Of a DNA stretch of 64,000 nucleotides, positions 1 through 64,000 are shown in pieces; position 1 is the first letter of the stretch, and each line of letters begins with the position of its first letter. Position numbers and translations under genes: made by a program. The notes beneath the pieces were generated by a model. The model was not told where the DNA came from and searched no databases. It saw only the letters and a program-made list of their open reading frames with translations. Source of the DNA: an uncultured Bacteroidales bacterium. GTDB taxonomy: Bacteria > Bacteroidota > Bacteroidia > Bacteroidales > Bacteroidaceae. The DNA is taken from positions 248,001 through 312,000 of the forward strand of contig CACWTU010000006.1 in the NCBI GenBank assembly GCA_902763885.1, given 5' to 3'.

Positions 1-156
1 CACGCTCAGACCCAAATCAACCGGATAGTCACCGTTGGGTTGTATTGCGGGAGCAGCAATAGGTGTGCCATCATTATTATCATCTTTATCACAACAGCAA
101 GACTGAACGCCCATCAAAAGGGCTGTAATCGGGAGTAAGTAGATTATACGCTTCAT
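1..156 (-). CDS. N-terminal fragment of a FISUMP-type lipoprotein (cut by window edge)
   Basis: The reading frame starts at an ATG at 156 and runs off the left edge of the window after 52 codons. The first 20 or so residues are a hydrophobic signal (MKRIIYLLPITALLMGVQS) followed by a Cys-rich stretch CCCDKDD, which fits a type II (lipoprotein) signal with acidic residues after the lipidated Cys. The visible end reads YPVDLGLSV. The same phrase VDLGLSVKWA opens the C-terminal domain of the complete lipoprotein at 26104-27126, so this is probably another member of that Fibrobacter-succinogenes-major-paralogous-domain (FISUMP) group. Function is unknown; an outer-membrane location is inferred from the lipobox. 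Confidence 0.75.
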   Translation of the reverse strand, partial: MKRIIYLLPITALLMGVQSCCCDKDDNNDGTPIAAPAIQPNGDYPVDLGLSV

Positions 157-215
157 AAGAATCAGGATTAAACTATTGATTTCAACTCCACAAAAATAGA
201 AAACTTTTTCAAAAC

Positions 216-244
216 GGCACAAAGGGGACAGTCCCTACTGTGCC
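216..244. repeat. REP-like palindrome, GGCAC type
   Basis: A short imperfect palindrome whose outer arms are GGCAC (216-220) and GTGCC (240-244) and whose core is GGGACAGTCCC. It belongs to the family of palindromes also found at 646, 716, 10002, 14793, 14829, 16695, 16737, 29258, 29323, 38881 and 58355. It lies alone in the gap between the leftward lipoprotein and the rightward small gene. It could form a hairpin on either strand. Confidence 0.7.
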
Positions 245-334
245 ATTCTATCCACTGAAGGAATAAAAAGGATTTGCCGCCAATCCTTCATTCAATCAAA
301 ATGAGTACATTCGCAAAAACAAGTGATCTATAAT

Positions 335-640
335 ATGTCACAACCCAAATTCATAATAACAAGAGCCGGAGTCCTGCGCCTAGGGATGGTCCGTCAGCAC
401 AAGGACCTGCTGCAGCCGGAGGATGATTGTATCGGCGGCGGGTATTATCAGTTTGACTTTACCTGCAACCGCATGATACTGGATCGGGCATCATATGACT
501 TTGGGATTCCGCGGTGGCACTTAATAGATACGCTGAAAGTTCCGGACGTGTATCGCGGTCTGCGCATAGTGTATAGGTATGAGGATGATTTTCATGAGGA
601 TTTCCATGTGAGTGATGAACTAAAAATGGAGTATTACTGA
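335..640 (+). CDS. Conserved-looking small protein of unknown function
   Basis: This predicts a 101-residue soluble protein without signal peptide or membrane segment. It is rich in aromatic and charged residues (GGGYYQFDF, YRGLRIVYRYEDD). I do not recognise a named family. The ATG at 335 is chosen; a GTG at 323 in the same frame would add four residues. The last ten codons and the stop (638-640) lie inside a 67-base sequence that is duplicated 70 bases downstream, so a non-translated copy of the gene end follows the gene. A REP-like palindrome begins six bases after the stop. The reading frame is convincing by composition, but nothing in the context indicates a role. Confidence 0.6.
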   Translation: MSQPKFIITRAGVLRLGMVRQHKDLLQPEDDCIGGGYYQFDFTCNRMILDRASYDFGIPRWHLIDTLKVPDVYRGLRIVYRYEDDFHEDFHVSDELKMEYY

Positions 641-744
641 AAAATGGCACAAAGGGGACTGTCCCCAATGGGTCCAGGTGAGTGATGAACTAAAAATGGA
701 GTATTACTGAAAAATGGCACAAAGGGGACTGTCCCCAATGGGTC
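608..744. repeat. Tandem 67-bp duplication carrying a gene end plus a palindrome
   Basis: Bases 608-674 and 678-744 are identical over 67 bases, with a period of 70. Each copy holds the last ten codons and stop of the upstream small gene followed by a REP-like palindrome (646-674 and 716-744). The second copy of the codons is not part of any gene. The perfect identity points to a recent duplication or replication slippage. Confidence 0.9.
646..674. repeat. REP-like palindrome (duplicated at 716-744)
   Basis: The core GGGGACTGTCCCC (654-666) is a perfect inverted repeat around a central T, flanked on the left by TGGCACAAA and on the right by AATGGGTC. The identical second copy is at 716-744, just before the lipoprotein start at 762. 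Both copies lie directly after the small gene and could act as terminator-like hairpins, though there is no strong T run. Confidence 0.8.
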
Positions 745-761
745 ATGGGTCACTAACAACA

Positions 762-1694
762 ATGAAACGAATACTGATAATAGTTTTTGCCGCAGCGCTA
801 TTAGTGGCATGCGGAGATAGCCAGAAGCAGCTGATGAGCCGCGCTGATGAGTTGTGCCGGTACATTCCGGACCATGAGTTGCTGGAAAAGTCAAAGGAGT
901 TTATGACGGCCGATTTCTATGCCGTTTTAGACACCATGTTCTACCAGCTGCCGGAGCATGAGGCTATGGACCACGAGTGGCTCTATTTCTTTGTGACCGG
1001 CAATGGCGGCACTATTGCCGATTACACTGTCACAAGGGTACAAAAGACCGATGACACCCATGCCACGGCAACCATCAGCGTACGGCAGATGTGGGAGGAC
1101 GGCTCATTTGATCCGTCAAGTGATATTGAAGAGCATCAGCTCTCTATGGAAAAAGTTAACGGTCAATGGCTGATGTGTGACTTTGACAATCACAAGCAGG
1201 ACTGCATCCGATATATTGAAAACAACCGCAAGGAGCAGGCCCTACGCGATGCCATCAGTGACTATCTGGTCAAAGAGATTGGAGTTCACTACAAACAGGG
1301 TGAGCTCTGCATCCCCACCCTGATGATTGTATCGGCCCAGGAAATAAGTGCTGATCAGGCATGGGTCTGGGGCGATTTCTGGATATGGTGGTACAATCAG
1401 GAAGGCGATACGCTCATGACCGTATCGGGCGGTAACCACTCCGGGCTCATGACTGTAACACAACAGAACGGAGCCTTCACTATAACATCATTTGACCAGA
1501 CGGTTGACGGAGCCGGAAATGATGCCAGCGCACGCCGCATATTCCGCAGCCACTATGACATCTACCAGAACATGCACTCCAACCAGGATGTGCGTGAGGC
1601 CGTGCGCCGCGAGCAGCTTGGAGAGTATGTCAAGAGCCACAATCTCAAAGTAAACTATTACAAGGACTATGGCTGGGATGCCGTGAAACTATAG
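762..1694 (+). CDS. Lipoprotein of unknown function, probable NTF2-like/DUF3828-type fold
   Basis: The 310-residue product begins with a lipoprotein signal (MKRILIIVFAAALLVACGDS, lipobox LVACG), so an outer- or inner-membrane lipoprotein is likely. The frame is open back to 714, but that upstream part is the palindrome repeat; the ATG at 762 gives a normal signal peptide. The first half (roughly residues 20-150) has the pattern of a small NTF2-like domain with the phrase MEKVNGQWLMCDFDN, as seen in DUF3828-like proteins; this is a resemblance only. The second half is rich in Trp (WVWGDFWIWW) and ends in a conserved-looking tail YKDYGWDAVKL. It lies 35 bases before the AddB-like gene on the same strand and could be co-transcribed, but I see no functional link. 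Confidence 0.75.
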   Translation: MKRILIIVFAAALLVACGDSQKQLMSRADELCRYIPDHELLEKSKEFMTADFYAVLDTMFYQLPEHEAMDHEWLYFFVTGNGGTIADYTVTRVQKTDDTHATATISVRQMWEDGSFDPSSDIEEHQLSMEKVNGQWLMCDFDNHKQDCIRYIENNRKEQALRDAISDYLVKEIGVHYKQGELCIPTLMIVSAQEISADQAWVWGDFWIWWYNQEGDTLMTVSGGNHSGLMTVTQQNGAFTITSFDQTVDGAGNDASARRIFRSHYDIYQNMHSNQDVREAVRREQLGEYVKSHNLKVNYYKDYGWDAVKL

Positions 1695-1729
1695 GACAAA
1701 ACGCTATCTTTGTCAAGTAATAGAGACTA

Positions 1730-4621
1730 ATGGAACCGTTTCTTAAAATAGTAGCAGAGGACCTGTACCGCAAGTACGGCGCACAGGGCAGCGGGCTGGC
1801 CGATGTTACGGTGGTGTTCCCAAACCGCCGCGCCAGGCTGTTCTTTGATGATTTCCTGTCTGCCTGCTCCTCAAAGCCGGTGTGGTCACCGCAATACACT
1901 ACCATTGAGGAACTGTTCCAGTCACAGTCTGATCTCCGTCCTGCTGACCGCATTGAGATGGTCACCCTACTCCACAGGATTTATCAGGAAGAACTGCATA
2001 CTGATGAGTCACTTGACAGCTTCTGGTCATGGGGTGAGCTGATGCTGGCTGATTTTGACGATGTGGACCGCAATCTGGCACCTGCAGGCCAGCTCTTCAG
2101 CCTGCTGCGTGAACAGCGTGAAATGACTGATATGTCATTTCTTACAGAAGAGCAGAAAAAAGCGCTGGAGCAGTTTTTCGGAGAGATGAAGAACGCCCAG
2201 CCCACCCAGCTGCGTGAGCATTATCAGGCTGTATGGAGCGTGCTTGGCAACATCTATGAAAAGTTTGGCAAACTGCTGGCTGATAAAGGCATAGGCTACA
2301 ACGGAATGATTCAGCGCCGTGTAATTGCAAACCTTGACACGGAACGTCTTACTGCCGGCCGATACGCATTTGTAGGTTTCAACAGCCTGGACGGAGCAGA
2401 GAGAGAGTTGTTCCGCGCCATACAGAAAGCCGGCAAGGCACTGTTCTACTGGGATTATGACCCCGCCTACACTGAGAGCAGCCTGCTGCATGAGGCCGGG
2501 CGGTTCCTGCGTGACAACCTGAAGGAGTTCCCCAATGAACTGCCGCGTGAGCTGTTCAACGACATGCACAAGGCACGCCTCACAATAGTGGAGGCATCGA
2601 CCGATAACGCCCAGGCACGTTTCATCCCGCAGTGGCTTGGCTCACTAAACGTAGAGAAAGCCGGAAAGGAAACAGCCATAGTATTGGCCGATGAGAACCT
2701 GCTGCAGCCCGTTCTGCACAGCATACCGCAGGAACGCATAGGCAGCGTGAACATCACCATGGGTTACAAGCTGTCAGAGACATCCCTGTTCAGCCTGGTC
2801 ACCGCACTCATTGACATGCAGCGTCTTGCATCCAGGAACAAAGGCAAGCTGAGCATACAGTCCATAAGCCGTATCCTAAGCAACCCCATGACAGCAGCCC
2901 TGTCTTCCGATGCGTCCAAGATACTTGCTGAACTGCGTAAGACCCGCCGCATGTTCCCTGACCCCGCCACGCTCAAGGCTGATGAGAAACTTGCAGCATT
3001 CTTTACGCTCGTAACAGATAACCTCTCTCTGCTACGGTATCTGCAGAACGTACTCAAGGCGCTTGTGCCGGTAATACGCGAGCGGGCCGATGACACTTTA
3101 TTCCAGCCCCTGAACCAGGAGTCGCTCTACCGCATCTACACCCAGATAAACCGCCTGTACACGCTTGCGGAGTCCGGTAGCCTTGAGATAAGTACTGACA
3201 CGCTGTGCCGCCTAATACGCTCAGTGCTCTCCACCACAACGGTGCCGTTCCACGGTGAACCTGCTGTAGGAATGCAGATTATGGGACTTATAGAGACCCG
3301 TAACCTTGACTTCAGGAACGTATTGCTGCTGTCGGCCCAGGAGGGTACTCTGCCCAAATCAGGTCAGAACGCATCATTCATACCATATAACATACGTGTG
3401 GCGTTCGGCCTCACCACCATGCAGGACAAAAGCGCCGTTTCATCGTACAATTTCCATCACCTGCTGCAACGTGCTGAGAACGTAACGATGGTCTATAACG
3501 GTAATGCCGATGCACCCGGCATAGGCAAAGGCCAGATATCACGTTATCTGCTCCAGCTCATAGTAAGTGGCGCTGACATACAACGTATTACGCTCAAGCC
3601 GGACCGTTCAGACACTGACGTCACTCCTCTTAGCGTCCAGAAGACAAAAGCCGTGCTTGAGGAGCTATGCCGTCAATATGACTACACCAATAAGAAATCA
3701 TTCCTGTCACCATCGGCCCTGAACAAATACATGGACTGCAAGCTCCAGTTCTATCTTGCCCAGATAGCAGGCCTCAAGAAACCCGATGAAACCGATACGG
3801 ACATAGACTTTGCCATGTTTGGAACGCTGTTCCACAAGAGCGCGGAGCTTACATATAACTATCTGGCATCAGAAACACCTGACAGCACCGTTACAAGCCA
3901 GAATATTGAAGCGTTGCTTAAGGACTATGCCAAACTGGATGGTTTTGTACAACAGGCTTTTACCCTGGAATACTTCAACAAAAGGCCCATCAGCAAGACA
4001 GACTACAGCGGCACGCAGGCCATCAACTATGAGGTAATACTCAAATACCTGCGCCAGATTCTGCGCATGGATATGGAACTTTACGCACCATTCCAGTATA
4101 TAGGCAGTGAATCCGATGGCTACACGCACTATATTACAGTGCCCAACCCGCTGCAGTCCGGTTCCACACTGCAGATACGCCTAAAGGGAATCATTGACAG
4201 GATAGACCTTAAGGACGGCATTCTGCGCATTGTTGACTACAAGACAGGAAAAGACAAAGGCCATCCCGGCATCGTTGATGACCTGTTCCCGCCCACAGAA
4301 AGCAAGAAGCGCAAGAGCCAGGCCTTTCAGATAATGTACTACGCCTATATAATGAGCATGCAGCCGCAGTTCAGCAAGTACCTGCTTGCCCCCACTCTGC
4401 TCTACACCCGTACATCGTCCAAGCCCACAAAAGAGGACATCTATTACAAGTTAGGGACAGATTTCCTGACTGATTTCAGCGCTCAATGCGGCCAGGAGTT
4501 TGAAGAGAGGCTAAAAAACATAATATCGGAGATATTCAACCCCGATATTACGTTTGATCCCACCGATGATAAAGAAACCTGCCGCAACTGTGACTTCAGT
4601 CAGCTGTGCGGCAGGAATTAA
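1730..4621 (+). CDS. AddB-like PD-(D/E)XK nuclease with an iron-sulfur staple
   Basis: The 963-residue protein resembles the AddB half of AddAB-type helicase-nucleases that process DNA double-strand ends. The C-terminal nuclease domain shows D823 in GIIDRID, D836 and K838 in VDYKTGK, and QAFQIMYYAY. The four cysteines expected for a 4Fe-4S staple are present: C670 (in MDCKLQFY) and C951, C954, C960 (C-x2-C-x5-C at the very end). The N-terminal part looks like a degenerate helicase fold; no clear Walker A motif is visible. Bacteroidota usually encode a UvrD-like AddA next to this gene, but here the upstream neighbour is a lipoprotein and the downstream gene is convergent, so the partner must lie elsewhere. 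Length and motifs make the nuclease call strong; the complex membership is inference. Confidence 0.9.
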   Translation: MEPFLKIVAEDLYRKYGAQGSGLADVTVVFPNRRARLFFDDFLSACSSKPVWSPQYTTIEELFQSQSDLRPADRIEMVTLLHRIYQEELHTDESLDSFWSWGELMLADFDDVDRNLAPAGQLFSLLREQREMTDMSFLTEEQKKALEQFFGEMKNAQPTQLREHYQAVWSVLGNIYEKFGKLLADKGIGYNGMIQRRVIANLDTERLTAGRYAFVGFNSLDGAERELFRAIQKAGKALFYWDYDPAYTESSLLHEAGRFLRDNLKEFPNELPRELFNDMHKARLTIVEASTDNAQARFIPQWLGSLNVEKAGKETAIVLADENLLQPVLHSIPQERIGSVNITMGYKLSETSLFSLVTALIDMQRLASRNKGKLSIQSISRILSNPMTAALSSDASKILAELRKTRRMFPDPATLKADEKLAAFFTLVTDNLSLLRYLQNVLKALVPVIRERADDTLFQPLNQESLYRIYTQINRLYTLAESGSLEISTDTLCRLIRSVLSTTTVPFHGEPAVGMQIMGLIETRNLDFRNVLLLSAQEGTLPKSGQNASFIPYNIRVAFGLTTMQDKSAVSSYNFHHLLQRAENVTMVYNGNADAPGIGKGQISRYLLQLIVSGADIQRITLKPDRSDTDVTPLSVQKTKAVLEELCRQYDYTNKKSFLSPSALNKYMDCKLQFYLAQIAGLKKPDETDTDIDFAMFGTLFHKSAELTYNYLASETPDSTVTSQNIEALLKDYAKLDGFVQQAFTLEYFNKRPISKTDYSGTQAINYEVILKYLRQILRMDMELYAPFQYIGSESDGYTHYITVPNPLQSGSTLQIRLKGIIDRIDLKDGILRIVDYKTGKDKGHPGIVDDLFPPTESKKRKSQAFQIMYYAYIMSMQPQFSKYLLAPTLLYTRTSSKPTKEDIYYKLGTDFLTDFSAQCGQEFEERLKNIISEIFNPDITFDPTDDKETCRNCDFSQLCGRN

Positions 4622-4632
4622 CGGCAATGTGT

Positions 4633-6000
4633 TTATTCTACAGAACGCTCAAATTCCAACCAGAATTTCAGGCTCTTTCCGTTAGCCAGAACGGCATCTA
4701 ATTTGAAGACCAGTTTATCTTCATTGACACCGCCTGTATAAGTTACGGTACCGCTCTGGAAGATATTATCATACTGAGTTCCTTCTAATTCACCTTCTTT
4801 GCCATAAAAATGAATCAGATAATCCTCTTGTGTACTAATACCAAAGTCCTCCGGATAACCGTCTGCTGCCAGATCAACCACACTTCCGGATACCCAATTA
4901 TCCCAATGGTGGTCTAATGTACCAGATAGGCCGGCCTGCTCACATTCTATATTAAGAAATCCCATATTTGGACCCCAATCTCCATTAGTTACAACATCAA
5001 ACACCCTTCCATCATAGGAAACCTGGTTCACCTTGAGACCTGATTCTTTTGTGTACCAAGCCTTCCCTTCACCCAGATATGAACCTCCTCCAAGGGTAAA
5101 GCTTTCAGGTGGGGTCACCATCAATGAGTCATCCTTAAACTTATAACTGAAAGTATAGCTCTGGCCTACCATTCCTTCTTGAGCCTCATGCCAGTCAAAT
5201 GGCTCGTCATCGTTGTTGAAACCGTAGAACTTTGCAACTGTTATGGTGAATGAAGATTGGTCAACGGTAAATGTACCTGCAATCTTATGGCCATAGCCCC
5301 ATGGCTGACCTTGTGCTACACCAACCTCAGAACTCTCCAGAACGAATGTATTCTTATTAAAGGTAAAGCCTTCTGCGCGGATAGAATAGCCGCTCGGGTA
5401 TTCATATCTTTCAGAATGTGCCCATTTACCCTCCAGAATGGTATTCTCAATTTTACCCCTCTTGATGAAGAACATACCCGGCATCGGGCCACCTGAAGCT
5501 TTTTCTGCATTAATAACCTTGAATTCAAATTTACTGACCAGATCCATAGCTGCTTTAAACTCCTCTGGTTTCATCTGATACCAACGGTATGGCAAAGCTT
5601 CGGTGTATGTCAGATAAAATGTCTCAGGATCCAATGCTTCATCAGAGGCAGACCATCCCCAAGAATCTTTCTGGACAATGAGAGCATCCAAAGCGTCTTC
5701 TCTCTTGAATGAGAAATACAGAGTGTCATTCTCATAAGTATATGTTCCTTTAAGATGATCGCCCCATGCAACGATATAAAGGTCAACATTAGTGCTATCA
5801 GCAAAGATGAGAGAGAGACGTTGTTCACCTTGCCCTACCTGAGCTTCTTCAGGCAGATAATCCCAACGTCCTATAAAAGAGAACGTTTTATTGGAGTCAT
5901 CTCTTTTTTCGTTTTCGTTTAAATTTTCTTTTTCATCACATGATGTGAAAGTCATGCCCAGCATAGCTGTAGCAATGGCAAAAAACAGAAACTTTTTCAT
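4633..6000 (-). CDS. Lipoprotein with lipocalin-like repeats, function unknown
   Basis: The 455-residue product starts with a signal and lipobox (MKKFLFFAIATAMLGMTFTSCDE). Several segments have the feel of repeated beta-rich, lipocalin-like modules: FIGRWDYL near residue 43, ILEGKWAHSERYEY near 190, and a later module with GLSGTLDHHWDNW and a C-terminal beta strand pair. Each module starts with a G-x-W phrase. I do not recognise a named family beyond that. It is convergent with the AddB-like gene (11 bases apart) and divergent from the membrane AraC regulator at 6112. The divergent layout makes it a plausible target of that regulator, by position only. Confidence 0.7.
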   Translation of the reverse strand: MKKFLFFAIATAMLGMTFTSCDEKENLNENEKRDDSNKTFSFIGRWDYLPEEAQVGQGEQRLSLIFADSTNVDLYIVAWGDHLKGTYTYENDTLYFSFKREDALDALIVQKDSWGWSASDEALDPETFYLTYTEALPYRWYQMKPEEFKAAMDLVSKFEFKVINAEKASGGPMPGMFFIKRGKIENTILEGKWAHSERYEYPSGYSIRAEGFTFNKNTFVLESSEVGVAQGQPWGYGHKIAGTFTVDQSSFTITVAKFYGFNNDDEPFDWHEAQEGMVGQSYTFSYKFKDDSLMVTPPESFTLGGGSYLGEGKAWYTKESGLKVNQVSYDGRVFDVVTNGDWGPNMGFLNIECEQAGLSGTLDHHWDNWVSGSVVDLAADGYPEDFGISTQEDYLIHFYGKEGELEGTQYDNIFQSGTVTYTGGVNEDKLVFKLDAVLANGKSLKFWLEFERSVE

Positions 6001-6111
6001 TTTTGTTTTAATTATAATTAGTGGTGCTAAAGTGAAATTTTTATTGCTGAATGACCATTCAAAACAGAAAAAAATCGGTCATATCGTACAAATCATTATT
6101 TTTGTCGTCAA

Positions 6112-7185
6112 ATGGATTTTATAGATATTCTCATTCCTATGCTTCCATTCATGGTCTGCCTGTTCTGGACAGTCCATGCCGGAATCAGTTACAGGGAACT
6201 GAACAAGGCCCAGCACTATCTTGGATTGTTCCTGTCAGTTTCCATGTTGGTGTTTCTCTACCATGCCGTTTACTACAGCACCGCCCGCACATCAGGTTAT
6301 AATGTACTGACAGTCATCTACTCATGGGCCACATTGACTACATATCCGTTATACTACCTCTACATCAAGGCTATAACAGACTATCACGATCCGGGCAAGT
6401 TTGAAATGGCGTTGCTGCTCACTCCCGGTCTTATTGCCGCCGTAGCAAGTATATCGGTACTCCTGTTCGGACTCGGGCATGAGGTTCCGGATACTTTCAT
6501 CAGTATTGTACGCCCCATACAGACCATCCTGGTGTGCGTAATCAGCCTGATAAAGCTCACCAAATTTGACCGCAGTGTCTATGACTCCTACTCGGAGGTG
6601 GAGGGAAAGACCGCAAAACCTATCATTATTCTGGTTGCCGTACAGTTCACAGCCGCCTTCTGTACCGTGGCGCTGACTATTCTGGGACCGCGTTTCTTTA
6701 CCGGAAAGACTGTGCTGGCGGTGCCATCGGTCCTTTTTGCCGGTATCATATACGCCATCGCTTATGTGGGGTTCCGTTACCGATTCGGAGCATACCAGAT
6801 GGAGAATGAGCTTAAGGAGGATATTATCCTTGATGATAAAGAGAATGAAGACTCCGTTCTTTTCAATATCATACAGGAAAAGATGGAGAATGAAAGGATG
6901 TACCTTAAGCCCGGACTTTCGGTCGTAGATCTGGTCAAATCCATTGGCAGCAACCGCACATACGTATCCACAAGCATCAACTCACATAGCGGCAAGTCAT
7001 TCGCTATGTTTGTCAACACCTACAGGGTGGAGTACGCCAAGCAAATAATGGAAAAAGACGGAAAGCTGTCCATTGCCCAGGTTGCCGAGATGTCAGGATT
7101 TGCCAGCGAGGAATCCTTCCGCCGAAACTTCAGGAACATCACCGGCAAATCTCCATCTGACTGGACAGGACCAGTCCGTCTTTAA
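6112..7185 (+). CDS. Membrane-anchored AraC-family transcriptional regulator
   Basis: The 357-residue protein has six or seven hydrophobic helices in its first 225 residues and a cytoplasmic AraC-type double helix-turn-helix at the C-terminus (residues about 265-350; GLSVVDLVKSIGSNRTYVSTSINSHSG and SIAQVAEMSGFASEESFRRNFRNITGKSPSDW). Such proteins are common in Bacteroidota and are thought to sense an envelope or membrane signal and act directly on DNA. Its signal is unknown. It is transcribed divergently from the lipoprotein at 4633-6000 and convergently with the carboxylesterase. A second protein with the same architecture is at 41328-42653. Confidence 0.88.
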   Translation: MDFIDILIPMLPFMVCLFWTVHAGISYRELNKAQHYLGLFLSVSMLVFLYHAVYYSTARTSGYNVLTVIYSWATLTTYPLYYLYIKAITDYHDPGKFEMALLLTPGLIAAVASISVLLFGLGHEVPDTFISIVRPIQTILVCVISLIKLTKFDRSVYDSYSEVEGKTAKPIIILVAVQFTAAFCTVALTILGPRFFTGKTVLAVPSVLFAGIIYAIAYVGFRYRFGAYQMENELKEDIILDDKENEDSVLFNIIQEKMENERMYLKPGLSVVDLVKSIGSNRTYVSTSINSHSGKSFAMFVNTYRVEYAKQIMEKDGKLSIAQVAEMSGFASEESFRRNFRNITGKSPSDWTGPVRL

Positions 7186-7219
7186 TCTTTACAGTTTTCA
7201 GGCTTTTATCAGCCTTATC

Positions 7220-8725
7220 TTATCTGGCCAGAGGATTGCCCAGCTCTGATGCCTCTACATCATTCTCATCCAACTTGAAGATCATGAACTGCTGGTTTTC
7301 CTGAGTAAATGGCTTCCACTCGCCACCGTCGGGACCGTTGGGGTCACCGTACTTGGCAAAGTTTGACCATGCTGTGAGCATCTTCTCTGACAGATCCCAG
7401 TCACCCTGGGTCCAAGGGCGCCAGCAATGCTTCAGTGACTTGAACACAAACCACAGGTCTGATGAGTGGAATGCACCTCTCAGGCGCTGTGTCACCTCAG
7501 GATGGTTGCCGTCATCAGGCAGCGGACGTGCAAACTGATATGCGTATGCCTTACCGCCCATCTCCTGGCGGTTGATGCAGAAATCTGCAATCTGGGTACC
7601 CATGTTACCTGCGTCATTCAGTGTGTAACCGATCAGGTACGGAACCTGTGCCAGTGATCCGTCCAGGCAGGCATCATCAAATGACTCGGTCAGCACATAT
7701 CCATCTATATAAGGTGATATGGGTGATGCGGTAAGTATGCTGCGCTTTCCGGTAACGTTGGTGTAGAGGCCGCCCAGAGCGAAAATGGTCTCGGTGCTGG
7801 CACCGCGCAACTGACGCAGTGTAGTCAGGTTAGCCCAGTCGCAAACCTCCTTGGTTGAAGCCTCGGCCTCAGCCAGTGTGGTCATACCCTGCTGCGGCAT
7901 TCCCATTCCCATTCCCATGCCCATTCCGCCGCGACCTGCGGGTGCAGCAGCAGTCTGAGGACGGGGCTTAACAAGTCCGCTTCCGCTCATGATCACAGCC
8001 TTGTTGAACAGACCCTTGGTAAGAGGTGATGCGCTCAGGAACTTGACGCTGCGTGAGCCTGCGCTCTGTCCGAATATCATCACGTTATCGGGGTCACCGC
8101 CAAACTGGGCTATATTCTTCTTGACCCACTTCATGGCTTCAATCTGGTCCAGAGTGCCCCAGTTACCTGTTGCATGCTCGGGATCCTCGGCCGACAGTTC
8201 CGGATGTGCAAAGAATCCGAACGGACCTACACGGTAGTTGAATGATACCAGCACTACATCCTTATTGGCCCACTCCTGGCCGTCAAACTCAGGCTCTGAG
8301 CCCCAGCCCTCACGCATGCCGCCTCCGAATATCCAGATGGCAACGGGCAACTTGGCATCGGTCTGACCGGGTTTCTTGGTCCAAACGTTCAGGTAAAGGC
8401 AATCCTCGCTGTAAGGAGCCTCATCACCGTAACCCCACTCGGTTGTGTAGCCGCCGGGATAATGGGCTGCCTGGAATGGCGGATGACCGAATTTGTCACA
8501 GAGTTTTACACCCTCCCATGGAATGACAGGCTGCGGAGCCTTCCAGCGGTTCTGACCTGTAGGAGGTGCTGCAAACGAGATTCCGCGGTAAACGGTAACT
8601 CCCTTGATATCGGTAGCAACGCCCTGTATCTGGCCGCCCTCAATAGTCAGGATGGGACCGCCGTCCTGAGTGCCGCATGCCACAAAAGCCAGCATGCCAG
8701 CCAAAGCAAAAAACAGTTTCTTCAT
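7220..8725 (-). CDS. Type-B carboxylesterase, lipoprotein, with a Met-Gly repeat insertion
   Basis: The product (501 residues) is a carboxylesterase/lipase of the COesterase family, an alpha/beta hydrolase that cleaves ester bonds; acetyl or feruloyl esters on plant polysaccharide are plausible substrates given the neighbours. The signal is MKKLFFALAGMLAFVACGT, a lipobox, so the start is set at 8725 rather than at an upstream in-frame codon at 9043. Family marks: EDCLYLNVW, the nucleophile S221 in GQSAGS (many relatives have GESAG), a probable acid D371 in TLNDAGN, and H420 in FHSSDLW. Residues about 259-282 hold a low-complexity run of five Met-Gly pairs (GGMGMGMGMGM), absent from ordinary family members as far as I know. 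It is divergent from the methyltransferase at 8806. Confidence 0.88.
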   Translation of the reverse strand: MKKLFFALAGMLAFVACGTQDGGPILTIEGGQIQGVATDIKGVTVYRGISFAAPPTGQNRWKAPQPVIPWEGVKLCDKFGHPPFQAAHYPGGYTTEWGYGDEAPYSEDCLYLNVWTKKPGQTDAKLPVAIWIFGGGMREGWGSEPEFDGQEWANKDVVLVSFNYRVGPFGFFAHPELSAEDPEHATGNWGTLDQIEAMKWVKKNIAQFGGDPDNVMIFGQSAGSRSVKFLSASPLTKGLFNKAVIMSGSGLVKPRPQTAAAPAGRGGMGMGMGMGMPQQGMTTLAEAEASTKEVCDWANLTTLRQLRGASTETIFALGGLYTNVTGKRSILTASPISPYIDGYVLTESFDDACLDGSLAQVPYLIGYTLNDAGNMGTQIADFCINRQEMGGKAYAYQFARPLPDDGNHPEVTQRLRGAFHSSDLWFVFKSLKHCWRPWTQGDWDLSEKMLTAWSNFAKYGDPNGPDGGEWKPFTQENQQFMIFKLDENDVEASELGNPLAR

Positions 8726-8805
8726 AAAGCATTTTGGTTTAATGGTGTGAAAGTAATAAAAGTTGCACTTATTTCCTAAATTTGAAACTGTAAATCTGAA
8801 ATGGG

Positions 8806-10008
8806 ATGGAAAAGAACCTGACTGAACAGTATATACGTGAACATCGTACTGACGATGTGCGTAAACTGGCTCTTGCCAGCCATCCGCAAGGCATTGACAT
8901 TCAGTATGCTCTGACACAGATTTCAGGATGGCAGGCTGCTCGCGCAAAAGTGCCGCTCTGGGCTGATACAGAAGGTATTGTCTATCCCAAGCATTTGTCT
9001 CTGGAGCAGTGCACGTCACAATATATCGCTCAGTATAAGGCAACTTTCATTGAGAGCCTTCTTGGCTCCGGATTCAAATTGGCCGATATCACCGGTGGAA
9101 TGGGCGTAGATTGTTTCTTTATCTCCCGTTCAGCATCACAGGTTTACTACAATGAGATGTCGGCCGATCTCTGCGACTGCGCCCGGGCAAACTTCAAGGT
9201 TCTGGGACGGCCGGAGATTGAGATAAGCTGCTGCACAGCTGAGGATTTCATTTCACGTCTGGAGCCTGATTCACTTGATCTTATCTATCTGGACCCTGCC
9301 CGTAGAGGTGATGCCGGACGCAAGCTTGTATCTATAAGTGATTGCCAGCCGGACACCGTTGCGCTTCAGGATGACCTACTCAGCATAGCGCCAAACGTGA
9401 TGGTCAAGCTCTCACCCATGCTTGATGTCAGTAAGGCTTTGACAGAACTTCACAACGTAAGTAACGTTTTCATCATAGGATTGGAGGGAGAATGCAAGGA
9501 GATTACATTGCTCATGCAAAGAGATTTTGATGCAGAGCCTGTTATCACAGCAGTGGACATAAAAGCTAACGGAACTCCGGAAATTGCGGTTTCATCGGCC
9601 AAAAGCACCGATAACGCCCTACCTCTGCCCATTACAGACCCTCAGCAGTTGCAGCCCGGCACCTACATCAGCGAGCCATCGGCCCCCTACATGAAAAGTG
9701 CCCTGTTCCGCACCATCGCATCACAGACCGCAACCGCCCTGCTCCATCCGGATACCCACCTGTTCTGGAGCAAGGAAAAGCCGGAGTCATTCCCCGGCCG
9801 CACGTTCCGGATAGAAGGAATAATCCCCTTTGACAAACGCTCGCTCTCAGCCTTAACAAAGACCCAGGCCAACCTATCAGTAAGGAACTTCCCCGAGCCG
9901 GCCCCCCAACTGCAAAGCCGTCTCAAACTCCGTGACGGAGGCCCCCGCTACCTCATCGCCACCACCCTAGCCGACTCCCGCCGCATCCTCCTGGATCTCA
10001 CAAAATGA
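8806..10008 (+). CDS. Class I SAM-dependent methyltransferase with a THUMP-like C-terminal domain
   Basis: The 400-residue soluble protein has an N-terminal helical part, a Rossmann methyltransferase domain with motif I ADITGGMGVDCF (about residues 96-107) and motif IV DLIYLDPARRG (about 159-169), and a C-terminal RNA-binding part. This set is typical of the Bacteroidota THUMP-like methyltransferases, which probably modify a guanine in structural RNA; the exact RNA is unknown. Asp-Pro-Ala-Arg in motif IV is a variant of the (D/N)PP(Y/F) seen in base methylases. The stop TGA (10006-10008) is part of the first arm of a palindrome that also supplies the stop of the convergent GH95 gene. Confidence 0.85.
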   Translation: MEKNLTEQYIREHRTDDVRKLALASHPQGIDIQYALTQISGWQAARAKVPLWADTEGIVYPKHLSLEQCTSQYIAQYKATFIESLLGSGFKLADITGGMGVDCFFISRSASQVYYNEMSADLCDCARANFKVLGRPEIEISCCTAEDFISRLEPDSLDLIYLDPARRGDAGRKLVSISDCQPDTVALQDDLLSIAPNVMVKLSPMLDVSKALTELHNVSNVFIIGLEGECKEITLLMQRDFDAEPVITAVDIKANGTPEIAVSSAKSTDNALPLPITDPQQLQPGTYISEPSAPYMKSALFRTIASQTATALLHPDTHLFWSKEKPESFPGRTFRIEGIIPFDKRSLSALTKTQANLSVRNFPEPAPQLQSRLKLRDGGPRYLIATTLADSRRILLDLTK

Positions 10009-10042
10009 TACAATTGGGGTCTGACCCCTTTTGTATCATTTT
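10002..10042. repeat. REP-like palindrome, TGATAC type, spanning both stop codons of a convergent pair
   Basis: Arms AAAATGATACAA (from 10002) and TTGTATCATTTT (to 10042) flank the core GGGGTCTGACCCC. The TGA at 10006-10008 ends the rightward methyltransferase gene, and the mirrored TCA at 10036-10038 is the TGA of the leftward GH95 gene. With T runs on both sides it could also work as a bidirectional terminator. Confidence 0.85.
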
Positions 10043-12360
10043 ACTTTAAGTTTCCTGACCTTGCCGTTCTTCCAGACCAGGTCAACGGTCTGGCCGGTGC
10101 GGGTGCGGATGCCGCGGATGTAGCCGTCGGGCCAGGCTGAAGGCAGTGCAGGCAATGGGTCAACCAGATGGTCCTCAGAGCGCAACAGCATCTCCATCAC
10201 TCCGGCACAGCCTCCAAAATTGCCGTCTATCTGGAACGGCGAATGGGCATCCAGCAGATTGGGGTAAGTGCCGCCTCCACGGCGGGCATCGGGACCGCGG
10301 TAATTGTCGGGGCTGATATAGCGTAACAGGCGCCTATACATACGGTATGCGTTGTCGGCGTCCCTGAGTCGGGCATAGAGGTTTATGCGCCAGCCGCAGC
10401 TCCAGCCGGTAGTCTCAAACCCCTTTATTTCAAGAGACTTGAGTGCGGCATCGGCATATTCTCCTCCACTTATCTGATGACCCGGATATACTCCGAACAA
10501 ATGTGACTGGTGGCGGTGTTGCGGATCCTCATCGGCCCAGTCATAGTACCACTCCATAAGATGGCCGTCGGCCCCTATATGATACCCGCGCAATCGGCTT
10601 AAACATGAGCGGACCTTGCGGTTGAAGGCACTATCAGAGAGTACTTGTGAGGCATCGGCAGCATCCATGAGGCATTCCCGTATCATCGCGATATCAGCAG
10701 TTCCGCCATAAAGTGTCGCGCCATGGAATCCCTTGTCGGTAATGTATTTGTTCTCGGGCGATGTAGAGGGCGATGTTATCAGCTCTCCGTCTTTCTCAAC
10801 CAGCCAGGCCATGCAGAATTCAGCAGCACCTTTCAATGCAGAATAATCCTTCTTAAGGCGCTCCAGATCACGGGTAAACAGATAATGTTCCCAGATATGC
10901 GTAGCCAGCCACGGACTGGACATATACCAGTTTGCCCAGTTGGGATCGCCTGAACCTAAGCCCACCGGATTGGCTGTCGCCCAGATATCGCTGTTGTGGC
11001 CCGATGCCCAGCCCTTATCCACACCCAGGTAATTACGGGCCGTTTCAATGCCCGATATGGACATATTGTTCACATAATCCAGCATCACCTCATGCATCTC
11101 GGGCAATGCTGCAGGCTCGGCCGGCCAGTAGTTTTCCTGCAGGTTGATGTTTATGGTGTAGTTACCGCTCCAGGGCGGTTCCATGCTCTCGTTCCAGAGT
11201 CCCTGCAGGTTGGCGGGAACGCCGGGTGTTCGAGACGATGATATGAGCAGATACCTGCCATACTGGAAATAAAGAGCCTCCAGCTCCGGATTGGCCTGAT
11301 TCTCATCCGAGTAGAGCTTGAGTTGCTCATCGGTAGGCAATGCCTTTATTCCGGGATCGGTCTTGCCAAGGTTTATTGTCAGACGGTCAAAGAAACTTTT
11401 GTAGTCTGCAACATGATTTTTCCGGATTTCATCGAAGTTTTTGCCGCATACACGCGCCGCGTTGGCATCGGCTAGTTCACGGTAAGGTAGCCCTTCTTTC
11501 ACCGGATCATGGTCAAAACCGTTGAACGATGTGGAGTTTACTATCCTGATGATAGCCTCCTTTACTCCTTTAAGGGACAGTGACTTACCATCGGTCTCAG
11601 TCCGGCCGTCACACTCTGCAAGCAGAACGGTGCGGTAATGGATTCCCCTGTCTGGAGAATACATGAAGCGCTCATGCCTGGTCCGGAAATAGTTTGGGTA
11701 TGAATGGTACGCCACATACCCGTCAACTGTAATCCTTCCGTCTGCAAAGACTGCCTCATGCGGATGCGGATAATCCAGCACCAATTCCGCGTCAATGGGT
11801 TCAGCACTCTTGAACCTCACCACAATCACAGAATCCGGGGCCGACGCAAAATACTCCGTTTCAAAACTCTTGCCGTCACGCAGATACTCTACACGTGCCA
11901 CCGCATCGGATATATCCAGTTCCCGATAATAATCCTTTATTTCAGCTTCGGGATAACGTATGGTGAGCGTGCCCAGCGGTTGATAATTCTCGCTGTAATG
12001 CCCCTGAATCTTATGTTGCAACTGTTCCGCACGCTGATAATCCTCCTCCGCAAGCGCCTCACGCACGGAATCCACGTATTTCCACACCTCACCCCACCTA
12101 GTCATGCGGGGATAGAGTTCCATATCCACATGCTTATCCCTCTGCTCCGGCTCTCCTGTCCAGAGAGTGATATCGTTCAGTGAAATCTTATCTTGCAGAG
12201 TACCACCATAGACCATAGCACCCAAACGTCCGTTGCCGATTGGCAGCGCCTCCTCAAAAAACTCTGCAGGCTGGTCATAGTGCAGTTTCATCTCTCCCTG
12301 CTCCGGCATTCCACATCCTGCCAGCAGCAGTATCCCAATTGTGCACAAACCCTGCTTCAT
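10036..12360 (-). CDS. GH95 alpha-L-fucosidase (or alpha-L-galactosidase), lipoprotein
   Basis: The 774-residue enzyme is a glycoside hydrolase family 95 member that removes terminal alpha-L-fucose (some members act on alpha-L-galactose) from glycans by inversion. The N-terminus is a short lipoprotein signal (GILLLAGCGM). The GH95 N-terminal signature LPIGNGRLGAMVYGG is near residue 40. Positions matching the catalytic set of bifidobacterial AfcA are visible: the Asn pair N404 and N406 in NINLQENYW, E536 in SPSTSPEN, and D712 in FQIDGNFG. The length fits the family. It overlaps the alpha/beta hydrolase gene upstream by four bases (ATGA at 12357-12360), so the two are translated from one message. 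The last residues VK and the stop come from a palindrome shared with the convergent gene. Confidence 0.93.
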   Translation of the reverse strand: MKQGLCTIGILLLAGCGMPEQGEMKLHYDQPAEFFEEALPIGNGRLGAMVYGGTLQDKISLNDITLWTGEPEQRDKHVDMELYPRMTRWGEVWKYVDSVREALAEEDYQRAEQLQHKIQGHYSENYQPLGTLTIRYPEAEIKDYYRELDISDAVARVEYLRDGKSFETEYFASAPDSVIVVRFKSAEPIDAELVLDYPHPHEAVFADGRITVDGYVAYHSYPNYFRTRHERFMYSPDRGIHYRTVLLAECDGRTETDGKSLSLKGVKEAIIRIVNSTSFNGFDHDPVKEGLPYRELADANAARVCGKNFDEIRKNHVADYKSFFDRLTINLGKTDPGIKALPTDEQLKLYSDENQANPELEALYFQYGRYLLISSSRTPGVPANLQGLWNESMEPPWSGNYTININLQENYWPAEPAALPEMHEVMLDYVNNMSISGIETARNYLGVDKGWASGHNSDIWATANPVGLGSGDPNWANWYMSSPWLATHIWEHYLFTRDLERLKKDYSALKGAAEFCMAWLVEKDGELITSPSTSPENKYITDKGFHGATLYGGTADIAMIRECLMDAADASQVLSDSAFNRKVRSCLSRLRGYHIGADGHLMEWYYDWADEDPQHRHQSHLFGVYPGHQISGGEYADAALKSLEIKGFETTGWSCGWRINLYARLRDADNAYRMYRRLLRYISPDNYRGPDARRGGGTYPNLLDAHSPFQIDGNFGGCAGVMEMLLRSEDHLVDPLPALPSAWPDGYIRGIRTRTGQTVDLVWKNGKVRKLKVK

Positions 12361-13484
12361 AACTTCACATTTATTACAGCATCAAACATATAAGACGGAT
12401 CACCGCGCTGACTCAATGTCTTGCGGGCGGTATCGGCGCTGGGTTTCAGCTTGCCCTTGAACACCTTGCGGCCTTTATACTTTACAGTCACCTTTTTGGA
12501 AAGGTTTACCATACGGTTGTTCAGGTAGATTGAAAGCTCCGGATAATCGCACTGCTCCAGTTCAATCAGATTGCCTTTGCGGTATGCTATTACCGTCATA
12601 CCGCGTTTGGCATATTCATGCGGTACGGAAAGCCAGTAAAACGCGTCACGAGTAACCTCTTCCTGACGCCACACTATCCTATCCGGATAAGGATTGCGCT
12701 TGAACTGCGCCATCCAGGGCACTGCAGCAGAATCCTTAAGGTCCATCCAGTGCGGGTAACCCTCAAGTACATGGGTCTCATGGATATAACCGTTTTCATC
12801 GGCTGTTTGGAGCGAATCCAGTTCCCTGCCGCGTGCCGCCACCTCGCGGTTGCGGTTATAGGCTGCGTCATCACCTCCTACCCATATGGCGAACGGCATA
12901 TTGCGGACATTGACCAGATTTACATCACCCGGATGCCCGGCCATCATGGAGGCTGCGGCAAAATGGTCCGCCAAACGGGGAGCCAGACGCCACACTCCGT
13001 CACCACCTGCAGAATATCCCATCAGGTATACCTTATCGGGATTCACGTCAAGTCCGTATGACAACGTCTGTATGAGTTCTTCCAGCAGTCCGTCCATAGG
13101 CGGCTTGAACCACATGTCCCAGTCATTCCACGGAGCACGCGGGCAAACGTAAACACCCTCTTGGGGCTGATAAAGCCGTTTTTGGTTCTCCCACTGACTG
13201 TCATTAACGCTTGCGGCTGTGTTCCCGCCGCCGTGCATGGAGATATACATGCTGCGCCCGTCGGAAGGTTTGTCGCCAAATATCTGATATGAGAACTTCA
13301 TGGTCAAATCACCATTGGAAACAGTCATAGACTCCAAATTGGCCTTCCACCTGGCTGCATTCTCCTGCCTCCACTGCTCCACGACATCGGGATAAGCAGC
13401 CTCTTGCGCCCAGCTATCAGAACTAGGAACAATAAAAGCTATCATACATATAGCTCCAGCCAACTTACTTTTATATTGCATCAT
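12357..13484 (-). CDS. Secreted alpha/beta hydrolase (dienelactone hydrolase/esterase-like)
   Basis: The 375-residue protein has a Sec signal (about residues 1-27, ending SWAQ) and an alpha/beta-hydrolase core. The nucleophile elbow is GYSAGG with S158. A probable acid lies in GGDDAAYNR and the His in GYPHWMD. The oxyanion-side phrase is SMHGGGN. A C-terminal beta-rich tail of about 80 residues follows the hydrolase fold. The substrate cannot be read from sequence; deacetylation of a glycan is likely because the gene is translationally coupled to the GH95 fucosidase downstream (four-base ATGA overlap). A second ATG one codon later would give nearly the same product. Confidence 0.8.
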   Translation of the reverse strand: MMQYKSKLAGAICMIAFIVPSSDSWAQEAAYPDVVEQWRQENAARWKANLESMTVSNGDLTMKFSYQIFGDKPSDGRSMYISMHGGGNTAASVNDSQWENQKRLYQPQEGVYVCPRAPWNDWDMWFKPPMDGLLEELIQTLSYGLDVNPDKVYLMGYSAGGDGVWRLAPRLADHFAAASMMAGHPGDVNLVNVRNMPFAIWVGGDDAAYNRNREVAARGRELDSLQTADENGYIHETHVLEGYPHWMDLKDSAAVPWMAQFKRNPYPDRIVWRQEEVTRDAFYWLSVPHEYAKRGMTVIAYRKGNLIELEQCDYPELSIYLNNRMVNLSKKVTVKYKGRKVFKGKLKPSADTARKTLSQRGDPSYMFDAVINVKL

Positions 13485-13497
13485 ATTCCTACAACCA

Positions 13498-13584
13498 TTA
13501 ACTTTTGTGCCTGATAAGGATTGTCACGAACATCATTGCCAGCAGCAAGAACACCACACTCACTTTGTCCTTCTTCTTTTCCAT
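13498..13584 (-). CDS. Possible 28-residue single-pass membrane peptide
   Basis: A short frame with ATG at 13584 encodes a peptide with a charged start (MEKKKDKV), one hydrophobic helix of about 17 residues (VVFLLLAMMFVTILI) and a basic end (RHKS), then TAA. It lies between the toxin gene and the esterase on the same strand, 13 bases before the esterase start. The charge and hydrophobic layout is that of a small membrane peptide, and the position fits a leader gene. It may equally be a chance frame; there is no similarity I recognise. Confidence 0.4.
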   Translation of the reverse strand: MEKKKDKVSVVFLLLAMMFVTILIRHKS

Positions 13585-13605
13585 ATCGTTTTCTTTAAAT
13601 TTTCA

Positions 13606-14199
13606 TCATTCAGGCATTACGGATTTAACCCACTCCGGTAGGTTATCAGTATATTGTTTGGCTATTATGCCGTTTGAGGTTCTGAGAATCAGACGTGGTT
13701 CCGCTTTCTCCACTGAGTTGTCATAAAGATAAACCCTATCAGCTATTGAAATAGCTTTTGATATGTTTTCCAGTGATCCGTAATAACGGGATATGGTTTT
13801 GGAAATAGGAACCTCATGCCCGCCGTTCATATATCGCAACGCTATGCGGCTCACATTAATTAATGGAGACTCGGTACATACGTAGAAGATTCTAATAAAA
13901 AATCCGGCTTCTTTTGCTTTACGGATGAAATCCAACTTTTCTTCCGATGAAAAGACAGTTTCAAAAACGAAGTCAGTTCCTTTTTTCAGACACTCATATC
14001 GCTGTTCTGTTGCCATACGGGCAGCTTTCATGACAGATTCCTGGGAATTCCAGTCTCCAAAAGTGTCTTTAGCTATATTGTCAGGGTTTATGTATAGACT
14101 CTCGGCTCCCCATTCATTTATGAGCAGTTTTTCAGTTGTTGTGGTCTTACCGGAGCCATTCGGTCCTGCCACTATGCACATCACAGGTTTCTTTTTCAT
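13606..14199 (-). CDS. Zeta-toxin family P-loop kinase
   Basis: The 197-residue protein has a Walker A motif GPNGSGKTTT (residues 11-20) and the zeta-like phrases YINPDNIAKD and DFVFETVFSS, followed by a helical C-terminus with SRIALRYMNGGHEVP. Zeta toxins phosphorylate UDP-N-acetylglucosamine and block wall synthesis; some relatives in this group have other small-molecule targets, so the substrate is inferred. The start lies three bases after the stop of an HTH protein gene, which makes the pair a probable toxin-antitoxin or self-regulating unit. The classic epsilon antitoxin is absent; the HTH protein would take its place. Confidence 0.85.
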   Translation of the reverse strand: MKKKPVMCIVAGPNGSGKTTTTEKLLINEWGAESLYINPDNIAKDTFGDWNSQESVMKAARMATEQRYECLKKGTDFVFETVFSSEEKLDFIRKAKEAGFFIRIFYVCTESPLINVSRIALRYMNGGHEVPISKTISRYYGSLENISKAISIADRVYLYDNSVEKAEPRLILRTSNGIIAKQYTDNLPEWVKSVMPE

Positions 14200-14202
14200 G
14201 GT

Positions 14203-14568
14203 TTATTTTTTTGAATTCCTTATTTCTTCCAGTCTTCTATGATGAATGTCGGCAGCATGAACATATGATTCAATCGCAGATTCACAAACCTGATGCATGA
14301 TCTCTTCAAGCATATATTCCTTAGGCTCCTCTAATGATGAAAGCCTGTAGCTGCGGATATCAGACTTAGCCGATGATTCAGAATCCACACCGCAGCTAGT
14401 CCCAAAATAAGACAGAACCTGATTCACCTTGTCCATTCTGAGGCTCTGCTTACCTTGCTCAAGTTCACGCAGAAACCTCAACCCCACTCCTGCACGAGCC
14501 GCCAGTTCCGGCTGCGTAAGATGCTGCTCTTTGCGGCTCTTCTTTACAAACTCACTTATTTGCATCAT
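14203..14568 (-). CDS. XRE-family HTH protein, probable antitoxin of the zeta-like toxin
   Basis: The 121-residue protein has an N-terminal helix-turn-helix of the Cro/CI (HipB, Y4mF-like) type: SEFVKKSRKEQHLTQPELAARAGVGLRFLRELEQGK (about residues 5-40). The rest is a helical C-terminal extension of about 60 residues (EPKEYMLEEIMHQVCESAIESYVHAADIHHRR), which may bind the toxin. Its start codon lies within one arm of a 17-bp perfect inverted repeat that flanks the promoter, a layout expected for autoregulation. The first of two adjacent ATG codons is used here. Confidence 0.85.
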   Translation of the reverse strand: MMQISEFVKKSRKEQHLTQPELAARAGVGLRFLRELEQGKQSLRMDKVNQVLSYFGTSCGVDSESSAKSDIRSYRLSSLEEPKEYMLEEIMHQVCESAIESYVHAADIHHRRLEEIRNSKK

Positions 14569-14637
14569 AATTTATACCCTTTTGGGTACAAAGATAATCA
14601 AATAGCAGCGAATTACCAATAAAAGGGTATAAATTAT
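14567..14637 (-). promoter_or_regulatory. Promoter and inverted-repeat operator of the toxin-antitoxin operon
   Basis: A leftward Bacteroidota promoter is visible: -7 box TATCTTTG (14596-14589) and an ATTG -33 box (14620-14617) with a 20-base spacer. Two perfect 17-base inverted copies, 14567-14583 and 14621-14637 (each containing ACCCTTTT/AAAAGGGT), sit on either side of this promoter, one over the start codon and one just upstream of -33. This is the expected place for the HTH protein to bind and repress. Confidence 0.75.
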
Positions 14638-14643
14638 TGTTTC

Positions 14644-14783
14644 GCCAAAGTGTCCCACGCTCATCGGCCCTGTGAGCCTCCTGGCGCCACTCGTTGTGGG
14701 ACATACCCCCTAAAATGAGGGTATGTACCACGCCGATGCGCCCCACAAGCGTTGTGAGCGGGGTCGTTGTGGGACACTTTGGC
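14644..14783. repeat. 140-bp inverted-repeat element of unknown type
   Basis: Fifteen-base perfect terminal inverted repeats (GCCAAAGTGTCCCAC at 14644-14658 and its complement at 14769-14783) enclose about 110 bases. Inside are a hairpin with stem ACATACCC/GGGTATGT (14701-14708 and 14719-14726) and a second direct copy of CGTTGTGGGAC. A frame through it on the minus strand has no protein-like features. It looks like a small non-coding mobile or structured element. Confidence 0.6.
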
Positions 14784-14792
14784 AATAACAAC

Positions 14793-14869
14793 ACAAAAGG
14801 GGTCAGACCCCAATTGTACTATTTTTCAAAAATGATACAATTGGGGCCTGACCCCTTTTGTATCATTTT
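14793..14869. repeat. Head-to-head pair of REP-like palindromes (TGATAC type)
   Basis: Two palindromes with cores GGGGTCAGACCCC (14799-14811) and GGGGCCTGACCCC (14843-14855) face each other. Bases 14793-14818 and 14836-14861 are reverse complements with one mismatch in 26, so the pair can also fold into one long hairpin. The left copy lacks its outer AAAATGAT arm; the right copy is complete (14829-14869). This paired layout is that of REP doublets (BIME/REPIN). Confidence 0.85.
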
Positions 14870-14889
14870 GCCAATTATTTGTATGTTTG
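14856..14889 (+). promoter_or_regulatory. Probable promoter of the beta-glucuronidase gene
   Basis: The -7 box TATGTTTG (14882-14889) fits TAnnTTTG, and a TTTTG (14856-14860) stands 21 bases upstream as the -33 element. That TTTTG is part of the right arm of the preceding palindrome, so the repeat may contribute half of the promoter. The distance to the ATG at 14907 leaves a short leader. Confidence 0.5.
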
Positions 14890-14906
14890 CAAAAAACTTT
14901 GCTCAA

Positions 14907-16700
14907 ATGAAAAAGGGAATTATCACATTACTGACCATCTGCCTGGCAGCCGCCAACGCAACGGCTGTAGAGGTGCCGCAACTGGCCAACGTCCGGGCAC
15001 GTAACGTTACATCGCTCAACGGAGAGTGGAATTACATAATCGATGTACAGGAGGAAGGCTACTATGATTACCGAATGAACCCCACCGCATGGGGATTCTT
15101 CAGGAACGCCAAGCCCCAGCGCCCCGAGGACCTTATAGAATATGATTTTGACAAGGCCGCGGTAATGAACATTCCCGGCGACTGGAACACCCAGAATGAG
15201 CAGCTGTTCTTCTATGAGGGAACCGTCTGGTTCAAGCGCTCGTTTGAGTGGCACAGTAAGGCCGATGACCACAGGACCATACTCTACTTTGGTGCAGTCA
15301 ATTACGAGGCCCGCGTGTGGGTGAACGGCAGGAATGCCGGCTATCATGTGGGCGGATTCACCCCGTTCAACATGGACATTACGGACCTGCTTACCGATGG
15401 CGATAACTTTGTGATTGTCAAGGTGGACAACAAGCGCAAGGCCGAAAATGTCCCCACCCAGATATTTGACTGGTGGAACTACGGCGGCATAACACGTGAC
15501 GTACTGCTCATCGATGTGGCACCCGTCTATATTGAGAACTACAAGCTCTGCCTGGACAAATCGGCCCCGGACCAGATAAGTTTCAACGTCAATCTGAATG
15601 AGAAGCTGGCCGGCCGGCAGATAACGCTGAGCATCCCCGAGCTCAAGATTACCAAAAAACTTGTGACCGATGACAACGGAACCGCCCAGGTACAGTTCAA
15701 GGCCAAAAAGCTGCAGCTCTGGTCACCCGATAACCCCAAACTCTATGATGTGGAGATTACGCTGGCCGATGAGACCATAAAGGACCGGATAGGATTCCGC
15801 ACCATCGAGACCAAAGGCAAGCAGCTGCTGCTGAACGGCAAGCCCATATTCCTGAAAGGTATAAGCATCCATGACGAGAAGCCCAACGGCGGAGGCCGCA
15901 CCAACAGCGTTGACGATGCCCGCACACTGCTCTCCTGGGCCAAAGAACTGGGCTGCAACTACGTACGTCTGGCCCACTACCCCCACAACGAATATATGGT
16001 ACGCGAAGCCGAGAAGATGGGCATACTTGTCTGGTCCGAGATTCCGGTCTATTGGACAATAACCTGGACCAATCCCGATACCTACGCCAATGCCGAGCGC
16101 CAACTTACCGATATGATACGCCGCGACCAGAACCGCGCCAACGTAATCATCTGGAGCGTAGCCAACGAGACTCCCCACAGCCCCGAGCGTGACAAGTTCC
16201 TTAGCAGCCTGGCCAAAACCGCCCGCAGCCTGGATGACACCCGTCTCATATCGATGGCAATGGAGGTGACATCGGCCTCAAACTACAAGAACCGCCTGCA
16301 GGACAACATGAACGAGTACGTAGATGTGATTTCGTTCAACCAGTACATCGGCTGGTACAGGGATGTCAACGACGCGCCCAAGATGGTATGGGAAATCCCG
16401 TATGACAAACCGGTCATAGTAAGCGAGTTCGGAGGAGGCGCCCGATACGGCCTTCACGGAGATAAGAACGAGCGTTGGACCGAGGAGTTCCAGGAGAACC
16501 TCTACATAGAGAACCTGGCCATGCTGGACAAGATAGAGGGTCTGGTTGGCACCACCCCCTGGATCATGAAGGATTTCCGCTCACCGCGCCGCGTACTGGA
16601 CGGCATCCAGGACTACTACAACCGCAAAGGTCTCTACTCTGACAAGGGCGAGAAAAAGAAAGCCTTCTACATCCTCCAATCCTGGTACAGCACAAAATGA
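14907..16700 (+). CDS. GH2 beta-glucuronidase, secreted
   Basis: The 597-residue enzyme has a Sec signal (MKKGIITLLTICLAAANATA) and the three parts of a GH2 enzyme: jelly-roll sugar-binding domain (SLNGEWNYI to VDNKRKAENVP), immunoglobulin-like domain and TIM barrel starting at NGKPIFLKGISIHDE. The acid/base is E421 in SVANET and the nucleophile E507 in VSEFGGG. The N572-x-K574 motif in YYNRKGLYS is the Asn-x-Lys pair that in beta-glucuronidases binds the glucuronate carboxylate, so glucuronidase is preferred over galactosidase. The length is that of short, GUS-like GH2 enzymes. The frame is open back to 14694 through repeats; the ATG at 14907 gives the signal peptide. The stop TGA belongs to a palindrome. 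Confidence 0.88.
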   Translation: MKKGIITLLTICLAAANATAVEVPQLANVRARNVTSLNGEWNYIIDVQEEGYYDYRMNPTAWGFFRNAKPQRPEDLIEYDFDKAAVMNIPGDWNTQNEQLFFYEGTVWFKRSFEWHSKADDHRTILYFGAVNYEARVWVNGRNAGYHVGGFTPFNMDITDLLTDGDNFVIVKVDNKRKAENVPTQIFDWWNYGGITRDVLLIDVAPVYIENYKLCLDKSAPDQISFNVNLNEKLAGRQITLSIPELKITKKLVTDDNGTAQVQFKAKKLQLWSPDNPKLYDVEITLADETIKDRIGFRTIETKGKQLLLNGKPIFLKGISIHDEKPNGGGRTNSVDDARTLLSWAKELGCNYVRLAHYPHNEYMVREAEKMGILVWSEIPVYWTITWTNPDTYANAERQLTDMIRRDQNRANVIIWSVANETPHSPERDKFLSSLAKTARSLDDTRLISMAMEVTSASNYKNRLQDNMNEYVDVISFNQYIGWYRDVNDAPKMVWEIPYDKPVIVSEFGGGARYGLHGDKNERWTEEFQENLYIENLAMLDKIEGLVGTTPWIMKDFRSPRRVLDGIQDYYNRKGLYSDKGEKKKAFYILQSWYSTK

Positions 16701-16777
16701 TACCATTGGGGTCTGTCCCCTTTGGTACTCTTTTCAAAAATGATACCAAAGGGGACAGACCCCAATGGTATCATTTT
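16695..16777. repeat. Head-to-head pair of REP-like palindromes between convergent genes
   Basis: Two 41-base copies, 16695-16735 and 16737-16777, are reverse complements of one another apart from about three positions. Cores are GGGGTCTGTCCCC and GGGGACAGACCCC. The first copy supplies the TGA of the beta-glucuronidase gene (16698-16700); the second abuts the TAA of uvrA (16776-16778). The unit fills the whole gap between the two genes and could serve as a bidirectional terminator. Confidence 0.88.
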
Positions 16778-19637
16778 AGCGGGAAAGTTCTTCTGCGAGG
16801 AAGCGGGAGGTGTAGCCTTTGGCGGAAGCGGCTACCTGCTCGGGGGTGCCTTGAGCTACAATCATACCACCATTACGACCGCCTTCAGGGCCGATATCGA
16901 TGATCCAGTCGGCCTGCTTGATTACATCCATGTTGTGCTCAATCACAATCACGGTATTGCCCTTGTCAACCAGGCGGTTGAGCACACCCATAAGGACGCG
17001 GATATCTTCAAAATGGAGTCCGGTGGTAGGCTCGTCAAGAATGTAGAGAGTCTTGCCGGTATCGCGTTTGGCAAGCTCGGTAGCCAGTTTCACGCGCTGA
17101 CTCTCACCACCGGAGATAGTAGTTGAGGGCTGGCCGAGTTTAAGGTAACCCAAGCCCACATCCTGCAAAACCTTTATCTTATTAAGTATGGTGGGAACAT
17201 TCTCAAAGAACTCTACCGCCATATTGATGGTCATATCCAGCACATCGGCAATGGATTTGCCCTTATAGCGTACCTCAAGGGTCTCACGGTTGTAACGCTT
17301 GCCGTGACAGACCTCACAGGGCACCATCACATCAGGCAGGAAGTTCATCTCAATGGTCTTGTAGCCGTTGCCTCCGCAGGCCTCGCATCGGCCTCCGCTC
17401 ACGTTGAATGAGAAACGGCCGGGCTTGTAGGCACGGATCTTTGATTCGGGCAGTTCCACAAAGAGCTGACGTATATCACTGAATACACCTGTATATGTGG
17501 CAGGATTAGAGCGCGGAGAACGGCCTATGGGAGACTGGTCCACATCAACCACTTTATCGATAAAGTCTATTCCATCAACAGAGTCATATTCAAGCGGCTC
17601 CTTGAGAGAACGGTAGAATTTTTGTGACAGGATGGGCTGCAGGGTCTCATTTACAAGTGTTGACTTGCCGCTACCAGACACACCTGTCACGCAGATAAGC
17701 TTACCCAGTGGAAACTCCACATCAATGCCCTTCAGGTTGTTTCCCTTACAACCGTGCAGTACGATACTCTGCCCATTGCCTTCACGGCGCTTGGACATAT
17801 CACCGGCTGCCGTATCCAACTTGCCGTTAAGATAGCCTGCGGTAAGGGTTTCAGTCTTAAGCATCTCATCAACGGTTCCCTGGAACACCACTTCACCACC
17901 CTTGCGTCCGGCACGTGGACCCAGGTCTATGATCCAATCTGCTGCCAGCATCATATCGCGGTCATGCTCCACCACAAGTACGGTGTTTCCGGCATCACGC
18001 AACTGCTTCAAAGACTCAATCAATCTAACATTATCACGCTGATGAAGGCCTATGCTGGGCTCATCAAGAATGTAAAGCACGTTGACCAGCTTGGAGCCAA
18101 TCTGTGTAGCCAACCTTATACGTTGCTCCTCACCACCGGAAAGTGATTCTGCCGGTCGGTTCAGAGAAAGATAGTCTAGACCCACATCAAGCATAAACTG
18201 CAGGCGTGTACGTATCTCCTTAAGTATCTCCGATGCTATGGTACGCTGGCGGTCACTCAAGCGGGGCTCCACATTGCAAGACCACTCATAGAGGTCCTGG
18301 ATATCCATCGATGCCAGCTCAAATATATTCTTGCCGTCAATGCGGAAATTGAGCGCCTCCTTGTTTAGTCTTGCGCCTCCGCATTCAGGGCATACGCGGG
18401 TCACGGCAAACTGGTCGGCCCACTTCTGCTCAGCGGCAGTAAGGTCAGTCTGCTGCTGGAGTGAACGTACGTACTTGACTACGCCCTCATACTCCATGAA
18501 TACTGCATCGGCCTCACTGTTGATACCCGTAATCTGCACTTTGATACGCTCGTCGCAACCGTTAAGCAGTTCATCGATGACATCATTGGTCATCTCCGAT
18601 ATGGGCGTATCCAGAGTATAGTCATATTTATTCAGCAACGCTGTTATCTGTCTGAATATAAGCGTATTCTTGAATGGACCGAGAGGAGCTATAGCACCTT
18701 TCTTAACCGATAGTGACCGGTCCGGTAGCACCTTGTCCTCATCAACGGCCGATATATAACCCAGGCCCTTGCACTTGGGGCAGAATCCCTGCGGTGAGTT
18801 GAATGAGAAGTTATGCGGAGCCGGATCACGGTATGAGAGTCCTGTCACGGGACACATCAGACGTTTGCTGTAGTGACGCAGCACGCCCTGCTCCTGAAGA
18901 CCCGGAATTTTCTCCTCAGGCATGGAGAGTATCATCATAAGACCGTCGCCCTGCTTCATAGCCAGTGATATGCTATCGGCAAGACGGTGCTTATATTTCT
19001 CATTGACAATGAGTTTCTCAATTACCACCTCAATATCATGATTGCGGTAACGGTCCAGCTTCATGCCGGGCTTGACCTCACGCAGCTCACCGTCAACACG
19101 CACATTCAGGTATCCCTTGCGGCGTATGCCTTCAAACAGTTCCTTGTAGTGTCCCTTGCGGTTACGTACAAGTGGAGCCAGCACATATATACGCTGCCCG
19201 CCGTACTCATTCACCACAAGTTCCACAATCTGCTCCTCTGTAAACTTGACCATCTTCTCACCACTCAGGTATGAGAAAGCCTCACCTGCACGGGCAAAAA
19301 GCAGACGCAGATAGTCATACACCTCCGTTACCGTACCAACGGTTGAACGCGGATTACGGTTGGTGGTCTTCTGTTCTATTGAAATAACCGGGCTGAGTCC
19401 TGTGATACGGTCCACATCAGGACGCTGAAGATTGCCTAAGAAGTTACGTGCATAAGCTGAGAAGGTCTCAATATATCGGCGCTGACCTTCAGCGTAGATT
19501 GTGTCAAATGCCAGTGATGACTTGCCGCTGCCACTCAGGCCTGTAACAACCGTAAGTGACTTGTGCGGAATCTCAACATCTATGTTCTTCAGGTTATTAG
19601 ACCTGGCACCTGTTGCTACAATCTTAGACTTATCCAT
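16776..19637 (-). CDS. uvrA: Excinuclease ABC subunit A
   Basis: The 953-residue protein is the damage-recognition ATPase of nucleotide excision repair, which loads UvrB on DNA. Two ABC ATPase halves are seen: Walker [10 protein letters not shown] and GVSGSGKST, signatures [12 protein letters not shown] and [12 protein letters not shown], and DEP boxes in LYILDEPS and LYILDEPT. The C-terminal zinc finger is complete (CEACGGNG and CEVCHGKR). In the first finger the pair that is usually CxxC reads C262-PVT, with FCPKC intact; this is a known-looking variant in Bacteroidota. The ATG at 19637 is chosen; a TTG at 19646 in frame would overlap the preceding gene by four bases. uvrB is on the other strand 8 kb away. 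Confidence 0.97.
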
Positions 19638-19642
19638 CTCCG

Positions 19643-20437
19643 TCAATTAGCCCGCCCTTTAAGCACATTTATATCGGCCCTCTTCTCAAATGTCCTACCG
19701 CTGGCACCTGTAGCCTCCACATTTATGAAATAGACGCCGTCATTTACTATGTCACCGTTGAACCGGCCATCCCATATTCCCAACAGATAGCCACCGTTAT
19801 TGTTGTCCTCAACGCTAATGATATCAGGAGAATTAAGGATATTCTCCATCCGGCCCGATATGTTCTTTATGGTCTGGCCCCAACGGTTGAATATGGATAT
19901 CTTCAAATCCACTATTGAACGGACATAAATCTTAAAGACGTCATTAATACCGTCACCGTTGGGAGAAAAACCGTTATAGTCAAGACGAACTTCCGATTCG
20001 TCTATACTGAACGTCATGGTCTCCTTATCGCCCAGGATGAACGTCAAAGAATCTTTCTCCCTGTATGACCACTCATAAACCACCTGGAATGAACCGAAAT
20101 CCGTAAACTCATACTCGGTATCGTTCTCGTAACGCTTCAGAAAAACTATTGTATCCGATGACTCACCGGTAGGCAGTTGCTTTATTATCCACTGTGAACG
20201 CAATTCATACTCCTTGCCGTCATCGGCTACAATCGATGAAGTGAACTTGGCTCGCAGGGGAGCATTGAATTTACTGTCTGTCTGCGGATTATCCTTGGAT
20301 AGCACCACCGGATCACCTGAAACCGGGCTCAGCGTGACCTTCACATCTACCTGTGGCGTGCCGGCCCAAACCCCGGCAGACAACAAAATCGCTGTAAAAG
20401 CGGCCGATATGAATCTTACGGGAAGAGATCTTTTCAT
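19643..20437 (-). CDS. Secreted protein with gliding-motility-associated (CHU_C/T9SS type B-like) C-terminal domain
   Basis: The 264-residue product has a Sec signal ([25 protein letters not shown]) and an immunoglobulin-like middle part. The last 95 residues carry the [46 protein letters not shown] and KRADINVLK phrases of the gliding-motility-associated C-terminal domain. In the phylum that domain is a sorting signal for the type IX secretion system (type B). The start at 20437 is preferred over an upstream frame to 20482. The protein lies just upstream of uvrA (five bases between), but functional linkage is unlikely. Confidence 0.82.
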
Positions 20438-20571
20438 ATATGTTCGTTTCAAAACGCAAAAGTACTCAAAATAATCTTCCATTCAAAGCAAGTCCAACTT
20501 CACGGAAGAATTGTTATAGATATTATAAACGGAGACTGAAGGCTTTTTTGTATCTTCGCACCCGATAATAT

Positions 20572-22419
20572 ATGAAGTATATTATGAACAGACTCAGATA
20601 TATCCTGGCGGTAGCGCTGCTGATGGTCATTCCGGCCCTGCATACAGCCGCCCAATCAGATTATTTCATGCATACCGTAACTCAGGGACAGGGGTTATAC
20701 TCCATCTCCAGGATGTACGGGGTGACCGAAAATGACATAATCAAGCTCAATCCCGGCAGTGAGAAGGTTATCCGCGCCGGCCAGGAGCTCAAGATTCCCT
20801 CAAAGAAGAGCGTTGCATCAGGCAAATTCCATACCATCCAGAAAGGTGAGACATTGTACCGCCTATCAGTAGAGAATCGTGTTTCAGTCAAGGAGATATG
20901 TGATGCCAACCCGGGCCTTTCTGCAGAGAATTTCAAGATTGGTCAGGTAATAACCATCCCCGCCCCTTCCGATGAGGACCCGTTGGCTTCAACCATAGAG
21001 AATGCCGGAGAGGATACGCCTAAAGAGATCAGGAAAGATGCTGAAACCATGACCTCCGATATCGCTACTATCAGGACCACACATCAGGTAAAACGCAGGG
21101 AGACCATATTCCGCATCTGCCGCGACTACGGTATCACACAGGAGGAGTTCCTTGAAGCAAATCCAGAGTACAGACATTCCAAGCTGCGCAATGGAAACAT
21201 CGTAAACATACCTTATACCACACAGGAAATTGAGCAACGCCGCAGGGAACGTGAGCAAGCCATATCCAGAATTGAATCTATCCCTGACAGTACCCTGTTC
21301 ACCATGAACGAGCGTAAACCTGAGGTTGTGGATGAATATGATGATCATATCCTCACAGCGGCACTCATACTTCCGTTCTCGCTTGATGATTCCACCACGA
21401 CTGAACAGAAAATGATGGTAGAGTTTTATCAGGGTATCCTGTTGGCACTTGACAAGCTCAAGAGAGAAAAAGTATCCGTCAACCTGAAGGTGTTTGATTC
21501 AGAAGGTGAGGATAATTCCATTGAACCGTTATTTGAGAGCGGCAAGTTGGACGATGTTGACATAATATTCGGTCCCAGATACTCCAACCACATCACGACC
21601 GCTTCAAATTGGTCAATCGCGCACCAGATTCCTATGGTTCCGCTTCCCGTTGGTTCCAATATAGATGAAGTGTTCAACAACCCATACCTGTATCAGCCCA
21701 ACACACCGCAGTCATATTTCCATCAGGAGATATTCTCACACTTCCTTAAGCAGTTCCCAAATCCCAACATTATCCTGCTGGATGCTGAAGAATTCAGCAG
21801 GAATGAGTTCATAGACGGTTTCATGACTACTCTTACTGACCATAAGATTCCGTTTACCACACTGACAGTCGATACGGCTTATCAACAGATAATGAACATC
21901 ATAGAATCAGATAAGCAGAATATATTCATTATAAATACGCCCAGCAGCGAACCTCTTAACACCATGTTACCCGTACTTCAGCTGGTAACGCGCAATAAAG
22001 ACCCGGAGATAGAGACACACCTGTTCGGCTATCCCCAGTACCAGTATTATGCATCAGACCATCTGGATGAGTTCTATGAAATAGACACCTGGTTCTACAG
22101 TTGGTTCTACACCAACAATATGCTCAGTGAGTCTATTGATTTCAATGCTGCTTTCCGCCGCGCTTTCAGCCGTCAGATGATGATAAGCTACCCCAGTTAT
22201 GCCTCTTACGGATATGACACCGGTTATTTCTTCCTGAAAGGACTGGACAAGTACGGCAAGGACTTTGAGAATCATCTGAATGACCTTGATACTGATCCCG
22301 TACAGATGGGATTCAAGTTTGAACGCGTCAACAACTGGGGAGGATTCATAAACCGCAAGGTATTCTTTGTACATTACTCTGACACCTATCAAGTTGAGAA
22401 GATAGACTTTGACAAATGA
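20572..22419 (+). CDS. LysM-repeat protein with a periplasmic-binding-like domain
   Basis: The 615-residue protein has a signal peptide (MNRLRYILAVALLMVIPALHTAAQ after a short extension; an ATG at 20584 is an equal start candidate). Three LysM modules follow (HTVTQGQGLYSISRMYGVTENDIIKLNP, HTIQKGETLYRLSVENRVSVKEICDANP, HQVKRRETIFRICRDYGITQEEFLEANP; to about residue 215), which bind peptidoglycan. From about residue 260 there is a type I periplasmic binding protein fold (AALILPFSLDDSTT, EFYQGILLALDKLK). The combination is frequent in Bacteroidota and is sometimes annotated as a substrate-binding protein; no transporter is nearby. A TATCTTCG -7-like box (20551-20558) precedes it. It overlaps the next gene by four bases. 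Confidence 0.85.
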   Translation: MKYIMNRLRYILAVALLMVIPALHTAAQSDYFMHTVTQGQGLYSISRMYGVTENDIIKLNPGSEKVIRAGQELKIPSKKSVASGKFHTIQKGETLYRLSVENRVSVKEICDANPGLSAENFKIGQVITIPAPSDEDPLASTIENAGEDTPKEIRKDAETMTSDIATIRTTHQVKRRETIFRICRDYGITQEEFLEANPEYRHSKLRNGNIVNIPYTTQEIEQRRREREQAISRIESIPDSTLFTMNERKPEVVDEYDDHILTAALILPFSLDDSTTTEQKMMVEFYQGILLALDKLKREKVSVNLKVFDSEGEDNSIEPLFESGKLDDVDIIFGPRYSNHITTASNWSIAHQIPMVPLPVGSNIDEVFNNPYLYQPNTPQSYFHQEIFSHFLKQFPNPNIILLDAEEFSRNEFIDGFMTTLTDHKIPFTTLTVDTAYQQIMNIIESDKQNIFIINTPSSEPLNTMLPVLQLVTRNKDPEIETHLFGYPQYQYYASDHLDEFYEIDTWFYSWFYTNNMLSESIDFNAAFRRAFSRQMMISYPSYASYGYDTGYFFLKGLDKYGKDFENHLNDLDTDPVQMGFKFERVNNWGGFINRKVFFVHYSDTYQVEKIDFDK

Positions 22420-23108
22420 AACGCCTGCTCACATTATTAATATCGCTGACTATTATCGCGGGATCAGTTTCTGCCCAGGTAGGTGACGCCCGTAACACGC
22501 TTTGCTTGGGAGTAAGCGGCGGTATGGGCACCAGCGAGGTTTCATTCATTCCAACCATCAAACAGAAATTGTGTCTGGGGCCCACTTTCGGCGTAAGCCT
22601 GCGTCATATCTCCGAGAAGTATTTCTTTCTTATATGCGGCACACAAGTTGAGCTCAACTTTGCCCGCCGCGGATGGACAGAAGATATCGATGACGAATCA
22701 GGTAATGAATATACCCGAATAGCCGATTATATTGAGATTCCGTTCCTGGCTCACATAGGCTTTGGGCGTGAATTCCGCGGGTTCCAGGGACATATCAACA
22801 TGGGACCGCAAGTGGCATACCTTATAAGTGAAAGGGAAGTCTACGGAGGAAAGAAGCCTTGGGATGTCAGCAACCGCCCCAATCAGGTTACAGAGCAATA
22901 CGGCAAGGCTATCGAGAACAAACTGGACTACGGAATAACAGCCAGCGTAGGACTTGAGATACGCACCGGTTCAGGAAACTTCGGAATTGAAGGCCGATAC
23001 TACTTTGGACTTGGCAATATATACGGCATCACCAAGAAAGACTACTTTGGACGTTGCGCCAACAGCACTATATCAGTGCGCGCCACCTACTCCTTTAATT
23101 TGTTTTAA
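22416..23108 (+). CDS. PorT-like outer-membrane beta-barrel protein
   Basis: The 230-residue protein has a signal peptide (MKRLLTLLISLTIIAGSVSAQ) and alternating strands typical of an eight-stranded outer-membrane barrel, ending in the aromatic strand ISVRATYSFNLF. Phrases such as YIEIPFLAHIGFG and GRYYFGLGNI are characteristic of the PorT/OMP_b-brl_2 group. Its ATG overlaps the stop of the LysM gene (ATGA at 22416-22419), so the two are co-translated, which suggests a joint envelope role. It is convergent with the DUF4293 gene; the two stop codons share TTAA. Confidence 0.82.
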   Translation: MKRLLTLLISLTIIAGSVSAQVGDARNTLCLGVSGGMGTSEVSFIPTIKQKLCLGPTFGVSLRHISEKYFFLICGTQVELNFARRGWTEDIDDESGNEYTRIADYIEIPFLAHIGFGREFRGFQGHINMGPQVAYLISEREVYGGKKPWDVSNRPNQVTEQYGKAIENKLDYGITASVGLEIRTGSGNFGIEGRYYFGLGNIYGITKKDYFGRCANSTISVRATYSFNLF

Positions 23109-23578
23109 TCTCTCAGGCGGAAACCGCTTGCCTTTGCTATAATGGAAGCCTCAGCCTTTGAGACTCCATGAATGCTCATATACTCCAGGATAAGGCTTAT
23201 AAGCGGAAATGAAGCCCCGATACGCGGTCCGAAAGATGCATCGCCCTTGAGCAGGAGTACATATATCACAAAAATGATATAATAGCCCAATGTGAGCAGC
23301 ATCATGAACACCAGCAGACGTTTCTGAAGTACGAAGTTGCGGAACCCAGAGAGCAGGAGTTCAAACACTCCTACAGCCAGAATAATTATCATTATTACAC
23401 CGAGAGCCCACATGGCACCGCTGCTGTCACCCTCAATGAAATTAAGGCGGAAATTGGTAAGTTCCGCCGATGCTCCCTCCGCACTGACCAACTGGCCAAT
23501 GGGAAGAAGAAGGCCGGCAAACATCAATGCACAGATGAGTGCCAGCCATACTTGATGGAGGTAGAATTCTATCTTCAT
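23105..23578 (-). CDS. DUF4293 four-helix membrane protein
   Basis: The 157-residue protein has four hydrophobic helices (about residues 10-30, 58-78, 85-110, 120-135) and the short polar loop KRLLVFMMLLTLGYYIIFVIYVL typical of DUF4293. Function is unknown. The place behind bamD and the omega subunit is a conserved arrangement in the phylum and supports the identification. Confidence 0.8.
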   Translation of the reverse strand: MKIEFYLHQVWLALICALMFAGLLLPIGQLVSAEGASAELTNFRLNFIEGDSSGAMWALGVIMIIILAVGVFELLLSGFRNFVLQKRLLVFMMLLTLGYYIIFVIYVLLLKGDASFGPRIGASFPLISLILEYMSIHGVSKAEASIIAKASGFRLRD

Positions 23579-23608
23579 ATGACAACCCGGCTATCCAGCC
23601 GGAACGAA

Positions 23609-23941
23609 TCAGAAATTCTCCTTTTCCTTGGCAGGATTACGGAAATAGATCTTTCCCTCCACAAACTCCTGAGCTGCAATCAGAGTGGGTTTGGGAAGAC
23701 GCTCATAGTAGCGTGAAATCTCTATCTGCTCCCTGTTCTCAAACATCTCCTCCAGGTTATCGGTAGTTGAGCTGAACTCCTCAAGCTTTGACTTGAGTTC
23801 ATCCTTCATCTCAACGGAAATCTGGTTGGCACGCTTGCCCATGATAGCAACACTCTCATAAATGTTGTTGGTGTCCTTTACAAAATCGACCAGATCACGG
23901 GTTACGGTGTTGGTCGGAGCATTTGTCTTCTTGAAATCCAT
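23609..23941 (-). CDS. rpoZ: RNA polymerase Rpb6/omega subunit
   Basis: The 110-residue protein matches the Bacteroidota omega-type subunit: NIYESVAIMGKRANQISVEMKDEL is the Rpb6/omega core that binds the beta-prime subunit and helps assembly, followed by LIAAQEFVEGKIYFRNPAKE. The gene starts one base after the bamD stop and belongs to the bamD-omega-DUF4293 cluster. Confidence 0.88.
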   Translation of the reverse strand: MDFKKTNAPTNTVTRDLVDFVKDTNNIYESVAIMGKRANQISVEMKDELKSKLEEFSSTTDNLEEMFENREQIEISRYYERLPKPTLIAAQEFVEGKIYFRNPAKEKENF

Positions 23942-23942
23942 G

Positions 23943-24773
23943 TTACTCTTCTATTATTTGATTCTTGTTTCCTAAATTCTTTGTGGAGATACGGAACATC
24001 TTGTCGGCCTCCTTCATATATGAACTTTCAGGAAATTCATTCTTGAAAGCATAATACTCATCAATGGCATCGCGATAACGGTCATCCCTCTTGTCAAGCA
24101 CACTCTCCTGTGCCATCTGGAACTTAGCCTTGAGCACCAGCATTGACAGTTTCTCGCGATACTTGGTGTATGGATAATCACGGAGAGCATTCTGCGCCAC
24201 AATTATGCTGGAACGGTAGTTGTTACCCAGATAATTACCCATGCTGTAGTAAAGCTCTGCAGTACCTATCTCCTTCTCTACCAAGCGGTCATACATAGTG
24301 TATATCATCTGCTCAGCCTCCGGACGGAACTTGCTTGAGGGATATGACTCCACAAATCGCTGCAACTGCATGATGGCATTCTCCGTGCTGGTGGCATCCA
24401 AGCGAGGATCGGGAGTATCCAGGAAAAGGCTCCTACCTGACCAGTACAGACAATTCTCAGAATACGTACTGTTGGGGAAAGACCTGTAGCAAGCCATATA
24501 ATACTGGGATGCTGACAGATAATCACCCAGATTGTAATAGCAGGTAGCCAGCAGGTACATAGACTCTTCAGCCTGTGCAGTACCGCGCTGATAAGCCACG
24601 CACTCCTCAAGAATTGAACTGCAACTGGTAAAATGTCCCTCCATAAAGTATGTCTTGGCCAGACTGTACTTGGTGTTATAATCAGAAGCTTTCACGATCT
24701 TGTTATATCCTGAACAGCCTGACATCACGGCCAGAGCCAACAAAAACAATACTATGGATATAGTTTTGCGCAT
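23943..24773 (-). CDS. bamD: Outer-membrane assembly lipoprotein BamD
   Basis: The 276-residue lipoprotein (signal MRKTISIVLFLLALAVMSGCSGY) consists of tetratricopeptide-like repeats: YSLAKTYFMEGHFTSCSSILEECV, AEESMYLLATCYYNLGDYLSASQYY, and AENAIMQLQRFVESYPSSKF-type helices. BamD is part of the machine that folds barrel proteins into the outer membrane. The ATG at 24773 gives a proper lipobox start; an in-frame ATG at 24788 adds five polar residues and is less likely. It is the first gene of the cluster with omega and DUF4293. Confidence 0.9.
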   Translation of the reverse strand: MRKTISIVLFLLALAVMSGCSGYNKIVKASDYNTKYSLAKTYFMEGHFTSCSSILEECVAYQRGTAQAEESMYLLATCYYNLGDYLSASQYYMACYRSFPNSTYSENCLYWSGRSLFLDTPDPRLDATSTENAIMQLQRFVESYPSSKFRPEAEQMIYTMYDRLVEKEIGTAELYYSMGNYLGNNYRSSIIVAQNALRDYPYTKYREKLSMLVLKAKFQMAQESVLDKRDDRYRDAIDEYYAFKNEFPESSYMKEADKMFRISTKNLGNKNQIIEE

Positions 24774-24845
24774 GCAGTCAAATTTCAACCTGCAAAATTA
24801 CCTATTTTGAACGAATGGAGCAAACTTGCGCGTCTTATTTAATTT

Positions 24846-25295
24846 TTATTTAAGCTTTCGGGCCACAATACCGGCCGCAATGGCACATAGTTCACCACAC
24901 GGACGTTTCTTGTAATACTCCGGAGTACGGTCAGACGGAACAGGCGTACCCTCAGGCTTACTCAAACCCAAAAGCTCACGGCATATTATGCTTCCGTTCA
25001 TCTGCTTGAACTCATTTGCCATCTCCTGCACAAGTGCGTAATTGGCAGTCTTGGCAGCCTTGTCATTCACATCATTAGCCGGAATCATGGCACCGGCCAC
25101 CATAGTCATTCCCGATACCGTGCCGCAAACCTCACGCATCCGGCCCATTCCACCGCCGAATCCGCTGGTCAGCCGTGCTATCTCTTCCTCGGGAAGCCCA
25201 AGTACATCGGCAAACGTCATTGCCACCGCCTGGCAGCAGTTATATCCCGCCTTGAACAGCTCACCGGCCCTCTTTTCTCTCTCCTCTACCGTCAT
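24846..25295 (-). CDS. C_GCAxxG_C_C family protein (redox-active Cys-rich)
   Basis: The 149-residue protein carries the spaced Cys pattern of this family: NCCQAV (about residue 18), FGGGMGRMREVCGTVSG, SIICRELL and RPCGELCAIAAG. Members are thought to be redox or metal proteins, but no function is established. The ATG at 25295 is chosen because the upstream frame (to 25394) runs into the PIN-domain gene. The gap to that gene is 31 bases on the same strand. Confidence 0.85.
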   Translation of the reverse strand: MTVEEREKRAGELFKAGYNCCQAVAMTFADVLGLPEEEIARLTSGFGGGMGRMREVCGTVSGMTMVAGAMIPANDVNDKAAKTANYALVQEMANEFKQMNGSIICRELLGLSKPEGTPVPSDRTPEYYKKRPCGELCAIAAGIVARKLK

Positions 25296-25326
25296 GATCA
25301 AATAATTGTAAATCCCGTCAATATTA

Positions 25327-25743
25327 TTACTCGAGAATACGTGAAAGAAATTCACCAGGAGTAAGTGTGGGTATCTCTGATTCCTTGAAATCATTGATGT
25401 TCCGGGTCAGTATCAACTCACACGAGCCCTCCTTGGCGGACTGGACCTGCAGAGCATCTTCAATATCATTCATCGGCCCACCAATCATACACTCCACATG
25501 TTCAGGATTAGATGGCAGGACCTTAACTATCGATGTCAAATCCTTGATTATCTGTTTTTTCCGTTCAGCATCGATTTTTCTTATTACATATGCTATGGTA
25601 GGTATTGATAAAACTGACATATAGAGTTCTATAGCACCTTTATCACCTAATGACAGAATCGTGGCAGCATCATCTGAGAACTGCTTGTTATCCCGTTCAA
25701 CTATAACATCCAGCAAGACATTAGTATCAAGAAATACTCTCAT
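25327..25743 (-). CDS. PIN-domain ribonuclease toxin (VapC-like)
   Basis: The 138-residue protein opens with the PIN signature FLDTNVLLDVIVER (first acidic residue D6) and has NDIEDALQVQSA and LILTRNINDFK further on, giving the acidic residues that bind metal. Such proteins cut specific RNAs. Its ATG overlaps the stop of the upstream antitoxin gene by four bases (25740-25743), as usual for toxin-antitoxin pairs. The substrate is unknown. Confidence 0.88.
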   Translation of the reverse strand: MRVFLDTNVLLDVIVERDNKQFSDDAATILSLGDKGAIELYMSVLSIPTIAYVIRKIDAERKKQIIKDLTSIVKVLPSNPEHVECMIGGPMNDIEDALQVQSAKEGSCELILTRNINDFKESEIPTLTPGEFLSRILE

Positions 25744-26021
25744 CGTGACAGTATATATCCAAGACGTTCATCACCTTCCATCTCTTCAGGAGAGATTCTT
25801 ACACTACCCTTCAACTCCTTCACCTTGGCAGACAGAGGCGGCCGCTTAACCTTGACAAATTCCAATGAATCAAGCGATGGATACTTATGTACCAACCTCA
25901 ACCCGTCATTGGTCTCAATGATATCAAACTCCGTCTTGCTGGTGTATCTGCGTTTACGGATAATCCTAGCGGGAATAATTATAGCCTTGCTGTTACCTAC
26001 CTCAACTAACGTATGTGACAT
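25740..26021 (-). CDS. AbrB/MazE-type antitoxin
   Basis: The 93-residue protein begins with a swapped-hairpin AbrB-type DNA-binding domain (VEVGNSKAIIIPARIIRKRRYTSKTEFDIIETNDGLRLV), followed by a flexible, charged tail that would wrap the toxin (SVRISPEEMEGDERLGYILS). It is coupled to the PIN toxin by a four-base overlap. Binding to its own promoter is expected; a region of about 80 bases upstream is AT-rich. Confidence 0.85.
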   Translation of the reverse strand: MSHTLVEVGNSKAIIIPARIIRKRRYTSKTEFDIIETNDGLRLVHKYPSLDSLEFVKVKRPPLSAKVKELKGSVRISPEEMEGDERLGYILSR

Positions 26022-26103
26022 AACGTTGTATTTAACTGTTGCAAATATATATTATTCGTTATAACAAAACAAGCAAATGTAATAATTTTTATCTCAAAAT
26101 AAC

Positions 26104-27126
26104 TTATGGACAAACTGGCCGGACAGTACAGCCAAATACCCGTTCGAAATCTTGTGTGAAGTAATGGTCCGAATATGACAGGTTATAGCAACTGAAAACC
26201 CACGCGAGGTATGGATTGCCCTCAAAGAGAGAATAAGACCAGTAATAACCGATTCCACCAATGGTATTAAGATCAGTAAATCTACGGAACCCGGCCGCGG
26301 GCAAGAAGATGGAGGCGCCCTCATGACCTGATTTCTTACTCGTAACAAGATAGCCGTTCACGCCATTCCTGGTAGTCCATGTCCAGTTACAGTTAACACT
26401 GTTGGACAATTCATCAAACTCCTCTTTAGTGGGCATTCGCCATTTTCCACCCCACTTGACGTGAGACACGTCATCCTCCGGGTCAAGTATGGTCTTTGTG
26501 TCGGTATAACCATTATAACCGTAATAGCTCCTAACGCAGTATTTGGTTAGTGTAGTTGCTGAACCTTTACAGTACTTGTATTTTGACCAACTGTAATTAA
26601 AGCCAGGCAACGTTTCCCCCCATGTGAAGTAGTCCCCGTAATCCTCCGGCTTTTGAGCACCCACATTAAAAGAAGCCCATTTAACAGAGAGGCCCAAATC
26701 AACAGCCTCGCCTACTGTCGGATTATATTCTGTGGTTGTTTTAAATGATTTGACCGAGCCATAAAAAACAGCAAACTGATTCTGCATATATGCCCTGACA
26801 TAGTATGTCTCACCCCGAGTTGAGCCAGTTGACACATATGCAAATTCATTTTGCCTGTTGGCGTTCTGCAGCGGCATTCTTCCTATTACTGTTTCGAAAC
26901 CGTCAGTCTCCGAAATCTCAAAGCCAACAGAAAAATCCTGCGCCATTGGAGATGAAAGGCTATACTTGCCCTCAAATGTAATCGAGAGACCTTCTATTTT
27001 GACCCCCAGTGTCTCTACAGCATCCATAGTTTCCTGTTCCGCATTCATGATATCCTCATTGCCTTTATCACACCCCAATAGCCCTGTAATAAGCATCAGC
27101 AGGCAACACCTTGGATTAATTCTCAT
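26104..27126 (-). CDS. FISUMP-domain lipoprotein
   Basis: The 340-residue lipoprotein (LLMLITGLLGCDKG lipobox) has a fibronectin-like N-terminal part (to about residue 135, YYVRAYMQNQFAVFYG) and a C-terminal Fibrobacter succinogenes major paralogous domain: VDLGLSVKWASFNVGA, YFTWGE, WGGKWRMPTKEEFDEL, GYLVTSKKSG, IFLPAAGFR and FGCTVRPVCP. The fold is related to formylglycine-generating/C-type lectin folds, and a surface role is likely. The domain is shared with the fragment at 1-156 and, in a diverged form, the protein at 54206-55567. Confidence 0.85.
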   Translation of the reverse strand: MRINPRCCLLMLITGLLGCDKGNEDIMNAEQETMDAVETLGVKIEGLSITFEGKYSLSSPMAQDFSVGFEISETDGFETVIGRMPLQNANRQNEFAYVSTGSTRGETYYVRAYMQNQFAVFYGSVKSFKTTTEYNPTVGEAVDLGLSVKWASFNVGAQKPEDYGDYFTWGETLPGFNYSWSKYKYCKGSATTLTKYCVRSYYGYNGYTDTKTILDPEDDVSHVKWGGKWRMPTKEEFDELSNSVNCNWTWTTRNGVNGYLVTSKKSGHEGASIFLPAAGFRRFTDLNTIGGIGYYWSYSLFEGNPYLAWVFSCYNLSYSDHYFTQDFERVFGCTVRPVCP

Positions 27127-27244
27127 AATAACTCATTTTTCATACCTATTGCAAAAATAAAAAAAACATTTCGTATAAGTGATATTTACAAACGTATTCT
27201 CTTTTACACATTTGTAAATTTAAAAACTTATTTTTGTCAGTCAT

Positions 27245-29257
27245 ATGGAATTCAAACTAGTTTCACCGTTTGAGCCCACCGGCGACCAGCCTCAGGCTAT
27301 TCAGCAGCTCACTGATGGGTTGCTGAACGGTGCTCACGCCCAAACTTTATTGGGCGTTACGGGATCAGGCAAGACATTCACAATAGCCAATGTTATCAAA
27401 AACATAGGGCGCCCCACCCTGGTTCTCAGCCACAACAAGACATTGGCTGCCCAGCTTTACAGCGAATTCAAGGCTTTCTTCCCTGAAAACGCCGTTGAAT
27501 ACTACGTTTCTTACTATGACTATTACCAGCCGGAAGCGTATATTCCATCCACTGACACATACATTGAGAAAGACCTCTCCATCAATGATGAGATTGACAA
27601 GCTGCGTCTTTCTGCCACATCGGCCCTGCTTTCCGGCAGGAATGACGTGATTGTAGTGTCATCCGTATCATGCATATACGGTATGGGCAACCCGGCTGAT
27701 TTCTACAACAACGTGATTGAGCTGCGCAAGGGAGACCATCTGGACCGTAATGTACTGCTGCGCAAGCTGGTAGATTCATTATACACACGTAACGACATTG
27801 AACTGGGACGAGGCTGTTTCCGGGTAAAGGGTGAGAATGTAGATATCAACCTGGCTTACAATGATACCGCCGTCCGCATACAGTTCTGGGATGATGAGAT
27901 AGATTCCATCGAGGAGTTTGACGTGCTCACCGGTGAGCGTATTGATACATATGAATTCTATCGGATTTATCCCGCCAACCTCTTCATGACCACCAAGGAG
28001 AGTCAGGAACGTGCCATCCGGGCCATTCAAGATGACCTGGTGGAACGTGTAGAGTATTTCCAAGAGATAGGAAAACCTTTGGAAGCCAAGCGTTTGAAGG
28101 AACGTGTGGAGTATGACATTGAGATGATACGCGAGCTTGGCCATTGCAGCGGCATAGAGAACTACTCCCGATACTTTGACGGCCGCGCCGCCGGTACACG
28201 CCCCTACTGCCTGCTGGATTTCTTCCCCAAGGATTTCCTGACGGTAATTGATGAGAGCCACGTAAGCGTACCGCAGCTGCACGCCATGTACGGAGGAGAC
28301 CGCGCCCGCAAGAAATCTCTGGTGGAATATGGATTCCGCCTGCCTGCCGCATTTGACAACCGTCCCCTCAAGTTCGATGAGTTCAAGGAGCTGACAGGAC
28401 AGACCATTTACGTAAGCGCCACCCCCGCTGATTATGAACTTGAAGAGAGTGAAGGCGTTGTGGTGGACCAGGTAATACGTCCCACCGGACTGCTTGACCC
28501 CGAGATTGAGGTACGCCCCAGCAAGAACCAGATAGATGACCTTCTTGAGGAGATTGCCGTACGCTCAGAGCGTGACGAGCGTGTGCTTGTAACTACACTT
28601 ACCAAGCGTATGGCTGAGGAACTGAATGATTACCTTCTCAAGAACGGAGTGCGGTGCAACTACATACACAGTGATGTGGATACCATGGAACGAATCCAGA
28701 TAATGACTGACCTACGAAAAGGGCTGTATGACGTACTTGTTGGTGTGAACCTGCTCCGTGAGGGATTGGATCTGCCTGAGGTATCATTGGTAGCTATAAT
28801 AGATGCTGATAAGGAGGGATTCCTGCGTGATCACCGTTCACTCACTCAGACCGCGGGCCGTGCCGCACGTAACGTAAACGGAAAGGTGATACTTTACGCA
28901 GACAAGATAACGGAGAGCATGCGCCTGACCATAGCAGAGACCACACGTCGCCGCGAAAAACAGATGCGCTACAATGCCGAGCACGGCATTACGCCCAAGC
29001 AGATTGAAAAGGCTCTCAATACATCGCTGCTTATTCAAGGTACTCAGAATGATGAGCCTAAGCCATATGTGATGGAGGATAACACCAAATCTGTTGCTCA
29101 GGACCCCATTCTTAACAGAATGACCCCGCAGCAGCTTGACAAGGCCATTGCCCGCACTCGCCGCCTGATGAATGAAGCAGCCTCACGAATGGACTTCATG
29201 GAGGCAGCCCAATACCGCGACGAAATGTTCAAACTAGAAGCGCTCCGCAACTCCTGA
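27245..29257 (+). CDS. uvrB: Excinuclease ABC subunit B
   Basis: The 670-residue helicase-like protein has Walker A GVTGSGKTFT (residues 39-48), the beta-hairpin region YYDYYQPEAYIPSTDTYIEKD, DEXD-like DESHVSVPQ, TDLRKGLYDVLVGVNLLREGLDLPEVSLV, QTAGRAARN (motif VI) and a C-terminal UVR domain (MDFMEAAQYRDEMFKLE). It verifies damage and holds the pre-incision complex for UvrC. The start ATG at 27245 follows an AT-rich stretch with TATTTTTG (27229-27236). The stop TGA is immediately followed by a palindrome repeat. Confidence 0.98.
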   Translation: MEFKLVSPFEPTGDQPQAIQQLTDGLLNGAHAQTLLGVTGSGKTFTIANVIKNIGRPTLVLSHNKTLAAQLYSEFKAFFPENAVEYYVSYYDYYQPEAYIPSTDTYIEKDLSINDEIDKLRLSATSALLSGRNDVIVVSSVSCIYGMGNPADFYNNVIELRKGDHLDRNVLLRKLVDSLYTRNDIELGRGCFRVKGENVDINLAYNDTAVRIQFWDDEIDSIEEFDVLTGERIDTYEFYRIYPANLFMTTKESQERAIRAIQDDLVERVEYFQEIGKPLEAKRLKERVEYDIEMIRELGHCSGIENYSRYFDGRAAGTRPYCLLDFFPKDFLTVIDESHVSVPQLHAMYGGDRARKKSLVEYGFRLPAAFDNRPLKFDEFKELTGQTIYVSATPADYELEESEGVVVDQVIRPTGLLDPEIEVRPSKNQIDDLLEEIAVRSERDERVLVTTLTKRMAEELNDYLLKNGVRCNYIHSDVDTMERIQIMTDLRKGLYDVLVGVNLLREGLDLPEVSLVAIIDADKEGFLRDHRSLTQTAGRAARNVNGKVILYADKITESMRLTIAETTRRREKQMRYNAEHGITPKQIEKALNTSLLIQGTQNDEPKPYVMEDNTKSVAQDPILNRMTPQQLDKAIARTRRLMNEAASRMDFMEAAQYRDEMFKLEALRNS

Positions 29258-29365
29258 GGGGCACAAAGGGGACGGTTCTTTTTGTGCCCCTGTAAAAATA
29301 ATCAAAAGTTCTCATAAAAATAGGGGCACAAAAAGAACCGTCCCCTTTGTGCCCCTTTGTGCCCC
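29258..29365. repeat. Head-to-head pair of palindromes, GGGGCAC type, after uvrB
   Basis: The first copy (29258-29290) has arms GGGGCACAAA and TTTGTGCCCC; the second (29323-29355) is its reverse complement, so the two form a doublet across a 32-base AT-rich spacer. A third half-arm TTTGTGCCCC repeats at 29356-29365. The core has decayed on one side (GGGGACGGTTC versus the usual GGGGAC-GTCCCC). The doublet starts one base after the uvrB stop and ends 10 bases before the purU stop, filling the convergent gap. Confidence 0.85.
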
Positions 29366-29375
29366 TCTATTTGGG

Positions 29376-30227
29376 TTAGCTGAAGACTACGGTTTTGTTT
29401 TTGTAGACTAGGATTTTATGCTCGATATGCTTTTGGACAGCATGGGAGAGGACAATCTTCTCCAGGTCCTTGCCCTTGTTGACCAGGTCCGATGGCATAT
29501 CCTTGTGTGATATGCGGACTACATCCTGGCAGATGATAGGACCTGCATCCAGTTCAGCAGTTACATAGTGACTGGTGGCACCGATAATCTTGACACCACG
29601 ATCAAATGCGGCCTGATACGGCTTGGCACCTACGAATGCCGGCAGGAAGGAGTGATGGATATTGATTATCTTGTTGGGGTATGCGGCTATCATGCGGTCA
29701 CCGATGATCTGCATATAGCGGGCAAGTACAATGAAATCTATATTGTTCTCCTTAAGGAGCTCCATCATGGCAGTCTCCTGCTCCAACTTATTCTCCTTGG
29801 TAATGGGATATACATAATAAGGTATGCCGAACATATCGGCCACATGTTTCATGTCAGGATGGTTGCTGACAATCAGGGGTATATCCACGTTCCACTCACC
29901 TGCGCTGTAACGTGCCAGCAGGTCAAACAGGCAGTGCGACATCTTGGATACGAATATGGCCATGCGCGGTTTGTTGTCACTGTAGTAGAGGCGGAAATTC
30001 ATATCGTATTTCTTGGCATAGAGAGTGCCGAAATAATCGGAAATCTTATCCTTGGGAATAAGGAAGTTGTCAATATTCCACTCTATACGCATATTGAACA
30101 CGTTCTCAACATGATCAACGAACTGTGCCAGATAAACCACATTACCGCGGTTCTCAGTTATGAAATTGGTTATGTCTGCAATGATTCCCGGTCTGTCGGG
30201 GCAGTGCAATAATAGTGTTACAGTCAT
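29376..30227 (-). CDS. purU: Formyltetrahydrofolate deformylase
   Basis: The 283-residue enzyme hydrolyses 10-formyl-THF to formate and THF, balancing one-carbon pools. An N-terminal ACT domain (TVTLLLHCPDRPGIIADITNFITENRGNV) is followed by the formyltransferase-like domain with VLARYMQIIG, the catalytic INIHHSFLPAFVGAKPY (Asn and His) and LDAGPII (Asp). Length and order of domains match PurU. It is divergent from the SDR gene at 30357. Confidence 0.95.
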   Translation of the reverse strand: MTVTLLLHCPDRPGIIADITNFITENRGNVVYLAQFVDHVENVFNMRIEWNIDNFLIPKDKISDYFGTLYAKKYDMNFRLYYSDNKPRMAIFVSKMSHCLFDLLARYSAGEWNVDIPLIVSNHPDMKHVADMFGIPYYVYPITKENKLEQETAMMELLKENNIDFIVLARYMQIIGDRMIAAYPNKIINIHHSFLPAFVGAKPYQAAFDRGVKIIGATSHYVTAELDAGPIICQDVVRISHKDMPSDLVNKGKDLEKIVLSHAVQKHIEHKILVYKNKTVVFS

Positions 30228-30356
30228 TGTTAATGGTTTTTCAAGGCGCGAAATTACACAAAAAGGACCAATTTTATATCAATATGGCCTATAAAACAGA
30301 TACAACGGCCTCCATTAATAAATAATCATTAACTTTACGGCATATTAACAGCACAT

Positions 30357-31223
30357 ATGAACAACAGAAAATATTTTGAGGGAAAGGTAGCCATTGTCAC
30401 CGGCGCAAGTTCAGGAATAGGATTAGCCACAGCCACATTGCTGGCCAAGTATCAGGCAAAAGTGGTTCTTGCTGCAAGATCTGAGGACAAGCTCGATGAA
30501 GTACGCAAGGATCTTTCCCAATACACTGAAGTCATAAGTGTAAAGACCGATGTCTCCATAGAGGATGACTGCCGTAATCTGATTGAGGAAACCGTAAAAA
30601 AATTCGGACGCATAGACATACTCATAAACAACGCCGGCATCTCCATGCGCGCTATGTTCAAGGACCTGGACCTCAATGTGATACGCCGCCTGATGGATGT
30701 AAACTTCTGGGGTACTGTCTATTGCACCAAATATGCTCTGCCCTACCTGCTTGAATCAAAAGGCTCTATAGTTGGTGTCATCTCAACTGCAGGTTATAAA
30801 GGCCTACCCGGCCGTACAGGTTACTCGGCATCCAAGTTTGCCATAAACGGTTTCCTGGACACACTCCGTTCAGAGCATCTTTATGATGGGCTTCACGTGA
30901 TGATATATGCTCCCGGCTTTACGGCATCAAACATCCGCAAGACTGCTCTCATGGCCGATGGCAGCCAGCAGGGCGAGACTCCGCGTGAAGAGGGCAAGAT
31001 GATGACCTCAGAGCGTGTGGCGGAGATAATGCTGAATCATATCCGCAAACGTTCCAGACGAGCCACGCTCACATTTACCAGCAAGCTGTTGCTTATGCTT
31101 ACAAGGCTGTTCCCCATCATGACAGACCACATGGAGTACTGGTACATGGCACGTGAGCCGGATTCACCCTTCAAGCGCCGCTCAGAGATCCTCAAAGAGA
31201 GAAAATCAAATCACCAAGCGTAG
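30357..31223 (+). CDS. Short-chain dehydrogenase/reductase
   Basis: The 288-residue protein has the NAD(P)-binding TGASSGIGLATA (residues 15-26), NNAGISMRA, the Ser of ISTAG and the catalytic YSASK, followed by substrate-loop and a hydrophobic C-terminal segment (TSKLLLMLTRLFPIM) that may touch the membrane. Substrate is unknown. The last 13 bases overlap the end of the convergent DUF3078 gene. Confidence 0.88.
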   Translation: MNNRKYFEGKVAIVTGASSGIGLATATLLAKYQAKVVLAARSEDKLDEVRKDLSQYTEVISVKTDVSIEDDCRNLIEETVKKFGRIDILINNAGISMRAMFKDLDLNVIRRLMDVNFWGTVYCTKYALPYLLESKGSIVGVISTAGYKGLPGRTGYSASKFAINGFLDTLRSEHLYDGLHVMIYAPGFTASNIRKTALMADGSQQGETPREEGKMMTSERVAEIMLNHIRKRSRRATLTFTSKLLLMLTRLFPIMTDHMEYWYMAREPDSPFKRRSEILKERKSNHQA

Positions 31224-32569
31224 TTGAAGTTCAAAGTTAGGAACTCCTTGAACTGGCTGTAACCCATAAGATTACCGTCCTTATCAAGTTTGCGCTTAAC
31301 GGTGTCATCAAAGCGCCAATGACAGAAGAACTGGAGTGACAGATATTTGGTAAGCCTGTAGTCAATGGTATTCTCCCAGTTGGCCTCAACGCCCTCATAA
31401 CTCGTATAGAACTGAGCCTTGGATGTCCAGGTGAAATCCTCCAGGAATGACCATTTGATGTTACCGTCAAAACGGGAACCCAAGGTGTATTTGAAGTTCT
31501 TGCCGGCGTCTATACCGAAATTGGTAGCGATGCTGTCAACACTCACGTATCGACAGTTATAGGATAACGGAGACAACAATACTGAAAGCGTGATGTTCTT
31601 CTTCTTGAATTTGGGCTTATAGTCCATACCTATGGAAAGGTTTCCATAAACCGGCGCAAAGAATTTGGACTTCAGTTTTGTAGTAACCTTGGTGTCATAG
31701 ACAGGCATAAACTGCGTATAACCCTGGAATTGTGAAGAATAATACCAGTTCTCAAATGCTTTCAGGCCATACTTTGAAGTAAAGCGGATAAGGTCTTCAT
31801 TTGTACGCAAGGTGGTTTTGTTATCAATCTCTGTCGTATAGAAACCAAGTTTCAGCTCCAGCTTGTTGTCAAAAGTTGTATTTTTCCTGGCATAATTTGC
31901 TTCTGTATTGATCTGCCCCAGAATGGAATGGTTGCTCTCACCGCCCTTATACCAGTTGTCAGAATAATAACTCTGGGTATATTTACCCTGGAAATTACCG
32001 AAAACTTTCCAATAGCGCTGTCTGGGAGCAGCCATATCCGGACTGCTCTCTATTGTAGGACGTCGTCCCCTTGCCTTCACATCCAGTTGAATACCAGTCA
32101 CCATATCCTCGGATATCGGTGTCACAGTCTGCACACCCATGAGTTCCTCTTCAGTCATTCTTACCAGTTCCGGATGCTCCAGATACACCTTGGCCAGAGT
32201 CTCGTCAATCATTCTGGCAAGCGTACGCTCAGAGACATCGCCTATCGGTTCAAGCGGTAAAAGGTCATCCTGCCTATTTTGACCTTTCCTCTCCGGGGTT
32301 ATAGCTTCCGATATGGCAGACCCGTACATCACTATCGGCATAAACAGCCTGAAATACAACGGATTATCAGAGATATCATCATTAATCACATCCGATCCAT
32401 GCTCAAAAAAGGATGTCAAAGAATCAAGGTGAGCCTTGAATTTCTCAGACGTGACTAAAGTATCGGGATATGCCGATTTGAACGGATTCGACACTTCCTG
32501 AGCAATGGTTGTAATTGACAATATCAGTAATGCGGCAATCGCAAAACCTCTCTTCATATGCCTTTTCAT
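31211..32569 (-). CDS. DUF3078 protein, probable outer-membrane barrel
   Basis: The 452-residue protein has a signal peptide (MKRGFAIAALLILSITTIAQ, after a short MKRH extension) and a C-terminal beta-rich region with YSDNWYKGGESNHSILGQINTEANYARKNTTFDNKLELKLGFYTT, the core of DUF3078, ending in the aromatic strand LTLNFNYAW expected of an outer-membrane barrel. The first 150 residues (to about TPISEDM) are helical and not part of the usual domain. Function is unknown. The start could also be the ATG at 32557; a TTG at 32584 is less likely. Confidence 0.78.
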   Translation of the reverse strand: MKRHMKRGFAIAALLILSITTIAQEVSNPFKSAYPDTLVTSEKFKAHLDSLTSFFEHGSDVINDDISDNPLYFRLFMPIVMYGSAISEAITPERKGQNRQDDLLPLEPIGDVSERTLARMIDETLAKVYLEHPELVRMTEEELMGVQTVTPISEDMVTGIQLDVKARGRRPTIESSPDMAAPRQRYWKVFGNFQGKYTQSYYSDNWYKGGESNHSILGQINTEANYARKNTTFDNKLELKLGFYTTEIDNKTTLRTNEDLIRFTSKYGLKAFENWYYSSQFQGYTQFMPVYDTKVTTKLKSKFFAPVYGNLSIGMDYKPKFKKKNITLSVLLSPLSYNCRYVSVDSIATNFGIDAGKNFKYTLGSRFDGNIKWSFLEDFTWTSKAQFYTSYEGVEANWENTIDYRLTKYLSLQFFCHWRFDDTVKRKLDKDGNLMGYSQFKEFLTLNFNYAW

Positions 32570-32670
32570 AAGGTGCAAGTGCAAAAATACAATAAATTAT
32601 CGTACCCCGCCCGCACTCGCTCAATATATTTTGTACCTTTGCGTTCCGTAACGAATAATAGCATTTCAAA

Positions 32671-34566
32671 GTGGACAGAAGAACTTTATTTGGCTTGATA
32701 CTTATCCCCTTAGTATTAGTATTGGTAATGCTTTGGTCCGGTAACAACCAGAAAAAAAACGCAGACAAGACAGCACAGTACGAGCAGAAAATAGATGAGG
32801 CAAAATCATCAGACGCAGCACTGTCTGCACAGGAAAACACCGATGCTGCAACCGCCTTGCAGCAGGATTCACTGTCTCCCCTTTTCCCTGCCCTGAACGG
32901 CACTGAGACCACTACAATCCTTGACAACGGGCTTGTAAAGATAGGTATCTCCTCAAAAGGAGCAGCCCCGTGTTCTGCCCAGCTCTATAATTATAAGGAT
33001 CAGAAGGGAAGCGATGTCGTGCTCTTCAGCCAGAATGAAATAAGCATAAACTTCAAGATAGACGGCAAGAATCAGAATATCCAGAGCAAGGACCTCTATT
33101 TTGAGACAATCAGGAACGGCTCCAATTCCGTTACCATGCGTCTCAACACCTACGGTTACGGCCATCTGGACTTCATTTACACACTGCTCCCTGAGAGTTA
33201 CATGCTCAACCTTGACATCAAGGCTGCAGGCATGGAAAACTTCTTCTCATCAAACCTCAACACACTTGCCGTAGATTGGATACAGAACCTGCGCCAGCAA
33301 GAGAAGGGTTTTGAGTTCGAGCAGCGTTATACCACCCTCACCTACAAGCGCAACGACAAGAACAAGGCAAAGATATTCAATATCGCCCCTGCCACAAAAA
33401 AATCCACAAAAGCCTCTTCCAGCACAGTTGAGGAGCCTTTGGATTGGGTAGCATACAAGAACCAGTTCTTCTCATGCATCATGATTGCCTCCGGAACATA
33501 CAACGGAGGTGCACAGCTCTCAGGCGTATCATATGCCAAAGGCATAGGCTACATGAAGAAGCTCATGGCAAAAACCAGCACAGCTTTTGACCCGGCAGGA
33601 AATGAACCCACACAGTTCCAGTTCTACATCGGACCTAACGATTACAAGATCCTGAAACAGAACAGCAAGCTGGCACATGGTGACCACAAGATCAGACTGA
33701 ACCGCGTCTTTGATCTGGGTTGGCCGGTAGTTCGTGAAGTGAACCGTTTCCTTATCATACCTCTGTTCAACCTGCTTTCAAAGTGGAACCTGAATATGGG
33801 TATTGTGATACTGCTCATGACCATCATCATAAAACTGCTGGTTATGCCTGCACAGATCAAGTCATACATGTCATCCGCCAAGCAGCGTGCCCTCAAGCCT
33901 TATGTAGATGAGGTGGCCGCCAAATATCCCAAGCCTGAGGATGCCATGAAGAAGCAGCAGGAAACCATGGCCGTTTATAGCAAGTACGGTGTAAGCCCCA
34001 TGGGAGGTTGTCTCCCGATGCTTATACAGATGCCTGTCTGGACCGCATTCTTCTTCTTTGTACCGAATGCCATTGAATTGCGTCAGCAGAGTTTCCTCTG
34101 GGCAACAGACCTCACGGGATTTGATGACCTGATCAGATGGAACAACAACATACCTTTGATTGGTGACCACCTGAGCATATTCTGCTTACTGTTCTGCGTC
34201 ACCAACATCATCAATACCATCTATTCCATGCAGCAACAGCAGATGGCTCCAGGCCAGGAGGAGAGTATGAAGGCAATGCGCTGGATGTCATACCTCATGC
34301 CAGTATTGTTCTTCTTCATGTTCAACAACTACTCATCAGGTCTCTGCTATTACTACTTCATATCCGGTCTGGTAGGTATCATAACCATGATCTGGCTGCG
34401 TCGTTCAACAGATGAGAAAGCCATTCTGGCTAAACTGGAAGCCGATTATGAGGCCAGCCGCAATGACCCCTCCAAGCGCAAGCAAGGCGGAAGCAACATG
34501 ATGGCCCGTCTGGAGGCTCTTCAGAAAGAGCAGGAAAGACTGCAGAAACAACAGCAGCACAAATAG
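32671..34566 (+). CDS. yidC: Membrane protein insertase YidC
   Basis: The 631-residue insertase has an N-terminal helix (LFGLILIPLVLVLVMLWSG), a large periplasmic beta-supersandwich domain (to about residue 345), then the conserved core: LNMGIVILLMTIIIKLLVMPAQIKSYMSSAKQRALKPYVDE, YGVSPMGGCLPMLIQMPVWTAFFFFVP, further membrane helices and a basic C-terminal tail (KRKQGG). It inserts proteins into the inner membrane with or without SecYEG. The start is GTG at 32671: an in-frame TAG at 32659-32661 excludes any upstream start. A TACCTTTG -7-like box is at 32634-32641. Confidence 0.97.
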   Translation: MDRRTLFGLILIPLVLVLVMLWSGNNQKKNADKTAQYEQKIDEAKSSDAALSAQENTDAATALQQDSLSPLFPALNGTETTTILDNGLVKIGISSKGAAPCSAQLYNYKDQKGSDVVLFSQNEISINFKIDGKNQNIQSKDLYFETIRNGSNSVTMRLNTYGYGHLDFIYTLLPESYMLNLDIKAAGMENFFSSNLNTLAVDWIQNLRQQEKGFEFEQRYTTLTYKRNDKNKAKIFNIAPATKKSTKASSSTVEEPLDWVAYKNQFFSCIMIASGTYNGGAQLSGVSYAKGIGYMKKLMAKTSTAFDPAGNEPTQFQFYIGPNDYKILKQNSKLAHGDHKIRLNRVFDLGWPVVREVNRFLIIPLFNLLSKWNLNMGIVILLMTIIIKLLVMPAQIKSYMSSAKQRALKPYVDEVAAKYPKPEDAMKKQQETMAVYSKYGVSPMGGCLPMLIQMPVWTAFFFFVPNAIELRQQSFLWATDLTGFDDLIRWNNNIPLIGDHLSIFCLLFCVTNIINTIYSMQQQQMAPGQEESMKAMRWMSYLMPVLFFFMFNNYSSGLCYYYFISGLVGIITMIWLRRSTDEKAILAKLEADYEASRNDPSKRKQGGSNMMARLEALQKEQERLQKQQQHK

Positions 34567-34567
34567 T

Positions 34568-36679
34568 TTATTTCAACCACTTATCAAGCCAGTTGAAATA
34601 GGTTCTCTGCCACAGGACTCCGTTCTGTGGCTTATTTACCCAATGGTTCTCATCAGGGAACAGCAACAGTTCTGCCGTAACGCCACGCAGTCTTGCAGCC
34701 TGGAAAGCTGATATAGCCTGTGAGTAAAGTACACGGTAATCCTTCTCGCCATGGATGCAAAGGATCGGTGTGTCCCATTTATCGGCAAAAAGATGCGGTG
34801 ACGTGGCGTATGTTCTCTCTGTCACTTCATTCTTTTCCCAATAAGGTCCGCCCATATCCCAATACGGGAACCACATCTCCTCTGTCTCCAGGAACTGCTG
34901 CTCAAGATTGAAGATGCCGTCATGTGCGATGAAGCACTTGAACCGGCCATCGTGATGACCGGCAAGCCAATAGACGGAATATCCGCCAAAGCTGGCTCCT
35001 ACACAACCCAGACGTTCCTTATCCACGTACGGCTCTTTGCTTATATCATCAATTGCAGAAAGCAGGTCACTCATACACTGCCCGCCATAGTCTCCGCTTA
35101 TATCCTCAAGCCACTTCTTTCCGAATCCAGGCAGTCCTCTGCGGTTGGGAGCAACAATTATATAGCCATTGTCTGCCATGATACGGAAGTTCCATCGGTA
35201 GCTCCAGAACTGGGAAACCATATTCTGAGGTCCACCCTCACAGAACAACAGTGTAGGATATTTCTTGGTTTCATCAAAGTCTGGCGGGAATACGACCCAT
35301 GCCAGCATATCCTTGCCGTCAGAGGTCTTCACTACGCGCGCATCAACCCTGATATTATTCAACTGGCTGAATATATGATCGTTCTCATGCGAGAGTTTCT
35401 CAGCAAGTCCGCGTCTTATGTCAACCAGAAAAATTTCTGTCGCAAATCGCATTGACTGACGCGTTACTATAAGGTTCCTGTCATTTGTCCACACCAATGA
35501 ATTGTAATCACATACATCATCATTGATTGTCAGGATATTACCGTTCAGATCAGCAGAGAACAGTGACATACGTCCCTGCCATGAGCCTATGAAAAAGAGG
35601 TAGTCCCTCTCCCGGGCCCAAATGAAATTATCCACATTACTGTCAAAGCCATCTGATACGGACCATTTGCTGTAATCCTCCAAATCCATTACATATAGAC
35701 GGTTTATATCACTCTCATAACCGTCACGCTCCATACTCTGCCATGCAATGAAACGGCCGTCGGAACTGAACTTGGGATTTATATCATATCCCATATTCTT
35801 ATCCTCGGCGCCATCCAGCTTGCACAGATTAATGGTCTTGCCACTCTCTATATTATATAGGTATATATCTGAATCCGTACTCTTGGAATACTCCGCCCCA
35901 ACCTTCTTACGGCAGGTGTAAGCAATGTTCTTTCCATCCGGACTCCAGGCGAACTGCTCTATCCCGCCAAACGGCAGCATCGGGCTTTCATATGGTTCGC
36001 CTTCAAGCAGGTCAATTGCATCGGCCGCAATCTTATTGCCGTCAAAAGCTGAAACAAACGGATGCGGAACAGATGTGGTCCAGCTGTCCCAGTGACGGAA
36101 CATAAGGTCATCGGCTATCATACCGGAAGCCTTGGGAAGGTCATCATACTGTTTCTCTTTTACCAGGGGATTGGGAACGCTCATGACAGTAAGCACGTGA
36201 CTCATGTCCGGAGAGAAGAGGAATCCCTCAATGTCACGTTCTGCCGATGACAGCATCTTGCGGTGTTTTCCGTTGACATCCATGCACCATATCTGCTGTA
36301 TTCCGTCTTTGGCTGAAAGATATGCGATGTGCTCATTATCCATCCATGCCGGGCTGTGTTCCGATACAGCCGTTCCGGTGAGCAGCTTCACGTTACTGCC
36401 ATCACTGTTCATCACATATATCACAGTATGGCTGGCGTTCTCCTCAACGCTGTAATAAGACACCTGATACGCAATCTTTGAACCATCGGGTGATACGGCA
36501 ACATCTGCAATCCGGCCTAAAGCCCACAGAGCCTCCGGCGTAAGACGTCCGTTCTCTATTTGAAAATCACTCTTTCCGATGTTTACCTTACTGTCATCTT
36601 TCTTTACCATCATAAGCAACAAAAACGTAAAAACTGCAGCAAATGCCACGATGAATGCTTTGAATCGCCTGTTATCCAT
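34568..36679 (-). CDS. S9-family prolyl oligopeptidase-like peptidase
   Basis: The 703-residue enzyme starts with a signal anchor (FIVAFAAVFTFLLLMMV), followed by a beta-propeller with TolB-like blades (VAVSPDGSKIAYQ, FAWSPDGKNIAYTC, NPKFSSDGRFIAWQS) to about residue 440. The catalytic alpha/beta-hydrolase domain has S563 in GASFGGYS, the Asp in HGEKDYRV and the His in DENHWV. Members release dipeptides or acylaminoacids from peptides; the group resembles dipeptidyl-peptidase 5 of the phylum. It probably acts in the periplasm on scavenged peptides. It is divergent from the DsbD-type gene. Confidence 0.92.
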   Translation of the reverse strand: MDNRRFKAFIVAFAAVFTFLLLMMVKKDDSKVNIGKSDFQIENGRLTPEALWALGRIADVAVSPDGSKIAYQVSYYSVEENASHTVIYVMNSDGSNVKLLTGTAVSEHSPAWMDNEHIAYLSAKDGIQQIWCMDVNGKHRKMLSSAERDIEGFLFSPDMSHVLTVMSVPNPLVKEKQYDDLPKASGMIADDLMFRHWDSWTTSVPHPFVSAFDGNKIAADAIDLLEGEPYESPMLPFGGIEQFAWSPDGKNIAYTCRKKVGAEYSKSTDSDIYLYNIESGKTINLCKLDGAEDKNMGYDINPKFSSDGRFIAWQSMERDGYESDINRLYVMDLEDYSKWSVSDGFDSNVDNFIWARERDYLFFIGSWQGRMSLFSADLNGNILTINDDVCDYNSLVWTNDRNLIVTRQSMRFATEIFLVDIRRGLAEKLSHENDHIFSQLNNIRVDARVVKTSDGKDMLAWVVFPPDFDETKKYPTLLFCEGGPQNMVSQFWSYRWNFRIMADNGYIIVAPNRRGLPGFGKKWLEDISGDYGGQCMSDLLSAIDDISKEPYVDKERLGCVGASFGGYSVYWLAGHHDGRFKCFIAHDGIFNLEQQFLETEEMWFPYWDMGGPYWEKNEVTERTYATSPHLFADKWDTPILCIHGEKDYRVLYSQAISAFQAARLRGVTAELLLFPDENHWVNKPQNGVLWQRTYFNWLDKWLK

Positions 36680-36768
36680 TACTGATTGAATGTTTGAAAT
36701 GCGAATATATCATTTATTATCGACAAATAGGTAAGGGTTATTTGTTATCTTCGCGGAAAATAAGCTAT

Positions 36769-38667
36769 ATGTCATTTGCCTCTCTTATCATATCATTTCT
36801 GGTTGCGGCGCCGTTCAACACGGCCTCCAAGCCTGTTACGACGGCCAGCGACATACAACTGACAGCCCCCGATACCGCTACCCTGACCTTTGACCTCAAC
36901 ATATCTGAAGGCTGGCATGTATATTCCACGTCACTGCCGTCCGGCGGCCCCATCAGTGCCGAGATATCATTTGAACAGATTCAGGGAGCCGAGCCCGTAA
37001 GAGATCTGCAGTTCATCGGTAATGAACAGGAAAGCGACGATCCTGTTTTCAACATGAAAGTCAGGTTCTTTGAGCATAGAGTACGCTTTATACAGAAACT
37101 GCATATATCCAGTCCTGATTGGCTAATTGAAGGTTATCTAACATACGGAGCCTGCAATGACACACAATGCCTCCCGCCTCAACGCATAGAATTCAGCCAC
37201 AGCGGCACTGCTCAGAATGCCGTTACTGATGCCTACATACAACAGACTGACCTTTCTGAACTGGAAGGTTTTGATTCCGCCACCTGGGCCCCGGTCCAGA
37301 TCAAGGAACAGACAGACACGAGCCAAGGGCGCTCCCTGTGGGGATTGTTCCTGACCAGTTTCCTGGGTGGCCTGCTCGCTCTGCTTACACCCTGTGTCTG
37401 GCCTGTAATTCCTATGACGGTAAGCTTTTTCCTTAAACGCTCGTCATCCACCAGAAAAGCATTAAAGGACGCTATTCTCTATGGCTTTTCCATCATAGCC
37501 GTCTATGTGGCCATCGGCCTGGCCATCACGCTCATATTCGGCGCCAATGCCCTAAACGCCTTAGCCACAAATGCCATAGTAAATATCATCTTTTTCATGA
37601 TGCTTGTGGCGTTTGCCCTCTCCTTTTTTGGATTGTTTGAGATAACACTACCCTCCGGCTGGAGTACCGGGACTGACCGTAAAGCAACAGCCACAGGCTT
37701 GGGAGGCATCTTCTTTATGGCTCTCACGCTTACCCTTGTGTCATTCTCCTGCACCGGCCCGATAATAGGATTCCTGCTGGTTGATGCCGCTTCAACAGGC
37801 AGTATTCTGGCACCTACCGTAGGTATGCTCGGATTCTCAGTGGCAATGGCCATACCGTTCGCACTCTTTGCCATGTTTCCGGGATGGCTGCAGTCTCTAC
37901 CCAAATCCGGCGGATGGATGGACAAAGTAAAGGTTACGCTTGGATTCATAGAGCTGGCATTCTCGCTTAAATTCCTATCGGTAGCTGACATGGCATATGG
38001 CTGGGGCATACTGCCACGTGACCTGTTTGTCCTCTTGTGGATTCTTATGGCTCTTTTCCTTGGACTCTACCTGTTAGGGGTATTCGGAAAGAAGAAAAAC
38101 GGTAAAAGGAAGAAAACCGGCATAGCCGGCATCATAACGGGGGTAGCGTCACTTGCTTTTGCAGCTTGGCTGATACCCGGCATGTGGGGAGCTCCGCTCA
38201 AAGCCATAAGTGCTTTCACACCCCCCATGAACACACAGATATTCGGACGCGGTACACAGATAGTTGAGCCGCAGTTTACTGACTACAATGAAGCCCTGCA
38301 AGCCTCTTCAGAAACAGGCAAACCTTTACTTATTGATTTTACAGGCTATGGTTGCGTAAACTGCCGTAAGATGGAGGCCTCCGTCTGGACAGATCCAAGA
38401 GTGTCAGAAATAATAAATAAGCGGTATATACTTGTTTCGCTGTTTGTTGATGACAAGACGCCGCTCAGGCAGCCCGTTTCAATTGTTGAGAACGGTACAA
38501 AAACAAAAATCCGCACAGTGGGTGACAAATGGAGCCTGCTCCAGCGCTACAAGTTCGGCGCCAATGCCCAACCTTTCTACGTTGTTGTGGATTCCAAAGG
38601 AAACCTCTTGTCTGGACCCTACACCTTTGATCCAGATACTGATCACTTCCTCAGTTTCTTAAAATAG
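36769..38667 (+). CDS. dsbD: Thiol:disulfide interchange protein DsbD
   Basis: The 632-residue protein carries electrons from cytoplasmic thioredoxin across the inner membrane. All three redox pairs are visible: C129 and C134 in the periplasmic alpha domain (GACNDTQC), C209 (LTPCVWP) and C328 (FSCTGP) in the eight-helix membrane domain, and C529-x2-C532 (GCVNC) in the C-terminal thioredoxin domain. The start ATG at 36769 gives a signal peptide; the frame is open upstream to 36694. A TATCTTCG -7-like box lies at 36746-36753. Downstream is a palindromic repeat region. Confidence 0.95.
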   Translation: MSFASLIISFLVAAPFNTASKPVTTASDIQLTAPDTATLTFDLNISEGWHVYSTSLPSGGPISAEISFEQIQGAEPVRDLQFIGNEQESDDPVFNMKVRFFEHRVRFIQKLHISSPDWLIEGYLTYGACNDTQCLPPQRIEFSHSGTAQNAVTDAYIQQTDLSELEGFDSATWAPVQIKEQTDTSQGRSLWGLFLTSFLGGLLALLTPCVWPVIPMTVSFFLKRSSSTRKALKDAILYGFSIIAVYVAIGLAITLIFGANALNALATNAIVNIIFFMMLVAFALSFFGLFEITLPSGWSTGTDRKATATGLGGIFFMALTLTLVSFSCTGPIIGFLLVDAASTGSILAPTVGMLGFSVAMAIPFALFAMFPGWLQSLPKSGGWMDKVKVTLGFIELAFSLKFLSVADMAYGWGILPRDLFVLLWILMALFLGLYLLGVFGKKKNGKRKKTGIAGIITGVASLAFAAWLIPGMWGAPLKAISAFTPPMNTQIFGRGTQIVEPQFTDYNEALQASSETGKPLLIDFTGYGCVNCRKMEASVWTDPRVSEIINKRYILVSLFVDDKTPLRQPVSIVENGTKTKIRTVGDKWSLLQRYKFGANAQPFYVVVDSKGNLLSGPYTFDPDTDHFLSFLK

Positions 38668-38681
38668 CTCGCTTTTCGAGG

Positions 38682-38862
38682 GAAAACTTTAAGAATATAG
38701 TCTCTGAAACTACGGCCCTTCGGGCCTATCCCATTGTCCATTGGCCAATGGGATGGACATTGTTTTATTTTGCTATCGCAAAAAGCTCCTTCCGGAGCGG
38801 GTCCCTCCCTCTGACGCGCCGAGGGTGGCGACGGTTTCCGAGACTATATTCTTAAAGTTTTC
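38682..38862. repeat. MITE-like element with 29-bp terminal inverted repeats
   Basis: Bases 38682-38710 and 38834-38862 are reverse complements with one mismatch in 29. The 123 bases between them hold further hairpins (GGCCCTTCGGGCC at 38714-38726, CCATTGGCCAATGG near 38738-38751, GCTCCTTCCGGAGC at 38785-38798) and no plausible reading frame. It lies between the convergent dsbD and flavin reductase genes. No target-site duplication is visible at the immediate edges. The layout fits a miniature inverted-repeat transposable element or a large structured RNA. Confidence 0.7.
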
Positions 38863-38880
38863 TCACATAGGGATAATTTT

Positions 38881-38909
38881 GGCACAGGGGGACTGTCCCC
38901 TTTGGGTCA
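38881..38909. repeat. REP-like palindrome supplying a stop codon
   Basis: The core GGGGACTGTCCCC is flanked by GGCACA on the left and TTTGGGTCATTTTTT on the right. The TCA at 38907-38909 is the TGA stop of the leftward flavin reductase gene. It is the same element type as those at 646 and 716. Confidence 0.8.
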
Positions 38910-39491
38910 TTTTTTCTCGCGTTTGATGACTTTCTTTTTGCGGACAGACCAACCGAAGAAGCCTTTGGGGTTTGAAACGTCAAAGTATTCCCCGTGGGTA
39001 TAGGCAATCAGGTCCATCGCAGCCATATCAAGTTTGTCATTCTCATCAATGTATTTCTCATCCACAAGGACATTGACAACCTCGGCCAGAAACATATCAT
39101 GTGAGCCGAGAGGACGGATATCAACCACTCTGCACTCTATGGAAACGGGTGACTCCTCTACTGTAGGAGCAGCTACAATCTCTGCTTTACCCGGTGTGAT
39201 GCCGGCCTCCTTGAATTTGTCAATGTCACGGCCGGAGCGTACTCCGCAGAAATCAGTGGCACGAGCCAGAGCCTTTGTCGTGAGGTTTATGACAAAACAG
39301 CCGTTACGCTTGATAATATCGTATGAATGACGCTCCGGACGGATTGACACATAACACATCGGGGGATTGCTGCATACAGTACCTGTCCATGAAACGGTCA
39401 GGACATTATACTCATCGGGAGTTGCTCCACAGCTCACCAGTACGGCGGGCAGCGGATAGATCATCGTACCTGGTTTGAAACTCTTTTTCAT
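38907..39491 (-). CDS. Flavin reductase-family protein
   Basis: The 194-residue protein is a flavin reductase-like FMN-binding protein: PLPAVLVSCG, NVLTVSWTGTVCSNPPMCYVSI, and GCFVINLTTKALARATDFCGVRSGRDIDKF are typical of the split-barrel FMN fold. It would reduce flavin or use bound FMN in a redox step; partner unknown. The start ATG overlaps the stop of the pseudouridine synthase gene (ATGA at 39488-39491). The Lys-rich tail (VRKKKVIKREKK) ends at a TGA inside the palindrome. Confidence 0.85.
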   Translation of the reverse strand: MKKSFKPGTMIYPLPAVLVSCGATPDEYNVLTVSWTGTVCSNPPMCYVSIRPERHSYDIIKRNGCFVINLTTKALARATDFCGVRSGRDIDKFKEAGITPGKAEIVAAPTVEESPVSIECRVVDIRPLGSHDMFLAEVVNVLVDEKYIDENDKLDMAAMDLIAYTHGEYFDVSNPKGFFGWSVRKKKVIKREKK

Positions 39492-40405
39492 TTGTCAGAT
39501 TGTGTCAGTTTACGGAATACAGAAGGCGTAGGCAGCGTGAAACGCATCTGCTCGCCGGTTACAGGATGTATGAATGACAGGCGGTAATTATGCAGCATGA
39601 GACGGCGTACAGGATTGGTCTCTGCACCGTATTTCATATCACCGGCAATGGGGCAACCCATCTCTGACATATGTACCCTGATCTGATTCTTCTTACCTGT
39701 AAATATCTCCACGTCAACAAGAGCGTAACGTCCGCGCGTCTGCAGCACTCTGTAATGAGTTACAGCCAGACGGCCCACACTCTCGTCATTTGTGGAATGA
39801 ACTCTCAAATGCTCATTCTGGGTAAGCAGGCTCTCTATAGTATCTTCCACACGAGGAGGATTATTCTCAGTAACACAGATATACTTACGTTCCTTTACAT
39901 AAAAATCCCAATTGGCACGCAGCTCTGTCATCAGATCCTCATTCTTTGCAAAAATAAGTATGCCTGATGTGTATTGGTCAAGTCTGTGACACACATACAG
40001 TTCTGCATCAGGATTATCATGACGGACATAATCCCTGATTATATGGAATGCATTCTTTTCACGACTGGTGTCATTGGCAACAGAAAGCAGCCCGGAAGCT
40101 TTCTCAATCACTATAATCCACTGATCCTCAAACAAGACCTTGACTTGAGGATTGTTGAACTTATAAAAAGAACGTCCGAAATTGACTTCAACCTTATCAC
40201 CAGGATACAGGGGTGTATCAAATTGCGTAACGGCAGAACCTTTAATGGCAACATGCTTGTATTTAAGCATTGATTTGACCTCAGTCTTGCTCAAACCAGA
40301 CAACGATGAAAAAAGAAACGGCAGGAGCGTCGTCTCTTCATTCACCTCATAACTCTTTATGTTATCAGCAGTAAATAACTTTCTATTACCTTTTTTTAAT
40401 GTCAT
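39488..40405 (-). CDS. RluA-family pseudouridine synthase
   Basis: The 305-residue enzyme isomerises uridine to pseudouridine in rRNA or tRNA. An S4-like N-terminal part (LPFLFSSLSGLSKTEVKSMLKYKHVAIKG, about residues 25-58) precedes the catalytic domain with the Asp in CHRLDQYTSGILIFAK. The phrases GKKNQIRVHMSEMGCPIAGDMKYG and LMLHNYRLSFIHPVTGEQM belong to RluA. The exact target uridine cannot be told. The frame before the ATG at 40405 opens onto a 470-base gene-free stretch. Confidence 0.92.
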   Translation of the reverse strand: MTLKKGNRKLFTADNIKSYEVNEETTLLPFLFSSLSGLSKTEVKSMLKYKHVAIKGSAVTQFDTPLYPGDKVEVNFGRSFYKFNNPQVKVLFEDQWIIVIEKASGLLSVANDTSREKNAFHIIRDYVRHDNPDAELYVCHRLDQYTSGILIFAKNEDLMTELRANWDFYVKERKYICVTENNPPRVEDTIESLLTQNEHLRVHSTNDESVGRLAVTHYRVLQTRGRYALVDVEIFTGKKNQIRVHMSEMGCPIAGDMKYGAETNPVRRLMLHNYRLSFIHPVTGEQMRFTLPTPSVFRKLTQSDK

Positions 40406-40447
40406 ATCATTATAAGTTGATGCAAAAATAAGAAAAAAAGTCTGTAA

Positions 40448-40481
40448 TTTTTGGTAATTACCTAAGAGGACATTATCTTTG
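40448..40481 (+). promoter_or_regulatory. Bacteroidota-type promoter in the 40.4-40.9 kb gap
   Basis: TTTTTG (40448-40453) and TATCTTTG (40474-40481) are separated by 20 bases, a close match to the -33 TTTG and -7 TAnnTTTG consensus. There is no gene downstream on this strand before 40878, so it should drive a non-coding transcript. Confidence 0.7.
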
Positions 40482-40485
40482 CTAC

Positions 40486-40555
40486 GTGTTTTTCATGGTA
40501 TTAGATTTTATTTCAAGGGAAGCGGAACTGTGAAGTCCCGCTTCCCTGCTTTTTT
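40486..40555 (+). ncRNA. Candidate small RNA of about 70 nt with intrinsic terminator
   Basis: A transcript begun just after the promoter at 40448-40481 would end at a strong terminator: stem AGGGAAGCGG (40516-40525) with CCGCTTCCCT (40538-40547), then a run of T (40550-40555). The 5' part is AT-rich and single-stranded (GTTTTTCATGGTATTAG). No start codon with a sensible frame is present. The length is that of short trans-acting RNAs. It lies in a gene-free region (40406-40877). Confidence 0.55.
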
Positions 40556-40764
40556 ATTTGTAACAAATCTCCAGTCTGCCAGCCTGGTCACACCACAAAA
40601 CCTGACCAAAACATCATTTTTTGTGCTTTTTATTTTTATAAATGTTCGTTTTTTATCCTAGATGAGCAATAATTATTCCCAAATCGTAAAAAATTGCGTT
40701 TTCCACATAAATTTCTCCTCAAAAAGTTTTTTTCTAACAAGTATTTGAACTTACATTTGTAACG

Positions 40765-40873
40765 CAAACAAGGAGAGAAGATTGGTTGTGAAACCGGTTC
40801 ATCTAAATTTCAATTATTGGAAAAGGACTATTGAGAACGAGAGACCCGCTGTGCAGCGAGTCTCTTGTTTTTC
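40765..40873 (+). ncRNA. Candidate small RNA of about 110 nt with intrinsic terminator
   Basis: A TACATTTG box (40752-40759) precedes about 105 bases that contain a small hairpin (ATTGGTTGTGAAACCGGTT, about 40781-40799) and end with a stable hairpin, AGAGACCCGCTG (40840-40851) against CAGCGAGTCTCT (40854-40865, one G-T pair), followed by TGTTTTTCTTT. The -33 box is poor (a T run only). The hairpin also faces the convergent response regulator gene, so it could be that gene's terminator alone. Confidence 0.45.
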
Positions 40874-40877
40874 TTTA

Positions 40878-41324
40878 TCATATAGAGTTTCCAACCCCAT
40901 CTCCCGTAGCCAAAACCGCCTCAAACTGCCTTGACACGGCATCATAAAGACGTTCCATCAATATCGGCTTGGCAACATAGTCATTCGCACCCAGACTCAA
41001 AGCCCTCTCGATACTGTCATTGGTATTGAGCGCGGAGACCACCACAATTCTCATTGACGAATACTCGGGATTCTCACGCACCTTACTGATCACCTCAAAA
41101 CCATTCAATACCGGCATCATAAGGTCCAGGAGCAACAAAACCGGCCTGCTCTCAGCTATCTTCTCAAGTGCCTCCTGCCCATTCAAGGCCGTAACGACAT
41201 TGAAGTTATACCTGGAAAGCATCTTTTTCAGCATAACCAGATTCAGCTCGATATCATCGGCCAACAAAACCGTGTAGGCAGACAAATCAGCATCCAAGAT
41301 ATTATACACTCCCATATCAAACAA
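40878..41324 (-). CDS. Stand-alone response regulator receiver
   Basis: The 148-residue protein is a CheY-like receiver: acidic pair in LLADDIEL, phospho-acceptor D67 in LLLDLMMPVLNG, VVVSALN and YVAKPI. There is no output domain. Its start lies three bases after the stop of the membrane AraC regulator, so the two form an operon and may act together. No kinase is adjacent. Confidence 0.88.
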   Translation of the reverse strand: MFDMGVYNILDADLSAYTVLLADDIELNLVMLKKMLSRYNFNVVTALNGQEALEKIAESRPVLLLLDLMMPVLNGFEVISKVRENPEYSSMRIVVVSALNTNDSIERALSLGANDYVAKPILMERLYDAVSRQFEAVLATGDGVGNSI

Positions 41325-41327
41325 AGT

Positions 41328-42653
41328 TTATGAAGCCATCCTTCGTTTAGCCATCTCAGAATACCGGTCCTTCCATATCTTAGGCGTCACACCCGTCAAT
41401 TTGCTGAACGTAGTATTAAAAGCGGAAGCACCGGAGAAACCGCAGGCAAGAGCTATATCCTTCTGCGTCACATCACCATGCCCAAGAATATACAGCTCTG
41501 CATAATCAATCCTGAGCATATTAAGATAACTCATGAAAGACATCCCGTAGGTACGCTCCATATAATCATTCAGTTTTACCTTTTCCACCCCAAGCCATTC
41601 CGCCGCATGGGACAGTGAAAGATCGCGTCTCAAATACATCTTCCGCTCCAGCATGAACCGTTCAAACTCAGAATCAAAAGATTCGCCAAGAGGCTCATCG
41701 GAGAAAGCATCGGCAAAATCCACTGGTGGTACATTCACAGACGGGCCGGAGCCGGCAACCCCCTGAGAAGCGGAAGAAGATTCAGAATAGCCGCCACTTT
41801 CAGAAACATCCGCTACGACATCCGCAGACGGAGTAGCCGCATCAGGATAGCCACCGAACCTCATAGATTTAAACAAGCCATTGAGAGACTGTTTTTTCTG
41901 TTGCCCCGCGGTTCCCACAAAAGCAATCAACGACAAGAGGGAAGCAAGGAACAGACATGCAGAAACAGTCATAAGCACACTGTTCACATAACACCGCCTG
42001 CCAAGCAAGAGAGCAGGGATAATGGTAAGCAGAATGATAACAGTAAGGAAATACTGGACTGGAACGATCTCACACCTCTGACCCTTGAAAAAGAATCCGA
42101 AGACATTCTTAGGCCTACATGTCCCATTGATTGCACAGGCCATCATATTGGTAGCAAACAACAGGAAACACATAATCAGGAATGTTCCGAAAACATACGT
42201 ATAACAGGCATAGAAAACAGCCTGACTCTTATTCTCCATAAACGCGAACACAGGCCCCTGAAGAGTATTGGAATACAGGAACAGCCTTACACAATCCTCA
42301 AAGCCTGCTGAAAATACCGACTCCACACCGACAATAAAATGCAGAACCGGAAGAATGCTACAAAATCTATAGAAATAGCCCGATGCCTTCTCCCCACGAC
42401 ACTCTTTAATATACGATATAAAGCAGGGAACTATAGCCAAAGCACAAACCTGTTCAAACAAGGTGAAATGAAGCATAAGCCTTGATTCAGGATCAGCCGA
42501 AAGGAATCCGAAAAGAAAAAACAGAGACAAAACGGCGATAAAGCGCCTTGCCTTCTTAAAAACATCATTCCGCGGAGCAAAAAAAAGATACGCCAGAAAC
42601 CAGAAAAAACCGGCCAGGCACGGAATCAAAATCAGCAGAGACTGTATACGCAT
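41328..42653 (-). CDS. Membrane-anchored AraC-family regulator
   Basis: The 441-residue protein has seven or so hydrophobic segments in residues 1-255, a low-complexity Ser/Val-rich linker (VADVSESGGYSESSSASQGVAGSGPS) and a C-terminal AraC helix-turn-helix pair (LSLSHAAEWLGVEKVKLNDYMERTYG; VTQKDIALACGFSGASAFNTTFSKLTGVTPKIWKDR). The first HTH lacks some usual residues. It precedes the receiver gene by three bases. The signal sensed is unknown. Confidence 0.85.
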   Translation of the reverse strand: MRIQSLLILIPCLAGFFWFLAYLFFAPRNDVFKKARRFIAVLSLFFLFGFLSADPESRLMLHFTLFEQVCALAIVPCFISYIKECRGEKASGYFYRFCSILPVLHFIVGVESVFSAGFEDCVRLFLYSNTLQGPVFAFMENKSQAVFYACYTYVFGTFLIMCFLLFATNMMACAINGTCRPKNVFGFFFKGQRCEIVPVQYFLTVIILLTIIPALLLGRRCYVNSVLMTVSACLFLASLLSLIAFVGTAGQQKKQSLNGLFKSMRFGGYPDAATPSADVVADVSESGGYSESSSASQGVAGSGPSVNVPPVDFADAFSDEPLGESFDSEFERFMLERKMYLRRDLSLSHAAEWLGVEKVKLNDYMERTYGMSFMSYLNMLRIDYAELYILGHGDVTQKDIALACGFSGASAFNTTFSKLTGVTPKIWKDRYSEMAKRRMAS

Positions 42654-42837
42654 TTAAATCCGCTTATCGTTTTGTCCGACAAAGATATACAACTTTATTC
42701 AAGTATTGAAAAACAATTCAAAAAATAATTTTAAAAAATATTTCAAAGCACTATATTCTAGCACCAGAGCCCCGTCAGGCAACGTTTTAATTGCAAATTA
42801 GCAAGCCATTGACTAATTTTGCAGAAAGAAAAAGAAA

Positions 42838-43296
42838 ATGAGCATAACCAGAATTCTTTTTATCTGTCACGGCAATATCTGCCGCTCTCCTATGGCAGAA
42901 TTCATTTTCAAGGACCTGCTCAGGTCACGTGGGCTTGAAGGCAGGTTTTACATAGAATCAGCAGCCGTCTCCACGGAGGAAATCGGCAATTCCATCTATC
43001 CGCCCGCCAAGCGTTGCCTTAATGCACACGGCATTCCTTATGACAAAAACAAGACCGCACGGCAGATAACACGTGCGGATTATGACCGGTTTGACCTGAT
43101 AATCTATATGGACCGTATGAACCTGCGTTGGCTCAGACACATCATTCCGGATGATCCGCAAAACAAGGTCAAGCTGATGATGTCATATACCGGACGCGAC
43201 CGTGACGTGGCCGACCCATGGTACACCGGAGATTTTGAAACCACTTTCAGAGACATAATGGAAGCATCGCGCATGTTACTAAAAGATATTATATGA
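42838..43296 (+). CDS. Low-molecular-weight protein-tyrosine phosphatase
   Basis: The 152-residue enzyme has the active-site loop ICHGNICRSPMAEF at the N-terminus (Cys-x5-Arg-Ser) and the general acid Asp in VADPWYTGDF. It dephosphorylates phosphotyrosine, often on capsule-assembly kinases, but no such kinase is nearby. The GH10 gene follows on the same strand after 116 bases with its own likely promoter. A TAATTTTG box at 42814-42821 precedes it. Confidence 0.93.
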   Translation: MSITRILFICHGNICRSPMAEFIFKDLLRSRGLEGRFYIESAAVSTEEIGNSIYPPAKRCLNAHGIPYDKNKTARQITRADYDRFDLIIYMDRMNLRWLRHIIPDDPQNKVKLMMSYTGRDRDVADPWYTGDFETTFRDIMEASRMLLKDII

Positions 43297-43339
43297 GGAT
43301 TAATAATGTGTTATTTACATAGTGTTTAAAAAAAATGCT

Positions 43340-43347
43340 TAATTTTG
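43340..43347 (+). promoter_or_regulatory. -7 box of a probable promoter for the GH10 lipoprotein gene
   Basis: TAATTTTG matches TAnnTTTG 66 bases before the ATG at 43413. No clear -33 TTTG is seen at the right distance, so this rests on one box and position. Confidence 0.35.
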
Positions 43348-43412
43348 GCGCGCGAAAACAAAATAAACAACGAATAGTCAACAATCATTAATCTCAACTT
43401 ATTAAAATTCAA

Positions 43413-44762
43413 ATGAAAAAACTTTCAACTATCGCTCTCATTGCTTTTACAGTATTGATGAGTGCATGTGGTCAAAAAGACCCGGGTCTGAAGGACGCCT
43501 ACAAAAACTATTTCAAGATTGGTGTTGCCGTTACCCCGCGTAACGTCACTGATTCACTTCAGGCATCAATTATCCTCAAGGAGTTTAACAGCATCACTGC
43601 TGAGAACTGCATGAAACCCGGTGAGATTCACCCCCAGCCCGGCGTATGGAATTTTGCTCAGGCTGACGCTATCGCAAACTTCTGCCGTGAGCACGGCATC
43701 AAGATGCGTGGTCACTGCCTTGTATGGCACAGCCAGTTCGCCAACTGGATGTTTAACAAGTATGACGAGAACGGCAACCAGGTTGTAGAGCGTGACGAGA
43801 ACGGCGATACCATTTGGGTAGAGCAGCCCGCTCGTGGCGGATTCGGCGGCTTTGGTGGCGGCTTCGGTGGTTTCGGCGGCTTTGGTGGCGGTGCTCCTCA
43901 GGGCGGCCAGCGTCCACAAGGTGCTCCTCAGGGTGGCCAGCGCCCGCAGGGCCAGGGTGGTTTCGGCGGCTTCGGTGGCCAGCGTCCTCAGGGTCAGGCT
44001 CAGGGCCAGGCTCCTCAGATGACCAAGGTTCCAAAGTATGCTAAGGCAACCAAGGAAGAGTTCTACGATTCACTCCGTGCTCACATTCAGGTTGTTGTAA
44101 ACCGTTACAAGGACGTAGTTTATTGCTGGGACGTTGTAAACGAGGCAATGAGCGACGGCAACAACCCCGATGTTCCTTACGAGCAGTCATTCCGTCAGTC
44201 AACCGCTTATCAGCTCTGCGGTGACGAGTTCATCCTCAAGGCATTCCAGTTTGCTCACGAGGCTGATCCTAATGCAGGTCTGTTCTACAACGACTACAGC
44301 GCTTGGACTCCTGCCAAGAGAACTTACATCTATAACATGGTTAAGAAGCTTCAGGCTGAGGGTGCTCCTATTACCGGTATCGGTATGCAGGGTCACTACA
44401 ACATCTATGACAACCCCACCATCGAGGATTTCGAGAAGGCTATCCAGATGTATCTTGAGCTTGTTGATGACATCCAGATCACTGAGTTCGACGTTCGTAT
44501 CAACCACGAGGCTGGTGGTCAGCTTCAGTTCAGTCGCGGCGAGGGTCAGGTTCTTACCGATTCTATCGCTCAGCTTCAGATGGCCAAGTATGAAGAGCTC
44601 TTCAAGGTTATCCGCAAGTACAAGAAGAACTTCTCATGCGTAACATTCTGGAACCTTGGTGACCGTGATTCATGGCTGGGTGCCAACAACTTCCCCTTGC
44701 TGTTTGACGGTGAGTATCAGCGCAAGCCTGTTTACTACACTGTACGTGACTTTAAGAAGTAA
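43413..44762 (+). CDS. GH10 endo-beta-1,4-xylanase, lipoprotein, with an FG-rich insertion
   Basis: The 449-residue enzyme hydrolyses internal beta-1,4 bonds of xylan. A lipobox signal (IALIAFTVLMSACGQ) places it on a membrane. GH10 marks: ENCMKPGEIHPQPG, GHCLVWHSQ, acid/base E244 in DVVNEAM and nucleophile E358 in QITEFDV, VTFWNLGDRDSWL. Between about residues 141 and 203 the barrel is interrupted by a low-complexity stretch of Gly-Phe repeats and Gln-Arg-Pro repeats (GGFGGF, GGQRPQG). The DNA of this stretch is repetitive too. An intrinsic terminator follows at 44783. Catalytic residues are all present, so the insertion need not destroy activity. Confidence 0.93.
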   Translation: MKKLSTIALIAFTVLMSACGQKDPGLKDAYKNYFKIGVAVTPRNVTDSLQASIILKEFNSITAENCMKPGEIHPQPGVWNFAQADAIANFCREHGIKMRGHCLVWHSQFANWMFNKYDENGNQVVERDENGDTIWVEQPARGGFGGFGGGFGGFGGFGGGAPQGGQRPQGAPQGGQRPQGQGGFGGFGGQRPQGQAQGQAPQMTKVPKYAKATKEEFYDSLRAHIQVVVNRYKDVVYCWDVVNEAMSDGNNPDVPYEQSFRQSTAYQLCGDEFILKAFQFAHEADPNAGLFYNDYSAWTPAKRTYIYNMVKKLQAEGAPITGIGMQGHYNIYDNPTIEDFEKAIQMYLELVDDIQITEFDVRINHEAGGQLQFSRGEGQVLTDSIAQLQMAKYEELFKVIRKYKKNFSCVTFWNLGDRDSWLGANNFPLLFDGEYQRKPVYYTVRDFKK

Positions 44763-44782
44763 TCAATATTTAGTGTTGAATA

Positions 44783-44817
44783 AAAAATCCCCGGAATCCA
44801 AAATTCCGGGGATTTTT
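44783..44817 (+). terminator. Intrinsic terminator after the GH10 gene
   Basis: The perfect stem AATCCCCGGAAT (44786-44797) with ATTCCGGGGATT (44803-44814) is followed by TTTTT. It lies 20 bases after the stop of the xylanase gene. Confidence 0.9.
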
Positions 44818-44823
44818 GCTTTG

Positions 44824-44897
44824 TGACTCCGTTGGGATTCGAACCCAAGACCCACAGCTTAGAAGGCTGTTGCTCTATCCAGCTGAGCTACGGAGCC
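44824..44897 (-). tRNA. tRNA-Arg (anticodon TCT)
   Basis: Read on the minus strand, a complete cloverleaf is seen: acceptor GGCTCCG with CGGAGTC, D-arm GCTCAGCTGGATAGAGC, anticodon arm ACAGC-CTTCTAA-GCTGT (anticodon TCT), T-arm TTGGG-TTCGAAT-CCCAA and discriminator A. CCA is not encoded. It reads AGA codons. Confidence 0.97.
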
Positions 44898-44939
44898 ATC
44901 CTTTTAGCGGGTGCAAAAATAGCGCATTATTTCCACAAA

Positions 44940-45671
44940 TCAAACCTCTTTCCCGCTTTTTTGACTCCACATCAGAATAATAGGTAACGGAAGCCAATAA
45001 ATAAGGAATGAGATAACACGCATGGAATTCTGAGTCAAGCCAAGCAAAGCGTCAATATGCGTGTATTCAAGAGTCTGAAGTAACTGTGCGGCCACAAGCA
45101 TGGTTACAAGAAAATGGGCAAACTGAGGCAGTATGGTGCAGAACGCATCAGCACAATCACCTGCTGTACGGAAAGTCTCGGTAGAGAGTCCATAAACAAG
45201 TGACGGCAGGCAGACGGCAAGCATCAGCAGAAACATAAAGCCTTCATAGAGCGGACTGCTGGCAAGTGTCCCTGTTATGCCAAGAAGCAGATGGCTACCG
45301 GCAAAAACGCCTAATACTATTACCAGGATATAGATGGCCAGCACCGCCATACTAATATAGAAAGCCGTCGCCTCCTTTGGTGAAAGACTGCGTATTCGTG
45401 ATAATGCACGGAACAGGCCGCTTCCCCTACCCGCACCGATGGCTATGCAGAGCATCAGCGCATTACCTATCGGAGCATTACCCAGACATGATGCAGCAGT
45501 CCTGATAGTCCACCTAATGCCTGGCACACCCAGCACGCTGCGAAGCGCCAGCTCACCATTGCTGTCCACCCTGCTTATTTCCATTATGCTTCCTATCCAG
45601 GAGATAAGAACCACCACAAAAAGCAACAGCAGATAAACAATGGCAGGATGCCACCACCACTTCTTACTCAT
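44940..45671 (-). CDS. AbgT-like multi-pass membrane protein
   Basis: The 243-residue protein has about six hydrophobic segments and resembles short AbgT-type (p-aminobenzoyl-glutamate transporter family) proteins of Bacteroidota: WWWHPAIVYLLLLFVVVLISWIGSIMEI, GVPGIRWTIRTAA, APIGNALMLCIAIGAGRGSGL, SPKEATAFYISMAV and SSPLYEGFMFLLMLAVCLPS. The match is from memory and tentative. It is the last gene of the four-gene sensory operon; its ATG at 45671 overlaps the stop of the response regulator by eight bases. A transport or signal-coupling role is inference. Confidence 0.6.
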   Translation of the reverse strand: MSKKWWWHPAIVYLLLLFVVVLISWIGSIMEISRVDSNGELALRSVLGVPGIRWTIRTAASCLGNAPIGNALMLCIAIGAGRGSGLFRALSRIRSLSPKEATAFYISMAVLAIYILVIVLGVFAGSHLLLGITGTLASSPLYEGFMFLLMLAVCLPSLVYGLSTETFRTAGDCADAFCTILPQFAHFLVTMLVAAQLLQTLEYTHIDALLGLTQNSMRVISFLIYWLPLPIILMWSQKSGKEV

Positions 45672-46383
45672 CGGGTTCAAGATTTGACGGGTCAATTATA
45701 TGAAGTTCTATAGCGCGAACCACCAGACGGGTTACGTTTACGCCACGCTGCTCACCCTCCGGAAAGAGACGGGTCACCAGATCCGCCTGACGTTTCTCAA
45801 GCGACTTGCTGCTGAAAGGCATGGTACGTAACTCACTAATCATATCCTTGGTATATCCTAATGCCAGATGACGAAGGAAACGCTCATCGTACTCATCAAT
45901 CTCATACTCAATACTGGCACTGCGCTGCATCTTCTCATCTGTCACAGCCTTACGGAAACGCTCCACCAGTTTCTCCAAGACAGGCTGATTGAACACATAG
46001 CGTTTGCCTGACATGACATCCATGACCTCACTGCGGGTAAGCAGTTCACCTGTCTTGAGAACAATGCCATGGGCACCGGCATCAAGCACATCGGCCCATA
46101 ACTTCTCATTGAGGAGTTCACCGGTAAAGACAAGCACCTTGACGCTGCTCTTCCGGGTGATTTTGCGGCAGATATCCACACCCACTGTCGTGGAACCGCC
46201 CAGTCCCAGATCAAGCAGAACCAGATCAGGCTGTGCACCGCCATCCATCAGAGTCCAGAACTCACGCTCCGTCTGCGCGGTACCTATCACCTCTATCTCC
46301 GGAATGTCATTCCTGATAATTGACAATGTCCCTTTCAGTTCCAGTGACACATCCTCAACCACAATTGTCTTGATTTTTTCCAT
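45664..46383 (-). CDS. Response regulator with C-terminal helical output domain
   Basis: The 239-residue protein has a receiver domain (VVEDVSLEL, D58 in VLLDLGLGG, LVFTGELL) and a C-terminal part (ERFLRHLALGYTKDMISELRTMPFSSKSLEKRQADLVTRL) whose pattern is that of a LuxR-type helix-turn-helix with a variant recognition helix. It is 12 bases downstream of the double kinase gene and is its probable phosphotransfer partner. Target genes are unknown. Confidence 0.85.
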   Translation of the reverse strand: MEKIKTIVVEDVSLELKGTLSIIRNDIPEIEVIGTAQTEREFWTLMDGGAQPDLVLLDLGLGGSTTVGVDICRKITRKSSVKVLVFTGELLNEKLWADVLDAGAHGIVLKTGELLTRSEVMDVMSGKRYVFNQPVLEKLVERFRKAVTDEKMQRSASIEYEIDEYDERFLRHLALGYTKDMISELRTMPFSSKSLEKRQADLVTRLFPEGEQRGVNVTRLVVRAIELHIIDPSNLEPDE

Positions 46384-46395
46384 ATATCGTATTAT

Positions 46396-49300
46396 TTATT
46401 CTGCTTTAGGAACGGTGAACCATATCACGATACCATCAGGCTCACTCTCGGCATTTATGCGGCAACCGGGATGTCCGAACGCCTCGTCATGCTCACGTAT
46501 TATCTGCCGGCACAGCACGTATGCCATATTCTCCTTATTCATTAGTGGAGTGAACAGCCCGTCAAGCACCTCCGGCTCAGGTGCTACGCACTTACGGTGC
46601 AACATGAACCTCACGAAATTACCTGCAGGAGCTGCTTCAAGTGTCATATCACCGGCATCAGCCATTCCCTTCTCAAGAAGATTCTCCAACAAGCACTCAA
46701 GCATCACCCGGTCAGCTGACACTGTCAGATCAGACAATCCGATGTTTACCTCACCGCTGTACCCCACACGACTCTTTGCCTTCTTTATATAAGCGCACAA
46801 ATCATCAGCAAGCTCACTCACTCTGAAAACGTCACGATGCAACAGTTGTCCCTTTGTCTGTGACAGTGCATACTGGCTCAGTATCCCGAATATCTCACGG
46901 TAATAATCCACCAGTTCCTCCATATCCGATATCTGCGTACCGGTACGCTCTGCAACCGCTGTGGATTCAATCTCACTTACCATCTGCACTATCCTGTTGG
47001 GATACCATACAGTCTCATGCTTGAGCGTGGAGAGGCAGTTGTCAAGTATAAGGTTACTGACATGCAGACGGTTCTCCTCATATCTTATACGCTCCAGTTC
47101 ATCCTCTATCTGCTCTATGTCACGGAACCCGGATTCAAAGCGTATGACACAACTGTACAGCGCAGTAGCCAGGTAATTCACCACCATACCTTTGATAATC
47201 TGCCATGTCTCATCAGGCTCATGTTCCAAACGGAAACCCACAGCGCCTATCATGCGTTCCTCATCATCCAGCGTCAGCATAAGCGGCAGGGCATGACACA
47301 AGCCATCGGTAGAGCTCTGCTCCGCGCCTTGAATCAGACAGGCATTTACACGGTCTGCAAGGCGTTCATCGGCAGGTCCTTCCTTATGCTCTGCCGTTAT
47401 CATGCGGCCTTCATCATTGAGCGCCACCATAATGGAGCGCATATCAACCAAATGGCACAACTCCACATAAATGCCGTCAACAAGACGGTTAACTACATCA
47501 TCTGCGTTGAAATTATCCAGGTCAGTTACGGCAGTCATATCTGATATCCTGTTTACCACGCGGATAGTCTGTTGCAAATCACTACGGAACTTCATCCAAT
47601 GACGCAGATGCATGACATAACGTGCAAGCAGTAGCATCAGGAATATCAACGCGAACACAATAACCGCTATGGTCAGATTACTGTTGGTGCGCTGAAGCTC
47701 ACGGCAATCCTCCTCAATCTTCCACTCACCAAAGTACATCTTGAACAGCCTCAGGTATGCATCATCATTATACCGATAAACATCCCAGTCGCGTAGGGCC
47801 AGAGCAGAAACGGCAATCTCATTACGGAGCCACAATATGGTCTCATAGTCAGTAGGAAAATTGTCAACTCCAAGCCAAAGTATCTCTGATGGCACCTCAG
47901 TATCATATATTTTGAGAAGCACATCATCCTGACCGAGATTATTCAGCCAATCATCATTTAATGCCATGAATGCAGAATCAGCATACATAAGAGCCTCTTC
48001 AAAACGACCTTCAGTATTGCACAGGTATGTCTGGTTGGCATAGTCATAAGCTCTGTAAAGCAGGCTGTCCGCATCCTGCGCACTGGCAGTCACCCCCGCG
48101 CACAGAATAAGCAGGATGCTCAGCGCACGCCTCAAACCCTTAGGCAGACGGAACGAGAAACGGCTGCCCTTACCCGGCGTGCTCTCCACATTGAAACTGC
48201 ACACATGGAACAGGTCATCGGCCTTGCGGTATTTCTCAATGATACCCTTGCAGTTCATCAGGCCGAATCCGCTGCCCTTGCCCTGGCTATGCCCCTGCCC
48301 TATACGCTCCGGATCAAGCACTTTTTCATCACGGATAAGACGGACGTCTTCTTCACTAAGTCCTACGCCAGTGTCAGTGACAGCTATCTCAACATAATCA
48401 TCTCCCTGCTCAGCCTCTACTGTAACCTTACCGCCCGCAGGAGTGAACTTGCGTGCATTATCCGCCAGAGTATTTATCATGAAAAGAGTGAGCACACGGT
48501 CGGCACGTACCACAGCATCTGTACTTATCACATCAAGCTCCACACCCTTCTGCATGAAACTGCGGCTGCTACGGCTCACAATATCAAACAGCTGCTGCAC
48601 AGGGAAACTCTCTATGTTCAGAGCCACTACACCCTGACGTATGCGTATCCACTGTGACAGCAGGTCATTATACTCGTTGATACGCTCAGCAAGCTCACGT
48701 ACATACTGCAGGCTCTGAGCGTATTGCGCACTGTCAGCCGGCATCTCAGCCAGATGACGTATCTCCGAGCGCATACGGTCTATAAACGGCAGGCACTCTG
48801 CCACCACCTGGCAGCAGGTCTTACGGGCCAGATTCTCACGTTTATTGTTATCAGCATGCAGACTATACAGATAATGCTGCTTCTCTGCCTGTTTAAGGCG
48901 GTCAGCCTGTCCTACCAGTTCATCAGCATTCTTAAGAGCAGCCTTTAGGAACGGAGCCACCGTATTCAGCACGGCACGGTTATCACGGCTTACGCGCTTT
49001 CCGCCCCATGAAGCCGATATCTCTGCATTTTCATCAATAGTAACTGATTCAGCCCCAGTCAGCATAGTCAATTCCGGAGCAACAGTACCATTAAGCCATT
49101 CTATTATATCAGCACCGGCAGGAGCGGGCCGTAATATGCTTTCACAAAGACCTACGGTCTTCTGCATCATCACCACATACTTTCTGTTGGCGGCATTGAT
49201 ACGCTTATGGAAAAGCAGGATAAAGATCAGAAGCAATATTACTGCAGCGGCAACGGCATAAAGCATTCCCACCAGACGGCGGTTTGAACGTTCCAACAGT

Positions 49301-50565
49301 ATGGTGCGGGCCTCATAGCGGCGATCCAGACGGATATTCTTCTGAATCTCCAGATATACGGTACGGTTGTAGTCTGATGCAAGTTTGTCATCCAGCCCCG
49401 AGTATGCCAGGCTCATCTGTTCACGCAATGAAGCCATGCACTCCGGCACCACGCTGTGAGGCATTGCATCCATCCACTCCTCCTCCACAATCCTGCCGTC
49501 ACTGCGGTAATTCTCCAGCGGCTCCAGCCTAAGCCCGACGCTGTTCAGACGGAAGTTGTCATTCAACATGCCAAGAGCCGTACCCAGTGCGCCCAAAGCC
49601 TCCTCATACAGACCACGCTCAATATAACAGGAAGCCAGCAATCTTTCACACTCAATGATCTCATACTGACCACCATATGAGGCCGACAGCTGCAATGCCT
49701 TGAGAGCCAATTGCGTAGGCAGGAATTCCGGCTGCACACCCGATGCATTCAGACGTGAAAGCATATCTTCACTTACGCCCGCCATCACCTGATCCGGTCC
49801 GTATTCCAGCAGCAAAGAGCAAATAGCGCTTATGCTCAGTGCCTGCATCCTCACATTATTGTAACGTGTTGCGCTACGCAGGCAATTATCCAGGCTGCGC
49901 AATCTCTGCGAAAGCATATCGGCCTGGCTGTAAGCATTAATGCCTATTCCCAATCCATGCATGTAAGTGTACATCAGGAAGCGGTCATGATCCTCACGCA
50001 GCAGATTATCCGGGATGACATATGACATTTCACGTCCGGCCTGACTAAGCTGTTCCAGCTCAAACCAGTATCGGGCCGATTCCATCCGGAACGAACGTTC
50101 CAGTGAAAGCAGCCGCTCCGTCTGGGCTTCATTCAACGCCTCCTGCTCCTCATGCAGGGCACGCAGGTTAAGCAGTATGCTGTTGCGGTATTCATAGAAT
50201 GAAACATTATCCGATGTACGCTGGCATATACGCATGAGCCCTATCTGCGATGCCACGACCTCCAGCATATTACCCGTAATAGACGGGACGGAACTGTATA
50301 ACTCCCACGCCTGGGTAAAGTCCATGCGCAGGAATGCTACACGCGCCAGGGTATTCACAGCCTTAGCGCGCTCATCAGTATGACGGCCTGCAACCTTCTC
50401 AGCAAATCGCGCATATTGCTCAGCCGAATCCAAATTGTTCCAGAGATAAGATATGGCTTTCTCATTCAGGTCAAACGCCGTAAGCCCTGAATTCTGCAAC
50501 GGAGCCTGCCTGCAAGCAGCAAGACAGAACAACGCACATAACAACCAATATCTCAACCTTATCAT
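46396..50565 (-). CDS. Fused double sensor histidine kinase (DUF5112/DUF5113-like)
   Basis: The 1,389-residue protein reads like two envelope sensor kinases joined. Unit 1: lipobox-like signal (CALFCLAACRQ), a TPR-like periplasmic part, a membrane helix (about 432-454), then a HATPase with N box ADNARKFTP (N703), G1 TDTGVGLS (about 730) and G2 GSGFGLMNCKG, but no clear H-box His. Unit 2 begins with a second signal-like helix ending ASAQ (about 810-829), a short periplasmic part, a membrane helix (about 958-980), a GAF-like region and an H-box-like LKHETVWYPNRI (H1183); its C-terminal ATPase-like part lacks the D-x-G-x-G box. One unit thus keeps the ATP site and the other the His. I recall similar proteins in Bacteroides as DUF5112/DUF5113, not verified. 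It overlaps the upstream gene by four bases (ATGA). Confidence 0.85.
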   Translation of the reverse strand: MIRLRYWLLCALFCLAACRQAPLQNSGLTAFDLNEKAISYLWNNLDSAEQYARFAEKVAGRHTDERAKAVNTLARVAFLRMDFTQAWELYSSVPSITGNMLEVVASQIGLMRICQRTSDNVSFYEYRNSILLNLRALHEEQEALNEAQTERLLSLERSFRMESARYWFELEQLSQAGREMSYVIPDNLLREDHDRFLMYTYMHGLGIGINAYSQADMLSQRLRSLDNCLRSATRYNNVRMQALSISAICSLLLEYGPDQVMAGVSEDMLSRLNASGVQPEFLPTQLALKALQLSASYGGQYEIIECERLLASCYIERGLYEEALGALGTALGMLNDNFRLNSVGLRLEPLENYRSDGRIVEEEWMDAMPHSVVPECMASLREQMSLAYSGLDDKLASDYNRTVYLEIQKNIRLDRRYEARTILLERSNRRLVGMLYAVAAAVILLLIFILLFHKRINAANRKYVVMMQKTVGLCESILRPAPAGADIIEWLNGTVAPELTMLTGAESVTIDENAEISASWGGKRVSRDNRAVLNTVAPFLKAALKNADELVGQADRLKQAEKQHYLYSLHADNNKRENLARKTCCQVVAECLPFIDRMRSEIRHLAEMPADSAQYAQSLQYVRELAERINEYNDLLSQWIRIRQGVVALNIESFPVQQLFDIVSRSSRSFMQKGVELDVISTDAVVRADRVLTLFMINTLADNARKFTPAGGKVTVEAEQGDDYVEIAVTDTGVGLSEEDVRLIRDEKVLDPERIGQGHSQGKGSGFGLMNCKGIIEKYRKADDLFHVCSFNVESTPGKGSRFSFRLPKGLRRALSILLILCAGVTASAQDADSLLYRAYDYANQTYLCNTEGRFEEALMYADSAFMALNDDWLNNLGQDDVLLKIYDTEVPSEILWLGVDNFPTDYETILWLRNEIAVSALALRDWDVYRYNDDAYLRLFKMYFGEWKIEEDCRELQRTNSNLTIAVIVFALIFLMLLLARYVMHLRHWMKFRSDLQQTIRVVNRISDMTAVTDLDNFNADDVVNRLVDGIYVELCHLVDMRSIMVALNDEGRMITAEHKEGPADERLADRVNACLIQGAEQSSTDGLCHALPLMLTLDDEERMIGAVGFRLEHEPDETWQIIKGMVVNYLATALYSCVIRFESGFRDIEQIEDELERIRYEENRLHVSNLILDNCLSTLKHETVWYPNRIVQMVSEIESTAVAERTGTQISDMEELVDYYREIFGILSQYALSQTKGQLLHRDVFRVSELADDLCAYIKKAKSRVGYSGEVNIGLSDLTVSADRVMLECLLENLLEKGMADAGDMTLEAAPAGNFVRFMLHRKCVAPEPEVLDGLFTPLMNKENMAYVLCRQIIREHDEAFGHPGCRINAESEPDGIVIWFTVPKAE

Positions 50566-51311
50566 CTTGTCTCTATAGTTTCAGGCGTAAGCTGTAACAT
50601 GAAAGCCGCCTCAAGCCCGTATTCGGTATATGCAGAAATCATAGCCTCCCTGGTTGATTTCACATTGTCCGCAAATACCCTGCAGCCAAGCCCGTCATCA
50701 TCAACATCGAGCCTCAATCCTGAATCCGATGAGTGCCAGCCCACAAACATCCCCTTCTCCAGTCCACGGATTCTAAGATGCACAGCCTCACCGTTATCCG
50801 GATACTTAGAGTCAGAACTCAGCACCATAAACAAAGGTCCGTCAGATCTGTCAAGCACCTTTTCCGTAAGTTCCAGTCCGTCAATATCAATTATAGTCTC
50901 CTGTTCATCAAGAACTGAACACTCCTCAGAGTTTACTGTTACGCCTGTGATATAGTTTCTGTATGCCGGATTGAAAATCCTGCTCATGACAAGCCCTTCA
51001 CAACCTGTCACCTCGCAGTCAGCCAGAATCATACCGTCACCGCTCTCCGCCACATACAGCACACCCGTCTTGCTCTCAAACTTGCAGTTACGGAACACCG
51101 CACCGTATGAATGATTCAGCACTATGCTGTCCGTCACGAAAGTGCAGCCGTCAAAAAGCACCGGCCATGATACGTCAACCGTCCCGTTGAATGTCCTGTT
51201 ACTGAAACTGTTCAGTATCGGCAACACCTGAGCCTGCACGACACTTGTTGCGGAAATACACATTGCCACAAACAACATGCACCATCTCTTTAACAGCTTT
51301 GATATTGCCAT
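50562..51311 (-). CDS. Secreted protein with right-handed beta-helix-like repeats
   Basis: The 249-residue product has a Sec signal (about 1-28, ending VVQA). Residues 35-110 show stacked short turns typical of a parallel beta-helix: GTVDVSWPVLFDGCTFVTDSIVLNHSYGAVFRNCKF, GVLYVAES, GMILADCEVTGCEG. No catalytic residues are recognised. It is the first gene of the sensory operon and its stop overlaps the kinase start (50562-50565). A periplasmic ligand-binding or kinase-modulating role is suggested only by position. Confidence 0.7.
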   Translation of the reverse strand: MAISKLLKRWCMLFVAMCISATSVVQAQVLPILNSFSNRTFNGTVDVSWPVLFDGCTFVTDSIVLNHSYGAVFRNCKFESKTGVLYVAESGDGMILADCEVTGCEGLVMSRIFNPAYRNYITGVTVNSEECSVLDEQETIIDIDGLELTEKVLDRSDGPLFMVLSSDSKYPDNGEAVHLRIRGLEKGMFVGWHSSDSGLRLDVDDDGLGCRVFADNVKSTREAMISAYTEYGLEAAFMLQLTPETIETR

Positions 51312-51367
51312 AACCGCAAATTTATTCTTTTTTTCATTACCTTAGCCCCTTAGAATTGATAATTACC

Positions 51368-52054
51368 ATGCGGTGCATTGTACCAATAGCAACCATAAGG
51401 ACCGGATTCCCCACAAAATTCGGTATCCCCAGACAAAGCGGGCTTGTGCCTGAGCTCAAGGGAACGATTGTATTCAATCCTGAATACCGCAACCCGGATG
51501 CACTGCGTGGTCTTGAGGGATTCAGCCATATCTGGCTTATCTGGGAGTTCTCAGAGGCTGTACGTGAGGATTGGTCACCCACTGTACGCCCGCCACGGTT
51601 GGGAGGAAATACACGGTTAGGAGTATTTGCAACCCGATCACCGTTCCGCCCCAACCCCATAGGGCTCTCATGCGTAAGGCTGGATTCAATTGACCTGAGC
51701 ACACCTGACGGCCCTGTCCTGCGCATAAGCGGAGCAGACCTCATGGACGGCACACCCATATATGACATCAAGCCTTACATTCCATATACAGACTGTCAGC
51801 CCGATGCCACCTCAGGGTTCACCGGAACGGTAAGCATGCATCGTCTGAACGTAATCATTCCGGACAGTTTGGCATCAAAAACAAAACCCCAGACGCTTGA
51901 AGCACTCCGGGGTATTCTTGCTGAAGATCCGCGACCGCGTTATCAGGATGATCCTGACCGTGAATACGGATTTGATTTTGAAGGCTATTCAGTAAAGTTC
52001 AAGGTTCCTGACCCTGATACTCTGACGGTTACTGAAATAATGCGGAACAGATAA
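51368..52054 (+). CDS. trmO: tRNA (N6-threonylcarbamoyladenosine-37) N6-methyltransferase TrmO
   Basis: The 228-residue protein belongs to the TrmO/YaeB family, which methylates t6A37 of some tRNAs reading ACY codons. Family marks are PRQSGLVPELKGTIVFNPEYRN, LEGFSHIWLIWEF, VRPPRLGGNTRLGVFATRSPFRPNPIGLSCVRL and DGTPIYDIKPYIPY with the C-terminal DPRPRYQDDPDREYGF. The ATG at 51368 is chosen; an in-frame TTG at 51356 adds four residues. It is divergent from the sensory operon and convergent with DUF1573. Confidence 0.93.
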   Translation: MRCIVPIATIRTGFPTKFGIPRQSGLVPELKGTIVFNPEYRNPDALRGLEGFSHIWLIWEFSEAVREDWSPTVRPPRLGGNTRLGVFATRSPFRPNPIGLSCVRLDSIDLSTPDGPVLRISGADLMDGTPIYDIKPYIPYTDCQPDATSGFTGTVSMHRLNVIIPDSLASKTKPQTLEALRGILAEDPRPRYQDDPDREYGFDFEGYSVKFKVPDPDTLTVTEIMRNR

Positions 52055-52056
52055 AC

Positions 52057-52509
52057 CTATTTTTTCTGTTCTTCAGGTTTTACCCTGTCTGCCACCAGTT
52101 CCTCAACCATCTCTCCCATTATATAAAGGTATGTGGAATTCACCTTGCAGTTGGTGGTAAGGGATATGGTCTTTTTCATTTTACCCACCCTCTTGGTTGA
52201 ACCGCTGTAGCTCACCTTGATGGAATCTTTCATACCGGGCATAATGGCGGTTTTGGGATATTCAGGCACAGTGCAGCCGCATGTGGAATTTGCAGACAGA
52301 ATCAGCAGTTCCTTATCACCTGTATTGGTAAATACAAACCAGCACACCTTATCTCCGTGTGCCCTGTCAAACAGGCCGAAATCATGGGTGGTCTTCTCAA
52401 ATGTAATCTCAGGATATTTTTCATCCTCCTGTTCAACAGCATTACCTCCCTGCAATGGAAAAACCACTGCAGCAAACAATGACATGGTAAAAATTCTTAA
52501 GTGTTTCAT
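52057..52509 (-). CDS. DUF1573 secreted protein
   Basis: The 150-residue protein has a signal peptide (FTMSLFAAVVFPLQGGNA) and a DUF1573 immunoglobulin-like domain: ITFEKTTHDFGLFDRAHGDKVCWFVFTNTG and LLILSANSTCGCTVPEYPKTAIMPG with the conserved C-G-C. Function is unknown; location is the periplasm or surface. It is divergent from the DUF4301 gene and ends two bases from trmO. Confidence 0.88.
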   Translation of the reverse strand: MKHLRIFTMSLFAAVVFPLQGGNAVEQEDEKYPEITFEKTTHDFGLFDRAHGDKVCWFVFTNTGDKELLILSANSTCGCTVPEYPKTAIMPGMKDSIKVSYSGSTKRVGKMKKTISLTTNCKVNSTYLYIMGEMVEELVADRVKPEEQKK

Positions 52510-52626
52510 ATTTTATCTCTTTTATCGGGTGCTAAGTTATGAAAAAAATCAATTATAACCTGTTTTCTTTGCCAAAACCAAAAATCAACATTATTTTTGG
52601 TTTTTGAACAAAGGACTTCATTACAT

Positions 52627-54156
52627 ATGTTTGACGAGAAAGATCTGGAACAGTTTAAAAAGAAGGGAACAAACGCTGAAAGCGTAAAAGCACAGTTGGA
52701 ACTGATTAAGAACGGATTCCCCTTCCTGGAGTTAGAAGCAGCTGCATCAATAGGCAACGGAATTATGGCGTTTGATGACAGCCAACGCAATGTTTATATC
52801 AAGACATGGGATGCCTATTGCAGCGATGGCAAACACAGTATAACAAAGTTTGTGCCGGCATCAGGTGCAGCAAGCCGCATGTTCAAGGACCTTTTTGCTT
52901 TTCTTGATGCAGATTATTCTGTTCCTACCACTAAATTTGAGAAAACCTTCTTTGACGGGATTGAGAAGTTTGCCTTCTTTAAGGACCTTGATGCAGCATG
53001 CCAGTCAAATGAGAGCAAATCAATAAAGGAGCTTATTGCTGACGGTAATTACAAGGCTGTAGTATCCAACCTTCTCGGTTCAAAGGGGCTCAATTACGGA
53101 GCATTGCCCAAAGGACTGCTCAAGTTCCACAGTTACAAGACATCGGCACGTACCCCCTTTGAGGAGCATATGGCTGAGAGTTCGATGTATGCATCGGGCA
53201 ATGACGGTGTAGTAAACATACATTTTACCGTATCACCTGAACACTGGCCGCTTTTCAAGAAACTTGCCGACAGTTGCAGCAAGAGTTTCTCCAAAAGGTT
53301 CGGCACCACATACAACATCACCTTCTCAGAACAGAAGCCCAGCACCGACACCGTAGCAGCAGCTGCCGACGGCACGCCGTTCCGCAATGATGACGGATCG
53401 ATACTGTTCCGTCCGGGTGGACACGGTGCACTCATTGAAAACCTCAATGAACTTGACACAGACATTGTTTTCATCAAGAACATAGATAACGTTGTACCTG
53501 ACCATCTTAAGACAGACACTGTAACTTATAAGAAACTGCTGGCAGGCGTGCTGGTAAATATACAGAGCAAGGTATTTGACTACCTGCATCTGCTTGACAG
53601 CGGCAAATGCACCGCAGCCAAGCTGAAAACGATATCCAAATTCGTAACTGAAACTCTCTGCTGCCGCAGAAGTGACCTGGACAAGCTTGACAGCAAGCAA
53701 CTGGCAGAGTGGTTGCACAGCAAGCTCAACCGCCCCATCCGCGTATGCGGCATGGTCAAGAATGTAGGTGAGCCCGGCGGCGGTCCGTTCCTGGCATATA
53801 ACAGCGACGGCACGGTATCACTCCAGATTCTGGAGAGTTCACAGATTGACCTGAATGATGCCCGCAAGAAGGAGATGTTTACCAAGGGCACACACTTCAA
53901 TCCTGTAGATCTGGTATGTGCAGTACGTAACTATAAGGGTAAGCATTTTAATCTGCCTGATTATGTGGATAAAGCTACCGGATTCATTTCCAGCAAATCC
54001 AAGAACGGCCGTGAACTGAAAGCCCTTGAGCTGCCTGGCCTCTGGAACGGAGCCATGAGTGACTGGAACACCATATTCGTTGAGGTTCCGCTCAGCACAT
54101 TCAATCCGGTCAAGACGGTCAATGACCTGCTGCGCCCGCAACACCAGCCCGCATGA
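52627..54156 (+). CDS. DUF4301 family protein
   Basis: The 509-residue soluble protein matches what I recall of the DUF4301 family of Bacteroidota: KFVPASGAASRMFKDLFAFL, LPKGLLKFHSYKTSARTPFEEHMAES, GGHGALIENLNELDTDIVFIKNIDNVVPDH, VGEPGGGPFLAYNSDGTVSLQI. The phrases GAASRMFK, LPKG and NIDNV resemble nucleotidyltransferase (sugar-phosphate uridylyltransferase-like) motifs, so a nucleotide-sugar related activity is possible but unproven. The ATG at 52627 is chosen over a TTG at 52597. A terminator follows directly. Confidence 0.85.
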   Translation: MFDEKDLEQFKKKGTNAESVKAQLELIKNGFPFLELEAAASIGNGIMAFDDSQRNVYIKTWDAYCSDGKHSITKFVPASGAASRMFKDLFAFLDADYSVPTTKFEKTFFDGIEKFAFFKDLDAACQSNESKSIKELIADGNYKAVVSNLLGSKGLNYGALPKGLLKFHSYKTSARTPFEEHMAESSMYASGNDGVVNIHFTVSPEHWPLFKKLADSCSKSFSKRFGTTYNITFSEQKPSTDTVAAAADGTPFRNDDGSILFRPGGHGALIENLNELDTDIVFIKNIDNVVPDHLKTDTVTYKKLLAGVLVNIQSKVFDYLHLLDSGKCTAAKLKTISKFVTETLCCRRSDLDKLDSKQLAEWLHSKLNRPIRVCGMVKNVGEPGGGPFLAYNSDGTVSLQILESSQIDLNDARKKEMFTKGTHFNPVDLVCAVRNYKGKHFNLPDYVDKATGFISSKSKNGRELKALELPGLWNGAMSDWNTIFVEVPLSTFNPVKTVNDLLRPQHQPA

Positions 54157-54184
54157 AAAAAGGCTCCGGAAGGAGCCTTTTTAA
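54157..54184 (+). terminator. Intrinsic terminator after the DUF4301 gene
   Basis: Stem AAAAAGGCTCC with GGAGCCTTTTT around a GGAA loop, ending in a T run, starting right after the stop TGA. The A run on the left also makes it usable on the other strand for the convergent lipoprotein gene. Confidence 0.9.
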
Positions 54185-54205
54185 TTGACAATTGACGATT
54201 TACAA

Positions 54206-55567
54206 TCAGTTATTAAATTTGGGATCCCATACCGGACGAACCTGCCAATAGTCATCACGATAGTCATCATCACGTAAATTCAACAGTTTTCCATCCTGCG
54301 CCGTTGAAAGGAAATACATTAAATACGGACAATCGGCTCTCTCACTCATAGTTCCGGTCCAATAACCTCCCATGAATGATTTTATTGAGTTCCCGTTTGT
54401 TTTGCTGCTTATAACTATCAAAGATGTATTATATCTGAGGATACTGTTGGAATAAGGTATTTCATACTCAATTTGTTCATATCCCATTCTGGTATTATTG
54501 ATAAGTTCCTCTACATCTGCCTTGGTGGGAAGCCTCCAATGTCCACCAAGCTTGGCATGAACCACATCATACTGCGTGCCTGAAATCTCATCTCCTATAT
54601 CAATGTAACTCCTGGTCTCCGCATCCCAATACTCGTATGTATAATCTGTAACGGTGTAGAGATTCACCAGGGAACCCCAACTTACATAATAACGCGTCGA
54701 ACCGAAAATGTAATCATAAATATCATCAAAATCCTCACGGCCCAATTCGCATTGTGACCACCTGATACCACTCGGCAAATTAAGGTCAACAGCCCAATCA
54801 TCCAGATTATTGGTTTTGACAGCTACGGCAGGTCCATAAATATAGTGAGCCTGGCCATCATGTGTTACATATTTGATATAAGGACGGCAGCAATAATTGC
54901 TATCTGATGTCAACTCATTGGCAAAAATACGCATATCAGTTTTTACGCCCTTAACTTCAAAGGTTTTTGAACTTGCCTTGACCTCTCCGTTCTCGTTCTC
55001 TGCCAACAGCAATCCCGTATTACAACTTGAAGCATCATTGGTGTTTATATTGAGAACACGTCCTTTTACAACAAACTTAGTATATCGTATAGAGTCTGAT
55101 CTTACGTTCCTGAACTCGGGTTCAAGCTTCTTGGTATGGAACGTATAGATATCACTCATCTTGACAGTCTTACCGTCTCTGCCTACAGAGAAGAGGCAGA
55201 AATTATAATCCTTGTCAGGATACAGATTGGATATTGTACCGGCATAAGTGTCACTTGTCAGTTTACCGTCTGTATATTCATAACAAGCGGCTTTCTTGTC
55301 TCCACCAAGCCAAGCCTCGAACACAGATGCAGCAGTATCACTTTTAAGGCAATACAGTATTCCTGTCTTTCCTAAGCTCAAATCCACCTTGGATACTCCA
55401 CCAAATGAGCCGGACACACTGACAGAAAGGGAATTTACAGTTGCCAAACCTTTAATACCGTTTCCCGGCTCGCCGGGACCTGATTCTTCATCGTTGCCAC
55501 ATGATAACAATGCCATAGGCATAATGCAAACAAGCATTGCCTTTACTAAAAATTTGATTTTTCTCAT
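54206..55567 (-). CDS. Lipoprotein with fibronectin-like and FISUMP-like domains
   Basis: The 453-residue lipoprotein (lipobox ALLSCGNDE) has two beta-sandwich repeats in its first 250 residues (e.g. TSDTYAGTISNLYPDKDYNFCLFSVGRDGKTVKMSDIYTFHT) and a C-terminal domain related to FISUMP: VDLNLPSGIRWSQCELG, YYVSWGSLVN, VVHAKLGGHWRLPTKADVEELINNT, YWQVRPVWDPKFNN. The order is that of the protein at 26104-27126, though diverged. A surface role is inferred; ligand unknown. Confidence 0.8.
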   Translation of the reverse strand: MRKIKFLVKAMLVCIMPMALLSCGNDEESGPGEPGNGIKGLATVNSLSVSVSGSFGGVSKVDLSLGKTGILYCLKSDTAASVFEAWLGGDKKAACYEYTDGKLTSDTYAGTISNLYPDKDYNFCLFSVGRDGKTVKMSDIYTFHTKKLEPEFRNVRSDSIRYTKFVVKGRVLNINTNDASSCNTGLLLAENENGEVKASSKTFEVKGVKTDMRIFANELTSDSNYCCRPYIKYVTHDGQAHYIYGPAVAVKTNNLDDWAVDLNLPSGIRWSQCELGREDFDDIYDYIFGSTRYYVSWGSLVNLYTVTDYTYEYWDAETRSYIDIGDEISGTQYDVVHAKLGGHWRLPTKADVEELINNTRMGYEQIEYEIPYSNSILRYNTSLIVISSKTNGNSIKSFMGGYWTGTMSERADCPYLMYFLSTAQDGKLLNLRDDDYRDDYWQVRPVWDPKFNN

Positions 55568-55649
55568 ATTGGGATAATTAAGTTAAAATTTGAGCAAAAA
55601 TATGGATAATTTATCGGCGATGGAAAATATAATCTTTAATAAACCTTAA

Positions 55650-56675
55650 TCAGTATATGCCAGCCCTACTCAAAGCACGCTGGTAACGGCGGGCGTTGGC
55701 ATTATGCTGTGAAAGCGTAGTGGCAAAATTGTGATAACCGCTAAAATCCTCCTTGGCACACATATAAAGATAATTATGTTTGGTATAATTCAGTACGGCG
55801 TCTATTGAACGTGTGTTTGTGAATCGTATCGGAGCAGGTGGCAATCCGGCATTCTTATAAGTATTATACGGGGAGTTAACCTCAAGATGTTCCTTAAGCA
55901 CTCTCTTGGGCCTCTCTCCACCAAGAGCAAAAATCACTGTAGGATCAGCCTGAAGAGGCATTTTCTTTTTCAGCCTGTTCATATATAAACCGGCCACTAC
56001 CGGCAGTTCATCTGATTTGGCTGTCTCCTCCTCTACAATTGAGGCCAAAGTCATAACTTCAAATTCTGATAAACCAATGGAATTAGCCTTGTTCCTGCGG
56101 GAATCATTCCAAAAACGGTCACGCTCCTTTATGAGACGTTTAATAAGTGCATCGGCCGATATGTTCCAGTAAACCTCATAAGTATTCGGGATTATCATGC
56201 AGAATACCGTGGCCGGGGTATAGCCTAATGAATCCAGAAAATGTGCATCGGAAAGACGTTCCGCAACTGCAGCTGAATCTATCATTATCTGATTAGTGAT
56301 ATTACGGACCATCTGCCCCACTGTCCTTGCGCTGTTTACGGTAAGCCGGACCGGAGTCTGAATTCCGCCCGTAAGCATGCCGGCCACCTGCTTTGGCGTT
56401 GCTCCGCTCTTGACAGTATAACACCCTGTATGGATGTTACTGCCATATTTCCTATGGTTAAGCAGATAAATCAGACCTTTGATATTCGCTTCAGGATCAG
56501 ACTCCCTGATAGCAGCAAGAATACTCTCCTGTGTATCGCCTGGACGGATATAGATACGGTAATCATCACAGGTTGATACAGGAGCGGTGAAAGCTTTGTA
56601 GAAGTATGCCGTAAATGTCCCGGCAATCAGTAGAATGATTACGGACACAATCAATATTGTTCTTTTAAATGACAT
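55650..56675 (-). CDS. mltG: Endolytic transglycosylase MltG
   Basis: The 341-residue protein has an N-terminal membrane helix (ILIVSVIILLIAGTFTAYFY), a LysM-like part and the YceG/MltG catalytic region: EFEVMTLASIVEEETAKSDELPVVAGLYMNRLKKKMPLQADPTVIFALGG, PYNTYKNAGLPPAPI. The Glu of the ASIVEEET motif is the catalytic acid. It cuts nascent peptidoglycan glycan strands and sets their length. There is no obvious operon partner. Confidence 0.95.
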   Translation of the reverse strand: MSFKRTILIVSVIILLIAGTFTAYFYKAFTAPVSTCDDYRIYIRPGDTQESILAAIRESDPEANIKGLIYLLNHRKYGSNIHTGCYTVKSGATPKQVAGMLTGGIQTPVRLTVNSARTVGQMVRNITNQIMIDSAAVAERLSDAHFLDSLGYTPATVFCMIIPNTYEVYWNISADALIKRLIKERDRFWNDSRRNKANSIGLSEFEVMTLASIVEEETAKSDELPVVAGLYMNRLKKKMPLQADPTVIFALGGERPKRVLKEHLEVNSPYNTYKNAGLPPAPIRFTNTRSIDAVLNYTKHNYLYMCAKEDFSGYHNFATTLSQHNANARRYQRALSRAGIY

Positions 56676-56735
56676 GACTTCTCATATTTTTCAGCAAAAA
56701 TAGTGATAAAGTGGCTTATGGCACTGGATTTTTCC

Positions 56736-56743
56736 TAACTTTG
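56736..56743 (+). promoter_or_regulatory. -7 box before the GH51 gene
   Basis: TAACTTTG matches TAnnTTTG 35 bases before the ATG at 56778. A clear -33 TTTG is not seen at the standard distance, so the assignment is tentative. Confidence 0.4.
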
Positions 56744-56777
56744 GAGCACGCATATAATCAAAATCCATAATATAATA

Positions 56778-58343
56778 ATGAAAAAGGTATTTTTCCTGCT
56801 TTCACTGACGGCAGCTCTGTCAGTAAGCGCCAAGAATGAAGTAACGGTCAATGTCCACGCCGACAAACCGGGTGCCACAATCAACAAGAATATCTACGGA
56901 CAGTTTTCCGAGCATCTGGGTACCTGCATCTACGGTGGTCTGTGGGTAGGCCCTGATTCAAAGATCCCTAACACCAACGGTTACCGTAATGATGTACTGA
57001 ACGCACTCAAGGAGCTTGAGGTACCTGTAATGCGCTGGCCGGGCGGTTGCTATGCCGATGAGTATCACTGGATGGACGGTATCGGCCCAAAGGAGAATCG
57101 TCCCGTCATGGTGAACAACAACTGGGGTGGCATTGTTGAAGACAACAGTTTCGGTACACATGAGTTCCTGAACCTTTGCGAGCTTATCGGTTGTGAGCCT
57201 TACATCTCTCTGAACGTGGGTAGCGGATCAGTTGAGGAGGCTGCCAAGTGGATTGAGTATATGAATGCCGCAGATGGTCCTATGGCCAAACTGCGCAAGC
57301 AGAACGGCCGCGAGGAGCCCTGGCACGTTAAATATATAGGTATTGGTAATGAGGCATGGGGCTGCGGTGGTAACATGCTGCCGGAGTACTACTCAGACAT
57401 ATTCCGTCGTTACCAGACCTACTGCCGTGACTTTAACGGCACACAGCTGTTCAAGATTGCCAGCGGTGCAACTGATTATGACTATGAGTGGACAGAGGTT
57501 CTTATGAAGAAGGTTGGCTCTATGATGAATGCCGTATCTCTCCATTATTACACCGTATCAGGTTGGGTAGGCCCCAAGAAGCCTGCTCTGGACTTTACAG
57601 AAGAGGATTTCTACTGGTGCTTAGGCAAGTGCCTTGGTATTGAGCCTGTTATCCAGAAGCATCTGGCTATCATGAGCAAGTATGACCCCGAGCACAAGAC
57701 TCCGTTGCTGGTTGATGAATGGGGAACATGGTGGGAGCCGGAGCCCGGCACACAGCTCTATCAGCAGAGCACAATGCGTGACGCCCTTGTAGCTTCACTG
57801 TCACTTGACGTGTTCCACAAGTATTGTGACCGCATCCAGATGACCAACATAGCCCAGGTGGCTAACGTTCTGCAGTCAATGATCCTTACCAAGGATGACA
57901 AGATGGTGCTTACCCCCACATACTGGATCTTTGATATGTACAAGCCTCACATGGATGCCACATACATTCCTACTGACCTGGAGGGTGTTGAGGTTAAGCT
58001 TACTCCCAATGAGCGCTATGCCGCCAATCCTGATGAGACTGCAACCCGCCCGCTGCCTCTGTTCAGTTCAACAGCATCAAAGAAGAACGGCAAGCTCCAT
58101 ATCTCAATGTCAAATGTCAAGCTGAATGAGGCTCAGAGCGTTACCGTGAAACTGGATGGCATGAAGGCCAAGAAGGTTACCGGCAAGATCCTTACCAGCG
58201 GTAAGGCATCAGACTACAATACCTTTGAGAAGCCTGACAAGATCAAGCTTGCAGACTTTGACAAGGCTCGCATTGACAAGAAGACAGGTGATCTCATTCT
58301 TGAGATTCCGGCTGCCAGCATCGTCACTCTTGAGGTTGAATAA
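56778..58343 (+). CDS. GH51 alpha-L-arabinofuranosidase, secreted
   Basis: The 521-residue enzyme removes arabinofuranosyl side chains from arabinoxylan or arabinan. A signal peptide (MKKVFFLLSLTAALSVSA) precedes a TIM barrel with FSEHLGTCIYGGLWVG, PVMRWPGGCYADEYHW, acid/base E192 in GIGNEAWG and nucleophile E314 in LLVDEWGTWW, then the C-terminal beta-sandwich of GH51. Length and motifs are standard. It is followed by a palindrome, tRNA-Gly and the GH10-CBM6 xylanase on the same strand, which suggests joint action on xylan even if not one transcript. Confidence 0.95.
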   Translation: MKKVFFLLSLTAALSVSAKNEVTVNVHADKPGATINKNIYGQFSEHLGTCIYGGLWVGPDSKIPNTNGYRNDVLNALKELEVPVMRWPGGCYADEYHWMDGIGPKENRPVMVNNNWGGIVEDNSFGTHEFLNLCELIGCEPYISLNVGSGSVEEAAKWIEYMNAADGPMAKLRKQNGREEPWHVKYIGIGNEAWGCGGNMLPEYYSDIFRRYQTYCRDFNGTQLFKIASGATDYDYEWTEVLMKKVGSMMNAVSLHYYTVSGWVGPKKPALDFTEEDFYWCLGKCLGIEPVIQKHLAIMSKYDPEHKTPLLVDEWGTWWEPEPGTQLYQQSTMRDALVASLSLDVFHKYCDRIQMTNIAQVANVLQSMILTKDDKMVLTPTYWIFDMYKPHMDATYIPTDLEGVEVKLTPNERYAANPDETATRPLPLFSSTASKKNGKLHISMSNVKLNEAQSVTVKLDGMKAKKVTGKILTSGKASDYNTFEKPDKIKLADFDKARIDKKTGDLILEIPAASIVTLEVE

Positions 58344-58354
58344 AAAAATGATAT

Positions 58355-58393
58355 AAAATGGCACAAAAGGGACAGTCCCTTTTGTGTCATTTT
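58355..58393. repeat. REP-like palindrome, GGCAC type
   Basis: Left arm AAAATGGCACAAAA and right arm TTTTGTGTCATTTT surround the core GGGACAGTCCC. It lies 12 bases after the GH51 stop and ends 22 bases before tRNA-Gly. With the T tract after it, it could end transcription from the GH51 gene. Confidence 0.85.
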
Positions 58394-58414
58394 GTTATCT
58401 TTGCAGTTGCATTT

Positions 58415-58487
58415 GCGATAGTAGCTCAGTTGGTAGAGCGTTGGCTTCCCAAGCCGAAGGTCGCGGGATCGTGCCCCGTCTATCGCT
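58415..58487 (+). tRNA. tRNA-Gly (anticodon CCC) with an unusual T-loop
   Basis: A full cloverleaf is seen: acceptor GCGATAG with CTATCGC, D-arm GCTCAGTTGGTAGAGC, anticodon loop TTCCCAA (anticodon CCC), T-stem GCGGG with CCCGT, and discriminator T. The T-loop reads ATCGTGC instead of the usual TTCRANN, so T54 and A58 are exchanged for A54 and T58. CCA is not encoded. A TATCTTTG box (58396-58403) stands 12 bases upstream. Confidence 0.93.
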
Positions 58488-58519
58488 CACAATATATCAG
58501 GTCATTAACCCGCGTAGTT

Positions 58520-61216
58520 ATGAAAAGAAGGACTAAAAGATCGTTAGCTGCATCTGCTTTATTCTGTTCGTTGTTTGTAATAAATCCTGTCAGTGCACAG
58601 TTGTCAAAAAATCCGGACAAGTTCTTAGGTAACATCACCACATGGGGCCAGATGGACTATGGCGCAGAAGCGTACTATACGCTATGGAACCAGGTTACGC
58701 CTGAGAATGAATCCAAATGGGGTTCCGTTGAGGGAACAAAAGGCAGTTACAACTTCTCAGGGGCCAACAACATTTTTAACTATGCCAAGAACCATAACTT
58801 CACCTATAAGCTCCATGCTTTGGTATGGGGTGCGCAATATCCCAATTGGTTCAAAAGCGAGATGCCTGTAGAGGACCGTTATAATGCTATCGTAAAATGG
58901 TTTGACGCTGTCAAGAGACAATTCAAGACACTGCCCATGATTGATGTGGTCAATGAGGCTGTCGGAATGCACCAACAAGGTAACCCCCTGATGAAAGAGT
59001 CACTTGGCGGTGGCGGTATCACAGGTTATGACTGGCTTATCAATGCTTTTGAGTTGGCGTATGAACGCTGGCCGGATGCCATACTTATTTACAATGACTA
59101 CAACACATTCCAATTTGACACCGACGCATACATTGACCTGGTACGCACGCTACGTGACGCAGGTGCTCCCATTGACGCCTACGGATGCCAGTCACATGAA
59201 CTAAAGGGCTTCAGTAAGAGCAGCCTCATAAATGTTGACACCAAGATTCAGAATGCGCTGAAGATGCCGATGTATGTAACTGAGTATGATATCCAGACTG
59301 AGGATGATGACGCCCAGCTGACTGATTACAAGGCCCAAATACCCTATTTCTGGGAGAATGATTATTGCGCAGGCATCACACTTTGGGGATATATCTATGG
59401 TAAGACATGGAATGAGGGAACATCGGGCGTCATCAAATATAATGAGAACACAAGAAAGAACACAGACCGTAAGGCCATGACTTGGCTACGCGAATACATG
59501 GATTCTGACAAAGCCAAGAATGCCAAGAGCCCGTTCCCAGGCATGAAAAAGCAGATATCACTGTATATCAAACCTGCTACGATTTCAGCCACCAAGAATG
59601 AAGCTCTGCCTATAACAGTGCGTGCCAGAATGGTTGATCAGAACGTAAAGATAGACAGCATTAAACTATATGCAAAAGGGAAACTCGTCAAAAAGATGAC
59701 CCAGACGCCATATGTTGCTGAATATGTTCCAACCACTACCGGCAGGCATGACCTGAAGGCTATAGTATATACCAACGACGGAAAAACATATGAACGTGAA
59801 GGCGGCTTCACGGCATATAACCCCCGTTCTCCTTTCAAGACAATCAACATACCCGGAACGCTCCAGGCTGAAGATTTTGACAAGGGAGGTGAAGGCCTTA
59901 CATATCATGATGACTCAAAAATTGAAGGTGATGCATCAAGTTACCGGTCAGACAACACAGGTGTTGATATCGTAGCAGGAAACAACGGTAGAGCTATCGG
60001 CTATACTAACAGCGGAGAATGGCTTGAATATACTGTCAACGTTACAGAAACAGCCACATACTCCTATGAAGCATATGTCTCATCAGGAACAGACAACTCA
60101 TCATTTAAATTATCTCTGCTCTCAGATGGCGGCCTTATTGACTTGACCGATGTAATTACTGTCCCCAAAACCGGCAGTGACTGGAACACATACAAAACCA
60201 TTGGCGGTCAATTAAACACTAAGCTTAAGGAAGGTAAGAACATAATACGCATATCCATTACCTCGAGCAGCTGTAACATTGACAAGATTGTATTCAGTAA
60301 GGTGGAATTCAACAACGACATTCAGATAAGCATGAGCACTAAGCCACGTGCACCCATTACAGTCGGTTCCAGCACAAATATTACAGTATCTGTTCAGACT
60401 GACACCACAACAATCGCTAATGTCAAGATATACAAAGACGGAGAACTGGTCAAAACCGCTACAAGGGCCCCATATTCATATTACTTCAGAGCGACAGAAA
60501 GAGGAATATACAATTTCAAGGCCGTTGCTACAGACACCAATGGAGGACAATCGGACATAGCAACATATGCTCTTAAGGCTACCTCTCCGTATAAATCCAG
60601 TGCGTTAATACTTCCCGGTATAATACAGGCAGAAAACTTTGATGTCGGCAAGGAGGGATTCTCATTCCATGACTCTGATGACACTGACGAGGGAAAGGCA
60701 AACTATCGCACAGATAACGGAGGTGTTGATATAGTGACCGGCAACGGTGGATATGCCCTTGGACACACCGCTAAGGGAGAGTGGTATGAATATACTGTCA
60801 GGGTAAGAGAAGCCGGACCGTTCGACGTTATCGCTACGGTCAGTTCAGGCAACAGCACAAGCAGTTTCATAATAAGTGAAGTCATAGAGGAGACAGTTCA
60901 GGATCTGTGCAAGATCGATGTTCCGCAAACCGCTAATAATGACTGGAGTAAATATGAGACCGTACCTAAAGCGCAGGAAAGCCCAATCCATCTTGGCTAC
61001 TTTGAAGCCGGAATTCATGTATTACGCATAACCATTGACGGAGCATACTGTAATATAGACAAGATTGAAGTGATAAATGACACCTCAGATGTCAAATACA
61101 TTACGGATGATGACAAAAAAGCCAATGGAACCAGATATAATCTCAGCGGAATGCCGGTAGATGAAAGCTACAAAGGTTTTGTTATCATAAACGGCAAGAC
61201 AGCTTTGCAGCAATAA
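58520..61216 (+). CDS. GH10 xylanase with two CBM6 modules
   Basis: The 898-residue protein has a signal peptide (about residues 1-28, ending PVSA), a GH10 barrel to about residue 330 with acid/base E146 in DVVNEAV and nucleophile E255 in VTEYDIQ, then an Ig-like module, CBM6 (about 440-585; PGTLQAEDFDKGGEGLTYHD, WLEYTVNV), a second Ig-like module and a second CBM6 (about 692-850; PGIIQAENFDVGKEG, WYEYTVRV). The C-terminal tail YNLSGMPVDESYKGFVIING resembles surface-anchoring or secretion tails seen in Prevotella-type proteins. CBM6 modules bind xylan or beta-glucan. The frame is open back through the tRNA to 58358, but the ATG at 58520 gives the signal peptide. Confidence 0.95.
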   Translation: MKRRTKRSLAASALFCSLFVINPVSAQLSKNPDKFLGNITTWGQMDYGAEAYYTLWNQVTPENESKWGSVEGTKGSYNFSGANNIFNYAKNHNFTYKLHALVWGAQYPNWFKSEMPVEDRYNAIVKWFDAVKRQFKTLPMIDVVNEAVGMHQQGNPLMKESLGGGGITGYDWLINAFELAYERWPDAILIYNDYNTFQFDTDAYIDLVRTLRDAGAPIDAYGCQSHELKGFSKSSLINVDTKIQNALKMPMYVTEYDIQTEDDDAQLTDYKAQIPYFWENDYCAGITLWGYIYGKTWNEGTSGVIKYNENTRKNTDRKAMTWLREYMDSDKAKNAKSPFPGMKKQISLYIKPATISATKNEALPITVRARMVDQNVKIDSIKLYAKGKLVKKMTQTPYVAEYVPTTTGRHDLKAIVYTNDGKTYEREGGFTAYNPRSPFKTINIPGTLQAEDFDKGGEGLTYHDDSKIEGDASSYRSDNTGVDIVAGNNGRAIGYTNSGEWLEYTVNVTETATYSYEAYVSSGTDNSSFKLSLLSDGGLIDLTDVITVPKTGSDWNTYKTIGGQLNTKLKEGKNIIRISITSSSCNIDKIVFSKVEFNNDIQISMSTKPRAPITVGSSTNITVSVQTDTTTIANVKIYKDGELVKTATRAPYSYYFRATERGIYNFKAVATDTNGGQSDIATYALKATSPYKSSALILPGIIQAENFDVGKEGFSFHDSDDTDEGKANYRTDNGGVDIVTGNGGYALGHTAKGEWYEYTVRVREAGPFDVIATVSSGNSTSSFIISEVIEETVQDLCKIDVPQTANNDWSKYETVPKAQESPIHLGYFEAGIHVLRITIDGAYCNIDKIEVINDTSDVKYITDDDKKANGTRYNLSGMPVDESYKGFVIINGKTALQQ

Positions 61217-61397
61217 AAAAAAACCGCACCGGTGATGTGATGAGAACTCCGGAAAATAAGTTTTGAGCGCCCGGCCTCCTTTGTAATCCACCGACCGAAG
61301 GTTACCCCGTAAGGGGCGTGGCCCGCCATTGGAAACCAGAGCAATCCCGGTTCTACATTTTTATTGATGAGTCTCCCGATCTAACCCGGTGCGGTTA
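61214..61397 (-). ncRNA. Bacteroidales-1-like RNA (6S-like candidate)
   Basis: A minus-strand transcript of about 184 nt is framed by an 11-base perfect closing stem (61386-61396 with 61222-61232) and ends in a U run (61221-61215). Internal helices form a long rod-like fold. A promoter-like TATCTTCGC lies just upstream (61408-61400). The place directly behind rplT, with own promoter and terminator, is what is described for the Bacteroidales-1 motif in this order. That motif has been linked to 6S RNA, which binds RNA polymerase; I recall this link less firmly. The element covers most of the gap between the xylanase and rplT. Confidence 0.7.
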
Positions 61398-61399
61398 GT

Positions 61400-61408
61400 G
61401 CGAAGATA
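61400..61408 (-). promoter_or_regulatory. -7 box of the small RNA promoter
   Basis: On the minus strand TATCTTCGC fits the TAnnTTTG-type -7 box, four bases before the closing stem of the RNA. No clear -33 box is visible; the region upstream is the rplT terminator. Confidence 0.5.
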
Positions 61409-61410
61409 AT

Positions 61411-61443
61411 AAAAAAAAGCGGGCGGAAGATACTTCCGCCCGC
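61411..61443 (-). terminator. Intrinsic terminator of the thrS-infC-rpmI-rplT transcript
   Basis: On the minus strand the perfect 11-base stem GCGGGCGGAAG / CTTCCGCCCGC (61419-61443) is followed by eight T (61418-61411). It lies 20 bases after the rplT stop. Confidence 0.93.
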
Positions 61444-61463
61444 TTTTTAACTTATTAAGTTAA

Positions 61464-61808
61464 TTACTTAACCTTAGCAACGATAGCCTTGAAGGCCTCG
61501 GGGTTGTTCATAGCCAGGTCGGCCAGCACCTTACGGTTGATCTCGATACCAGCCTTATGGATGGCACCCATGAGCTGTGAATAGTTCATACCCTCCAGAC
61601 GGGCAGCAGCGTTGATACGCTGGATCCACAGTGCACGGAACTCTCTCTTCTTGTTCTTACGGTCACGGAAAGCGTAGGTAAGACCCTTCTCCCAAGTATT
61701 CTTGGCAACGGTCCAGACGTTCTTTCTTGCACCAAAGTAACCTCTGGTAAGACCTAAAATTTTCTTTCTCTTTGCTCTTGAAGCAACGTGATTTACTGAT
61801 CTCGGCAT
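61464..61808 (-). CDS. rplT: Ribosomal protein L20
   Basis: The 114-residue protein is the assembly-initiating large-subunit protein bL20: [83 protein letters not shown]. The ATG at 61808 gives the usual MPRS start. It follows rpmI and infC on the same strand. Confidence 0.98.
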
Positions 61809-61900
61809 AGTTTTCTGTTTTTTGAATGCCAGCGCCCGCAAATACAGGACTTTAAGCTGACAAATCGGTTAATTTTCTTTTGACTGATCTCTTAATCGGG

Positions 61901-62098
61901 TTATCTCATGCAAAGCAGGTCCTTAACCATCTTAACGTTGGCCTGGTCCAGCAGAGTGAAGTGATCCAGATTTCTCTTACGCTTTTTAGTCTTCTTTGTC
62001 AGAATGTGGCTGTGATAAGCGTGTTTTCTCTTGATTTTGCCCGATCCGGTAAGAGCGAATCTTTTTTTGGAACCGGAATTAGTCTTTGTCTTCAACAT
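61901..62098 (-). CDS. rpmI: Ribosomal protein L35
   Basis: The 65-residue basic protein matches bL35: [42 protein letters not shown]. It lies between infC and rplT in the conserved order. Confidence 0.97.
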
Positions 62099-62161
62099 TG
62101 TTATTAATTATTTGTTTGTTATTAAAAACCGTACGCACCATGCCCGGGCGTAGCGGTCAAG

Positions 62162-62737
62162 TTATTCTTTACTCTCTTCCTGCTTGGGGGCATCGGCCTT
62201 CTTGGCGGGAGCACCACCCTTCTTGGGTGATATGAAAATCGTCATGCGCTTTCCCTCCAGGATAGGAGCCTGCTCCTGCTTTCCGTACTCCTCAAGGTCT
62301 TTTGCAAAACGGGCCAGAATATTCTCACCCTGCTCCTTGAACAATATTGAACGGCCGCGGAAAAATACATATGCCTTAACCTTGTCACCGTTCTGCAGGA
62401 AACCCATAGCGTGCTTCAGCTTGAAGTTGTAGTCATGATCATCAGTCTGGGGTCCGAAACGGATCTCCTTGACATCAATCTTGACCTGCTTGGCCTTGGC
62501 CTCCTTCTGTTTTTTCTTGAGCTGATAAATGAACTTTGAGAAATCAACTATTCTGCATACCGGAGGAACGGCATTTGGTGAAATCAGGACCAGATCCAAC
62601 TCCATCTCATCGGCTATTCTAAGTGCTTCACGAAGTGAAACCACCTTGGACTCAATGTCATCACCGACTATACGGACCTCTCTGGCACGAATCTCATCGT
62701 TAACCTGAAACTGGTCACTCAAATTGTCTTTCTTCAT
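62162..62737 (-). CDS. infC: Translation initiation factor IF-3
   Basis: The 191-residue factor has the N-terminal domain ([60 protein letters not shown]) and the C-terminal domain ([40 protein letters not shown]). It keeps subunits apart and checks the start codon. A Lys/Ala/Glu-rich tail ([17 protein letters not shown]) extends the usual end. The start is ATG at 62737, not the AUU start known in E. coli. Confidence 0.97.
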
Positions 62738-62801
62738 TCAGAATCAGTTATATAGTTTTCTCTTTTTCTATTATCAACTTTTACACAACGCGGGCGCAAA
62801 A

Positions 62802-64000
62802 TTACCATTTATTTATCATAGAATTAACTTCTTCAGCAATTTTTTTACCGAATTCGTCAATTTTCATGTTTCCAAGGTTCTCAGCACCCTGCTTACGTAC
62901 GTTAACCTCACCGTTTTCAGCCTCCTTCTCACCAACTACAAGCATGTAAGGAATGTGCTTAACCTCATTGTCGCGGATCTTGCGGCCTATCTTCTCGTTT
63001 CGGTCATCTACAAAACCGCGGATCTCATATTTATCCTCAAGTTCCTTCTGTACCTTGTAAGCATAGTCATTGGCCTTTTCTGATATAGGCAGGATGGCTA
63101 CCTGATCAGGAGTGAGCCAAAGCGGGAACTTACCGGCGGTATGTTCAATGAGTACTGCAACGAAACGCTCCATTGAACCGAAGGGGGCGCGATGTATCAT
63201 TACCGGACGCTCCTTCTGGTTATCAGAAGCTATGTATTCAAGCTCGAATCTCTGCGGCAGGTTGTAGTCAACCTGGATGGTACCTAACTGCCAGCGGCGG
63301 CCCAAGGCATCCTTAACCATGAAGTCCAGTTTGGGGCCGTAGAATGCAGCCTCACCATACTCAACGGTAGCCTTCAGGCCCTTCTCCTCACATGCCTCAA
63401 CAATGGCGCGCTCAGCCTTCTCCCAAACCTCATCACTACCTACGTATTTCTCGTGGTCGTTAGGGTCACGCAGTGATATCTGAGCCTCAAAGTTGTCAAA
63501 GTTCAGAGCCTTGAAGATGATCTCAATGATTTCCATAACGCGGATAAACTCACCCTTAACCTGATCAGGACGGCAGAAGATATGTGCATCATCCTGAGTG
63601 AAGCTGCGTACGCGGGTAAGTCCGTGAAGCTCACCGCTCTGCTCATAACGATATACTGTACCGAACTCAGCTATGCGCAGAGGCAGGTCACGGTATGAAC
63701 GGGGCTGTGACTTGAATATGCAGCAATGGTGAGGGCAGTTCATAGGCTTGAGCAGGTAGCACTCACCCTCCTCAGGAGTGGTGATGGGCTGGAAACTGTC
63801 CTTGCCGTAGTGATCCCAGTGGCCGGATGTTACATAGAGCTGCTTGGAACCGATATGCGGGGTGATTACCTGCTGGTAACCGTAACGCTTCTGGATACGT
63901 GAAAGGAAATCCTGCAGACGCAGACGCAGTGCTGTGCCTTTGGGCAGCCAGATGGGCAGACCCTTACCTACCATATCACTGAACATGAAGAGCTCCATCT
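62802..64000 (-). CDS. thrS: Threonyl-tRNA synthetase (5' end outside window)
   Basis: The visible 399 or so residues form the class II catalytic core and anticodon domain: [21 protein letters not shown] (motif 1 region), [10 protein letters not shown] (zinc ligand Cys), [30 protein letters not shown] (motif 2), [29 protein letters not shown] (motif 3) and the anticodon-binding end. The TGS and editing domains lie beyond the right edge. It charges tRNA-Thr. Order thrS-infC-rpmI-rplT is conserved across many bacteria. Confidence 0.97.

Follow-up and report, generated by a model that had tools for sequence, protein, structure and literature searches.

Four genes on one strand

The stretch analysed here, which we call the window, is 64,000 nucleotides of DNA from an uncultured Bacteroidales bacterium. 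Within its positions 44940..51311, inspection of the open reading frames confirmed four genes on the minus strand, to which all coordinates below refer. Gene 1 (50562..51311) encodes a secreted protein of 249 amino acids with weak beta-helix similarity, considered accessory; gene 2 (46396..50565), recognized by its open reading frame, Pfam matches and alignment, a predicted tandem split histidine kinase of 1,389 amino acids; gene 3 (45664..46383), a response regulator of 239 amino acids; and gene 4 (44940..45695), a half-length AbgT-like membrane protein. Genes 1 and 2 share a 4-base overlap (50562..50565), and 12 bases separate gene 2 from gene 3. Gene 4 has 251 amino acids when counted from a TTG, but its likelier start is the ATG at codon 9, position 45671, with which genes 3 and 4 overlap by 8 bases. 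An earlier reading of these letters, made with no database search and called here the sequence-only reading, had described four same-strand genes with overlaps or a 12-base gap, and all were found as described.

Two units in the kinase

In the 1,389-amino-acid protein, Pfam recognizes DUF5112, two stretches of DUF5113 and one HATPase_c domain, the DUF5112 and DUF5113 matches exceeding the cut-off with 172.7 and 186.1 bits. The protein follows the same plan twice: a DUF5113 sensor region, a transmembrane helix, a GAF-like region, a DHp-like region and a catalytic-like domain. It opens with a lipoprotein-type signal, LAAC with C18 (50512..50565, read by eye). In unit 1, the presumed periplasmic sensor DUF5112 occupies residues 32-293 (49687..50472, Pfam E 1.4e-50), and the first DUF5113 follows at residues about 297-455 (49201..49677, E 7.9e-24 in a whole-genome profile search) and enters TM1, residues 434-452 (49210..49266), as placed by a hydrophobic-segment scan. 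The DHp-like helices of this unit, located by alignment and profile comparison at residues about 555-650 (48616..48903), have no conserved H-box histidine; they precede the catalytic ATP-binding domain at residues 696-809 (48139..48480, HATPase_c E 1.2e-20), with N703, DTGVG and GFG.

Between the units, segment and motif analysis places a signal-peptide-like stretch at residues 806-829 (48079..48150), with a predicted cleavage between ASA and Q830. Unit 2 then begins with the second DUF5113, its presumed periplasmic sensor, at residues 833-988 (47602..48069, found by Pfam and by the whole-genome profile search), which enters TM3, residues 963-981 (47623..47679), given by the same hydrophobic-segment scan. 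Its DHp region (46828..47118), delimited by alignment and an H-box profile, carries the H box LSTLKHETVWYP, in which H1183 (codon 47017..47019) is the predicted phospho-acceptor. The last domain, residues 1240-1389 (46399..46848), is identified by alignment and profiles as pseudo-catalytic, with neither N nor GFG box. From the signals and helices, we infer that the DUF5113 sensors lie in the periplasm. Pfam gives no Response_reg match in the 1,389-amino-acid protein, that is, no receiver between the two transmitters.

Complementary boxes

The conservation of the kinase boxes was read from an alignment of 54 kinases that represent all 25 genera in which DUF5113 was found; the window's genus or close records contribute 16 of the 54. 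Excluded from the 54 were the incomplete or broken frames L020, L021, L022, L023, L025, L065, L066, L067, L070 and L071, the duplicates L057 and L058, and the outgroup discussed below; alignment A1 contains 53 of these kinases (L024 omitted), and alignment A2 contains 39.

In unit 1, HATPase_c is found by Pfam in all 54 kinases, and N703, D731, G733, G735, G766, F767 and G768 are invariant. The boxes named in the sequence-only reading, N703, TDTGVGLS and GSGFGLM, lie inside the HATPase_c match 696-809 and are kept throughout. As had also been remarked, there is no obvious H box: 51 of the 54 have no histidine at the H-box position, where residues are mostly hydrophobic or small. Histidines do occur nearby: at column 589, followed by a serine and not by an acid, in three kinases of one genus (L081, L082, L096); at column 592 in two (L077, L097); and at residue H570 in 41. 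In some genera, unit 1 may therefore have another acceptor of its own.

Unit 2 is the mirror image. The motif LSxxKHExxxYP around H1183 is kept in 54/54, which bears out the H-box-like KHETVWYP of the sequence-only reading, and N1171, D1175, N1176, L1178, S1179, K1182, H1183, E1184, Y1188 and P1189 are invariant; of the 14 columns that never vary in this unit, 10 lie in the H-box stretch. Conversely, position 1300, the equivalent of N703, is never an asparagine, and the GFG motif is found in none of the 54. The statement that unit 2 lacks the ATP-binding boxes stands in that no N or GFG box is recognizable, but has to be softened, a degenerate ATPase-like domain being still there: HATPase_c appears at E <= 0.01 in 28 of the 54 unit 2s (the window's own not among them), and the C-terminal part of the unit 2 profile matches solved kinases, best 3a0t with E 2e-9. 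Since DxGxG-like strings occur in two unit 2s (L107, L109) and strings of GxG plus a hydrophobic residue in nine, a few of them may bind nucleotide. The H box itself departs from HisKA, with no N or T at H+4 and a proline at H+6, and a phosphatase function is uncertain for that reason.

The canonical HisKA/HATPase_c layout is not found here: the H box that never varies belongs to unit 2, and the invariant ATP boxes belong to unit 1. By its conserved residues, the protein is a split kinase in one frame, unit 1 having the ATP boxes with no conserved H-box histidine and unit 2 the reverse, and such complementary halves appear as the rule across the family. The central proposal of the sequence-only reading, an ATP site and a phospho-acceptor divided between two units obliged to work together, is strongly supported by this conservation in 54 homologues. 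Unit 1 shows no invariant histidine at the H-box place, and unit 2 is more than a sensor domain. Chance is not a plausible source of the pattern: both units match DUF5113, they align with each other by profile, and their boxes are kept in all 54 homologues.

It could be argued that unit 2 is a degenerate regulatory pseudokinase, and that the acceptor is not H1183 but a non-canonical one in unit 1, such as H570. There is a precedent in DivL, described as a regulatory pseudo-histidine kinase in the part of PMC9430884 consulted, and H570 is, after all, a histidine in most of the 54 kinases. We consider this improbable: H570 varies, while H1183 and its acid neighbour E1184 never do, and the invariant columns of unit 2 are gathered, ten out of fourteen, in the H-box stretch.

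The two units are related

Compared profile to profile, the cytoplasmic halves of units 1 and 2 match with a probability of 99.2 (E 9.9e-20); a reversed control reaches 1.2. For the catalytic-like domains the value is 99.0 (reversed 0.1), for the sensor regions 98.4 and for the GAF-like regions 85.2, and the two DHp regions alone match weakly, at 4.5. By these profiles, the two units are homologous.

A tree was computed with 24 rows per unit, covering 23 of the 25 genera, and with six extra kinases, two more (L126, L128) having been dropped; it has a midpoint root only, and the tool warned of an unsettled bootstrap and of long branches. One branch sets off all the unit 1s, and another all the unit 2s, with 100/100 support each; the two-unit form thus predates these 23 genera. 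Under the midpoint root, the two groups are not neighbours but have other kinases placed between them; with the long branches in mind, the origin may have been a simple duplication or a fusion of two related kinases.

A possible image of the starting point is the outgroup, a single-unit kinase of 710 amino acids from another Bacteroidales family (L113 and L119, which count as one case since the proteins, from two genomes, are 94% identical). It has a lipoprotein-type start and one transmembrane helix, keeps both an H box, CLSIFRHDMSP, and the HATPase_c boxes in its one unit, and adjoins a regulator with a DUF5932 match of 26.2 bits against a cut-off of 23.7; of 41 genomes from that family, only two gave a DUF5932 match. 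Its catalytic domain matches units 1 and 2 with probabilities of 99.4 and 99.0; a close relationship is called into question by its sensor, which matches unit 1 weakly (47) and unit 2 not at all (4.4), and by its core, which the DHp profiles of units 1 and 2 do not find (1.2 and 0.7). After the G2 box, the outgroup has an extra stretch, IIKKHDDETRRGC, to be compared with IIREHDE..GC in unit 2; this extra stretch sits where the alignment of unit 1 with SrrB has an 8-residue gap. On this thin evidence, the single-unit kinase looks like the ancestral layout. A search of 198 genomes of the class with the outgroup kinase yielded general kinases and no clearer ancestor.

Distribution in the family

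Of 399 genomes searched in the window's family, 313 carry DUF5113, spread over 25 of 30 genera; among the matches listed, it mostly occurs twice per frame of about 1,150-1,544 amino acids, and the frames are shorter in a few genera. In a sample of 295 genomes of the order, ten match at E <= 0.001 and five exceed the cut-off. Four of the five belong to the window's family; the other, L114 in genome G120, lies outside it and was rejected as a generic TPR protein devoid of kinase boxes. Profile A2, which describes the H box of unit 2, matches 4 of the 295 genomes, all four in the window's family. As seen so far in these searches, the predicted split-kinase two-component system is confined to Bacteroidaceae.

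A local gene fusion had been named as an outcome fatal to the proposal, as had homologues that are usually two genes. One fused frame is instead the usual form: it covers both units in 54 of 54 kinases and in 25 of 25 positive genera, which rules the local fusion out. Elsewhere in the collection, one frame, that of L022/L066, is broken, and the two DUF5113 matches of genome G662 are on two contigs.

The distribution also bears on a more pessimistic conjecture, that of an inactive, decaying fusion kept by descent alone. Some same-genus genomes have no match, among them G341 and G379, which are 97% and 96% complete, in 11 of the 54 the protein falls short of 1,250 amino acids (978-1,242), and L088 has no adjoining regulator. 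Decay is nevertheless hardly credible, with 313 positive genomes out of 399, and with an H box, a set of catalytic boxes and a pocket in the regulator that stay invariant over 25 genera while other columns vary.

The neighbouring genes

The gene 3 product consists of a receiver at residues 7-111, with D58, and a C-terminal DUF5932, both from Pfam matches (Response_reg and DUF5932). Response regulators are defined by an acid pocket, an aspartate, a threonine and a lysine. The corresponding E10, D11, D58, T87 and K110 are intact in all 48 family members aligned. In a survey of the neighbourhoods of the 54 kinases, a homologue of the regulator adjoins the kinase in 53 (the exception is L088); the alignment holds 48 of these, L024, L084, L087, L093 and L100 being left out, plus one outgroup sequence. 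We infer from the preserved pocket that the system evidently still relays a phosphoryl signal.

Many loci share the order kinase, regulator, AbgT-like gene: the same survey finds an AbgT homologue in 46 of the 54 loci, and two of the other eight are cut by the locus end. The gene 4 product matches ABG_transport in Pfam, as the first description would have it, but at about half length. Among 35 of the 46 homologues (the window's own and ten others were left out), 10 are full length, with 482-514 amino acids, and 25 are short, with 198-262. The full-length operon version L076, of 514 amino acids, aligns nearly end to end with the AbgT transporters MtrF and YdaH (4r1i, 4r0c). Unlike them, the 25 short proteins lack two blocks, about 140-260 and 380-440 in L076 numbering, in which L076 has its motifs GYSAN and SATS; the window's protein, judged via a near copy in L015, also lacks them.

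According to the parts of PMC7329351 and PMC6359215 consulted, AbgT proteins have two helical hairpins and are counted among the transporters for which an elevator-type mechanism has been proposed; in many of these, hairpins are part of the transport domain. Judging from the motifs, the missing blocks would be these two hairpins. The half-length proteins, with two internal blocks absent, would not have the full AbgT transport core, and in many genera the AbgT-like protein has probably lost it. Since the gene is retained in the kinase operon despite this loss, a non-transport, signalling role is suggested.

Gene 1 fares differently. It does have an N-terminal signal peptide (51231..51311, ending in VQA before Q, read by eye and found as a hydrophobic segment), so that the secreted part of its description holds, but the beta-helix call is weak: the Beta_helix match in Pfam is below threshold, with E 0.0073 and 16.4 bits where the cut-off is 25.9. 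All its homologues found come from the window's genus or close records; the neighbourhood survey shows none in loci of other genera, and there is none in the DNA examined for L063 and L069. Gene 1 is therefore not the core sensor, and its product can be rejected as a conserved one. The sequence-only reading had made it the periplasmic sensor, which is not supported; each unit of the kinase has its own DUF5113 before a membrane helix.

The segment between the halves

Residues 806-830, RLPKGLRRALSILLILCAGVTASAQ, are signal-peptide-like, as are most equivalent segments in homologues, which bears out a second signal-like helix ending in ASAQ inside the chain; it ends at Q830. A signal peptidase substrate has a charged n-region, a short h-region, and an AxA motif or a lipobox. 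By sequence, the internal segment has the marks of such a substrate, with ASA before Q in the window. Across the family, a motif for signal peptidase I or II is found by a simple rule in 42 of the 54 internal segments (25 and 17), a rule that was not fitted and that may choose a neighbouring site (in L104 and L111 a lipobox is called where an AxA-like site is possible). The segments mostly end in AxA before Q in the window's genus, and in lipoboxes such as LAGC, LSSC or LTGC elsewhere. With the same rule, the motif appears in 42 of 54 N-terminal signals, in 4 of 54 TM1 helices and in 5 of 54 TM3 helices; the rule fails for 12 of 54 internal segments and, equally, for 12 of 54 N-terminal signals. 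Counting one kinase per genus, 19 of 25 have the motif, against a mean of 8.9 and a maximum of 17 in shuffled sequences, none of 2000 shuffles being as high. Mean hydrophobicity is 1.66 for the internal segment, 1.74 for the N-terminal signals, 2.97 for TM1 and 2.82 for TM3, and the uncharged or hydrophobic run is 13.4 residues, against 20.8 in TM1 and 20.7 in TM3. What is new here is the likeness of this stretch, which joins the halves, to a real signal peptide.

Assuming that it acts as one, a polyprotein cut in the periplasm is suggested as the most economical reading. On these comparisons, we think it slightly more probable than not that the internal signal peptide is cleaved, and that the mature kinase would be an obligate 1:1 heterodimer reading two periplasmic inputs. 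The sequence-only reading had the units cooperate in one chain or in a dimer; since the internal signal probably marks a site of cleavage, the one-chain part may be wrong.

The opposing view is that the split kinase stays uncut, the internal segment being a transmembrane helix, and that the halves pair within the chain or across a homodimer of full chains. Topology requires a helix of N-in/C-out orientation there anyway, a leftover signal peptide of an ancestral gene could persist as an anchor, and 12 of 54 segments have no clear site. The run is nonetheless short and its hydrophobicity low for a membrane helix, and cleavage motifs are as frequent in it as in N-terminal signals and rare at TM1 and TM3. 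Moreover, the class of site, AxA or lipobox, varies by genus while the site is usually retained, which suggests selection for cleavage. An uncut chain keeps appreciable weight, but we deem it the less probable state.

Two subunits could also arise without cleavage if the second half were made alone, in addition, from an internal translation start. An in-frame ATG exists somewhere in columns 796-817 in 26 of the 54 kinases, a GTG at column 811 in 17 and a TTG at 807 in 14; the commonest ATG column, though, has only 12 of 54, and no start-codon column is conserved among the 54. As a conserved feature, an internal start is thereby ruled out, and as an explanation of the locus we hold it to be very unlikely.

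Proposed mechanism

Taken as a whole, the best explanation is that genes 2 to 4 form a two-component system with a split histidine kinase of two homologous units, a reading that we consider likely. In such a system, the two DUF5113 regions would face the periplasm, and the DHp regions of units 1 and 2 would pair in a pseudo-symmetric four-helix bundle. The ATP domain of unit 1 would phosphorylate H1183 of unit 2, from which the phosphoryl group would pass to D58 of the regulator, itself acting on transcription via its DUF5932 end. Cleavage would occur after A829 in the window's protein, and at the lipobox cysteine in other genera. The AbgT-like protein probably serves in the membrane as an input or scaffold subunit.

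More tentatively, one may conjecture a complete picture, which we regard as possible but not as the expected outcome: a Bacteroidaceae polyprotein would be cut by signal peptidase I or II into a catalytic and an acceptor subunit, each with its periplasmic sensor; both would be required for phosphorylation and may report the coincidence of two signals, with the core-stripped AbgT protein as a third membrane subunit.

A natural kinase of this kind, family-wide and with one ATP site and one acceptor histidine per pair of units, would be a clean system in which to study cis versus trans phosphorylation and the asymmetry of kinase dimers. Cleavage at the internal signal peptide, if it takes place, would make this kinase a signalling receptor that matures in the way of a polyprotein. 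The kinase is widespread in its family, its regulator is strongly conserved, and DUF5112, DUF5113 and DUF5932 are all three still named in Pfam as domains of unknown function.

Comparison with known systems

Histidine kinases are normally homodimers, with both activities on each chain. Departures from this scheme are known: a survey of HisKA proteins counted 1,556 of 42,417 without HATPase, as given in the main text of PMC3591291. In CheA3/CheA4 of Rhodobacter sphaeroides, treated in the same main text, ATP binding and phospho-acceptor are on different partners, as in the window's kinase, and in both cases neither partner should work alone. The CheA partners, however, are separate chemotaxis genes, whereas the window encodes its two homologous membrane sensor kinases as a single frame, which also contains an internal signal peptide; that main text makes no mention of Bacteroid-, fused or tandem forms.

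The other side of the resemblance is given by TodS of Pseudomonas putida which, according to the part of PMC4321377 consulted, has two transmitter modules with their own sensors in one polypeptide, as here, but has no transmembrane regions and uses a central receiver in a His-Asp-His-Asp relay. The window's kinase, unlike TodS, has membrane segments, no receiver, and a complementary loss of boxes; TodS is the nearest double kinase found.

In the literature searched, which was mostly open-access, we found no description of a fused complementary kinase pair or of an internally cleaved kinase, and DUF5112, DUF5113 and DUF5932 are named in no paper found, the subscription literature being mostly outside this coverage. 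Split kinases being already known from CheA3/CheA4, what would be new, within that coverage, is the fusion of the complementary pair in one frame. For the cleavage itself there is a parallel in another trade: the cytochrome b/c1 polyprotein FbcH of Bradyrhizobium has an internal signal peptide cut by signal peptidase, and two subunits come from one gene, the product being a respiratory complex, unlike the kinase described here.

Variation and possible loss of the kinase

At column 589 of the kinase family alignment, which in one alignment register is the H-box place of unit 1 (the half that carries the ATP boxes), a histidine is present in the homologous kinases of loci L081, L082 and L096, which belong to one genus. 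The surrounding sequence is VHSIMPFIDR, and the usual acidic neighbour is missing beside this histidine.

Members of reduced length, 978-1,134 aa, are found at loci L106, L112 and L088: the second of these keeps its H box intact, yet the pseudo-catalytic domain of its unit 2 is strongly eroded, and no regulator adjoining the kinase was found at the L088 locus. At L022/L066 1300-1421, in one metagenome assembly, the kinase is made up of overlapping frames of 472 and 872 aa, a split due to either a frameshift or an assembly error.

Searching the genomes G341, G379 and G618, all of the window's genus and two of them 96-97% complete, gave no match to the sensor region DUF5113; the kinase system may be lost now and then.

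Other genes of the window

A glycoside hydrolase of family GH10 is encoded at 43413-44762 (+; Pfam E 3.3e-92), with a low-complexity insert rich in Gly/Gln/Phe, GGFGGFGGGFGGFGG...GQRPQG, that precedes the main domain match in the chain. In the 441-aa protein at 41328-42653 (-), the N-terminal part presumably spans the membrane with several helices and the C-terminal part looks like an AraC-type domain.

The AbgT homologue of the kinase operon, at 44940-45695 (-), lacks two internal blocks. Homologues without these blocks occur in 25 of the 35 compared operons, the full-length AbgT being retained in the other 10, and a conversion of the shortened form from transporter to signalling protein is possible.
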